Source: a virus. Taken from it: a stretch of 38,950 bases of DNA. How positions within the stretch are numbered: position 1 is the stretch's first letter; every line of letters begins with the position of its first letter. Positions 1 to 38,950 of this stretch are shown piece after piece. Below the pieces are notes generated by a model. The model had not been told where the DNA came from. It worked only from the letters and a program-made list of their open reading frames with translations, and searched no databases. The DNA lies in the IMG/VR virus record IMGVR_UViG_3300017951_000004, positions 1 through 38,950 of that record; one strand, 5' to 3'. The position numbers and the translations under genes were made by a program.

Positions 1-123
1 CAGTCAGTTGTACGACGCACTTTTTGCCGAACTGAAGCGCTGGGTCAAAGAATTACCCGACGCGCTTAATCAGCTGCTCGAAGTTAAGTCAGAACGTATC
101 GAGCTCAAGTCGTCGCCAACCGA
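1..123. repeat. Left copy of exact terminal direct repeat
   Basis: Bases 1-123 are identical to 38828-38950. The repeat lies inside the large terminase gene, which is complete only when the two ends are joined. This is expected from a circular contig written with an assembly overlap. A true short terminal repeat or a circularly permuted genome cannot be excluded from sequence alone. Confidence 0.97.
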
Positions 124-1156
124 GGCGTTTATCTCTGCCAGAACAAGCCGTGCGGAGCAACCAGAGGCGCTACAAGGTGTTCACTCAGACAATGTGATGC
201 TAGTGGGTGACGAAGCGTCTGGTATCCCTGAGAAAGTGTTTGAGGCTGCGGCTGGCTCGATGTCAGGTCATAACGCAACCACGATTCTGTTGGGGAATCC
301 CGTACGCAATAGCGGGTTCTTTTATGACACTCACAACCGTTTGAAGGGTGAATGGTGGACGGCTCGAGTATCGTGTGCGGATAGCCCCCGGGTGTCAGCT
401 GCGTACATTGCTGAAATGGCCAGTCGGTATGGTGAGGAAAGTAACGCGTTTCGCATTCGTGTGCTTGGTGAGTTCCCGGCCAGCGACGACGATACGATTA
501 TCCCGATGGAGCTTTTGGAAGCCGCACAGCACCGAGACGTTGCGCCATCTAAAACGGCCCGGGCGGTGTGGGGTCTTGACGTTGCGCGGTTTGGTTCTGA
601 CAGTTCGACATTGTGTAAGCGCAGCGGAAACGCTGTAACGGAATCGATTAGACGCTGGCGCAATCTAGATTTGATGCAGTTGTGCGGCGCAGTAGTTTCA
701 GAGTTTGAGGCGCTGCCAGTTGAAGAACGGCCAATTGAGATACTGGTAGACTCGATTGGTTTAGGTGCCGGTGTTGTTGACCGGCTGCGGGAACTTAACC
801 TGCCAGCTCGAGGAATAAACGTCAGTGAGTCCCCGGCGTTAGGCCAGACCTATCGAAACTTACGCGCCGAGCTTTGGCATAAAGCGAAGGCGTGGCTTGA
901 GGCCCGAGACTGCAAACTACCAAAAGACGAAGACCTAATTTCCGAGCTCGCAACGGTGCGGTATAAGTTTACGAGCAACGGCAAGCTGCAGGTCGAGAGC
1001 AAAGACGAAATTAGAAAGCGCGGCCTGTCGAGCCCGGACAAAGCCGACTCGTTTGTTCTGACGTTTGCAAGTGATGCGGCAACGGTTCAGTACGGCTCTA
1101 GTTATCAATCTCAATGGGCGCAGCCTATCAAACGAAACATTCCAAGGTTGGTTTAG
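1..1156 (+). CDS. terL: Terminase large subunit, C-terminal part (gene continues from 38574)
   Basis: This is the ATPase/nuclease motor that pumps DNA into the prohead. The reading frame is open from base 2 and joins the N-terminal part at 38574-38827 to give 469 residues, a usual size. In joined numbering the Walker B segment is MLVGDEAS with D155/E156. The RNase H-like nuclease domain follows, with acidic positions in VWGLDVARFGSD, EILVDSIGLG and, near the end, DKADSFVLTF, typical of TerL nuclease domains. Portal, scaffold and capsid genes follow directly. An internal TTG at base 8 is not a real start, because the frame continues upstream to Walker A. The packaging mode (headful or cohesive end) is not determined. 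Confidence 0.95.
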   Translation, partial: SQLYDALFAELKRWVKELPDALNQLLEVKSERIELKSSPTEAFISARTSRAEQPEALQGVHSDNVMLVGDEASGIPEKVFEAAAGSMSGHNATTILLGNPVRNSGFFYDTHNRLKGEWWTARVSCADSPRVSAAYIAEMASRYGEESNAFRIRVLGEFPASDDDTIIPMELLEAAQHRDVAPSKTARAVWGLDVARFGSDSSTLCKRSGNAVTESIRRWRNLDLMQLCGAVVSEFEALPVEERPIEILVDSIGLGAGVVDRLRELNLPARGINVSESPALGQTYRNLRAELWHKAKAWLEARDCKLPKDEDLISELATVRYKFTSNGKLQVESKDEIRKRGLSSPDKADSFVLTFASDAATVQYGSSYQSQWAQPIKRNIPRLV

Positions 1157-1190
1157 GCACTATCGGGATGCCGTGACTTGCGGCTCATCA

Positions 1191-1199
1191 TGTTAGAAT
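1191..1199 (+). promoter_or_regulatory. Candidate extended -10 promoter element before the head operon
   Basis: The 113-base gap between terL and the portal gene holds TGTTAGAAT, an extended -10 (TGn) with a 5/6 match to TATAAT. No good -35 is visible, which extended -10 promoters can tolerate. It would drive the portal-capsid operon. This is weak, sequence-only evidence. Confidence 0.25.
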
Positions 1200-1269
1200 A
1201 TGCGTGGGAAATACTACATATAGTGTTTTTTCACGTTAACTGACAGGGCGCAGCGCGCGAGAAACTAAA

Positions 1270-3420
1270 TTGGCCGAGATTGAAGACGAAATTTTAGAAA
1301 TTGCTGACGACCTTTTAGAAGACGATCAGCCCGTAGACGACACAGACGAGAAGCTACAAGCCGCTGTGTCGGCTGAGTTGGGCGACGCTATTGATTATGT
1401 AGACGACATTATTTCGCCAGAACGTGCCGAGGCCACCAAGTACTACAAGGGTGAAAAGTTCGGCAACGAAATAGAGGGCGCGAGCGAGTATGTATCAACA
1501 GACGTTCGCGATGTCGCGCTTGGCATATTGCCAAATCTGATGCGCATTTTTTGTGGAGCAGAGAGAGTTGCTGAATTTATCCCAGTTGGCCCAGAGGATG
1601 TGGAACCGGCTGCGCAAGCTAGTGACGTCGTTCATCACATTTTTGAAAAAGAAAATCGCGGATTTACGACACTTTATAACGTCTTTAAAGACGCGCTAGT
1701 ACGCAAGACCGGTATTGTTAAATGGTGGTCTGAAGAAATAAGAGAGACGACCGAGTACGAATACAGTGGGTTAGGCGAAGCCGAATTTGCGCTATTGTCG
1801 CAAGACCCCGACGTCGAAGTTTTGGAAATGGAAGTTCAGCAGGACTCCGATCCAAACGACCCAATGGGCATGATGATGATGCCAGCGGTTTACGAGTGCC
1901 GCATTCGACGAACAACAAAACGTCGCAAGTATTGCGTCGACGCTGTACCACCGGAGGAGTTCTTAATCGACAGACGAGCTCGCAACGAAGACAACGCGAG
2001 TTTGGTTGCGCATCGACAGGTGCTGCCTGTTTCGAGATTGGTCGAGATGGGTTACGACTTTGAGATGGTCAAAGAGCACGCGATGAGCGGCGAAGACGTT
2101 CTCGAAATAAACGACGAACGTTATCAAAGAAACCCAGACGAAACTATTTTCACAAACTCTCGAGCTGATACAGCTGCCCAAAAGGTTCTGTATATCCAAG
2201 CGTACATTCGTTACGACCGTGACGGTGATGGTATCGCCGAGCTGCTGAAAGTTTGTTGTTTAGGAAGCGCGCACAAAGTTGTGTCTGTTGAGGGCGTTGA
2301 CGAAGTGCCGTTTGCAATGTTCTGCCCTGACCCAGAACCACATACCGCGATTGGTCTTTCTGAGGCCGACAAGGTTATGGATTTGCAGCGAAGCAAATCA
2401 CAAATAATGCGCGATATGTTTGATTCACTTGCGCAATCGATCCGACCTCGTATGGGTGTCGTTGAAGGTCAAGTGAATATGTCAGACGTTTTGAATAACG
2501 AGACCGGCTCTCCGATTAGGATGCGAGCGCCGGGTATGGTTACGCCGTTCTCGCAACCGTTTGTTGGACAAGCTGCGTTCCCGGTCTTGCAATACCTTGA
2601 CGACGTCAAAGAGACGCGCACGGGTGTTACAAAGGCCAGCATGGGCCTAAACGCAGACGCTCTTCAAAGTTCAACCAAGGCTGCAGTCGCAGCAACCATC
2701 TCAGGGGCGCAAGGCCGCATAGAGTTGATTGCTCGCATCTTTGCCGAAACGGGACTACGGCGAATGTTTCGGGGTATTCTGCGGATGCTGATTCAGCATC
2801 AAGATCAACCAATGTTGCTGCGGCTGCGCAATAAGTTTGTATCGGTTGACCCGCGAGTTTGGAATGCTGACATGGACGTTGAGGTTAACGTTGCGCTGTC
2901 TGCTACCAGCAATGAAGAAAAGTTAGCAGCGCTAACTGAAATTAACGCCAAGCAAGAAAAGGCGTTGTTGTCACTTGGGTTTAATAACCCGCTCGTAACT
3001 CTGAAACAGTACCGCGACACTCTAGGAAAAATTATTGAACTGGCCGGGTTTAAAGACACGTCTATGTTCTTTAACGAGGTCGCGCCTGATTGGATGCCGC
3101 CTCAGACACCACCAAAACCCACTCCCGAAGAAATGTTGGCACAGGTTCAGGCGCAATCCATTCAGGCCGACGTCATGAAAAAACAAGCCGACATCGCTCT
3201 CGAGCGGGAAAAGATGATGCGCGAGGATGACCGAGCCCGAGACAAACTTGAGGCTGACGCGATGCTCAAAGCAGCCGAGATACAAGCAAAGTATGGAACC
3301 GAAGTCGACGTTGCACACATTCACGCAATGATGGAACGAGACAGAGAAGCAATTAAACAACAGGGAGCTGTTACGCAGGCAGCTGTGCAGCCGCCTACAC
3401 CGCAACAGCCACTTAACTGA
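1270..3420 (+). CDS. Portal protein (podovirus/P22-like type)
   Basis: This 716-residue protein would form the dodecameric ring at the capsid vertex through which DNA enters and leaves. I assign it by position (terL-portal-scaffold-capsid), by size, and by resemblance to long portal proteins of P22-type phages: an acidic N-terminus, a central part with the conserved feel of VPFAMFCPDPEPHTAIGLS followed by a long helical region, and a Q/E/K-rich C-terminal coiled coil from about residue 620 (the barrel in P22). The start is a TTG with little Shine-Dalgarno sequence. The frame is open only back to 1240, so TTG 1270 (or CTG 1240) must be used. The stop overlaps the next start (TGATG). Confidence 0.85.
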   Translation: MAEIEDEILEIADDLLEDDQPVDDTDEKLQAAVSAELGDAIDYVDDIISPERAEATKYYKGEKFGNEIEGASEYVSTDVRDVALGILPNLMRIFCGAERVAEFIPVGPEDVEPAAQASDVVHHIFEKENRGFTTLYNVFKDALVRKTGIVKWWSEEIRETTEYEYSGLGEAEFALLSQDPDVEVLEMEVQQDSDPNDPMGMMMMPAVYECRIRRTTKRRKYCVDAVPPEEFLIDRRARNEDNASLVAHRQVLPVSRLVEMGYDFEMVKEHAMSGEDVLEINDERYQRNPDETIFTNSRADTAAQKVLYIQAYIRYDRDGDGIAELLKVCCLGSAHKVVSVEGVDEVPFAMFCPDPEPHTAIGLSEADKVMDLQRSKSQIMRDMFDSLAQSIRPRMGVVEGQVNMSDVLNNETGSPIRMRAPGMVTPFSQPFVGQAAFPVLQYLDDVKETRTGVTKASMGLNADALQSSTKAAVAATISGAQGRIELIARIFAETGLRRMFRGILRMLIQHQDQPMLLRLRNKFVSVDPRVWNADMDVEVNVALSATSNEEKLAALTEINAKQEKALLSLGFNNPLVTLKQYRDTLGKIIELAGFKDTSMFFNEVAPDWMPPQTPPKPTPEEMLAQVQAQSIQADVMKKQADIALEREKMMREDDRARDKLEADAMLKAAEIQAKYGTEVDVAHIHAMMERDREAIKQQGAVTQAAVQPPTPQQPLN

Positions 3421-3680
3421 TGAGTACAAAAGGAATTATAGACGGAGAGCGCGCTAAAGCATTACTCGAAGACGAACTGCTAGTAAGAGCGCTTGAAGAT
3501 ATTGAGTTTAGTTACCTTAAACAATGGAAAGAGACATTGTTTAAAGAAACTGAACTACGCGAAAAACTTTGGTTGGCTACTAAAACAGTCGACGAGTTTC
3601 GCGCAAGGTTACAGGCAACAATCGATGGCGGTGCTATCGATGCCGCTAACATTGAACGTAAAAAACGTTCGGAAAAATAG
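3420..3680 (+). CDS. Small helical protein between portal and scaffold, function unknown
   Basis: This 86-residue charged, mostly helical protein is translationally coupled to the portal gene by a TGATG overlap. Residues about 25-70 look like one long helix (WKETLFKETELREKLW, then EFRARLQATIDGG). Small proteins of this look commonly sit between portal and scaffold genes in phages with P22-like portals, where they have no firmly assigned role. A head-assembly or packaging accessory is a reasonable guess from position only. There are no catalytic motifs, cysteines or membrane segments. Confidence 0.8.
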   Translation: MSTKGIIDGERAKALLEDELLVRALEDIEFSYLKQWKETLFKETELREKLWLATKTVDEFRARLQATIDGGAIDAANIERKKRSEK

Positions 3681-3709
3681 TTTTTTTTAACAAGAGAAAC
3701 ATTAAAATT

Positions 3710-4714
3710 ATGAGCGAAGCAAATACCGATACTGGAATCACCTCCACCGGTAACACACTAAATAACATTGAAGATACAACAAATGCTTTTGCTGCATTTC
3801 TGTCCGGCGAAGAGCCGGGAAACCGGGAAGACAGCGAGGCGCAGGCCGATGAGGCCATTGAGGTCGAAGCTGAAGCGGAAGAAAGCGAGGAATTAGAAGC
3901 CGAAGCGGAAACCGATCTTGACGATGAAGTTGATGATCGTGAAGAGGAAGTCGATTCACCGGTTTACACCGTTAAAGTTGACGGTGAAGAAATCGAAGTG
4001 CCGATCGATGAACTCTTAAACGGTTACAGCCGAACTCAAGATTACACTCGCAAGACTCAAAAACTGGCCGAGGAGCGTAAAGCTGCGATGGCTGAGATTG
4101 ATAATGTGAGGCAAGAGCGTGCACAGTATTCGCAACTGTTAGACGTGATGAGGCAGCAAATTGAGGGTAACCAAGCTAATCAAGTTGACTGGGATAGACT
4201 GCGCAGTGAAGACCCAATCGAGTATTCGGTTCAGTGGGCAGAACACCAACGCCAGCAAGAACGTTTGCAGGCGGTCAGAGCAGAGCAGCAAAGGTTAGCC
4301 GAAATTCAACAGCAGGAACAGTTAGCACAAGTTGAGCAGACGGTTCAAAAGGAAAGAGAGTTGCTGGTTCAGGCTATACCTGAATGGTCGAAAGCCGAAA
4401 CGGCACAATCCGAAAAAGCCGGAATCCGAGATTTTGCAAAACGTGTCGGATTCACAGAACAAGAAGTAGCAAGCATTGTTGACCACCGAGCGGTCGTTAT
4501 GCTGCGAAACGCGTATCTGTACGACAAACTTATGTCTAACAAAGGACAGGTAAAACCTGTTCAAAAATCTGCTTCTCCGGTTATGAGACCGGGGTCTGCC
4601 AACACCGCGCCTAAACCGTCCAGCGACCTGTCCAAAGCTAAACAGCGACTCGCAAAAACTGGTTCGCTGCAAGACGCAGCAGCCGCTTTTAGTCTTCTTT
4701 TAGAGAAAGGTTAG
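3710..4714 (+). CDS. Capsid scaffolding protein
   Basis: This 334-residue protein sits immediately before the major capsid gene. The N-terminal 80 residues are extremely acidic (runs such as EVEAEAEESEELEAEAE). A short conserved-looking segment follows (YTVKVDGEEIEVPIDELLNGY, about residues 84-104), then Q/E/R-rich coiled coil (about 120-220) and a basic, proline-containing tail. The VDGEE...ELLNGYSRTQDYTRKT pattern is typical of scaffold/assembly proteins upstream of DUF5309-type capsids. The role is to organise capsid subunits in the prohead and then exit. No protease domain is fused to it. Confidence 0.8.
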   Translation: MSEANTDTGITSTGNTLNNIEDTTNAFAAFLSGEEPGNREDSEAQADEAIEVEAEAEESEELEAEAETDLDDEVDDREEEVDSPVYTVKVDGEEIEVPIDELLNGYSRTQDYTRKTQKLAEERKAAMAEIDNVRQERAQYSQLLDVMRQQIEGNQANQVDWDRLRSEDPIEYSVQWAEHQRQQERLQAVRAEQQRLAEIQQQEQLAQVEQTVQKERELLVQAIPEWSKAETAQSEKAGIRDFAKRVGFTEQEVASIVDHRAVVMLRNAYLYDKLMSNKGQVKPVQKSASPVMRPGSANTAPKPSSDLSKAKQRLAKTGSLQDAAAAFSLLLEKG

Positions 4715-4716
4715 TC

Positions 4717-5655
4717 ATGGCAAAGGTAACAAACGCATTTGATACATATACCGCGAAAGGTAATCGAGAAGACCTCTCGAATATGATCTACAACATCGAC
4801 CCCTTCGACACACCCGGGGTTAGCGCAATCGGCAGAAGCAACGTCAGCAACACTGTTTTTGATTGGCAGACAGAAAGTCTTCCATCAGTAAGCACGACAG
4901 CTGAACTTGAAGGTTTTGAGCTTTCACGATCTGCTTCTACGCCAACGGTTAGACAGTCAAACATCTGTCAAATCATGAAGCGTGACGCAACTGTTTCAGG
5001 CTCACAGCAGGGCATGAACTCAGCTGGCCGCGCTAACGAGATGGCGCACCAAATGGCATTGTCAGCAAAAGCGCTTAAGCGTGATGTTGAGAAAGTTATT
5101 TTTGGTACAAACGCTGGTAAAACTGCTGGAGATGCAACGACAGCAAGAACAACTCGAACAGTTGAGTCTTGGTTGTCTACAAACTCTAACAGAGGTACTG
5201 GTGGTGCTGATGCTGCATCTGAAACAGCTGGCGCAACAGACGGTACACAGCGTGACCTTACAGAAACTTTGTTGAAGAACACTCTTCAGACTTGTTACAC
5301 GAACGGCGCAGAGCCAACAATGCTCATGGTCGGCCCGGTTAACAAAGTTGTTGTTTCTGGATTTACCGGTCGTTCATCTGCACGTCAAAACATTGCAGCT
5401 GACACCGTTCAACAGTCAGTTACGGTTTACGCATCTGACTTTGGTGAAATCAAAGTGATTCCTTCACGATGGATTCGTGAGCGAACAGCTCTACTTCTCG
5501 ATCCAAACTTTGCTGCTGTTGCATACTTCCGCAACTTCCAGCGTAAGCCAATCGCAGATATCGGTGATGCAAAAACCGAAATGCTGATTGTTGAGTTTGG
5601 CCTCGAGATGAAGAACGAAGCTGCTCACGGCGTTATCGCTGACTTGAACACTTAA
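4717..5655 (+). CDS. Major capsid protein (DUF5309 / SU10-like HK97 fold)
   Basis: This 312-residue protein follows the scaffold with a two-base gap and an AAAGG ribosome site. The N-terminus (AFDTYTAKGNREDLSN, then IDPFDTPG) is characteristic of the DUF5309 / SU10 capsid family. The C-terminal part (DFGEIKVIPSRWIRER, then AVAYFRNFQRKPIADIG) corresponds to the region preceding the capsid P-domain end in that family. It forms the icosahedral shell. A strong terminator lies 10 bases downstream, so capsid mRNA can be made in excess over the downstream tail genes. Confidence 0.93.
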   Translation: MAKVTNAFDTYTAKGNREDLSNMIYNIDPFDTPGVSAIGRSNVSNTVFDWQTESLPSVSTTAELEGFELSRSASTPTVRQSNICQIMKRDATVSGSQQGMNSAGRANEMAHQMALSAKALKRDVEKVIFGTNAGKTAGDATTARTTRTVESWLSTNSNRGTGGADAASETAGATDGTQRDLTETLLKNTLQTCYTNGAEPTMLMVGPVNKVVVSGFTGRSSARQNIAADTVQQSVTVYASDFGEIKVIPSRWIRERTALLLDPNFAAVAYFRNFQRKPIADIGDAKTEMLIVEFGLEMKNEAAHGVIADLNT

Positions 5656-5665
5656 TAAGTGACAC

Positions 5666-5692
5666 GGGGCTGGGGAGACTCAGCCCCCTTTT
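5666..5692 (+). terminator. Rho-independent terminator after the capsid gene
   Basis: The stem GGGGCTG/CAGCCCC encloses an 8-base loop and is followed by CTTTT. It lies just after the capsid stop codon and just before the next gene, so it probably attenuates transcription into the tail genes. Confidence 0.85.
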
Positions 5693-5696
5693 ATAA

Positions 5697-5996
5697 ATGG
5701 CAGACAAAACACTTTTAGACAAAACAGATTTAATCGAGCGAACAGTTCAAACAGAGAATTCGTCGCCAGAGCAAGTACGAGTTGTAACCGAACAAGACGT
5801 TGACCCGGTCATCACTTATGCGCGTGAAATGTCCGACCAAACGTTTAGTGACGACATGAAACCAGTGGCCGAAATACCGATGGTGATTGTTGAAAAGATG
5901 ATGCAAGACGGATCGTGGGGTGACCCAGCCGCAATGAAGAAATGGCTGAATGACCCGGCGAATAGAGTGTTCAGAATTTGGCAAGGAAAAGTCTAA
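5697..5996 (+). CDS. Small head-region protein, function unknown
   Basis: This 99-residue acidic protein lies between the capsid and adaptor genes. The C-terminal half (WGDPAAMKKWLNDPANRVFR) resembles small proteins that recur beside DUF5309-type capsid genes in environmental phages. I know no proven function. Position suggests a decoration or head-completion role. The stop is directly followed by the GTG start of the adaptor gene with no gap, so translation is probably coupled. Confidence 0.75.
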   Translation: MADKTLLDKTDLIERTVQTENSSPEQVRVVTEQDVDPVITYAREMSDQTFSDDMKPVAEIPMVIVEKMMQDGSWGDPAAMKKWLNDPANRVFRIWQGKV

Positions 5997-6623
5997 GTGG
6001 CTATTACAAACTTCAGTGAATTGAAAAGCGCAATTGCCGACACACTAAATCGTTCTGATTTGACGTCGGTCATTCCGCATTTCATTACACTGGCTGAAGC
6101 CAACTTCAACCGTAATTTGAGAACCCGGCAAATGATTGCGAGATCAGATGCTTCAATTGATTCTCAGTACACAGCTTTGCCAAGTGATTTTGAAGAAATG
6201 CGTTCGTTTTATTTAAAGACGAACCCAGTAACAGAATTAAAGTTTTTACCGATCGAAGATATGCAGCGCATGAAGTCGGATTATTTAGAAAGTGTAACCG
6301 GCAAGCCAAAATACTTTTCGATCATTGGCGACACGGTTGAGATGCTGCCTTCGCCTGATGGCGCATACACCGCCGAGCTAATTTATCACGCAAAGATTCC
6401 AGTTTTGTCAGACTCAAATACGACGAACTGGTTATTGACAAGTTACCCCGACGCATACCTTTACGGGTCTTTGATTCATAGCGCGCCGTATCTTAAAGAC
6501 GACGCACGAATTAGTTTGTGGGATCAACTTTTAACTAACGTAGTTTTATCAATCAATTTGGCAAACGAGCGCGCCGAATTTTCTGGCGGTGTTTTAAGAG
6601 CGCGAGTTAATAGGAGTTATTAA
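5997..6623 (+). CDS. Head-tail adaptor protein (SU10 adaptor-like)
   Basis: This 208-residue protein is expected to bind under the portal and connect it to the tail. The N-terminal FSELKSAIADTLNRSD, the ITLAEANFNRNLRTRQM helix, the LPSDFEEMRSFYL segment and the late YLYGSLIHSAPYLKDD segment follow the pattern of the gp6/SU10-type adaptor family next to DUF5309 capsids. Translation begins at GTG, abutting the previous stop codon. The helical ends and central beta domain fit the family, and its length is usual. Confidence 0.8.
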   Translation: MAITNFSELKSAIADTLNRSDLTSVIPHFITLAEANFNRNLRTRQMIARSDASIDSQYTALPSDFEEMRSFYLKTNPVTELKFLPIEDMQRMKSDYLESVTGKPKYFSIIGDTVEMLPSPDGAYTAELIYHAKIPVLSDSNTTNWLLTSYPDAYLYGSLIHSAPYLKDDARISLWDQLLTNVVLSINLANERAEFSGGVLRARVNRSY

Positions 6624-6625
6624 AA

Positions 6626-7024
6626 ATGGCGGGTTCGTATTCCGATTATCTTGAAGACAAAATACTGAAGCACGTTTTCACAAACACGGCGTACACATCG
6701 CCGTCAGCTGTTTACGTTGCACTCTTTACTGTCGCGCCGGATGATACCGGTGGTGGTACTGAGGTAAGCACTAGCGGCACTGCGTATGTACGCAAGGCAG
6801 CAACATTCTCCGTATCGGGAACAGCGACAACGGCGTCTAACAGCGCTGTAGTTGAGTTTGATACAGCGACAGCGAGTTGGGGAACGATTGTAGCTTTTGG
6901 AATTTATGATGCGTCGAGTGCAGGCAATTTGTTGTGCTGGGCCGACCTAACGACAAGTAGAGCAATTGATAGCGGCGACATCGCACGCTTCCCGGTTGAT
7001 AGTTTAACGATTACGCAGACTTAA
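6626..7024 (+). CDS. Tail-associated structural protein
   Basis: This 132-residue protein has the pattern YVALFT....DTGGGTEVS...YVRKAATF, then VVEFDTATASWGTIVAFGIYDA, then a beta-rich end. Many phage tail or fibre-region proteins share this pattern (often annotated tail fibre or Gp80-like). It has no catalytic motif or cysteine pattern. It lies between the adaptor and the fibre genes, with only 2-3 base gaps on each side, so it is surely part of the late virion operon. The exact place in the particle is not known. Confidence 0.75.
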   Translation: MAGSYSDYLEDKILKHVFTNTAYTSPSAVYVALFTVAPDDTGGGTEVSTSGTAYVRKAATFSVSGTATTASNSAVVEFDTATASWGTIVAFGIYDASSAGNLLCWADLTTSRAIDSGDIARFPVDSLTITQT

Positions 7025-7027
7025 TAA

Positions 7028-7561
7028 ATGGCGAGCGGCGATTACGGTTATCTATATTACGGACGAGGTAAGTTTGGATTAAGTAGTTATCCTGAACTTG
7101 CGGGTGCTGTTGTAGCGACCAGCGCTGTTACAGGTGAAGCTCAAAAAATAGTAACGCTTGCAGCTGCGGTAAATGCCTCAGTTAGCATTAGCGCAGAAGC
7201 AGGACGAATTAGAACGACTGCAGCTGAAGTAACTGCAACGTCGAGTGTTAGCGCAGCTGCTACACGATTAAGAAACATTGCTGGTGAAGTAGACGCGTCG
7301 GTCAGCATTACCGCTGACCTAACAAGAATCGAGCCATCGGTTGTTCTGCTTTACAGTTACGCTTGTAAGTCGACGTCGTCCATATCGGGCGACGCCATTA
7401 GAGGAGTCGGATTATTTGGTGATGTCGTTTCGGCATCTCAGGTAAGCGCTAAATGGATGCCCTATCAACGAAACGCGGTTTCGTGGAGTGAGCAAGACAC
7501 AGGTTCAGAAACTTGGACAAAACAAACTGTTTCAGAGGAAATTTGGCAAGAAGCCGCTTAA
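7028..7561 (+). CDS. Virion protein with four 20-residue repeats
   Basis: This 177-residue protein has a glycine/tyrosine-rich start (DYGYLYYGRGKFG). Residues 25-104 are four consecutive 20-residue repeats of the form A-x-x-V-x-A-S/T-x-S/A-I/V-S/T-x-x-x-x-R-I/L, which would suit a beta-solenoid or a series of beta hairpins. The C-terminal 40 residues are rich in W, T, S and E, as in tail-fibre tips or attachment domains. It belongs to the late tail operon. I do not recognise a named family. Confidence 0.75.
   Translation: MASGDYGYLYYGRGKFGLSSYPELAGAVVATSAVTGEAQKIVTLAAAVNASVSISAEAGRIRTTAAEVTATSSVSAAATRLRNIAGEVDASVSITADLTRIEPSVVLLYSYACKSTSSISGDAIRGVGLFGDVVSASQVSAKWMPYQRNAVSWSEQDTGSETWTKQTVSEEIWQEAA
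7100..7339 (+). repeat. Four in-frame 60-base repeats coding 20-residue units
   Basis: The repeats are clear at the protein level (units begin AGAVVATS, AAAVNASV, AAEVTATS and AGEVDASV) but diverged at the DNA level. They are therefore an old, selected protein repeat and not a recent slippage product. Confidence 0.75.
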
Positions 7562-7570
7562 AGGAAAAAT

Positions 7571-8158
7571 ATGGCTGATACTACAACAACCAATTTGGGA
7601 TTAACTAAACCGGAGGTCGGTGCAAGTACCGACAGCTGGGGTACAAAACTTAATTCTGATTTAGATTCGCTCGACGGTCTTTTTAACGCCGCCGGTGACG
7701 GAACGTCTGTTGGTCTAAACGTTGGCAGTGGCAAAACGCTAACGGTTGCTGGGTCACTCGATCTTAGTGGCGACCAAGTACAAGTTTCAGAGGGTGGCAC
7801 AGGCGCTACAACGGCCGCAGCTGCTCTTGTAAACCTAGACGAACGAACCGGTGCTACCGGGTCGCTAAAATTACCTGTTGGAACGACAGCGCAGCGAGAC
7901 GGTTCGCCGTCCGCAGGTTTTATGCGCTGGAACAGCGACGACGACACCGCCGAAGTTTATTCCGGCACAGCGTGGGGCGCTGTTGGCGGCGGCGCTACAG
8001 GTTCATCTGGCGACCAAGTGTTTGTCGAAAACGACAACACGGTTAACAACAGTTACACCATCGCCACAGATAGAAACGCGATGTCTACCGGGCCGGTTAC
8101 GATCGCAACAGGCGTGACGGTCACAATTCCAACTGGCTCTCGATGGGTGGTGATTTAA
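7571..8158 (+). CDS. Tail fibre protein
   Basis: This 195-residue protein begins [20 protein letters not shown], a common opening of phage tail fibre or spike proteins. It continues through G/T/S-rich beta segments ([19 protein letters not shown]-like, [13 protein letters not shown], then [20 protein letters not shown]) and ends in [18 protein letters not shown]. These pieces are modular fibre motifs shared among many environmental phages. It probably contributes to host receptor contact. Its stop abuts the next fibre gene, so the two may be parts of one fibre. Confidence 0.85.
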
Positions 8159-8656
8159 ATGAGTATAACGATAAATGGATCAGGAACAATAACTGGGGTC
8201 AGTGTTGGTGGGCTACCAGACGGGGTTGTCGACGAAGGTACACTCGCTGCTGACTCCGTAACCGACGCTAAACTCAGTCTTGCAGCAAACGATGCCGAAA
8301 TTAAAACGGCGCTAAATGCAACTGGGTCGGCCCCAATTTATGCGGTTAGAGCTTGGGTAAATTTTGATGGAAGCACAAACACTGGTGGCAGCTGTACTGT
8401 TAGGGCTTCAGGAAATGTAAGCAGTGTTACAGATAACGGTACTGCGAATTACACAATAAATTTTGCTAGTGCTTTACCAGACGCAAATTACACTTGCGCG
8501 AGTATGCAAGGACATAACACGGCTGCTGGCGCAGCTCGAGCTGTTGTATACGACCAAGACAATACAAAATCAACGACCGCGCTGCAAATTAGAACGGTGT
8601 TTGATTGGGTGAACTATTACGATTTAAATGAAGTTTATGTCGCAATCATTCGATAA
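8159..8656 (+). CDS. Tail fibre protein
   Basis: This 165-residue protein starts with the beta motif SITINGSGTITGVSVGGLPDG, followed by VVDEGTLAADSVTDAKL. Both are recurring modules in marine phage fibre proteins. The C-terminal 100 residues form a beta-rich, aromatic domain (AVRAWVNFDGSTNTGGSC onward) that looks like a compact receptor-binding or knob domain. The ATG directly follows the previous stop. Confidence 0.82.
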   Translation: MSITINGSGTITGVSVGGLPDGVVDEGTLAADSVTDAKLSLAANDAEIKTALNATGSAPIYAVRAWVNFDGSTNTGGSCTVRASGNVSSVTDNGTANYTINFASALPDANYTCASMQGHNTAAGAARAVVYDQDNTKSTTALQIRTVFDWVNYYDLNEVYVAIIR

Positions 8657-8695
8657 AAAAACATCAAGTAAAATTTTAGTTAGGAGACAATTCTA

Positions 8696-9280
8696 ATGTC
8701 GAGAGTGGCTATATCAGGAGACGCAAGCGGAACAGGTACGCTGACGATTGCCGCTCCCAATACAAATACCGACCGAACGCTGACGCTTCCAGACGAGGCA
8801 GGCACGATTATAACTAGCGGCAGTAGTACGGCTGTATTTCCGGCAGGTAGTGTAATCAATGTTGAAACCTCAACTATTACAACAAACTCAACTCGGTCAA
8901 GTGCTACAGGATTTGCAGACGACTTAGTTTTTGATAGTTACACTCCAGTTAAAAGTAGCAGCACTGTTCATATTATAGGAAGTGCGTATTTTGACGGTGG
9001 TAATAACACTTATTGTTATATGAGATGGTTAGTAAACGGTTCTACTTATGGCACAACAGGAAGCATTAGCACCGGAACATCTATGGCATTTTATAGTGCC
9101 ACTACTTTAAACAATCTTGGTGGTTTACCTACTCCGTTACAGACAAGTGTTGCAAACACTGACGGTTCAGATATTTCAGTTAAGTGTCAGGCATACGTTA
9201 GTAGCGGTACTTTGTATATTTTACGGACTCCAAATCTTTCTGCTATGCCTGCCGCTGTTACTTACATCGAGGTTGCATAA
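8696..9280 (+). CDS. Tail fibre protein, first copy of a duplicated cassette
   Basis: This 194-residue protein opens with a TLTIAAPNTNTDRTLTLP segment followed by DEAGTI, a frequent fibre trunk module. The following beta-rich domain (about residues 50-194) is a likely receptor-binding tip. It is followed two bases later by a small partner gene. The same fibre + partner order recurs at 10046-10902 with a related N-terminus but a different tip, suggesting duplication and divergence of host-range modules. Confidence 0.82.
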   Translation: MSRVAISGDASGTGTLTIAAPNTNTDRTLTLPDEAGTIITSGSSTAVFPAGSVINVETSTITTNSTRSSATGFADDLVFDSYTPVKSSSTVHIIGSAYFDGGNNTYCYMRWLVNGSTYGTTGSISTGTSMAFYSATTLNNLGGLPTPLQTSVANTDGSDISVKCQAYVSSGTLYILRTPNLSAMPAAVTYIEVA

Positions 9281-9282
9281 TT

Positions 9283-9579
9283 ATGACTCCATTTAAAGAC
9301 GAAGCAATTTACGAGCTGTACCCAAACGCAGAACGGGTCATTGGTGGCGTAACCGTTTTAGATTCTGACGGTAACGAAATATCGATTGATGAGTCTTTGG
9401 TCAACGCAAAGATGGCCGAAATGCAAGCTGCTTATGACGCGCAAAATTACGCGCGAAACAGAGCACTTGAGTACCCACCAATTGGTGACCAGCTAGACGA
9501 CTTGTTTAAGCAAGGCGCGTTTTCATCAGACATGGCGGCAAAGCTGCAAGCCGTTAAAGACAAATATCCTAAAAGTTAA
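9283..9579 (+). CDS. Small fibre-associated protein (assembly-chaperone-like), copy 1
   Basis: This 98-residue protein ends in the block EYPPIGDQLDDLFKQGAFS.DMAAKLQAVKDKYPK, which is common in small genes placed behind phage tail-fibre genes. It is paralogous to the product of 10636-10902: the last 40 residues are almost the same. The N-terminal half (DEAIYELYPNAERVIGG, VLDSDGNEI) is acidic and probably binds the fibre partner. A chaperone or fibre-attachment role is inferred from context and not proven. Confidence 0.8.
   Translation: MTPFKDEAIYELYPNAERVIGGVTVLDSDGNEISIDESLVNAKMAEMQAAYDAQNYARNRALEYPPIGDQLDDLFKQGAFSSDMAAKLQAVKDKYPKS
9469..9492 (+). repeat. 24-base perfect direct repeat, copy 1, containing a 12-base palindrome
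   Basis: Identical to 10792-10815 in the paralogous partner gene. It contains the perfect palindrome CACCAATTGGTG at 9476-9487 and encodes the conserved EYPPIGDQ motif. Confidence 0.9.
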
Positions 9580-9592
9580 ATTGGAATAAATT

Positions 9593-9781
9593 ATGGACAA
9601 GCGAATTATTTATCCAACAGACGAAGGTGGTGTAGCGGTTATTGTTCCCGCGCCTGAATGCGGTTTAACTATTGAACAAATCGCCGAAAAAGATGTACCC
9701 GCCGGAAAGCAATATCAAATTGTTGACGTTGCTGACATTCCTTCCGATCGAACCTTTCGTAACGCGTGGGAGTACAACTAA
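9593..9781 (+). CDS. Small tail-fibre-region protein, function unknown
   Basis: This 62-residue protein has the pattern YPTDEGGVAVIVPAPECGLT, then EQIAEKDVPAGKQYQIVD and DRTFRNAWEYN. The pattern recurs in environmental and alphaproteobacterial phages directly upstream of a second small gene, as here. The stop overlaps the next start (TAATG), so the two proteins are probably made together. No enzymatic motif is seen. A tail assembly or fibre accessory role is likely from position. Confidence 0.75.
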   Translation: MDKRIIYPTDEGGVAVIVPAPECGLTIEQIAEKDVPAGKQYQIVDVADIPSDRTFRNAWEYN

Positions 9782-10020
9782 TGCCTATTAGCGTGAATTT
9801 AAGTAAGGCAAAAAACATTGCGCACGACATTCGTCGAGCCAAACGAGCTGAAGAGTTTGCGCCTCACGATGAAATTATTTCAAAGCAAATACCGGGCGCC
9901 GACGCGACTGCAGCTGAAGCCGCGCGAGCTGCAATTAGAACTAAGTACGAGCAAGTTCAAAACGACATCGATTCCGCGCCGGGTGTGAACGAAGTTAAAT
10001 TTGTTTTGGACAATTTGTAA
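9781..10020 (+). CDS. Small helical tail-region protein, function unknown
   Basis: This 79-residue helical protein contains NLSKAKNIAHDIRRAKRAEEF and then DATAAEAARAAIRTKYEQ, and is usually found right after genes like the one upstream. I chose ATG 9781, which overlaps the preceding stop (TAATG), over the TTG at 9766. The protein is likely dimeric or a coiled coil. Whether it chaperones fibre assembly is unproven. Confidence 0.75.
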   Translation: MPISVNLSKAKNIAHDIRRAKRAEEFAPHDEIISKQIPGADATAAEAARAAIRTKYEQVQNDIDSAPGVNEVKFVLDNL

Positions 10021-10045
10021 CTGTTAGCACTTTGGAGAAACAATA

Positions 10046-10639
10046 ATGAGCGGAACGATAAATGTAGGTAGCATCGAACTAGAGGACAGCGGGTTTACGC
10101 AAACAGTTAGCCCACCGACTCTAACTGCTGACCGGGCGCTAACTTTGCCAGATGCTGCGGGCACGATTGATAGGCTCGAGAGATCAGGAAACGTATTGCA
10201 AGTTGTTCAAACAGTTAAAACGGACACTTTTAGTACGAACAGTACAACGGCGGTTGATATTACTGGAATGACTGCTTCTATAACGCCAAGTAGCACTTCA
10301 AGCAAAATTTTAGTTAACGTTGCGCTGAATTATGGCGGCGACGATTACAATTATCATTGTAAATTGTTTAGAGATAGTACTGAGTTAGCTGTTCCAGTAA
10401 GTGGAAACAATCCGTCAACCGCAACTCTTAGCGGCGTTTATCACGCTAATGCGTGGCTAGTTTATAACGCAAATATTTGTTACCTAGATTCACCGAGCAG
10501 TACGTCATCTTTAACTTACAAATTGCAAATAAGGTCACAATCAACGTCTGGGTATTTTCGTTTAAATAGAAGTGATCGAGATGGCGCAAACGATGGTGTT
10601 TGTAGTTCATCAATTACATTAATGGAGATAGCCGGATGA
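10046..10639 (+). CDS. Tail fibre protein, second copy of the duplicated cassette
   Basis: This 197-residue protein has the fibre trunk module ADRALTLPDAAGTIDR near its N-terminus, as in 8696-9280, and then a different beta-rich domain (LQVVQTVKTDTFSTNSTTAV, TPSSTSSKILVNVALNYGGD, ITLMEIAG). This second domain is a recurring phage fibre tip. The gene overlaps its partner gene by four bases (ATGA). Together with 8696-9280 it may give the virion two alternative fibre tips. Confidence 0.82.
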   Translation: MSGTINVGSIELEDSGFTQTVSPPTLTADRALTLPDAAGTIDRLERSGNVLQVVQTVKTDTFSTNSTTAVDITGMTASITPSSTSSKILVNVALNYGGDDYNYHCKLFRDSTELAVPVSGNNPSTATLSGVYHANAWLVYNANICYLDSPSSTSSLTYKLQIRSQSTSGYFRLNRSDRDGANDGVCSSSITLMEIAG

Positions 10640-10902
10640 ACCATAAAGCTGTATTTGCACTATACCCTAACGTTGTTACCGTTGATGACGGCGCAGGTGC
10701 AATTGACGCCAACGGTAACGCGGTTGCAATAGATATTAACGCCGTAAACGCGTGGGTTGATCCAGACGCATACAAGTTTAGTAGGGCATCAGAGTACCCA
10801 CCAATTGGTGACCAGTTAGATGCCTTGTTTCATGCTGGAGTTTTCCCCGCAGACATGGCAGCGCAAATTCAAGCGGTCAAAGACAAGTACCCAAAGTCGT
10901 AA
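10636..10902 (+). CDS. Small fibre-associated protein, copy 2
   Basis: This 88-residue paralogue of the 9283-9579 product has an N-terminal half (AVFALYPNVVTVDDGAG, then AIDANGN) that is diverged. The C-terminal 40 residues (EYPPIGDQLDALFHAGVF, AVKDKYPKS) are nearly the same. It is coupled to the fibre gene upstream by an ATGA overlap. Each copy may be specific for its own fibre, as expected for fibre-specific chaperones. Confidence 0.8.
   Translation: MNHKAVFALYPNVVTVDDGAGAIDANGNAVAIDINAVNAWVDPDAYKFSRASEYPPIGDQLDALFHAGVFPADMAAQIQAVKDKYPKS
10792..10815 (+). repeat. 24-base perfect direct repeat, copy 2
   Basis: Identical to 9469-9492. Recombination between the two copies would delete 1323 bases, including one fibre gene, and fuse the two partner genes in frame. 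Confidence 0.9.
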
Positions 10903-11022
10903 ATGGCTAAGGTTAAGTTTTCTGAACACATAAAGCCGTTACCTAAAAGGACTAAGCTGACAAAAGCTCAACGTAAACGGAGAACTAAAAAACCAAACGC
11001 GAAAAAGCAATTATTTAAATGA
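10903..11022 (+). CDS. 39-residue strongly basic protein
   Basis: The ATG follows the previous stop codon directly and the TGA overlaps the next start (ATGA). The small frame thus fills the gap between two genes exactly, which supports its being translated. About two fifths of its residues are Lys or Arg (KRTKLTKAQRKRRTKK in the middle), so nucleic-acid or membrane-phosphate binding is likely. No family is recognised. Confidence 0.6.
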   Translation: MAKVKFSEHIKPLPKRTKLTKAQRKRRTKKPNAKKQLFK

Positions 11023-11282
11023 ACAAGATTGACGCCACTAAAGTAATAACCAGCATGATGCCGCTTTTTTTGGCAGCGCTGTGGTGGGTCATTTCATCGA
11101 TAAACGACATACACACTGAGATAGGACAAATAAAATCATCGCTTGCAGTTTTGATCACTCCGACGGGCGAAATTATTCCTTCACCCGGAAATCAGTTTGC
11201 GAGGCTGGCATTAAAAGAAGAAATGCTAAACGAGATTAACGACTTAAAAATTAGGGTTAAGTTGTTGGAGAGCACCCCGTGA
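11019..11282 (+). CDS. Small membrane protein of the lysis block, holin-like
   Basis: This 87-residue protein has one N-terminal membrane helix (about residues 10-28, ITSMMPLFLAALWWVISSI) and a C-terminal coiled coil (LKEEMLNEINDLKIRVKLLE). The layout resembles one-helix holin-associated or XhlA-like proteins. It lies four genes before the lysozyme and is coupled on both sides (ATGA and GTGA overlaps). It may be an accessory or anti-holin, since the next-but-one gene cluster holds a better holin candidate. A spanin is unlikely because no signal or lipobox is present. Confidence 0.72.
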   Translation: MNKIDATKVITSMMPLFLAALWWVISSINDIHTEIGQIKSSLAVLITPTGEIIPSPGNQFARLALKEEMLNEINDLKIRVKLLESTP

Positions 11283-11485
11283 ACGAAATCAATCCAAAAG
11301 AATTTGGCGCATTACAAGCCGACGTAAGGACTCTAACCAGTGAGATACATTTGCTGCGTAAAGAAATGTCAGATGTTAACGCGATGCTAAATCAAGGCAA
11401 GGGTGGTTTGTACATCGCATTGTTTGCAGCCGGAGCTCTTGGTTCTGCTATTACGTTTTTAATAAGGAAGATGTTTGGCGGCTAA
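11279..11485 (+). CDS. Tail-anchored small membrane protein, holin-like
   Basis: This 68-residue protein has an N-terminal coiled coil (about residues 10-40) and a C-terminal membrane helix (about 43-63, LYIALFAAGALGSAITFLI) with a short basic end. This mirrors the topology of the preceding gene product, suggesting that the two pair through their coils. It starts at GTG inside the previous stop (GTGA). The HNH gene downstream begins inside its 3' end. Function in lysis is inferred from neighbours. Confidence 0.72.
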   Translation: MNEINPKEFGALQADVRTLTSEIHLLRKEMSDVNAMLNQGKGGLYIALFAAGALGSAITFLIRKMFGG

Positions 11486-11810
11486 AAGCAAGTACGCTGA
11501 ATATAACAGGGCTTATTATGAGGCCAACAAAGAAAAGATTAAACGAGCTGCAGCAAAGCGTCGAAACGAAATTAGAGCTTGGTGGAAACAATTTAAACGA
11601 ACGCTGGTTTGCCAGCATTGTGGTGAAGATGCACCGGAATGTATCGACTTACACCACATTAATGATTCTAAAAATGACCGCACAGACAGTGCGTATAAAT
11701 GGGTTAGGAACGCGCGTAGCAAGGAATGGATTTTAAATGAGGTAAAGACTAACTGCATTCCTTTGTGTGCTAATTGCCACAGAAAAGAGCACGCAAAGGA
11801 ATACAGTTAA
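11475..11810 (+). CDS. HNH endonuclease
   Basis: This 111-residue single-domain nuclease has the zinc pair C46/C49, the HNH core DLHHIND with H60/H61, and C98-x-x-C101-H with H106 near the end. The N-terminus is a basic helix (EYNRAYYEANKEKIKRAAAKRR) like DNA-binding arms of free-standing phage HNH enzymes. The start is TTG 11475, overlapping the previous gene by 11 bases; no better start gives the basic arm. HNH genes more often sit beside terminase, where they aid packaging, so this place inside the lysis block suggests a homing-type insertion. Confidence 0.85.
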   Translation: MAAKSKYAEYNRAYYEANKEKIKRAAAKRRNEIRAWWKQFKRTLVCQHCGEDAPECIDLHHINDSKNDRTDSAYKWVRNARSKEWILNEVKTNCIPLCANCHRKEHAKEYS

Positions 11811-11823
11811 GAAAGGGGCATAA

Positions 11824-12291
11824 ATGATTGAAACAATTTTTGGTGGGGTGTTTGGAGGCGTACTTCGACTAGCGCCAGAAGTGTTTAAATTTTTTGACTC
11901 TAAAAACGCGCGCAATCACGAACTCGCGATGGTTCAAGCCGAAATGGATTTCGCCAAAGTTAAAGGTGAAATCGCGATGAAGCAGACCGAGGCGACGATG
12001 TCGATTGCCGAACTGGACGCTATGAAAGAGGCGTTCAAAGAGCAGGCCGCGACAGCTGGCAGGTCATACAAGTGGGTTGCGGCGATATCGGGTCTTGTAC
12101 GGCCTTTAGTGACCTATTGGTTTGTTGGCCTTTATTCCGCAGTTAAAGTTGCGACGTACATGATTGCGATGGAACAGGGCGGCGTTTGGAGCGAGGTTTT
12201 AATTGGTATGTGGGGTAAAGACGATATGGCTATATTGAATCTGCTCCTTACTTTTTATTTTGTTGGTCGGGTTTACGAGCGTAGAACGTGA
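11824..12291 (+). CDS. Three-TM holin (GTA-holin-like)
   Basis: This 155-residue protein has an amphipathic N-terminus, a charged central coil (about residues 30-80) and hydrophobic segments in the second half (WVAAISGLVRPLVTYWFVGL, AVKVATYMIAM, LNLLLTFYFVGRVY). The RPLVTYWFVGLYS motif is typical of the GTA_holin_3TM family. It would form the membrane lesion that releases the lysozyme encoded by the next gene, which has no signal peptide. The stop overlaps the lysozyme start (GTGA), so holin and lysozyme are coupled. Confidence 0.82.
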   Translation: MIETIFGGVFGGVLRLAPEVFKFFDSKNARNHELAMVQAEMDFAKVKGEIAMKQTEATMSIAELDAMKEAFKEQAATAGRSYKWVAAISGLVRPLVTYWFVGLYSAVKVATYMIAMEQGGVWSEVLIGMWGKDDMAILNLLLTFYFVGRVYERRT

Positions 12292-12743
12292 GCGAAGTAA
12301 TTAACTTAGCAGCTGTGTTATGCCGCCGGTTTGAAGGTTTACGGTTGAAGCCGTACACCTGCCCAGCTGGCGTGCCAACTATTGGCTACGGCAGTACTCG
12401 ATACGAGGACGGCACGCCTGTTAAATTAACCGACCCAGAAATAACCAAAGACAGAGCCGACGAATTACTCGACAGAGAACTTTCGTCGTTCTATCAATCA
12501 GTTGTAAAATATTGTCCTGTACTGGCAGCCGATAGCGAAAACAAAGCGGCGGCTATTTTAAGTTGGACATATAACTTGGGCGCAGGTCGTTTAAAAGCGT
12601 CCACTATGCGTAAGCGCATCAACCAGCAAAATTGGAATGCGGCTGCAACCGAACTCAAAAGATGGGTGTGGGGCGGTGGCCGAAGACTTCCCGGCTTAAT
12701 CGTCCGACGTGACGCTGAAGCTGAACTTTTGCTGAGTAGATAA
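12288..12743 (+). CDS. Endolysin, GH24 lysozyme (T4/P22 type)
   Basis: This 151-residue muramidase cleaves peptidoglycan at the end of infection. The active-site region reads FEGLRLKPYTCPAGVPTIGY with E16, C25 and T31, i.e. the E-8aa-C-5aa-T variant in which Cys replaces the Asp of T4 lysozyme. Further family motifs are SWTYNLGAGRLKASTM and the RLPGLIVRRDAEAELL end. No signal or SAR segment is visible, so export depends on the holin upstream. The start is GTG within the holin stop codon, and the stop overlaps the next ATG (TAATG). Confidence 0.95.
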   Translation: MSEVINLAAVLCRRFEGLRLKPYTCPAGVPTIGYGSTRYEDGTPVKLTDPEITKDRADELLDRELSSFYQSVVKYCPVLAADSENKAAAILSWTYNLGAGRLKASTMRKRINQQNWNAAATELKRWVWGGGRRLPGLIVRRDAEAELLLSR

Positions 12744-14224
12744 TGCTAATACCTATAAAAGTACCACCGGGTGTTTACAGAAACGAAACTGAACTAACCA
12801 GCGCTGGCCGCTGGTACGATTCTAATCTTGTTCGTTGGTATCAAGACGCAATGCAGCCTATGGGCGGCTGGGCCAAACTAAACGACTCAGCTGTCACCGG
12901 CCGCGCGTCAGGCGTTTACACTTGGCGTCAAAACGACCTAACCCGTTGGTTGGCGGTTGGTACTGAGCAAAAGTTGTACGCTTATCGGGCGGGGCAAACT
13001 CAATTTGATATAACGCCAACCGGATACAGCACTGGACGTGCAAGCGCTGAAGACTTTTTAGGTTACGGCGGTCAGTATTACGGCACGTTTAATTACGGCG
13101 TAGCAAGACCAGACAACAGCCTTACAGGTATTTTGCCAGCGACCGCGTGGTCGTTAGATAACTTTGGCGAAGTACTAATTGCCTGTGCAAACACTGACGG
13201 TGTTATTTACAGTTGGGACTTAAATACATCGAACCCGGCTGCAGCTGTTCACGGTTCAGCACCGACTAGCAATCAGGCCATCGTTGTGACCGAGGAGCGC
13301 TTTTTGTTTGCACTTGGTGCTGACGGAGACCCACGGAAAATAGCATGGGCCGACCAAGAAAGTTTGACGACATGGTCATCATCCCCAACAAACCAAGCCG
13401 GTGATTTTAATTTGCAGACAACGGGCTCAATTGTTGCCGGGTGTCGGGTTAAGGGCTCTACGTTAATTTTCACAACTTCAGATGTCCATGTGGCTCAGTA
13501 CTTAGGGCCGCCATACGTTTACGGTTTCCAACGAGCCGGTATTTCTTGCGGCTTAATTGCGATCAACGCTGTAATCAGTTTTGACGTTGGTGCTGTTTGG
13601 ATGAGTGATTCAGGTTTTTGGATGTACGACGGATACGCCAAGCCGTTAAATTGTGAAGTTGCGGACTATGTATTCCGCGATATGAACTTTAACCAAAAGT
13701 CTAAAATATCAGCACTTCATAACGCGGAGTTTGGCGAAGTAATGTGGTTATACCCAAGCGCCAACTCAACTGAAAACGACCGATACGTTGTTTGGAATTA
13801 CAGAGAGAACCATTGGTCGATTGGCGCGATGGATAGAACTGTTGGCGTTCACGCAAACATATTTAGAACGCCAATTATGATTGGCACAGACGGTTATGTG
13901 TACGAACACGAGACCGGCTGGGACTACGACGGCGCGTCACCTTACGTTGAAAGCGGCCCAATGCAATTAGGCAACGGCGACAATGTCATGTGCGCAACGC
14001 AACTTATCCCAGACGAGCGAACAGCCGGCGACGTTCAGGTTAAATTTAAGACACGCTTCTATCCAAACGGTGACGAACAAACGTTTGGGCCTTACAGCAT
14101 GAGCTCACCAACGGACGTTAGGTTCACAGCAAGACAAGCAAAGATGCGTATTGAGCCGATAAAAAACACAGCATGGCGTGTTGGTGAAATGAGAATCGAC
14201 GCTTCGCCGGGAGGTAAGCGATGA
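12743..14224 (+). CDS. Tail hub / head-closure protein (P22 gp10-like beta-propeller)
   Basis: This 493-residue beta-rich protein starts IPIKVPPGVYRNETELTSAG and contains repeated W/Y/D-rich blades (GVYTWRQNDLTRWLAVG, NFGEVLIACANTDGVIYSWD, VIGTDGYVYEHETG-like). It resembles the P22 packaged-DNA stabilisation or beta-propeller tail proteins of podoviruses. These sit below the adaptor, seal the filled head and anchor fibres. Length and position between lysis and ejection genes agree. It is coupled to the lysozyme gene (TAATG) and the next gene (ATGA). Confidence 0.78.
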   Translation: MLIPIKVPPGVYRNETELTSAGRWYDSNLVRWYQDAMQPMGGWAKLNDSAVTGRASGVYTWRQNDLTRWLAVGTEQKLYAYRAGQTQFDITPTGYSTGRASAEDFLGYGGQYYGTFNYGVARPDNSLTGILPATAWSLDNFGEVLIACANTDGVIYSWDLNTSNPAAAVHGSAPTSNQAIVVTEERFLFALGADGDPRKIAWADQESLTTWSSSPTNQAGDFNLQTTGSIVAGCRVKGSTLIFTTSDVHVAQYLGPPYVYGFQRAGISCGLIAINAVISFDVGAVWMSDSGFWMYDGYAKPLNCEVADYVFRDMNFNQKSKISALHNAEFGEVMWLYPSANSTENDRYVVWNYRENHWSIGAMDRTVGVHANIFRTPIMIGTDGYVYEHETGWDYDGASPYVESGPMQLGNGDNVMCATQLIPDERTAGDVQVKFKTRFYPNGDEQTFGPYSMSSPTDVRFTARQAKMRIEPIKNTAWRVGEMRIDASPGGKR

Positions 14225-14427
14225 TATTACCTAAACCACAAAACCAATACGACGTCAGAGATGAATCTGTAACGCGATCTATTCTCGAGCAAGCCGACAG
14301 ACAGAACGTCAAATTTAATCGAGATTACGACGTAGCAGATGGACGAATTATTTTAACTTCACCAAACGGAACGCGATACGCCATCGAAGTTGATAACGCT
14401 GGCGCGCTATCGACAACGGCTATTTAA
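14221..14427 (+). CDS. Small virion-region protein, function unknown
   Basis: This 68-residue soluble, slightly acidic protein (KPQNQYDVRDESVTRSILEQ, then DGRIILTSPNGTRYAIEVD) is coupled by an ATGA overlap to the hub gene. Such proteins recur next to gp10-like genes in environmental phages, where they may be tail accessory factors. No motif allows a firmer call. Confidence 0.72.
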   Translation: MILPKPQNQYDVRDESVTRSILEQADRQNVKFNRDYDVADGRIILTSPNGTRYAIEVDNAGALSTTAI

Positions 14428-14439
14428 CGGAGACTAACT

Positions 14440-15426
14440 ATGGGATTTTTTAGCAAAATATTTGGCGGTGGTAGCGGAAGCCCACAAGTATCAACAAGCC
14501 AAGTGCAAATTCCGGGATACATTCAAGATGCTGGCAAGTTTAATATTAACTTTGCAAAGAATATAGCGAACACACCGTTCCAAAAATTCACCGGCGACCG
14601 TTACGCTGGTTTTGATACAAACGAGCAGCAGGCGTTTGATCGAGCCGTAGCGTTTTCGAATGCAGGTGTAGGTCAAGACGCAATCAGCACCGGAATGGAT
14701 GCTGCGTCGGCTGCAGCCGGTTACACGCCTCAAGGATTTCTTGGCGCGGATATATCTGGATACATGAACCCGTACTTGCAAAACGTTGCAGGTAACGTCA
14801 TGAGCGATCTTGATCGAGCTAGACAGACCGCACTGACAAGTGGCGGTGCAGCTGCTACCCGGTCAGGTGCGTACGGCGGCTCGAGGCACGGTGTTTCAGA
14901 TGCTTTAACTAATCGAGAGTTTTTTGATTCAGCAAACAACGCGCTAACTAACCTTTACAGTCAAGGCTACAACCAAGCGACAAACCTATTTCAAAACGAC
15001 ATCGCCAATCAGCTGGCAGCAAATTCTCTTAACTTAAACGCTGCCTCTCAACTGGCTAACCTAGCCAACATGGGACGACAGTTTACGTTGTCAGATATCG
15101 ACCTACAGCGAAACATTGGCTCTCAAACTAGAGCGCTTGAGCAGGCACAAAGGGACTTTGACTATCAGCAGTTCGTTGAGCAGCGCGAAGACCCATACAA
15201 AAAACTAGCCGCATTGAGCACTGGTTTAGGTTCGACCCCGTACAGCACAACGACAACAGGTGTTACCCCGGCAGCTCAAAACAACGTTTTGGGTAGCGCT
15301 CTTGGCGGCGCTTTGACTGGTGCAAGTTTGTTTGGTGCTGGTGGGTTACTTGCTGGAGCTGGTGGAATTGGCGCAGCTGGTGGCGCTGGCATTGGCGCGG
15401 GTCTTGGTCTTTTGATGGGACTGTAA
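14440..15426 (+). CDS. Internal virion / DNA-ejection protein
   Basis: This 328-residue protein has an N-terminal amphipathic start (MGFFSKIFGGG), long Ala/Asn/Gln-rich helical middle regions (about residues 110-240) and a C-terminal hydrophobic Gly/Ala segment (about 285-328). Proteins of this build in the P22/T7-like tail regions are carried inside the head and ejected to form a conduit across the cell envelope. The Gly-rich end can insert in membranes. Assigned by architecture and position; the family is not certain. Confidence 0.72.
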   Translation: MGFFSKIFGGGSGSPQVSTSQVQIPGYIQDAGKFNINFAKNIANTPFQKFTGDRYAGFDTNEQQAFDRAVAFSNAGVGQDAISTGMDAASAAAGYTPQGFLGADISGYMNPYLQNVAGNVMSDLDRARQTALTSGGAAATRSGAYGGSRHGVSDALTNREFFDSANNALTNLYSQGYNQATNLFQNDIANQLAANSLNLNAASQLANLANMGRQFTLSDIDLQRNIGSQTRALEQAQRDFDYQQFVEQREDPYKKLAALSTGLGSTPYSTTTTGVTPAAQNNVLGSALGGALTGASLFGAGGLLAGAGGIGAAGGAGIGAGLGLLMGL

Positions 15427-15882
15427 ATGGTTATACCGACACCTGAACCACAAAACTACGTTGACGCGCAGCTCGCTGCGGTTCTCGACCCAACGTCGAG
15501 CCGTGACACGCTTTTAATCACACCCGGCACACCAATGCCTAGCGTGATACCTCAAGGCGTTACAGTGGCTCGTACAAAGCGTGGGCTGGTTCTTACAACG
15601 AACCCCGCCAAGATATCTGTCATTGATAACGGTACGGAGGAGCAAGTTGGTCAAGCGATTTTTGGGTACGGTTATGATCAATCGCAGGGCGGTAATATGG
15701 CGGCGGTTGCAACAAATCAACAAGGAACGCCAGTCGCTGAGATCGCAGCACCAAGTAACGGTTCGGGGATGATGCAAGCTATGCAGGCAGCTGGGTTACT
15801 AGCGCCAGCAGGAGGTGCAGTTAATTTAAAACCAAGAAAAGACGCAGCCATGCAGCGAATGGTTGGGTTGTTGGGAGATTAA
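15427..15882 (+). CDS. Virion-region protein, function unknown
   Basis: This 151-residue protein has a proline-rich N-terminus and a beta-like middle (GLVLTTNPAKISVIDNG). A Gln/Asn/Gly-rich linker leads to a basic C-terminal helix (PRKDAAMQRMVGLLG). The ATG directly follows the previous stop. No recognised domain is present. It sits among the ejection proteins and is probably part of the virion. Confidence 0.7.
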   Translation: MVIPTPEPQNYVDAQLAAVLDPTSSRDTLLITPGTPMPSVIPQGVTVARTKRGLVLTTNPAKISVIDNGTEEQVGQAIFGYGYDQSQGGNMAAVATNQQGTPVAEIAAPSNGSGMMQAMQAAGLLAPAGGAVNLKPRKDAAMQRMVGLLGD

Positions 15883-15885
15883 TTT

Positions 15886-16236
15886 ATGAACTTTGATCAA
15901 TTAATACAAATGGGCGCACTATCGCCGACGTTAACAAACCAAGGTAACGGTTTAGCACCTAAAGTCGGGGTTCCCTCGATGTTGGGTATTAACCCCTTAA
16001 TGCTTGGCTACAACATGATGATGGGCAGCAACCCAGTATCGCAAGCTCAAGAAGCGCCGATGGCTCAAGTAGGTCGAGCGCGCATTCCGGGTGGTATGTC
16101 AAACCTTATGCAAAATCTAGGAGTATCAGATTTTCAAGGAGCATCAAATATTATGCCCGGCAGCAATTCAATTTTAGAAATGATGAAAGTTTACAACTCA
16201 AGGCCCGGCTCTCTTCCCGGGTTGCTAATGTACTAA
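15886..16236 (+). CDS. Small Met/Gly/Asn-rich virion-region protein
   Basis: This 116-residue protein is unusually rich in methionine, glycine and asparagine (LMLGYNMMMGSNPVSQAQ in the middle). It has no charged coil or membrane helix. The composition is like that of the low-complexity linkers in the neighbouring ejection proteins. It is separated from its neighbours by 3 and 12 bases. No function is recognised. Confidence 0.68.
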   Translation: MNFDQLIQMGALSPTLTNQGNGLAPKVGVPSMLGINPLMLGYNMMMGSNPVSQAQEAPMAQVGRARIPGGMSNLMQNLGVSDFQGASNIMPGSNSILEMMKVYNSRPGSLPGLLMY

Positions 16237-16248
16237 AGGATATTTCAA

Positions 16249-18255
16249 ATGGCTTGGACTGATATGTTTGGTGGAGTGACGGCGGCTAATCCTTACGCTG
16301 ACTATTTAACGCCGGAGCAACAAACGGCGTTGCGTAATCAAGCCATGATGGACGCCGGTCTCAGTATGTTGATGAACTCGCAAGGCACTCCCGGGCAGCC
16401 GATGCCCAGCTTTGCAAAAGTTTTAGGGGGCGGTTTGCTTGGCGCTAATCAAGGTTTTCGACAGGGCTCTAAAGACCTGTACGACATGGCGATCAACAAA
16501 CGAAACTACGATATGCAAAAGCAGTTGTTCGACATTAAAATGATGGAAGCGAAACGACAAGCAGACGCTATGAAAGTGCTGCGGGACTCGTTTGGCTTAA
16601 ACACATCATCATCCCCGAGCGCAACATACAACCCACCTGTCGACCCTAACTCGTTTAAGTTTGGAATGCAGGGCACGGGGCCAAAAGTAATTCCAAGAGA
16701 AGAAATTCAATTAAACGAAGACGGCACAGAAACAGTGATAGGCGGGCCTGTTGCGCAACCAGCAGCAGCACCAACAACAACTGACGTTTTAGCAAACTTA
16801 GACCCACGGACAAAAGCGCTGATTGCCGCAATGAAACCAGACAAAGCGCTTGAGACACTCACTTCGTTAATGACAAAAGAGCGCGGCGCACCTTTGAGCC
16901 GTGATCAAATTATTGCGTTGGGTCTTGATCCTAACAAAGAATACACCCGCGATCAGTACGGCGGTGTTCAATCGCTTGGCGCTAGAGTTGAGACAAAACG
17001 AACATTAAGCGCTGAAGAGGCAAGTAAGCAAACAGGTATACCTGATTTGCCAAAAAACGCGACGTACACATACTCGCCGCGTTCAGGTCTTAACATTGCG
17101 TTTGAAAATCAAGACTTAGGCGAGCCGCAAGTTGTCGAAGTTAATGGTAAAAAAGTTTATGCGGTATTTGATCGCAAAAACGGTCGATGGTTAGACATCA
17201 AAAACGAATTCTCACCCGTAGAAGAATACGGCGATGCAGTTAAAGGTGTAGATCGACGTGGGAACTTAATTTTTGGCCGACTAAGAAAATCGGACAATCA
17301 ATTTGTTGGCCCAAACAACGAAGTCATTAAGGACTTCAAACCATTTAGAGAGCCCGGAAATTATGTAGAAGGCGTAGACCTTAATGGCCAGCGAGTGTTT
17401 GCAATGATTGACGCAGACGGCGCTCCTAGAGACCCAAACACGGGCGCTATGATTTATGGTTTTAGGCCATCGCCTGAAATTAGCAGCCCGTTTACTACAG
17501 CTGGCGCGGATGGCAATCAGTTAAGTGTACTTAAAAACGGAAAAGTTGAAACTATCGGCGCGGCTCCTTTAAACGTAAATCAAGCAATTGAGTCGTTTGT
17601 GCAGCTGCGAGGAAGACAGCCAAGTTTAGACAATCCACAAGACGTTGCAGACCTAAAAGCTCTTGGTACATTGGGCAGCTCTTCGACAAACGTTAACGTT
17701 GTTAATGAAGCAGCAGGCAAAGGCGCAGAGGAATACTTTAAGCAAATGGGTAAAGACTTACCCGGCTTAGAGGCTCAAGCGATAACGGCGCAGAGAACAA
17801 ATCAGGCGCTGCAGGATATGCTCGAGCTCAACAAAAACAAAACGTTTACCGGAACAATGGCGCAAGGCCAAATTGGTGCTGCTCAATTTCTTAACGGGCT
17901 GGGTGTTCCAGTTGCTGAAGAGACGTTGGCTAACACCAGAGAGTTTCAGGCCGCGTCAAACATTCTCGTGCTCGACTTTATGGGAGCTATGGGCGGCGCT
18001 CGAGGATTCTCTAAAGAGGAAAGCGAAATCTTGTATGACGCATTTCCAAAAATTATCGACAATCCAAAGGCAAGAGTACGCATCGCAAATATGCTGATCA
18101 GACGTAACAACCGCATCATTGAAGAATACAAACGCGTGCGAGAAAACTTTGGCAAAAAGATTGGAGTGGAAAACTTAACCGACGTTTTAGTTGAACCAAC
18201 AGACGTCAACCAGTTTACCGATTTCAGAATTAAGCGTGTGAGAGACAAAGAATAA
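16249..18255 (+). CDS. Large internal virion protein (ejection apparatus), family unknown
   Basis: This 668-residue protein has an N-terminal Met/Gln-rich helical part (NPYADYLTPEQQTALRNQ, then GGGLLGANQGFRQGSKDLYD). The middle region, about residues 240-450, has repeated beta blocks: V.G...Y.....NGR......N units such as VEVNGKKVYAVFDRKNGRW and GVDLNGQRVFAMIDADGAP. A helical C-terminal domain follows (KAKGAEEYFKQMGKDLPG-like, AMGGARGFSKEESEILYD). It lies with two other giant proteins of similar size, as the three ejection proteins do in many podoviruses. No lytic transglycosylase motif was seen. Confidence 0.7.
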   Translation: MAWTDMFGGVTAANPYADYLTPEQQTALRNQAMMDAGLSMLMNSQGTPGQPMPSFAKVLGGGLLGANQGFRQGSKDLYDMAINKRNYDMQKQLFDIKMMEAKRQADAMKVLRDSFGLNTSSSPSATYNPPVDPNSFKFGMQGTGPKVIPREEIQLNEDGTETVIGGPVAQPAAAPTTTDVLANLDPRTKALIAAMKPDKALETLTSLMTKERGAPLSRDQIIALGLDPNKEYTRDQYGGVQSLGARVETKRTLSAEEASKQTGIPDLPKNATYTYSPRSGLNIAFENQDLGEPQVVEVNGKKVYAVFDRKNGRWLDIKNEFSPVEEYGDAVKGVDRRGNLIFGRLRKSDNQFVGPNNEVIKDFKPFREPGNYVEGVDLNGQRVFAMIDADGAPRDPNTGAMIYGFRPSPEISSPFTTAGADGNQLSVLKNGKVETIGAAPLNVNQAIESFVQLRGRQPSLDNPQDVADLKALGTLGSSSTNVNVVNEAAGKGAEEYFKQMGKDLPGLEAQAITAQRTNQALQDMLELNKNKTFTGTMAQGQIGAAQFLNGLGVPVAEETLANTREFQAASNILVLDFMGAMGGARGFSKEESEILYDAFPKIIDNPKARVRIANMLIRRNNRIIEEYKRVRENFGKKIGVENLTDVLVEPTDVNQFTDFRIKRVRDKE

Positions 18256-18264
18256 GGAAGCCAC

Positions 18265-20307
18265 ATGGCACAAAAAATGCAAATTTTTACGGTCGAAGGC
18301 CCGGACAATCAAATCTATGAGATTGAAGCTCCGGCTGGTACTTCCGAAGAATTAATTCTTCAATACGCGTCTAGGTTTTTTGCTAACGCGCCTGTCGCGG
18401 AAGAAGAAAGATCGTTTGTTGACACAGCAAAGCACTACGCCGGTCTAGGTGGTAGAACAATAACGCAGGCCGCGCCTAGTGCAATTCTTGGAATTCCGGC
18501 TCTAGTAACTGATGCCTACGGCAGTCTTGTTAATTTGCAAAACACAGCGCTAAATAAGTTTGGCGAGCTAACCGGGTTATACGATCCAGATTTTCCAATT
18601 CGTGATCCGTTCAAGACAACAAAGGCTGTCGCACAATCGGGCAAAGACTTAGCCGACGTGATCGGTTTTCCTACGCCTGAAACAGAAACTGAAGCAAAAG
18701 CTGTTCAGTACGGCACAGACATCGGCAGCGCTTTAGGCGCAGCTGGTGCGTCAAAAATGTTGGCCAAACAAATTGCTAAAGGTGGTACCGGCGCAGCTGT
18801 ACCAATCGCAGACATAAAGACTGCTGAAGGTGCGAGACAGGCAATTAAAAACGTGCCGGGGTTGTTGGCCGAATACCCAATACAACAAGCAGTTGGCGCG
18901 GGCAGTGCGACGTACGCCGCAAACGTGCTCGCGGATAATCCCGAGCTAGTAGAAACGCTAGGCCCGGAAGGCGCTGCGCTTGCGGTCATGGGCGCAGGTA
19001 TCATAGGCCCGTCTGGAACAAACCTTGTTGCTAATGTTGGCAGTAAAGCAAAAAGCGCGGTAAAGCCGTTCAGCGAAGCTGGGCAGCGAGCTATATCAGG
19101 TAAGATTTTGAGCAGTATGACAACAGATCAAGGCCGAGCGCTAAACAACTTAGCCGACACAACTGAAATACTACGCGGCTCGAGAATGACAACAGGCGAA
19201 GTTGCTGGAGACCCCGGATTGGCAGGAGCTCAAGAGCCGATATTTAAAGGACTTGATACGCGTAATCTTGCAGGGCAGAGAGCGAGCGAGCGTAATGCAA
19301 TTAGAATGCGCGAGATTGAACGTTTGTCTGGAGGTGAAAAAGGCCCGGACTATGCTCGAGCAAAACGAGACCGTTTAACTGCGCCGATTAGAGAAGAAGC
19401 GTTTGCAGCCTCAGACATTGACCCGCAAATGCTTAACAGGTCAACGACGTTAGTCGTCAATTCTACAATTGACCGAATTTTATCAGGCCCAAAAGGGTCA
19501 AGGTCAGATGTTCAAGAGGCACTGAATTGGGCTAAAAATCGTACAGCGCAACAGATCGATTCAGCCGAACGTTTGTACTCAATTCGTAAAGATTTACGAG
19601 ACGCATCGCTTGGCAAATACAATCAAGACAAGCCGTCTTTAAAACTAGCAAAAGGTGAGCTCGAGGAAGTCATTCGAGCGATCGACGACGTCATTGATGC
19701 AGCCGCACCCGGGTACAAAACGTATCTAAACAAATACGCAAATATGTCTCAGCCAATTGACCAAATGGAGATCATGCAGCATTTGCGTAAGGCGTCTGAA
19801 TCTGCAGCCGTAGACGTAACACGATCAGGGGGAGCTGCGTCTCAGTTCCCGGTACTAATGGCGGGTAAGTTAAAGACAGCTCTGAACTCCAAAATGATGG
19901 AGAAAGAAGGCGTCAAGTTAAGCGCGCCACAACAGAAAATGGTCGACAAAATATTTTCTGATTTGCGCAGCGAAATGTCAGTTACCGGCGGCAGCCGAAT
20001 GACAAGACGGCCGGGTTCAGACACGTTTAAAAATATGACTACGGCTAACGTTATCGGCAACATTATCGGTGACTATTTAGGTTCGTCGTCAGTTGGCAAA
20101 ACGATTAGCGCGCCAATGAATTGGATATACGCAATACCTGAAAACAAAGTTGCCGACATATTAGTTGAGGCGATGCTTGATCCTAAGTTAGCGCGTCAGC
20201 TGATGATGGAAGGTAACACTGTAAATGTTCAAAAGATAAGTGAAGCGATTAAGAACAAAGCACTTGCTCAAGGTATCATTACGAACGCGGACTTAATTCC
20301 AAAGTAA
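18265..20307 (+). CDS. Large internal virion protein with membrane-active segments
   Basis: This 680-residue protein starts FTVEGPDNQIYEIEAPAGTS, followed by EELILQYASRFF. That short domain commonly opens internal virion proteins of environmental podoviruses. Residues about 150-270 are Ala/Gly-rich and hydrophobic (DIGSALGAAGASKMLAKQI, EGAALAVMGAGIIGPSG) and may insert in the envelope during ejection. The rest is helical and charged. It is one of three consecutive giant late genes, with an AAGGAAG ribosome site. A catalytic role is not apparent. Confidence 0.72.
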   Translation: MAQKMQIFTVEGPDNQIYEIEAPAGTSEELILQYASRFFANAPVAEEERSFVDTAKHYAGLGGRTITQAAPSAILGIPALVTDAYGSLVNLQNTALNKFGELTGLYDPDFPIRDPFKTTKAVAQSGKDLADVIGFPTPETETEAKAVQYGTDIGSALGAAGASKMLAKQIAKGGTGAAVPIADIKTAEGARQAIKNVPGLLAEYPIQQAVGAGSATYAANVLADNPELVETLGPEGAALAVMGAGIIGPSGTNLVANVGSKAKSAVKPFSEAGQRAISGKILSSMTTDQGRALNNLADTTEILRGSRMTTGEVAGDPGLAGAQEPIFKGLDTRNLAGQRASERNAIRMREIERLSGGEKGPDYARAKRDRLTAPIREEAFAASDIDPQMLNRSTTLVVNSTIDRILSGPKGSRSDVQEALNWAKNRTAQQIDSAERLYSIRKDLRDASLGKYNQDKPSLKLAKGELEEVIRAIDDVIDAAAPGYKTYLNKYANMSQPIDQMEIMQHLRKASESAAVDVTRSGGAASQFPVLMAGKLKTALNSKMMEKEGVKLSAPQQKMVDKIFSDLRSEMSVTGGSRMTRRPGSDTFKNMTTANVIGNIIGDYLGSSSVGKTISAPMNWIYAIPENKVADILVEAMLDPKLARQLMMEGNTVNVQKISEAIKNKALAQGIITNADLIPK

Positions 20308-20316
20308 GGACTAAAC

Positions 20317-22764
20317 GTGGCAAATATTTTAGATCGATACCCAAACGTACTCGACCGGATTCAGTTTTTACTTAACGACGAAGCAGAGCTGAAACCAATA
20401 CCTCGAGGGCCGATAACCGGTCTTATATCTGAGGGCTATGAAAATCTTGCAGACGCACTAAGCGAAATTCCATCGCCGTCTTCAATGCTAGACAGATTTA
20501 CAAACAGCGGGATAGACGTTGGCGCTGCAGCTGTTGGCGCGACACCGTCTTACATTGAACCAGACAACAGCACTATCGACCTTGGCAGCGGGTACAGAAA
20601 CGCCGCAGCCGGTTTTGAAAATTTATCTTACGGAATGCGCCCGACCGAAAAACAAATAGACGATATGCTGTTATCAACAGCTGACGTCTTAGGTGTTGGA
20701 TCGTTGGGTGTAGGGCCATTGAGACGTTTTGCAGGAGCCGCTTTACCAAAAGCAGCAGAAATGTTTGAGGACGCATCCCGTAATGTAGGTTTACTTTTAG
20801 ACGTTGCGCCCAAAGGGCCGCGTAAAGCAGTGGGTAACATATTTGACGAAGTTGACGAATACGACGTTGCTAAAAAGATTGCAGAGCGAGGGGGTCACTT
20901 AAAGCGTGACGCGTCCGGGCAATATGTTGGCGCTCCTCGAGACGTAGACAGCCCACAATCTTTGGGAAGAATGCGCGCAAATGTCGATAGGAAAGTAGAA
21001 GAGGGTTCGTACAACGCAGACTGGTACGACCGAGCTCGTGACGCATATAAAGACGTAACCGGATACGACCCCGCAACTCAAGGATACGGATTGGCATCAG
21101 ACGAAGCACGTCAGGCGTCGTTGTTTTCTAGAGGCGGCGCTGCGTACTCACCGCAAGCATCACCAGCTGCAGAAACAAATGCGTTTTTAAAACAATACAA
21201 CAACAAAGTTTTGTTAGGCGAAGACGTTGCGCCTCGAACTGGAGCGCAAGCTAAAAATGTCGACGAGGCATTTAAGTTCAATGCGGAAACAGGCCGGTAC
21301 GAGTTTGACCCAATGAAAGTTACGCTGGGTAAGAAAACAGGCCCGTACTCAGACGCTAAAGACCCGACAATTGCTGACGAAGATTTGTACAAGACAGCAA
21401 ACGACATTTGGCATGGTCGAGTGTTTGGCTATAAAGACCCGGACGGCAGCGCATTTAGTCGAGGATTCACACCTCAAGAACACGGCTTCTTGACTGGTGA
21501 AAATGTATTAGCATCTGAGCGCGCGACATCGAAAGGCGTTCCGGTCGGCCAATACGGAGACAGTTTAGAGTGGACACCGAGGCGTGCCCAAGCCGCAACA
21601 TGGGGCGCGGAGCGATTTGCTCAAGCTAGAGCAGACAATCTTGCAGCCATAAAAAAAGCAGAGAAAGATTTTGCTAAATGGCAAAAGGCCGACAAAAAGA
21701 CACGCGGCCCTAAACCAAAAATTCCTGCATACATTAGCGACGATGAGTTGAGGGCATACGCGTCTGGCGGTATCGACGATGTCATGCCGAGACATAGCGC
21801 AAACGAAACATACGAATATGTTACGGGCCAAAACGTAGGACATTTGAGCGGCCTTAACGCAGCTGACGACGCTACTCGAGCAAACTACTCAACGTCGATG
21901 TCTAATATTTACGGCAACCGCGACCCGTACTACAGCAGTTTGCAAATGTACCAAAAGCCGCAACTTGATACGGTCGGCGAGTATATGAACAGCGCGGGTG
22001 TGGTAGAAGTTAATCCCGGCAGAACAGCACGTCCGTTAGTTGAGCTCGACAATGCGCCAACTGGTGGCCCTCAGCTGGGTGCGGCGTCTCGTGAGGCACT
22101 CGACGACGTAGCGTTTACGCGTAGTGTCGTAAATGCGCAGGAGGCTGGAGCGTGGAACAAATTTACCCCGGCTAACAAGTCGGCGAAAACGTCTGAGAAA
22201 ACAGGTTCTAGAATTACTGGTGACGCTGACGAGTTGAGCTCGATAAAGAGCGTACTCGAGGAAAACGGACTAGACGTAATTAACGTTGGGGATGCGTTAC
22301 ACGTTGGTAATTTTGCTGGCGACCTAGACGGCAAGACGATTCAAAAGTTGGTTACCGAAAGCGTTTCAAAGTCTGGCGCAAAAGTTAGAGCGCAGCCCGG
22401 TCGATTTGAATCTGGGTATCAGGAAGTGCCGTGGGGCGCTGAGGGCTCAGGACAGGTTACTGAGGAGCTCGCAAAACGCATTGATCAATCTGAGGTGCAG
22501 AACTTTGGTCAGCGTTTAGATACGGGCGATTTGCCAAACATATTAAGCGAGCAAAACAAAATCGACCAAGCGTTCAGCGAAGCTAACAATATGCCGTTAA
22601 GACAAGACTTGCTAAAACTTCGAGGACTCTTGGCCGATCCTAATGTTGGCTTTAGAGGTATCTCGGACTACATCAAGAAGTACGGTTCGCGCGGGTTACC
22701 GGCTTTCGTAACCGTACCGCAGCTGGACGGCCTTCTCGAACCGTCTTCACGGCGCGAGCGGTAA
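20317..22764 (+). CDS. Large virion-region protein, function unknown
   Basis: This 815-residue protein, the largest in the genome, is translated from GTG. It opens ILDRYPNVLDRIQFLLNDEA, followed by a short Ala/Gly-hydrophobic part (about residues 65-150). The bulk is long, soluble, mixed alpha/beta sequence with a basic K/P-rich stretch near residue 455 (KADKKTRGPKPKIPAYI). This fits an internal virion protein delivered with DNA, possibly carrying an effector domain I cannot name. It is the last late gene. Its 3' end overlaps a minus-strand gene by 92 bases. Confidence 0.7.
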   Translation: MANILDRYPNVLDRIQFLLNDEAELKPIPRGPITGLISEGYENLADALSEIPSPSSMLDRFTNSGIDVGAAAVGATPSYIEPDNSTIDLGSGYRNAAAGFENLSYGMRPTEKQIDDMLLSTADVLGVGSLGVGPLRRFAGAALPKAAEMFEDASRNVGLLLDVAPKGPRKAVGNIFDEVDEYDVAKKIAERGGHLKRDASGQYVGAPRDVDSPQSLGRMRANVDRKVEEGSYNADWYDRARDAYKDVTGYDPATQGYGLASDEARQASLFSRGGAAYSPQASPAAETNAFLKQYNNKVLLGEDVAPRTGAQAKNVDEAFKFNAETGRYEFDPMKVTLGKKTGPYSDAKDPTIADEDLYKTANDIWHGRVFGYKDPDGSAFSRGFTPQEHGFLTGENVLASERATSKGVPVGQYGDSLEWTPRRAQAATWGAERFAQARADNLAAIKKAEKDFAKWQKADKKTRGPKPKIPAYISDDELRAYASGGIDDVMPRHSANETYEYVTGQNVGHLSGLNAADDATRANYSTSMSNIYGNRDPYYSSLQMYQKPQLDTVGEYMNSAGVVEVNPGRTARPLVELDNAPTGGPQLGAASREALDDVAFTRSVVNAQEAGAWNKFTPANKSAKTSEKTGSRITGDADELSSIKSVLEENGLDVINVGDALHVGNFAGDLDGKTIQKLVTESVSKSGAKVRAQPGRFESGYQEVPWGAEGSGQVTEELAKRIDQSEVQNFGQRLDTGDLPNILSEQNKIDQAFSEANNMPLRQDLLKLRGLLADPNVGFRGISDYIKKYGSRGLPAFVTVPQLDGLLEPSSRRER

Positions 22765-22867
22765 TCCCGGGTTCGGGGTTATCGCGCTGCTCGCGGTCGT
22801 AAGACGCCATCTCATATTTGTCTAAGTAGTCGTACACAATACCGTTGCCTACTTTTTTGTAAGGCAT
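22673..22867 (-). CDS. 64-residue basic protein, second gene of a minus-strand pair
   Basis: Its ATG at 22867 is preceded by an AGGGG ribosome site five bases upstream and starts seven bases after the stop of the upstream minus-strand gene, so the two are likely one operon. The product (GNGIVYDYLDKYEMASYDRE, then a proline/arginine-rich tail) is soluble with a basic C-terminus; no family is recognised. It overlaps the end of the giant late gene on the opposite strand, so antisense effects are possible. A longer reading to 22939 is unlikely because it would run through the first gene. Confidence 0.55.
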   Translation of the reverse strand: MPYKKVGNGIVYDYLDKYEMASYDREQRDNPEPGITARAVKTVREGRPAAVRLRKPVTRANRTS

Positions 22868-22874
22868 ATAACCC

Positions 22875-23042
22875 CTATACGATTTCGAGTAAAAGTAAAG
22901 TAAACACAATACCGGCTGCAAACGTCGAAACATACCCAACTAGTTTGTCGCCAAAGTTTTGTTCGTCAAATTGAATAGGACAGCCAAACGCTTCTTTGGC
23001 CGATCTTGGTGTCAGTACATTAATTTGGTTATTGTTTTTCAT
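22875..23042 (-). CDS. 55-residue membrane protein, first gene of a minus-strand pair
   Basis: The ATG at 23042 has a strong ribosome site (AGAGGAAAT). The product has a polar N-terminus (LTPRSAKEAFGCPIQFDEQ) and one C-terminal membrane helix (about residues 35-55, VGYVSTFAAGIVFTLLLLEI). It is transcribed against the late operon and lies beside attP, where lysogeny or superinfection genes often sit. A prophage-expressed membrane protein, for example in exclusion, is a guess. The predicted promoter is at 23076-23105. Confidence 0.6.
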   Translation of the reverse strand: MKNNNQINVLTPRSAKEAFGCPIQFDEQNFGDKLVGYVSTFAAGIVFTLLLLEIV

Positions 23043-23075
23043 ATTTCCTCTGTTTTATGTGTTGTTCGAGGTTAA

Positions 23076-23105
23076 ATATTAGTCCAAAAAAACGCTAACC
23101 CGCAA
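23076..23105 (-). promoter_or_regulatory. Candidate sigma-70 promoter for the minus-strand pair
   Basis: On the minus strand, TTGCGG (23100-23105) and TAATAT (23076-23081) are 18 bases apart, 30-35 bases upstream of the ATG at 23042. Position and orientation fit the only two genes it could serve. Confidence 0.5.
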
Positions 23106-23109
23106 ATCT

Positions 23110-23139
23110 GAGGAGCTGATATAATCGCAATTACTCCTC
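23110..23139. other. Inverted repeat GAGGAG/CTCCTC around a plus-strand TATAAT
   Basis: Six-base arms at 23110-23115 and 23134-23139 flank an 18-base centre that contains a perfect TATAAT (23120-23125) on the plus strand, 29 bases before a terminator. It could be an operator over a promoter, or a short untranslated RNA start. No -35 is obvious. Confidence 0.35.
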
Positions 23140-23153
23140 TTCGTGTTGTTTTT

Positions 23154-23180
23154 CCCCAACAGTTAGTTGGGGATTTTTTT
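23154..23180 (+). terminator. Rho-independent terminator between late genes and attP
   Basis: A perfect stem CCCCAAC/GTTGGGG with a 5-base loop is followed by ATTTTTTT. In the plus direction it ends late transcription before the integrase region. The minus direction lacks a T run. Confidence 0.9.
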
Positions 23181-23231
23181 TGCCGACATTGCGCCGACAC
23201 ACGCAAAATTAAGCGCCAGATAGCGCCGACA
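23181..23231 (+). promoter_or_regulatory. attP: Left arm-type integrase sites of attP (three repeats)
   Basis: Three direct copies of (T/C)GCCGACA lie at 23181-23188, 23192-23199 and 23224-23231, all in one orientation. Spacings are 11 and 32 bases, near whole helical turns. Mirrored by three copies on the other side of the tRNA-like core. Interpreted as binding sites for the integrase N-terminal domain. Confidence 0.75.
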
Positions 23232-23256
23232 TATATCTCTTAAGTTACTGAAAAGG

Positions 23257-23307
<51 letters not shown>

Positions 23308-23410
23308 TTTTAATGTTCCCATGACATCCCACAATGGCCCTAAGTGTCTGTTTTGTCTTGACTAGGTGTTCCCTCGACGTCACGTTAAATCAGTAAACAT
23401 CCGGCTAATT

Positions 23411-23451
23411 TGCCGACACGCTGCCGACACGGGAAAGAGGAACTGCCGACA
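23411..23451 (+). promoter_or_regulatory. attP: Right arm-type integrase sites of attP (three repeats)
   Basis: TGCCGACA occurs at 23411-23418, 23422-23429 and 23444-23451, with spacings 11 and 22. The last copy ends on the A of the integrase start codon, so integrase bound there could repress its own translation or transcription. Confidence 0.75.
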
Positions 23452-24611
23452 TGAGCATTACGAAGGCAACCATTAAAAACGCTGAACCAACAGACAAAAA
23501 ATATTTTGTGTGGGATACAAAACTATCCGGGCTGGGCATTCGTGTTATGCCGTCTGGGGTTAAGTCTTGGGTGCTGTCATACCGCACTGAAAGTGGCGTG
23601 AAGCGGCTGCAAACGTTAGGACGAGCTGACATATACCACCCAGACCAAGCTCGCGATGTAGCGCTCAAAATTTTGTTAGAGGCAAAGTCAGGGAAAGACC
23701 CGGCGTCTATTGCCGTTTCGAGACGACACACACCAACGGTGTCTCAGTTGTGCGACCAGTTCGAGTCAGTTCATTTTCGTTTACTCAAACCCGGCACAGC
23801 CAAAAACTATCGAGCTCTTGTTAGGCGATGGATCAAACCGCGATTTGGTGATCGGTTAGTAACCAACATTATCCCGGCAGACATCCGTCAGTGGAAAAGC
23901 GACGCGACAAAACCTGTCACGTTTAATCACGCGCGAAACTTAATGGCACAAATGTTCGACTACGCAGAAGAAAATCATTGGATCGACAATAACCCTTTAA
24001 GAACGCGCAGCATAAAAAATTATGTCGTACGTCAGCGAAAACGTTATTTAACATCAAGCGAAGTGCCACGTCTTGCAGCTGCATTATCTGAGTATAGCGC
24101 TCAGTCCGATATACGGTTTAGGTTTGCATCACTTATATCGCTGTTACTTCTCACCGGCTGCAGACTAAACGAGCTGGCTCAAGCTAAAGTCGAGTGGATT
24201 GATTTTGAACAGCAGAAAATAAACTGGCCGGATACAAAAACCGGAGCGGATAGTTTGTACATACCCAACGCCGCGATAGAACTTATGCGCGAGTTGGTGC
24301 GAAGAGTACCCGGCAACCCATACCTCATCGCTGGCGCACGTTTAGGCCAACCGTTAGTCGGGGTGCGTAAAATGTGGCGCGAGGTATGCGTGATGGCAAA
24401 CATAGACAACTTACGCGTTCATGATTTGCGTAAGTCGTTTGCATCGATTGCGTTGGCTGAAGACATAGGGCTAGACGTCATCGCCGGGCTACTGCGTCAC
24501 AGCAACCCAGCAATAACAGCAGAGCGCTACGCTTTTCTCATTGAAGAGAAAAGAGCAACTGCTGCAGAAGCTGCGGCCAACGCTATTTCTAAACGATTGT
24601 CCGCGTCATAA
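23451..24611 (+). CDS. int: Tyrosine integrase
   Basis: This 386-residue site-specific recombinase inserts the phage into the tRNA-fMet gene. The N-terminal DUF4102-type arm-binding domain (about residues 1-90, WDTKLSGLGIRVMPSGVKSW) is followed by a SAM-like core-binding domain (about 100-200). The catalytic domain holds R238 (TGCRLNEL), K263 (TKTG), H324 and R327 (HDLRKS), H350 (LLRHSNP) and nucleophile Y360. All six catalytic residues are present, so the enzyme should be active. It starts 143 bases from the attP core, with the last arm site touching its ATG. It converges on and overlaps the Xis-like gene by 23 bases. Confidence 0.96.
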   Translation: MSITKATIKNAEPTDKKYFVWDTKLSGLGIRVMPSGVKSWVLSYRTESGVKRLQTLGRADIYHPDQARDVALKILLEAKSGKDPASIAVSRRHTPTVSQLCDQFESVHFRLLKPGTAKNYRALVRRWIKPRFGDRLVTNIIPADIRQWKSDATKPVTFNHARNLMAQMFDYAEENHWIDNNPLRTRSIKNYVVRQRKRYLTSSEVPRLAAALSEYSAQSDIRFRFASLISLLLLTGCRLNELAQAKVEWIDFEQQKINWPDTKTGADSLYIPNAAIELMRELVRRVPGNPYLIAGARLGQPLVGVRKMWREVCVMANIDNLRVHDLRKSFASIALAEDIGLDVIAGLLRHSNPAITAERYAFLIEEKRATAAEAAANAISKRLSAS

Positions 24612-24813
24612 TCGACGCGGTTTCAATGAAGGACGCGGACTCTTCGTAGGCTAGGACAGCCTCAATAGGATACAAAACGCGTCCACCTATTTTGACCCAA
24701 TCCGGGCCGATGTGTTTACTACGCCAGTTTGCAAGCGTCTTAGGTGATATTGCTCCCGCCCAGCGTTTGTGCAGCTGGTAGGGAGATAGGTAAGCCGGTT
24801 TACTATGGGGCAT
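24589..24813 (-). CDS. AlpA/Xis-like DNA-binding protein
   Basis: This 74-residue winged-helix or MerR-type protein contains YLSPYQLHKRWAGAISPKTL, followed by ANWRSKHIGPDWVKIGGRVLYP. This is the HTH_17/excisionase pattern, with the wing at KIGGRVLY. I chose ATG 24813 because a strong AGGAGGG site lies seven bases upstream; the longer frame to 24882 lacks one. It probably bends attP/attL DNA to direct excision and may also regulate transcription. It converges with the integrase gene and faces the Cro-like gene divergently. Confidence 0.82.
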   Translation of the reverse strand: MPHSKPAYLSPYQLHKRWAGAISPKTLANWRSKHIGPDWVKIGGRVLYPIEAVLAYEESASFIETASIMTRTIV

Positions 24814-24853
24814 GACCCCGCCCTCCTGTGTTCCTGTTATGTTCCATTCTCTA

Positions 24854-24882
24854 CTGATACGACTCAAAATTAAAAAAATCAA
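24854..24882 (-). promoter_or_regulatory. Candidate leftward promoter for the Xis-like gene
   Basis: On the minus strand, TTGATT (24877-24882) is followed after 17 bases by TATCAG (24854-24859), four of six matches in each. It is 41 bases from the ATG. Weak but correctly placed. Confidence 0.35.
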
Positions 24883-24908
24883 ATCCCGACCCTTCCCGTT
24901 TATTCCCG

Positions 24909-24928
24909 ATCGTTAATTATTAAACGAT
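24909..24928. promoter_or_regulatory. Palindromic operator candidate between divergent genes
   Basis: ATCGTT and AACGAT arms surround an 8-base AT-rich centre. The site lies between the candidate leftward and rightward promoters, the usual place for Cro/CI-type or Xis-type binding. Only one copy is evident. Confidence 0.5.
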
Positions 24929-24954
24929 TCCAATCACTTAAGCGCCCCGACCCG

Positions 24955-24982
24955 TTGTAATAAAATCCAATGCGTGTATGAT
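24955..24982 (+). promoter_or_regulatory. Candidate rightward early promoter
   Basis: TTGTAA (24955-24960) and TATGAT (24977-24982) are 16 bases apart. The start of transcription would fall near 24990, making ATG 25005 the first well-placed start of the regulator gene. It would drive the replication operon. Confidence 0.45.
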
Positions 24983-25004
24983 TGCGCAAATGGAAAGAAT
25001 AAAC

Positions 25005-25190
25005 ATGATAGTCGTCAAGCTACTACGAGACATCGACAAGGCCGGTGTCAGTGTAGCCAGCGTGTGTGACCGGGCGGGTATCGATCCAAGTCTTATATCG
25101 AGGTGGAAACACGGCAGGGTAGAGCCGAGATTTTCTACGATACAGCGCATGATGGACGCGCTGAAAGAAATAAAAGGTGACAAAAAGTGA
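25005..25190 (+). CDS. Cro/C1-type helix-turn-helix regulator
   Basis: This 61-residue protein with an XRE-type HTH (VASVCDRAGIDPSLISRWKH, recognition helix about residues 28-36) is the size of a Cro protein. The frame extends to ATG 24978 or 24990, but a candidate -10 covers 24977-24982, so ATG 25005 with GGAAAG upstream is preferred. It leads the early operon and overlaps the next gene (GTGA). With no larger CI-like repressor visible, it may itself be the switch protein, acting on the palindrome at 24909-24928. Confidence 0.82.
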   Translation: MIVVKLLRDIDKAGVSVASVCDRAGIDPSLISRWKHGRVEPRFSTIQRMMDALKEIKGDKK

Positions 25191-25663
25191 GCCGAATACT
25201 TGGCGTCGATCCGGGCGCAAGTGGCGCTCTTTCGTGTTACTGCACAAAAACAGAATTGCTTGAGATTTACGATATGCCGGTTGTCGAAGTGAAGCGTGGC
25301 CAGCGTAACGTGAAGCAGGTCAACGCGCCCATGTTGGCGTCGTTGATAAAAGAAATTAGCCCTAACCGAGCTTATGTTGAGGCGGTGCACGCGATGCCCG
25401 GCCAAGGCGTAAGTTCAATGTTCGCCTTTGGTCGCGCTCTTGGCGTGATCGAGGGGAGTTTGGCGGGGCTTGGCGTGCCGTTCACTCTCGTTTCCCCCCG
25501 CGAGTGGACGGCCGCCATGCGCGTCAAAGGTGGCAAAGACGGATCAAGGAATCGCGCTGCGGAGTTATTCCCGAGACACGCAAACTTGTTTTCTCGAGTG
25601 AAAGACGACGGCCGCGCAGACGCAACACTGATCGCTGTTTTTGGCGCAAAGGTGGTCGAATGA
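25187..25663 (+). CDS. RuvC-like Holliday junction nuclease
   Basis: This 158-residue RNase H-fold protein has the first acidic motif ILGVDPGASGAL with D8, a central acidic residue in YVEAVHAMPGQG, and late acidic residues in VKDDGRADATLIAVFG. That layout is typical of phage RuvC-like resolvases. It would resolve branched replication or recombination intermediates before packaging. Start GTG overlaps the regulator stop and the stop overlaps the helicase ATG, so it is made with both. Confidence 0.88.
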   Translation: MSRILGVDPGASGALSCYCTKTELLEIYDMPVVEVKRGQRNVKQVNAPMLASLIKEISPNRAYVEAVHAMPGQGVSSMFAFGRALGVIEGSLAGLGVPFTLVSPREWTAAMRVKGGKDGSRNRAAELFPRHANLFSRVKDDGRADATLIAVFGAKVVE

Positions 25664-26955
25664 ATCTATTTCCATATCAGCAGGTAGGCGCAGATTTTCT
25701 CGCAAAAAACAATCGAGCATTCCTCGCGGATGAGATGGGTTTGGGTAAATGCGCGCAGTCTATTTCCGCTGCGATAAAGGTTGGCGCAAAGAGGGTGGCG
25801 GTGATTTGTCCTGCTATTGCTCGAGTCAACTGGAAACGCGAATTCGATATGTGGGGGTATGAAGGCGAGTCGTTTATCGAGTCGTTTGATCGCATGGTCA
25901 GACGTCAAGGCTCGCGTCTAGTGTTTAAAGATTTTAATCCCGACGTTGTTATTATTGACGAGGCGCATTTTCTAAAAAACCGCACCTCAAAAAGAACACG
26001 ACTTTTTTACGGCGGGTTCTGTCGGGGCGATGGATTACTACAAGACGTCAAACGTGTTTGGTTGTTGAGCGGCACGCCAGCGCCAAACGACGTTTCAGAA
26101 ATGTGGCCGCACCTGTCAGCGTTATGGCCGCTTCTACTAGACAAAAACGCGACCTTTTATGCTTTTGTGACGCGGTATGTTCACTTTGAAAATACGCCGT
26201 TTGGCATGAAAATATTGAACAACCGCCGCGATCGATTACCCGAGCTTAGACGCAAATTGTCTAAGGTCATGCTTCGGCGTCGACAACAAGATGTTCTAAA
26301 GGATTTACCTCCCATCTCTTGGAACGAAGTGGTTGTCGAGGCCGAAGACATTGACCCCGAACTTAAACGTTACGAAGGGTCGGCAGAGCTCAAGTCGTTG
26401 AGGGCTGTGCTCGACGACCCGGAAGCGGATTTATCCGATGCCGAAATGATAGCGCTTGCGAGTCTTAGACGGATGACGGGCGCTGCGAAAGCGAAGGTCA
26501 TCGCGGAGATGGTTAAGAGTGAGCTCCAAGACGCGGCGTACGAGAAAGTCATTTTGTTTGGCTATCACGTTGAAGTGTTAGCGACGATGTATCAGGCGCT
26601 CATGGATTTCAACCCGGTTGTTGTGTCCGGCAAAACATCGCCTCGAGACAGACAATTTGCAATCGACGAATTTCAAAAAAACAAAAACTGCAAAGTGTTC
26701 ATTGGACAGATTCAGGCGTGCGGCACGGCGATCACGTTGCACGCCGCCAATCAGGTAATTTTTGCTGAAGCGAGTTGGACACCTTCCGACAACTCACAAG
26801 CAGCAAAACGTGCGCACCGGATCGGGCAGAAAAAGCCTGTGATGGTGCGCATGGTTGGTCTCGCTGGCAGCATCGACGAGGCCATTACACGGGTGTTGGC
26901 TCGAAAGAGTCGGCAAATTTCAGAAGTAATCGACGAGGTGAAACATGGAACTTAG
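25660..26955 (+). CDS. SNF2-family helicase
   Basis: This 431-residue SF2 translocase begins FPYQQVGADFLAKNNRAFLA. Walker A reads DEMGLGKC (residues 24-31), with Cys where Thr or Ser is usual. Motif II is IIDEAHFLKN, motif III LLSGTPAPND and motif VI AKRAHRIGQKKP. The ATG at 25660 overlaps the RuvC-like stop; the longer reading from 25504 runs through that gene in another frame and is rejected. Phage SNF2 proteins of this size accompany DUF2800/DUF2815/PolA replication blocks and probably remodel forks or recombination intermediates. Confidence 0.93.
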   Translation: MNLFPYQQVGADFLAKNNRAFLADEMGLGKCAQSISAAIKVGAKRVAVICPAIARVNWKREFDMWGYEGESFIESFDRMVRRQGSRLVFKDFNPDVVIIDEAHFLKNRTSKRTRLFYGGFCRGDGLLQDVKRVWLLSGTPAPNDVSEMWPHLSALWPLLLDKNATFYAFVTRYVHFENTPFGMKILNNRRDRLPELRRKLSKVMLRRRQQDVLKDLPPISWNEVVVEAEDIDPELKRYEGSAELKSLRAVLDDPEADLSDAEMIALASLRRMTGAAKAKVIAEMVKSELQDAAYEKVILFGYHVEVLATMYQALMDFNPVVVSGKTSPRDRQFAIDEFQKNKNCKVFIGQIQACGTAITLHAANQVIFAEASWTPSDNSQAAKRAHRIGQKKPVMVRMVGLAGSIDEAITRVLARKSRQISEVIDEVKHGT

Positions 26956-27286
26956 ACTAACCGCGAACGTCGGAGTCTTTACTGTTGAGGGGAAATTCAC
27001 AACTCACAATGAAGCCGACGATTTTATTCAATGGGTGTATGCACTCGAGGGCGGCGAAGAACGTCAGGCAATAAAACAAGCCGACAGTAAAGCCGACGAC
27101 ATACCGTTTGACGATACGCCGTCTGTCACAGTTGAAGACGCTATCAATGCTGTAAAGGCATACGCGGCGGTTCACAAACCTGACAAGGCGCGTGAGCTCA
27201 TGTCCAAATTTGGCTTTTCAAGAACAAACGAAATTACGCAAGACGCAGCTGCTTCCATTGTCGCCGCGTGTCAGGAGGCGATGTGA
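26945..27286 (+). CDS. Small replication-block protein, function unknown
   Basis: This 113-residue protein has a beta-like N-terminus (LRLTANVGVFTVEGKFTTHN), an acidic linker (KADDIPFDDTPSVTVED) and a helical C-terminus. The C-terminal helices (ARELMSKFGFSRTNEITQD) follow a pattern seen at the end of small phage proteins in replication operons. It overlaps the helicase by 11 bases and the DUF2800 gene by four (GTGA). A helper of the helicase or nuclease is plausible from this tight coupling, but unproven. Confidence 0.7.
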   Translation: MELRLTANVGVFTVEGKFTTHNEADDFIQWVYALEGGEERQAIKQADSKADDIPFDDTPSVTVEDAINAVKAYAAVHKPDKARELMSKFGFSRTNEITQDAAASIVAACQEAM

Positions 27287-28443
27287 CCGTACACTCAGAG
27301 TTTGGTGCGTCCAGCTGTTATCGCTGGAGTGCGTGCCCGGGTAGTGTTGCGCTTTCGAGAGACATACCGAGGCGCGACACTGTGTTTTCACTTGAGGGTA
27401 CTGCCGCTCACGCTTTGGGTGAGATGGCCTACCAAAAAGGGCGACCGGCTGACACTTGGCTGGGTGCTGAAATTGAAGGCGTCGAGGTCACCGAAAATAT
27501 GGTCGACGCCGTCAACATTTATCTCGAATTTTTAAAGGAAACAATCGAGTCAGAGGATGCGGTGTTTGTGGAACATCGCATCACGCTTGAAAAACTAAAC
27601 CCCCCTGCTCCGATGTTTGGAACTGCGGATATGTTGATATACAGACGCGCGGAGAAAAAACTATGGGTAGTCGATTACAAACACGGCCAAGGCGTGCCGG
27701 TCGAGGCAAAAGGAAACAAACAGCTCCGTTACTACGCACTTGGTGGTTGGCTGGCGCTGGGCAACGATCAACCTGTGGACGAGATCGAGGCTGTCATTGT
27801 TCAACCACGAGCTCCACACCAAGACGGGCCGATAAGAAGCGAAACGTTTACGTCGGGTGAGCTGTTAGATTTTTATTCTGACATTTCGCAAGCGGTTGAG
27901 CTGGCGTTGCAAGATGATGCGCCATTGGTCACCGGCGGTCACTGTAAGTTTTGTCCTGCAGCTGCTCAATGCCCTGCGCGTAAAGATTACGCGACTGAGC
28001 TCGCGCAGGTCGATTTTTCATCTGACGTTTTATCACCCCTTGACCCCCGACTGCTCCCGGTTGAACAGGTCGGCGATTTGTTAACAAAGGTCGACATACT
28101 CAAAGATTGGATCACAAGTCTCGAGAGATGCGTGAAGGAAAAACTTGAGGCGGGTGAGTCAGTGCCGGGATGGAAACTCGTTAACAAAAGGCCAATGAGA
28201 AAGTGGGCGGCGACAACTGAAGAAATTGTAAATCGGTTGTCTGACGTCAAAGACTCGTTGTTTACCGAACCAGAAATTTTATCCCCTGCAAAAATAGAAA
28301 AGATCGTTGGGAAGAAACGTTTTCCCTCCGACCTCGTTGTGTCCATCTCGAGCGGTTTAACGCTCGCGCCGGAACACGACAAACGGCCTGCAGCTGCCGT
28401 CGATGCTGCGAGCGAATTTGCGGCGCTAACCGTGAAACAGTGA
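27283..28443 (+). CDS. DUF2800 protein, Cas4-like PD-(D/E)XK nuclease
   Basis: This 386-residue protein begins with SSCYRWSACPGSVAL, then GTAAHALGEMAY. The nuclease core is MFGTADMLIYRR (D116) with WVVDYKHG (D131, K133). Cysteines C221, C224 and C230 (HCKFCPAAAQCPA), possibly with an N-terminal cysteine, suggest an iron-sulphur site as in Cas4/AddB-type nucleases. Start GTG 27283 sits in the preceding stop (GTGA) behind AGGAGG and is preferred to GTG 27268. It would process DNA ends for recombination together with the DUF2815 protein. Confidence 0.9.
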   Translation: MTVHSEFGASSCYRWSACPGSVALSRDIPRRDTVFSLEGTAAHALGEMAYQKGRPADTWLGAEIEGVEVTENMVDAVNIYLEFLKETIESEDAVFVEHRITLEKLNPPAPMFGTADMLIYRRAEKKLWVVDYKHGQGVPVEAKGNKQLRYYALGGWLALGNDQPVDEIEAVIVQPRAPHQDGPIRSETFTSGELLDFYSDISQAVELALQDDAPLVTGGHCKFCPAAAQCPARKDYATELAQVDFSSDVLSPLDPRLLPVEQVGDLLTKVDILKDWITSLERCVKEKLEAGESVPGWKLVNKRPMRKWAATTEEIVNRLSDVKDSLFTEPEILSPAKIEKIVGKKRFPSDLVVSISSGLTLAPEHDKRPAAAVDAASEFAALTVKQ

Positions 28444-28459
28444 AACCGAAAGGAAACAT

Positions 28460-29026
28460 ATGAGCAAAGTAATTACGCCCAAAGCGGTACTTAGTTACCC
28501 GCATTTGTTTGAACCCCGTGCGCAGGTGGAAGGCGCAAAGCCTAAATATTCTTGCGCGTTAGTATTTCCAGACGGCACAGACCTGTCGGCGATTGAAGAA
28601 GTTGTTGACGCGGTTGGTGCAGATAAGTGGGGCACAAAGTACGCCGCAATGAAAAAGTCTGGAGCGTGCCGTTCACCGCTGCGAGACGATGGAGAGGCGA
28701 AGGGTTATGGCGAAGGTTCTGTTTTTATGAATGTTAAAAACGACTCACAGCCCGGCATTGTGTCTATTTATCCAGACGCAAACGGCAAGCCGAAACGCAT
28801 CGACGATCCGTCTGAGATATATGCGGGTTGTTGGGTCAAGGCATCTCTTCGAGCGTATGCCTATGACACAAACGGAAACAGAGGTATTTCGTTTGCGTTA
28901 AACAACATCCAAAAGGTTGCAGACGGTCGACGCATCGATGGCCGGTCTCGAGCGGAGGATGAGTTCGAAGCCGATCCGAATGCAGCAGCAGATATGGATT
29001 TGGGTGACGAGATCGATCGTCTGTAA
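28460..29026 (+). CDS. DUF2815 protein, ssDNA-binding-like
   Basis: This 188-residue protein contains VLSYPHLFEPRAQVEGAKPK, followed by YSCALVFPDG, the signature start of DUF2815. A C-terminal acidic tail (AAADMDLGDEIDRL) follows, as in single-strand binding proteins that recruit partners. DUF2815 genes are regularly paired with DUF2800 and a family A polymerase in phages. It has an AAGGAAA ribosome site and a strong terminator directly after it, suggesting it is needed in larger amounts than the polymerase. Confidence 0.88.
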   Translation: MSKVITPKAVLSYPHLFEPRAQVEGAKPKYSCALVFPDGTDLSAIEEVVDAVGADKWGTKYAAMKKSGACRSPLRDDGEAKGYGEGSVFMNVKNDSQPGIVSIYPDANGKPKRIDDPSEIYAGCWVKASLRAYAYDTNGNRGISFALNNIQKVADGRRIDGRSRAEDEFEADPNAAADMDLGDEIDRL

Positions 29027-29033
29027 ATTTATA

Positions 29034-29058
29034 GGCCGCGTTTATTCGCGGCCTTTTT
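29034..29058 (+). terminator. Rho-independent terminator after the DUF2815 gene
   Basis: The stem GGCCGCG/CGCGGCC with a TTTATT loop is followed by TTTTT. It splits the replication operon and would lower polymerase and primase expression relative to upstream genes. Confidence 0.9.
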
Positions 29059-29078
29059 ACCTCTAGCAAACGTAACGT

Positions 29079-31037
29079 ATGGACTATTTGAGCATCGACT
29101 TTGAAACACGAAGTACAGCCGACCTACGAAACATTGGCGTTTATAAATACGCTGAGGATGACAGCACCGACATCTGGTGCATGGCGTGGGCGATTGGAGA
29201 TGAAGAGCCTGAGCTGTGGAGGCCCGGCGATCCCGTACCCGAAAAAATTAAAGAGTGGGTCGGGCAAGGTAATCCGTGCAGAGCATGGAATGCTCAATTT
29301 GAAAGAACAGTTTGGAACAAGATATTGGTTAGCCGGTACGGCTTCCCAATCACAAAAGTTAGTCAGTGGTTTTGTACGGCCGCTGAGGCCAGAGCTATGT
29401 CACTGCCCGGCTCGTTGGGTGAGGCGGCGATTGTGCTGGGAGTAGAGCAACAAAAAGATCAAAGCGGGTCGAGGCTGATGCTGCAAATGGCGCGGCCACG
29501 CAAAGTGTTACCCGATGGCCGCATTGAGTGGTGGGCAACACCAGACAAAATGAAGGCGCTGTTTTCGTATTGCTTACAAGACGTACGAACTGAGCGTTCA
29601 GTCTTTAAACGTATTCGAGTTTTGCCGGAACGTGAGCGACAGATTTTCATAGTCGATCAAAAGATAAACGACCGGGGTGTGTTAGTTGATTTGGAATTAG
29701 TAAAAGCCGCTGAGGCGATTGCAGACGAAGGAACTAGACGAGCTAATCAAAACATTAAGGTAATTACCAAAGGTCACGCGAAGTCCGTTACGGACATTCG
29801 GGGAATGATTGACTGGATGAGCTCGCAGGGTGTTGAGACTGAGAGCTTAGATAAAAAATCAATATCGATGTTGAAACAAAAAGAGCTGCCAGACGTCGTT
29901 CGAAAAGTTCTAACAATCAGAGAAGAGTCAGCAAAAACATCGGTAAAGAAAATCAAGTCGATGCTTGGAGCGGCTGGGGAAGACGGACGCATTCGCGGCA
30001 CGTTGTTATTTCACGGCGCGTCTACCGGGCGATGGTCTGGCCGTCTCGTACAGCCACAGAATTTTCCGCGAGGAACTGTACCCGACGTTGAGCGGTTTAT
30101 TCCTGACGTATTAGCGGGTGACTACGATGCAATTGATTTGCATCACCCACCTCTCGAGGTTGTGTCGTCGATGCTGCGGTCGATGTTTATATCGGGTGAA
30201 CAAAACGACTTGGTCGCATCCGACTTCTCAGCAATCGAGGCCCGGGTGACAGCGTGGTTTGCAAACGAACAATGGCGTCTCGATGTGTTCAAAACACATG
30301 GCCGAATTTATGAAGCATCGGCCGCGATGATGTTTAACGTGCCTGTCGAAAAAATTGTAAAAGGCCAGCCCGAATATTCTTATCGTCAGCGCGGCAAAGT
30401 TGCTGAGTTGGCGTTGGGTTTTCAAGGCGGCGTCGGAGCTATGAAGGCGATGGGCGCTGCGGAGATGGGCCTGTCTCAGGAAGAAATGCAAGACATCGTA
30501 AACCGTTGGCGTAGCGCGTCTCCGTCGATCGTTTTGTTATGGAAAAATTTAGAAGACGCCGCAATGAGCGCAATCAAAGCGCCGGGTTATTCATATGACC
30601 TATGCGACGGAAAAATAGAATTCAAAGTCGAAGACGGCTTTCTCTGGATGAGATTACCGTCAGGCCGAAAGTTGGCCTATTACAATCCAAAGGTTGTTGA
30701 ACGTGAGACACCGTGGGGTACGACGCAAGATTCCATTCAGGTTTATGGAATGAACAGCGTCACTCGCAAGTGGCAAACAACACAACTCTACGGGGGAATA
30801 TTGACGGAGAATGTCGTGCAGGCAACTGCTGCCGACTTGTTGTTTGAGGCCGTCATAAACTGTGAAGAGGCCGGGATGCCGGTCATCCTTACAGTGCATG
30901 ACGAAATCGTTTGTGAAGTACCAAAGGCGCGCGCGAGTGCAGTCGAGCTCGAGCGTTTAATGTCAATCTGCCCACGCTGGGCCGAAGGTTTGCCGTTGGC
31001 ATCCGAGGGCTGGGCTGGGTCACGTTATCGGAAGTAA
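29079..31037 (+). CDS. Family A DNA polymerase with 3'-5' exonuclease domain
   Basis: This 652-residue replicative polymerase has exonuclease motif I at DYLSIDFETRS (D7, E9), motif III near YCLQDVRTE, and polymerase motif A VASDFSAIEARV. Motif B is YRQRGKVAELALGFQGG and motif C is LTVHDEIVCE. No 5' nuclease domain is present, as usual for phage enzymes of this group. It copies the phage genome together with the primase-helicase two bases downstream. Confidence 0.95.
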   Translation: MDYLSIDFETRSTADLRNIGVYKYAEDDSTDIWCMAWAIGDEEPELWRPGDPVPEKIKEWVGQGNPCRAWNAQFERTVWNKILVSRYGFPITKVSQWFCTAAEARAMSLPGSLGEAAIVLGVEQQKDQSGSRLMLQMARPRKVLPDGRIEWWATPDKMKALFSYCLQDVRTERSVFKRIRVLPERERQIFIVDQKINDRGVLVDLELVKAAEAIADEGTRRANQNIKVITKGHAKSVTDIRGMIDWMSSQGVETESLDKKSISMLKQKELPDVVRKVLTIREESAKTSVKKIKSMLGAAGEDGRIRGTLLFHGASTGRWSGRLVQPQNFPRGTVPDVERFIPDVLAGDYDAIDLHHPPLEVVSSMLRSMFISGEQNDLVASDFSAIEARVTAWFANEQWRLDVFKTHGRIYEASAAMMFNVPVEKIVKGQPEYSYRQRGKVAELALGFQGGVGAMKAMGAAEMGLSQEEMQDIVNRWRSASPSIVLLWKNLEDAAMSAIKAPGYSYDLCDGKIEFKVEDGFLWMRLPSGRKLAYYNPKVVERETPWGTTQDSIQVYGMNSVTRKWQTTQLYGGILTENVVQATAADLLFEAVINCEEAGMPVILTVHDEIVCEVPKARASAVELERLMSICPRWAEGLPLASEGWAGSRYRK

Positions 31038-31039
31038 AT

Positions 31040-33409
31040 ATGTCAGCAACCAAATTAGTTCAGCAAGGATGGACTGACTTAGTATCCGTCATACCACCTG
31101 AAGGAAAATTGTTACCGAGCTCAAAAATCAAACCAGAGTCTCGAGGCAAAGTACCGGGAAGGTTTAAGGCAGGCGGCTGGGTCGGTTACGATTGGAAAAA
31201 CACTCAGCTCGAGGCGTTCGATATTGGTCAGATCGACCGGCATAACGCTAACATCGGTTTGAAGTCGAAACATTTTCCTGCAGTCGATATAGATTGCACG
31301 GACGAAAGTATTGCCAAAATAATCGGTAACGTGGCGCAAGAGGTATTAGGTAACGCGCCATGCCGTATCGGTAAACCGCCAAAGCGGCTTTTGGTTTACA
31401 AGACCGACCAGCCATTTTCTAGAATGCGTCTTTGGATTACAGCAAACAAAGTAACGCATTTGGTTGAAATCTTAGCGGACGGTCAGCAGTTTGTAATCGG
31501 CGGCATACACCCGGCGACTAAAAAACCATACCGCTGGGACAAAAATTTAACCGAGCTCAAACCTGAAAATTTAACTGCAATTACAAAAGACCAAATCGAC
31601 ACGTTTTTCGATCGTCTTGTGACCGAGCTCGAGATGTTTGATTGCGAGTGTGAGCGCGAGGGCAGCGGCATATTAAAAGACGCGCCGGTCGTCGAAGACC
31701 AGTACTCGCTGCGAGCTCCTAATATGCAGGCTTTGCGTGAAGCGGTGTCGCTCATACCAAACGACAGCCCGTCTTACGACGATTACGCAACGTTTGGTAT
31801 CGCGATTAAGGCAGCCGGTACTGAAGACCTTACGACGGCGCTCGATATCTTTCAGGAATGGGCGTCTAGGTGGGACGGCGGTTTTAACGACCCTCGAAGT
31901 GTTGCGCTTGACTGGCAGCGAATGCGAGCACCGTTTCGTATCGGCTGGGATTGGATCGCGCAGCAGGCGCGTCATTACGGCTATCTCGATGCAGCTGTCG
32001 AGTTTGAGGCAGACGAAAACGCTAACGAGGAAGACGACAAAGCGAACGGCACAACACCTGTCGAATATTCAGACGCTGCACTAGCAGACAGACTCATAGC
32101 GGCTCACGGCGCTGACATAAAGCACTGCGATACGTTGGGCGGCTGGATGGTTTGGGATGGCAACCGTTGGGCTAAAGACGAAACGTTGCAGGTACACGAC
32201 TGGTGCGGAAAAATTCTGCGCTCTGCGTCTCATGAGGCAATCATGCGCTCAGACTTTAATTCAAACAAAGCTGACCGCATCGCGGGTCATTTGGCGTCGA
32301 ACGGTATGCGTAATTCTGTTTGTAACTACGCAAAAGCCGACAGGCGCGTTGCTGCAGCCGCAGACGAGTTTGACGCCGACCCGTGGATACTTAACACGCC
32401 AGACGGCGTTGTTGATTTAAGAACCGGCGATATGCGCGAGAGAATACCCGGCGAGGCGCTCATTCGATGTACTGCTGTCGGGCCGATGCACGCACGCCAG
32501 CCGTTTCGTTTTATTGAGTTCTTAGACGAGGTCACGGGCGGCGATAAACAATTTATGGAGTATCTCAAGCGGCTTTGCGGGTACTGTTTGACGGGTGTGA
32601 TATCCGAGCAGCAGCTGTCGTTCCTGCACGGAAACGGCGGTAACGGAAAGTCGCTGTTTGTCGTCTCTGTGCTCGCAGGGGTGTTAGGCGATTACGCCAA
32701 AAAGTCTCAAATGGAGACGTTCGTTGCGTCTAACAACGACAGACACCCAACAGAGCTCGCAGCTCTTCGCGGCGCGCGTATGGTGTACGCGTCGGAGACT
32801 CAGGGCGGCAGGCGATGGAACGAGGCGCGTATTAAAGAGCTCACCGGGGGCGAGCCTGTAACCGCTCGATTCATGCACAAAGACGAGTTCACATACACGC
32901 CACAATTTAAGCTGCTCTTTCTTGGTAATCACCGTCCAGAGCTCAAACAAATCGACGACGGGATAAAAAGGCGGCTGCACTTGATACCGTTCACTGTGAC
33001 GCCAAAGCGCATTGATAGAGAGCTAGACGTCAAACTCAAAGACGAATGGCCGTCAATACTGGCTTGGATGATAGAGGGCTGCCTTGAGTGGCAGGTCGAG
33101 GGCTTAAACGCGCCTGACGCGGTTCTTAGCGCTACCGAGGACTATCTCGAGGACGAGGACGCGATCGGTAAATGGTTAAAGGAGTGCTGCACGGTTGACG
33201 GCAGTCTTCATGCGACCAGTGCGTCTTTGTATGAGAACTGGAAGTCTTGGTGTTTTGAAGCCGGTGAGCAGCCCGGTAGCCAGAAGCGGCTGTCTTCAGC
33301 TCTTAAATCTCGAGGTTTTGATAAGTGGCGCGAGCCGGGTACAGGCAAGCAGGGATTTCGCGGCATTGACGTTGGCAATCTCGATTTTGAAATCGGCAAA
33401 ATTGCGTAG
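31040..33409 (+). CDS. P4-type primase-helicase
   Basis: This 789-residue fusion protein has an N-terminal archaeo-eukaryotic primase-like (prim-pol) domain with the VDID motif at D83/D85 and IGGIHP near residue 154. A PriCT-2-like segment follows (about residues 230-315), then a D5_N region (about 345-470). The SF3 helicase has Walker A GNGGNGKS (K537), VYASETQGG, and LLFLGNHRPEL before an arginine region (DGIKRRLHLIPF). The primase domain starts synthesis and the hexameric helicase opens the fork. It follows the polymerase by two bases, so the two are co-expressed. Confidence 0.92.
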   Translation: MSATKLVQQGWTDLVSVIPPEGKLLPSSKIKPESRGKVPGRFKAGGWVGYDWKNTQLEAFDIGQIDRHNANIGLKSKHFPAVDIDCTDESIAKIIGNVAQEVLGNAPCRIGKPPKRLLVYKTDQPFSRMRLWITANKVTHLVEILADGQQFVIGGIHPATKKPYRWDKNLTELKPENLTAITKDQIDTFFDRLVTELEMFDCECEREGSGILKDAPVVEDQYSLRAPNMQALREAVSLIPNDSPSYDDYATFGIAIKAAGTEDLTTALDIFQEWASRWDGGFNDPRSVALDWQRMRAPFRIGWDWIAQQARHYGYLDAAVEFEADENANEEDDKANGTTPVEYSDAALADRLIAAHGADIKHCDTLGGWMVWDGNRWAKDETLQVHDWCGKILRSASHEAIMRSDFNSNKADRIAGHLASNGMRNSVCNYAKADRRVAAAADEFDADPWILNTPDGVVDLRTGDMRERIPGEALIRCTAVGPMHARQPFRFIEFLDEVTGGDKQFMEYLKRLCGYCLTGVISEQQLSFLHGNGGNGKSLFVVSVLAGVLGDYAKKSQMETFVASNNDRHPTELAALRGARMVYASETQGGRRWNEARIKELTGGEPVTARFMHKDEFTYTPQFKLLFLGNHRPELKQIDDGIKRRLHLIPFTVTPKRIDRELDVKLKDEWPSILAWMIEGCLEWQVEGLNAPDAVLSATEDYLEDEDAIGKWLKECCTVDGSLHATSASLYENWKSWCFEAGEQPGSQKRLSSALKSRGFDKWREPGTGKQGFRGIDVGNLDFEIGKIA

Positions 33410-33417
33410 GGGGGCGT

Positions 33418-33774
33418 ATGAACTGTCCGGAATGCGATAGCGATACAAAAGTAATCGATTCACGCACTAACGGCGTCGTACGTCGACGCAGGCAGTGCAA
33501 GAATTGCGACTACAAGTTTTCAACTGAAGAGCAGGTCGTTATGGCGTTCAGCCGCGACCCAAAACCTCGACCAAACCGCAAAAAATCAGACGGCAGCATG
33601 AAGCTCATCGAGCCCAAGATATTGCGTCTGCAGCCGGGCGAACGTTTAGCGCCAAAACCAAACGCGAGGCGTAGAATTGAGGAATTGACCGAGCTCAGAG
33701 ATTTAGAAGACGATTTTGACTATTTAGAAGTCGACACAGACGACGACAAAGACTTGGAGGATTTAATCGACTAA
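33418..33774 (+). CDS. NrdR-type zinc ribbon protein without ATP-cone
   Basis: The first 45 of 118 residues copy the N-terminal zinc ribbon of the repressor NrdR: NCPECDSDTKVIDSRTNGVV, then RRRRQCKNCDYKFSTEEQV, with the two CxxC pairs. The ATP-cone of NrdR is missing. Instead there is a basic P/R/K-rich linker and a very acidic tail (DDFDYLEVDTDDDKDLEDL). It might bind NrdR boxes in host ribonucleotide reductase promoters without nucleotide control, or phage DNA. It follows the replication genes with a GGGGGG ribosome site. Confidence 0.85.
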   Translation: MNCPECDSDTKVIDSRTNGVVRRRRQCKNCDYKFSTEEQVVMAFSRDPKPRPNRKKSDGSMKLIEPKILRLQPGERLAPKPNARRRIEELTELRDLEDDFDYLEVDTDDDKDLEDLID

Positions 33775-33794
33775 CAAACTCTAGTGGAGGCAGC

Positions 33795-34112
33795 ATGAAG
33801 GATATTGTGGCTTTTTTGTTGCTGTTTAACTGCGAATGGGCGGCGCTGGTGCTGCCGTCCAACGCGACGTTTTTTTTAGACGGGGTGATATACGTCCGGC
33901 CAGATATGTTGCGGCACGAGGTGCTCGTTCATGAGGGTTACCATCAATGCCAATACGCTAAAGCCGGGAATAAACCGGCCAAAGATTGGGCCGAATGGAA
34001 ATACCGAGAGGATAGCGCCAAAGCTATCGAGTTAATGTGGCTCTCAGAGCACTCAGGAAGCTCTCTGGGCGTTTTAAAGGCGAAAGATATATATGGGTAT
34101 AGGAAACAATGA
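33795..34112 (+). CDS. Small HExxH protein, putative metallopeptidase
   Basis: This 105-residue protein carries MLRHEVLVHEGYHQCQYAKA with H46-E47-x-x-H50, the zincin motif, followed by Q and a small helix as in compact peptidase-like domains. A possible third ligand lies in the following helix (WAEWKYREDSAKAIELM). The N-terminal 20 residues are hydrophobic and may be a signal or buried strand. It overlaps the next small membrane-protein gene (ATGA). No substrate is evident, and the fold is small for an active protease. Confidence 0.7.
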   Translation: MKDIVAFLLLFNCEWAALVLPSNATFFLDGVIYVRPDMLRHEVLVHEGYHQCQYAKAGNKPAKDWAEWKYREDSAKAIELMWLSEHSGSSLGVLKAKDIYGYRKQ

Positions 34113-34288
34113 TAGAGCGGCTTGTGCGATTTCTGGAGGTGACTGCTGCGATGATCTTCATTGCTGCAAACGGTCTGATGCTTATGACAATTTGGACGGT
34201 CATCACGATAAAGTTAATAGTCCAAGACATTACGTCTCTAATGGTATTGAGGCTATCGAAGCTATTGAAGCGGCGGTCGAAGGACTAA
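34109..34288 (+). CDS. 59-residue membrane protein overlapping DUF3310
   Basis: The ATG at 34109 sits in the stop of the upstream gene (ATGA) behind AGGAAAC. The product has one membrane helix (about residues 13-38, AAMIFIAANGLMLMTIWTVI, then TIKLIV) and a basic C-terminal tail (KLLKRRSK). The coupled start, the clear topology and the poor, cysteine-rich look of the competing frame all favour it. It overlaps the DUF3310 gene in another frame. Function unknown. Confidence 0.65.
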   Translation: MIERLVRFLEVTAAMIFIAANGLMLMTIWTVITIKLIVQDITSLMVLRLSKLLKRRSKD

Positions 34289-34473
34289 CCGGCTTTGAGG
34301 GCGTGTGCACAGGTAACGTGTTTAAATATATGTGGCGCTGGAAACAAAAGAACGGCGTCGAGGATTTACGAAAGGCGCGCTGGTATCTCGAGCGGCTCAT
34401 TTCGTCTCAGGTTAACGCGATCGAAAAGAAATGCGAGGTGTGCGATGGACGATGCAGATGCAGCGGATGTTGA
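34192..34473 (+). CDS. DUF3310 protein
   Basis: The core HDKVNSPRHYVSNGIEAIEA, then GNVFKYMWRWKQKNGVEDLR and KARWYLERLI, is that of DUF3310, a small family common in phages and sometimes linked to nucleotide metabolism. The frame is open back to ATG 34093. The extra N-terminus there is cysteine-rich, unlike the family, and overlaps the membrane-protein gene, so TTG 34192 (93 residues) is preferred with moderate certainty. The end carries CEVCDGRCRCSGC, a possible metal site fused to the usual domain. It overlaps the next gene by 29 bases. Confidence 0.78.
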   Translation: MDGHHDKVNSPRHYVSNGIEAIEAIEAAVEGLTGFEGVCTGNVFKYMWRWKQKNGVEDLRKARWYLERLISSQVNAIEKKCEVCDGRCRCSGC

Positions 34474-34657
34474 ACAGGAACGTCTACTCAGAGACGCAAT
34501 CGCGGCTGCTCAATGCGAACATTTGAAGCCGATGGGGTTTTGTCATAACTGCGGCCAGCTGGTCGGCGCGGAGTTAAAGTTCTGCGATAAAGACTGTCTC
34601 GACGATTGGGAGCTGCGGCAAAACGCTAAATCTAGGTCTGGGTCAAGGTATCTGTGA
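34445..34657 (+). CDS. Small zinc-ribbon protein
   Basis: This 70-residue protein has C33-x-x-C36 and C47-x3-C51 (GFCHNCGQLVGAELKFCDKD, then CLDDWE), a DksA/treble-clef-like ribbon found in many small phage proteins, preceded by an acidic helix. ATG 34445 is inside the end of the DUF3310 gene; the longer frame to 34295 is a shadow of that gene. Possibly binds RNA polymerase or nucleic acid. Confidence 0.72.
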   Translation: MDDADAADVEQERLLRDAIAAAQCEHLKPMGFCHNCGQLVGAELKFCDKDCLDDWELRQNAKSRSGSRYL

Positions 34658-34742
34658 ACCTTTATAGAGTTGATGTGAACGTTTTGTGAAGCATTTGTGA
34701 ATAGTTAAGTGTTTGTTTTTATTGGTTTGTGAATGTTGTGAA
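34653..34742 (+). repeat. Cluster of six TGTGAA repeats upstream of the terS genes
   Basis: TGTGAA occurs at 34653, 34674, 34685, 34696, 34728 and 34737, all on the plus strand. The distances are 21, 11, 11, 32 and 9 bases, mostly near multiples of a helical turn. Most copies read TTTGTGAA or TTGTGAA. The 190-base gap also has AT-rich DNA (34741-34771) and an alternating GC run (34772-34787). Candidate terminase binding (pac) site or replication origin. Confidence 0.6.
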
Positions 34743-34807
34743 GGATTGTATGAATAAAATAGATATATATAGCGCGCACACGCGCGCCATGAGGGGAGAA
34801 AGGGAAA

Positions 34808-34836
34808 GTGAAGGATTTTTGGGGCTAATCCTTCAC
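34808..34836 (+). other. Perfect 10-base hairpin before the terS-like genes
   Basis: GTGAAGGATT (34808-34817) and AATCCTTCAC (34827-34836) pair around a 9-base loop, 11 bases before ATG 34848. The left arm also occurs as a direct repeat at 34738-34747. It may be a protein site or control translation, since the start has no other clear ribosome site. Confidence 0.65.
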
Positions 34837-34847
34837 AGTGAGCCGAT

Positions 34848-35072
34848 ATGAGGAAATGGAAAGCCGACCTTGAGCGGCTCGAGGCAATGCCAGACGAAGT
34901 GATACTTGAGATGGCGAATGGCCTGAATGGGGTTAGCGAAGTTCTAAGGGTATTGGGGGTTAACGGTCGTGCGTTTGAGGAATGGTTATCGAAAGACGAT
35001 AGGCGGCTCAAATGGTGCGAGCACAAAATGAAATCGTTATGGGGTACAGATGGCGGGACAACCAAAGACTAG
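34848..35072 (+). CDS. HTH-only paralogue of the terminase small subunit
   Basis: This 74-residue protein (MPDEVILEMANGLNGVSEVL, then GVNGRAFEEWLSKDD) aligns by eye with the N-terminal HTH of the next gene product (LGPETIEEMLSDGMTLEDVT, then DVPKGALNKWLDQPE). It stops where the oligomerisation domain would begin. It overlaps the terS gene by 23 bases. It may bind the same packaging site and modulate packaging, or regulate the promoter region upstream. A remnant is less likely, since the frame and coupling are intact. Confidence 0.75.
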   Translation: MRKWKADLERLEAMPDEVILEMANGLNGVSEVLRVLGVNGRAFEEWLSKDDRRLKWCEHKMKSLWGTDGGTTKD

Positions 35073-35517
35073 AAAAGCATTAGTGAAGCTCAACGCGTTA
35101 GGCCCAGAGACAATCGAGGAGATGTTGTCAGACGGCATGACGTTAGAGGATGTAACCAAGACGCTAGACGTGCCAAAGGGTGCGCTGAACAAATGGCTTG
35201 ACCAACCAGAACAGCAGGGTCTATACGCACGCGCGCGAGCCAAGGCGGCGCATAACTTGGCCGAACAAGCGATAGCCATTGCTGATGGCGCAGACAGCGA
35301 CGGCGACGTGGCGCGCGACCGGCTGCGGGTGGACACGCGCAAGTGGATCGCATCCCGATGGAACGCCAGCGCTTACGCTGACCAGAAAAACGCGCAAGTC
35401 ATTGTTAATGTTGGGGATTTACATCTATCCGCACTGCGGAATAGGACTATCGATGTCAACGACGTACACGAGGTTGACACTATTGAGTCAAGCAGCTCTC
35501 CGAGCTTAGAGGAATAA
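35050..35517 (+). CDS. terS: Terminase small subunit
   Basis: This 155-residue DNA-recognition subunit has an N-terminal HTH (about residues 18-52), a helical middle (ARARAKAAHNLAEQAIAIAD) and the signature RLRVDTRKWIASRWNASAYA with D-Q-K after it, typical of Sf6-like small terminases. It selects viral DNA and hands it to TerL. An acidic tail follows, which may contact TerL. It is separated from terL by about 3 kb of accessory genes. The repeat cluster just upstream is a natural candidate for its binding site. Confidence 0.88.
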   Translation: MAGQPKTRKALVKLNALGPETIEEMLSDGMTLEDVTKTLDVPKGALNKWLDQPEQQGLYARARAKAAHNLAEQAIAIADGADSDGDVARDRLRVDTRKWIASRWNASAYADQKNAQVIVNVGDLHLSALRNRTIDVNDVHEVDTIESSSSPSLEE

Positions 35518-35799
35518 ACCTTTTAAAATCAAGCACTTAGGTTGTGTGCGCCCGGTATTTAGACGCGATCCAAAAATCCGGTTACCTTTGATGACCCCCC
35601 GGGGTGGGCCGGTGGGGGGCGGCTGCTGCTGCGGCAGCTGACAGACATCTGGCCCATACCCCCTCCCCCGGCCGTTGTTGCGCCCCCGCAACAAAAAAAA
35701 TTATTTTTTTATAATACGTTCTGACAGCTTGACACCTTGACGTAGATGTAGAGAATAACAACTGCAGTATTTATTTTTTAATTAATTTTTGGGGGCAAC
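35518..35799. other. GC-rich intergenic island with C/G runs and a hairpin
   Basis: No gene is seen in these 282 bases. Part one (35593-35690) has long C and G runs: a G-rich plus-strand stretch at 35600-35622, and minus-strand G5 tracts at 35659-35669 and 35683-35687, both with G-quadruplex character. A perfect 8-base stem TTGTTGCG/CGCAACAA with loop CCCC lies at 35675-35694 and is followed by A and then T runs (35693-35710), so it may terminate terS transcription. The rest is AT-rich and holds a promoter. Confidence 0.6.
35729..35756 (+). promoter_or_regulatory. Candidate promoter for the small-gene operon
   Basis: A perfect -35 TTGACA (35729-35734) is followed after 16 bases by GAGAAT (35751-35756, four of six). 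It is 44 bases before the ATG at 35800 and after the hairpin, so it is well placed. Confidence 0.45.
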
Positions 35800-36267
35800 A
35801 TGAAAACTGAGCAATTTTACTTAGACGAAGCAAAGCAGCACGAGCAGCGCAAATTTGACAGCATCGAGAACTGCGACACCGACGGGTTTGTGTCGCAGTG
35901 GGCTTCTGACTTGTGTGCTCGAGAGTCACGCTTGAAGGCGGTCGTTGCGAAGCATAACGGCCGGTATTGGTTCGACGGTTTGTACCACGGCGACCGACGC
36001 GTTTTAGCCAAAAAAGTTAACGGACGTTTCGGCGCGTCTTGGTTGCTTCACTCCGACGAGGCCGACCGTTACGGCCGCAAGTTTATTCCTTTCGCTGGTC
36101 ACGGCCGTAAAAGTAACGTTCAGAAAAAGTTGGGTTTGACCGAGCGCAGAGAGTTGGCAGCTGCGTGGGTGGCTATGCAGGGCGGGACGTGCCAGACACA
36201 CGCCCGGCCGGTTGCATTTCGTACGGGCTGCAAGTGGGGCTCTGACGCTGACTTAATTGAATCTTAA
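35800..36267 (+). CDS. Protein of unknown function, first gene after the GC island
   Basis: This 155-residue protein has an acidic N-terminal helix (FYLDEAKQHEQRKFDSIE), then a basic, aromatic domain (GRYWFDGLYHGDRRVLAKKV, ASWLLHSDEADRYGRKFIPF). A C-terminal helical part follows (LGLTERRELAAAWVAMQG). No catalytic pattern is recognised. It starts a string of closely spaced small genes leading to the recombinase. It has a GGGGG ribosome site. Confidence 0.75.
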   Translation: MKTEQFYLDEAKQHEQRKFDSIENCDTDGFVSQWASDLCARESRLKAVVAKHNGRYWFDGLYHGDRRVLAKKVNGRFGASWLLHSDEADRYGRKFIPFAGHGRKSNVQKKLGLTERRELAAAWVAMQGGTCQTHARPVAFRTGCKWGSDADLIES

Positions 36268-36279
36268 TAGGGGGACGAC

Positions 36280-36543
36280 ATGAACAAATTTAATTATCAC
36301 GGAACATTCGACTGCCGCTGGTGCGGCAGACACACCCGGGACACTGAACACGAAAACGGCGAGGTTCAGTTGTGCCCACATTGCTATCAGCTGTCTGAGT
36401 TTGACAACATGATCTGCGACGGCGACGAGTTGAGCACCGCGCAGCAGAACACTGCGCTAGTCGTCGCGAGAGACCTCGAGACGAAATGCGAGCACAACGC
36501 GGCTGACCTTTTCCCATTCTTATCTGAACTTAAGGGGGCGTAA
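36280..36543 (+). CDS. Small zinc-finger protein
   Basis: This 87-residue protein has two cysteine pairs, C12-x-x-C15 and C32-x-x-C35 (FDCRWCGRHTR, then QLCPHCYQLSEFD), forming a zinc ribbon, followed by a helical region. Such proteins often bind nucleic acid or RNA polymerase. It sits in the small-gene operon with a GGGGGAC ribosome site. No named family is recognised. Confidence 0.72.
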   Translation: MNKFNYHGTFDCRWCGRHTRDTEHENGEVQLCPHCYQLSEFDNMICDGDELSTAQQNTALVVARDLETKCEHNAADLFPFLSELKGA

Positions 36544-36544
36544 C

Positions 36545-36838
36545 ATGACGCATACATCTACTCTCACCGCCAATCCTAATTTCCCTACAAGCTTCAATAA
36601 ATTCATCAAGCGCGTTAACGAAATTAAATTTATTAAGCAGGGCTATAGCGCAGCACAAATTCAAGAAATCTTTGAGTGGGCGGCTTTGTGCAGTACCAAA
36701 TTAAAAAATTCGGAATCTGGCGCAGGGTCTTTTGACGAGTACGAGCAAGAGCAAAAAAATGACCCAAGACAAAAATGGCAGTTCGTCCCTTACCTACGGG
36801 GCGACAGACTTATTCTTAACATTCGCAGGGGGGCATAA
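36545..36838 (+). CDS. Small protein of unknown function
   Basis: This 97-residue protein has a helical middle (NKFIKRVNEIKFIKQGYSAA, QIQEIFEWAAL) and a polar, Gln/Lys-rich end. It begins two bases after the zinc-finger gene. A different frame also open over its 3' end belongs to the next gene only from 36840 on. No motif suggests a function. Confidence 0.68.
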   Translation: MTHTSTLTANPNFPTSFNKFIKRVNEIKFIKQGYSAAQIQEIFEWAALCSTKLKNSESGAGSFDEYEQEQKNDPRQKWQFVPYLRGDRLILNIRRGA

Positions 36839-36839
36839 A

Positions 36840-37001
36840 ATGAAAAAAGAAAAAGAGTTAAATCAAGAATCCGAGCCACGGTGGCGCGCACCAGACCATT
36901 GGCGCTTAAGCGAATGGGAGCAGGACAAGTTTCACGAAACCCGAATGTTTATGGCCGCGCAAATTGGGCAACGGAATTTTTGGGAAAAAGAGCCCGAGTA
37001 A
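36840..37001 (+). CDS. 53-residue charged protein of unknown function
   Basis: This small, strongly charged protein (KKEKELNQESEPRWRAPDHW, then RLSEWEQDKFHETRMF) is translated from ATG 36840 behind a GGGGGG ribosome site. The open frame extends back to 36732, but there it overlaps the upstream gene and lacks a ribosome site. Probably a host-interaction or regulatory protein, as many such early small phage proteins are; this is a guess. Confidence 0.6.
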   Translation: MKKEKELNQESEPRWRAPDHWRLSEWEQDKFHETRMFMAAQIGQRNFWEKEPE

Positions 37002-37011
37002 TTTTTCGATT

Positions 37012-37296
37012 ATGCAAATTGAGATCATTGAAGACGGCAAGTCGGTTCAGTACAGCACTAAACGCTGGATCGACATCTATCTAGCCCATAGACGCCTCAC
37101 AGACCTTCAGGACGTTGCTGACGGCGCTGTAGGCGTGTGGCTGGATGGTAAGCCGTCTGATGTGGCTAAAGCGCTCTCAGCGGCCTCTGAGTGGCTCTCA
37201 GAGCGTGACCGCAAGGATAGAGAGGAACGTAAACGGCTTAACAGCAAAAAGCGCCCGTTGCGTTTAGAGGATGTGTGGAACAGGAGAATTAAGTAA
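37012..37296 (+). CDS. Small helical protein of unknown function
   Basis: This 94-residue protein has a short beta start (MQIEIIEDGKSVQYSTKRWI) and then helices ending in a very basic region (ERDRKDREERKRLNSKKRPL). I prefer ATG 37012 because the longer frame from 36964 overlaps the preceding gene. The stop overlaps the recombinase start (TAATG), so this protein is made together with the recombinase and may be its partner. No family is recognised. Confidence 0.68.
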   Translation: MQIEIIEDGKSVQYSTKRWIDIYLAHRRLTDLQDVADGAVGVWLDGKPSDVAKALSAASEWLSERDRKDREERKRLNSKKRPLRLEDVWNRRIK

Positions 37297-37958
37297 TGAC
37301 GACTTACGGTTACATACGGGTGTCGACTGACGAGCAGATTGACGGCACGAGTCTAGACGATCAGCGCCGCCAGATAACAGGCAACGCGTTATCTCACGAT
37401 CTCGAAATCGATGAGTGGATTGAGGACGGGGGTGTTTCGGGCGCAGAGGCATTCTTTGACCGGCTGGGCCGTCACGGTGTCAGGCTGGTCGATGGCGATA
37501 CGATTATTGTTGCGAAGCTGGACAGGTTTAGCCGTGACGCGGCTGACGCGCTGTCGACCATTCGCGAGCTGGGCCGGTTGAATGCGCGTTTGATTATTAA
37601 CGGGCATGGCGACGTGATGGACGAGACGAACGTCGTTGGCCGGTTGATGCTGGAAGTTATGGCGGTGTTTGCTGGCCATGAGCGCCGGGTGATTAAGGCA
37701 CGGCAAAAAGACGGACAGAGAGCGAAGCGAGCGCGGGGTGGTCATATTGGTGGCAGCGCGCCGTTTGGGTTTCGTGTTGAGGGTTCTGGTAAGTCTGCGG
37801 TGTTGGTTGCGGACAAAGAGCAGCAAGACGCGATTGTCACGATGAAAAGTTTGCGCGACGACGGGATGAGTTTCCGGCGCATATCAAAAGTGATTGAAAC
37901 GCAGTATGGGTTTACAATATCGCACGAGGCAGTCCGACGTGCGGTAGGAGTTATATGA
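37296..37958 (+). CDS. Serine recombinase (resolvase/invertase type)
   Basis: This 220-residue enzyme has the catalytic start YGYIRVSTDEQ with nucleophile S10 and R8. AKLDRFSRDAADAL (the KLDR-SR motif) and a long helix near LEVMAVFAGHERRVIKAR follow. The C-terminal part, after GHIGGSAPFGFRV, is a short helix-turn-helix region (SFRRISKVIETQYGF, ISHEAVRRAV). This length is near that of resolvases and invertases, much smaller than serine integrases. It overlaps the protease gene (ATGA). Because a tyrosine integrase is also present, its task is probably resolution or inversion, for which no site has been proven. Confidence 0.92.
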   Translation: MTTYGYIRVSTDEQIDGTSLDDQRRQITGNALSHDLEIDEWIEDGGVSGAEAFFDRLGRHGVRLVDGDTIIVAKLDRFSRDAADALSTIRELGRLNARLIINGHGDVMDETNVVGRLMLEVMAVFAGHERRVIKARQKDGQRAKRARGGHIGGSAPFGFRVEGSGKSAVLVADKEQQDAIVTMKSLRDDGMSFRRISKVIETQYGFTISHEAVRRAVGVI

Positions 37959-38377
37959 CAACGATAGCGACGAACGGGAAAGTGATTGCGGCAGATAGCC
38001 GTATAACGGGTGACTACATCGACAGTCACCCGAAATTATTTCAGATAGGCGATAGTGTGTTTGGGATCGCTGGAATGATGACGCGGGTTTTAAAAGTCAT
38101 TGATTGGTTGTCGATGGGCTGTCCAGAATCAAACAAGCCTGACGTTAACGACGACGGGTTCACTTTGTTGCAAGTTTGTTCTGAAGGGATTTTTTATTGG
38201 GACGGAAATTTACGGCCGGTGCAGATGCGTGGGCCGTATGCGGCGATTGGTTCAGGGTCACAATACGCGATGGGCGCAATGCACGCTGGTAAGAACCCGC
38301 GCCGTGCGGTTGAGATTTGTTGTGAACTTGACGAGTCGACAGCGCCGCCGATCGTTGTAATGAGAGTGCCGCGTTAG
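37955..38377 (+). CDS. Proteasome/HslV-like Ntn hydrolase
   Basis: This 140-residue protein starts MTTIATNGKVIAADSRITG. After Met removal the first residue is Thr1, the nucleophile of HslV and proteasome beta subunits. D13 and K26 (SHPKLFQIGDSVFGIAG) fit the D17 and K33 of HslV by eye, and the late GSGSQYAMGAMHAGKNPRRA corresponds to the conserved GSGG-type segment with its helix. It is slightly shorter than HslV. It starts in the recombinase stop (ATGA) behind TAGGAG. No HslU-like ATPase is encoded, so it may work alone, use host HslU, or process virion proteins. Confidence 0.85.
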   Translation: MTTIATNGKVIAADSRITGDYIDSHPKLFQIGDSVFGIAGMMTRVLKVIDWLSMGCPESNKPDVNDDGFTLLQVCSEGIFYWDGNLRPVQMRGPYAAIGSGSQYAMGAMHAGKNPRRAVEICCELDESTAPPIVVMRVPR

Positions 38378-38526
38378 CGGCGTTTGTTGATTAGCGAGAA
38401 AAGCGTGGCGACCTTTTCTTCGAGGACTTTTATTTTGACGTTTACTTCAGCGCGAAACGCCACACCAATCGCGCCGACTGCGATGAGCGCGGATAAGATT
38501 GGCCAAAGTTCTAAGAAGGTTTCCAT
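38374..38526 (-). CDS. 50-residue membrane protein on the minus strand
   Basis: The frame gives an N-terminal membrane helix (about residues 5-24, LELWPILSALIAVGAIGVAF) followed by a coiled coil (VNVKIKVLEEKVATLFSLIN) and a KRR end. This resembles tiny phage membrane proteins with a VLEEKV-type coil. The stop TAA shares the TTAG tetranucleotide with the protease stop TAG on the other strand. No ribosome site is seen before the ATG; a TATATAT lies close upstream, so a leaderless message is possible. Holin-like or regulatory role unproven. Confidence 0.6.
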   Translation of the reverse strand: METFLELWPILSALIAVGAIGVAFRAEVNVKIKVLEEKVATLFSLINKRR

Positions 38527-38573
38527 GTCGCATATATAGAATTTTTAGACGAATTATAAATTGATAACCCACT

Positions 38574-38950
38574 ATGGAAAATGAAAATCCCTTTATAGAT
38601 TTTTTAGACAGGTACGGAAAAAAGCCGGTTCTGTTTGTGACCGAAGTTCTTGGTGTTAAACCAGACAAATGGCAGACAGAATTTTTGAACGCGATTGCTA
38701 AAGGCCACAGGCGCATTAGCGTTCGTTCGGGTCACGGTGTCGGCAAGTCAACTGCGGCCTCATGGGCGATGCTTTGGTATATGCTGACCCGCTACCCGGT
38801 AAAAGTTGTGGTGACCGCTCCGACGTCCAGTCAGTTGTACGACGCACTTTTTGCCGAACTGAAGCGCTGGGTCAAAGAATTACCCGACGCGCTTAATCAG
38901 CTGCTCGAAGTTAAGTCAGAACGTATCGAGCTCAAGTCGTCGCCAACCGA
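38574..38950 (+). CDS. terL: Terminase large subunit, N-terminal part (continues at base 1)
   Basis: This part starts at ATG 38574 and carries the ATPase Walker A SVRSGHGVGKSTAASW with K58, preceded by the adenine-region helix (PDKWQTEFLNAIAKG). Bases 38828-38950 are the same as 1-123, where the gene goes on, for 469 residues in all. No ribosome site is clear; a second ATG at 38581 is out of frame. The gene follows a convergent membrane-protein gene with a 47-base gap. Confidence 0.95.
   Translation, partial: MENENPFIDFLDRYGKKPVLFVTEVLGVKPDKWQTEFLNAIAKGHRRISVRSGHGVGKSTAASWAMLWYMLTRYPVKVVVTAPTSSQLYDALFAELKRWVKELPDALNQLLEVKSERIELKSSPT
38828..38950. repeat. Right copy of exact terminal direct repeat
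   Basis: Identical to bases 1-123. Joining the ends restores an intact terL reading frame without a frame shift. Confidence 0.97.

Follow-up and report, generated by a model that had tools for sequence, protein, structure and literature searches.

The protease gene and its genome

The window, by which we mean the whole stretch of 38,950 nucleotides analysed here (IMG/VR record IMGVR_UViG_3300017951_000004), encodes at 37955-38377 on the plus strand a protein of 140 aa that starts MTTIATNGKVIAADS / MTTIATNGKVIAADSRITG and belongs to PPH, a phage family of proteasome/HslV-like Ntn threonine proteases (PHROG 1040, PF00227, AlphaFold model and fold matches to BPH and HslV). Bases 1-123 recur at 38828-38950, and this 123-bp direct (terminal) repeat at both ends shows the sequence to be a complete, circularly mapped genome of ~38.8 kb cut within terL. 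The 5' part of terL lies at 38574-38950 (+) and its frame resumes across the repeat at 124-1156 (+), as seen by translation over the circular join; the PPH gene precedes terL by 196 bp and has the same orientation.

The genome carries terL, portal and major capsid protein (MCP) genes, which marks its tailed-phage origin, and its head module is of the SU10/LUZ24-like type. It comprises an SU10_portal protein (1270-3420, +; PHROG 1216, PF23899 E=1.7e-199), a dedicated head scaffolding protein (3710-4714, +; PHROG 3927, E=2.1e-66), a LUZ24-like SU10_MCP (4717-5655, +; PF17236 E=1.1e-87, PHROG 1328, tblastn relatives) and an SU10_adaptor; the terminase small subunit is encoded at 35050-35517 (+; PHROG 1482, E=2e-18). 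The preliminary description of the locus stated that this module has no recognisable prohead protease and that no HslU-like unfoldase is encoded, and both statements held: profile searches of the whole window record with S78, CLP_protease, S49 and S77 gave no match, and the hslU profile (TIGR00390), which was positive in control genomes, matched neither the window genome nor any of 49 records of phages with PPH.

Directly upstream lies a gene for a small serine recombinase of the resolvase/invertase type (37296-37958, +; 220 aa; PF00239 Resolvase E=8.7e-28, PHROG 95/125), whose stop codon shares a 4-nt ATGA overlap with the PPH start (37955-37958, +). Translational coupling of the two genes had been proposed, and the overlap is indeed there, but the partner is not conserved: any Met-Thr start of the form ATGAC includes an out-of-frame TGA, and overlaps of this type occur in 39 of 89 PPH clusters with varying upstream ORFs. 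As the overlap partner changes between phages, we rule out the serine recombinase as a functional partner.

Several other features of the genome may be recorded here. Between PPH and terL, and convergent with PPH, a small ORF on the minus strand (38374-38526) encodes a hydrophobic, membrane-like stretch and gave no family match. At 23258-24611 a tRNA-Met gene (-) adjoins an integrase, likely marking the attachment site; phiM5, another LUZ24-like phage, likewise has a tRNA-Met gene, which adjoins its MCP gene. Two genes of the tail-fibre region have in common a 122-nt repeat of 72% identity (9460-9581 and 10783-10904) ending ...QAVKDKYPKS, and a 22-nt inverted repeat with 91% complementarity is found at the end of an HNH endonuclease gene (11750-11809).

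Family, fold and predicted active site

PHROG 1040, 'peptidase HslV family', was the sole PHROGs match of the protein (E=1.5e-31, 138 residues covered), and we equate this cluster with PPH on grounds of size and phage range rather than of the published PPH alignments. The Pfam Proteasome model (PF00227) scored 32.5 bits against a cut-off of 22.4, while no curated HslV model of NCBIfam was reached, only arc_protsome_B appearing at 18.7 bits against a cut-off of 224. By tblastn, relatives were found in 547 phage records, all at ≤60% identity; the closest solved sequences are two proteins of the beta-proteobacterial proteasome homolog (BPH), and a profile built from 87 sequences matches proteasome beta5, HslV and BPH.

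With 86 relatives from viral contigs, AlphaFold returned a model with pLDDT 94 and pTM 0.88, whereas the model from the single sequence (pLDDT 32) was set aside. Foldseek against the PDB placed BPH first (5ovt, with epoxomicin), followed by HslV and 20S beta, all with probability 1.00 and E down to 6.7e-9, and among viral models it ranked phage proteins that bear the names proteasome subunit, HslV or Ntn hydrolase. The product therefore has the alpha-beta-beta-alpha Ntn fold of the proteasome superfamily and no other. In the model, helix 42-53 runs straight into strand 70-75, from which we conclude that the second helix of HslV (H2) is missing.

The residues expected of a threonine protease of this superfamily are in place. 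The preliminary description had noted an N-terminal Thr after Met removal together with D13 and K26, and these were located at codons 37958-37960 (Thr2, the predicted nucleophile, Thr1 of the mature protein), 37994-37996 (Asp14; Asp13 mature, corresponding to Asp17 of HslV/proteasome) and 38033-38035 (Lys27; Lys26 mature, corresponding to Lys33), all on the plus strand; the numbering of proteasome residues follows PMC8665760 and convention. A GSG motif (Gly99-Ser100-Gly101, 38249-38257, +) aligns with the Ser129 region of the proteasome in both beta5 and HslV. Because most members of our set of 141 relatives were gathered by a degenerate N-terminal pattern that fixes Thr2 and Asp14, these two columns (Thr in 139 and Ser in 2; Asp14 in 140 of 141, with one gapped row) are not independent there, and we rely for them on an alignment of 19 diverse phage sequences picked without regard to the motif. 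In this alignment, residue 2 is Thr in 17 sequences and Ser in 2, and Asp14, Lys27, Gly99 and Gly101 are invariant. Lys27 lay outside the search pattern, and in the larger set it is present in 141/141, as are Gly99 and Gly101; position 100 is Ser or Thr in 131/141 and Asp126 is found in 132/141. Profile alignment to solved proteins brought the conserved PPH columns onto the proteasome Asp17, Lys33, GSG and Asp166 regions, and the equivalents of Thr1, Asp17, Lys33 and the oxyanion Gly47 (Thr2, Asp14, Lys27 and Gly40) are all conserved. Thr1 and Lys26 were thus not lost in homologues, the catalytic residues being retained in relatives at 22-40% identity, and we infer from this conservation that PPH is catalytically active.

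Taken together, the profiles, the fold and the lack of hslU support the core of the earlier reading, according to which the phage encodes an Ntn protease resembling HslV and the proteasome but not its ATPase. It is not a novel kind of protein. Fuchs, Alva and Lupas (2021) named PPH as proteins of ~140 residues from tailed phages and hosts, with no H2 and no AAA+ partner (PMC8665760), an HslV without HslU had been noted in a Salmonella jumbo phage in 2020 (PMC7823757), and the kind is already described in hundreds of phages. The window gene is a further member, agreeing with PPH in every feature checked: its 140 aa, without additional domain (it had rightly been called fused to nothing), agree with the published ~140 aa, and the cluster, the N-terminal Thr with Asp, Lys and Gly, the absence of H2, of a C-terminal extension and of an AAA+ partner, and the tailed-phage origin are shared as well. 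No structural difference was found; what it adds to PPH is a LUZ24/SU10-type temperate phage with a clear terL neighbour. The papers that we found report neither enzyme activity nor an oligomer for any PPH.

BPH (PDB 5ovs/5ovt/5ovu), the top PDB match in both fold and sequence, is like the window protein a threonine protease that apparently has no unfoldase, but it is bacterial, longer (183-201 aa), only ~22-26% identical, and possesses H2 and a long acidic pore loop. HslV (ClpQ) shares the Ntn fold, the TTI start and the Asp, Lys and GSG positions (TM-score 0.7-0.8 by query length); unlike the window protein it has ~170-180 aa, contains H2 and works with HslU, which this phage does not encode.

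Linkage of PPH to terL and its other neighbours

The published PPH survey reported no function-suggesting genomic context (PMC8665760). We located terL with a single PHROG 2 profile on whole records; in 36 of 53 PPH records both genes were found and could be parsed. In 20 of these 36 the distance between PPH and terL was no more than 3 kb, with the two genes on the same strand in all 20, whereas random placement expects 4.8. As about half of the near-terL records form one cluster, the cluster-reduced figure is the one to be used: 11 of 25 dereplicated PPH clusters (60% identity) lie ≤3 kb from terL against 3.1 expected (p ~1e-4). Moreover, the two genes share a strand in 31/31 records with PPH ≤10 kb from terL. 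An earlier test (27/75 vs 8/240) was set aside as biased, the terL queries having come in part from PPH neighbours. Linkage to terL is thus a new context signal for this family.

Other neighbours vary. In Jerseyvirus and Kagunavirus PPH adjoins the holin and endolysin genes, in Jedunavirus it lies among tail genes, in EL near terL and phuZ, in Epa16 near ligase and helicase genes, and in Vibrio AL-2 between primase and ATPase genes; the upstream partner differs from phage to phage. The phiM5 putative peptidase (MF074189 2090-2611), the second PPH found in a LUZ24-like phage, also adjoins terL, but it shares 32% identity with the window protein, has 173 aa and is encoded downstream rather than upstream of terL. 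Complete LUZ24-like relatives are few, and PPH is present in one of nine; given this and the variable upstream partner, PPH appears to be an accessory gene.

In some phages the neighbourhood holds further proteases. Locus L103 (IMGVR_UViG_3300046530_000052; G034:56497-58444) contains three tandem PPH paralogues (1141-1821, 1929-2576 and 2573-3184), which might form hetero-oligomers; rings mixing active and inactive subunits were ruled out, as all three copies keep Thr, Asp and Lys. Bertelyvirus CcrBL1 has four PPH matches, of which the two close to the ends of the record have identical scores and could represent a single repeated gene. In phiAH14a a phage metallopeptidase gene (PF18894; locus L008, 7437-8060) directly follows PPH, and similar HExxH genes follow it in related loci (four clusters), so that another small protease is encoded between PPH and the terminase genes. 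We rejected these PhageMetallopep/HExxH genes as a partner, since they are confined to certain lineages and none was found in the window; the window ORF at 33795-34112, considered as an M48-like partner, matched no family and showed no resemblance to the phiAH14a gene.

Possible roles of PPH

Our preferred reading, to which we assign a probability of roughly 0.45, is that PPH is a threonine protease that works independently of ATP, probably as a ring; its gene would be an accessory one, placed near where the late genes begin, and the enzyme would probably act late in infection. Host methionine aminopeptidase would expose Thr1. As in proteasome beta and HslV, this residue would then attack peptide bonds, aided by Asp13, Lys26, the GSG motif and Gly39 of the oxyanion hole. 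The subunits would most likely self-assemble into a closed ring like that of BPH, the nearest solved relative, although the missing H2 means that the quaternary structure may differ. The enzyme would most likely work without a dedicated AAA+ unfoldase and cut unfolded or flexible proteins or peptides, and the targets would probably be loose phage assembly proteins (e.g., scaffold) or host proteins. We infer the late timing from the position of an accessory gene near terL at the start of the late genes; it is not universal, since in several phages, Epa16 and Vibrio AL-2 among them, PPH lies among middle-type genes.

Alternatively, PPH might serve host takeover or counter-defence by destroying one specific host protein, a role to which its patchy accessory distribution over many phage groups, its changing neighbours and, in large phages, its place among accessory-type genes would be suited. 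However, in the annotated loci that we read, known counter-defence genes were not consistently associated with PPH, and the clearest conserved linkage is that to terL; hence, we hold this role to be unlikely.

The preliminary description had suggested that the protein might mature the capsid or scaffold. Prohead proteases (S78, S49, ClpP-like, S77) are likewise phage-encoded proteases of the head region, although they differ from PPH in their unrelated fold and serine chemistry and none was found in the window genome. It could therefore be supposed that PPH acts as the scaffold/prohead maturation protease of phages without the usual S78, ClpP-like or S49 enzymes. The linkage to terL and the phiM5 gene order terL-PPH-portal-scaffold-MCP speak for this, as do the counts: when PPH records were compared with random viral contigs of about the same size, S78 was found in 0/53 of the former and 3-4/40 of the latter, ClpP-like proteases in 0/40 and 6/40, and S49 in 1/40 and 5/40. 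By clusters, any serine prohead protease was present in 1/25 with PPH against 13/37 PPH-free controls (Fisher p=0.005), a rarity that may reflect lineage, because many PPH phages have dedicated-scaffold or MuF-type heads. The presence of PPH does not follow the capsid module, however: eight of the nine complete phages with the LUZ24/SU10-type capsid of the window do without it, phiM5 being the only carrier, and in the GenBank entry of phiM5, scaffold, MCP and portal are flagged as detected in the particle proteome, whereas PPH is not. Furthermore, PPH co-occurs with S77 (RHph_TM3_3_6), S49 (G028) and, weakly, S78 (G069), PPH phages mostly have dedicated-scaffold or MuF-type heads, and in Jerseyvirus the gene belongs to a holin/endolysin cassette at a distance from the head genes. 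Hence, PPH is not an essential capsid-maturation protease of the LUZ24/SU10-type capsid, and maturation as a general or required role is unsupported; as a role in phages without the usual prohead proteases we consider it quite unlikely, though it keeps some plausibility because of the terL linkage and the under-representation of prohead proteases in PPH phages.

PHROG 595, 'head maturation protease', matched in 12/48 PPH records but was rejected as a co-occurring protease: the phiAH14a match is a Mu F protein (PF04233) and the Jersey one is annotated as head morphogenesis. The label also catches Mu F-like minor head proteins and is thus an annotation trap. SPN3US and EL have T4-type prohead proteases of their own, which a PF03420 search did not detect.

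HslU is present in many proteobacterial hosts, the PPH fold is close to that of HslV and the phage has no unfoldase of its own, so that PPH might hijack the HslU of the host, or another of its unfoldases, by serving as a substitute protease chamber, and thereby turn degradation towards host or defence proteins. We regard this as very doubtful, since BPH, the nearest fold, apparently needs no unfoldase, and since the H2 of HslV is missing from our model, as stated for PPH in general (PMC8665760), though this last argument is weak. Equally improbable is that the Ntn site serves something other than general proteolysis, e.g., as a specific peptidase or a connectase-like ligase: the superfamily also includes connectase, a ligase that is monomeric (PMC8665760), and PPH is very compact and without H2, but BPH and HslV, its closest relatives of known structure, are ring proteases and PPH lacks the connectase S3/S4 insertion.

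It would be a highly speculative extension to see in PPH a class of threonine-dependent scaffold/prohead proteases, encoded beside the terminase in phages with dedicated-scaffold or MuF-type heads and replacing the missing serine proteases; if true, this would bring a proteasome-type enzyme into capsid assembly. To the published description of the family our analysis adds the terL linkage, the confounded rarity of serine prohead proteases, and the close capsid relatives that manage without PPH. The linkage provides a starting point for the function of PPH and points to phiM5 and the Jersey-type phages as laboratory systems.
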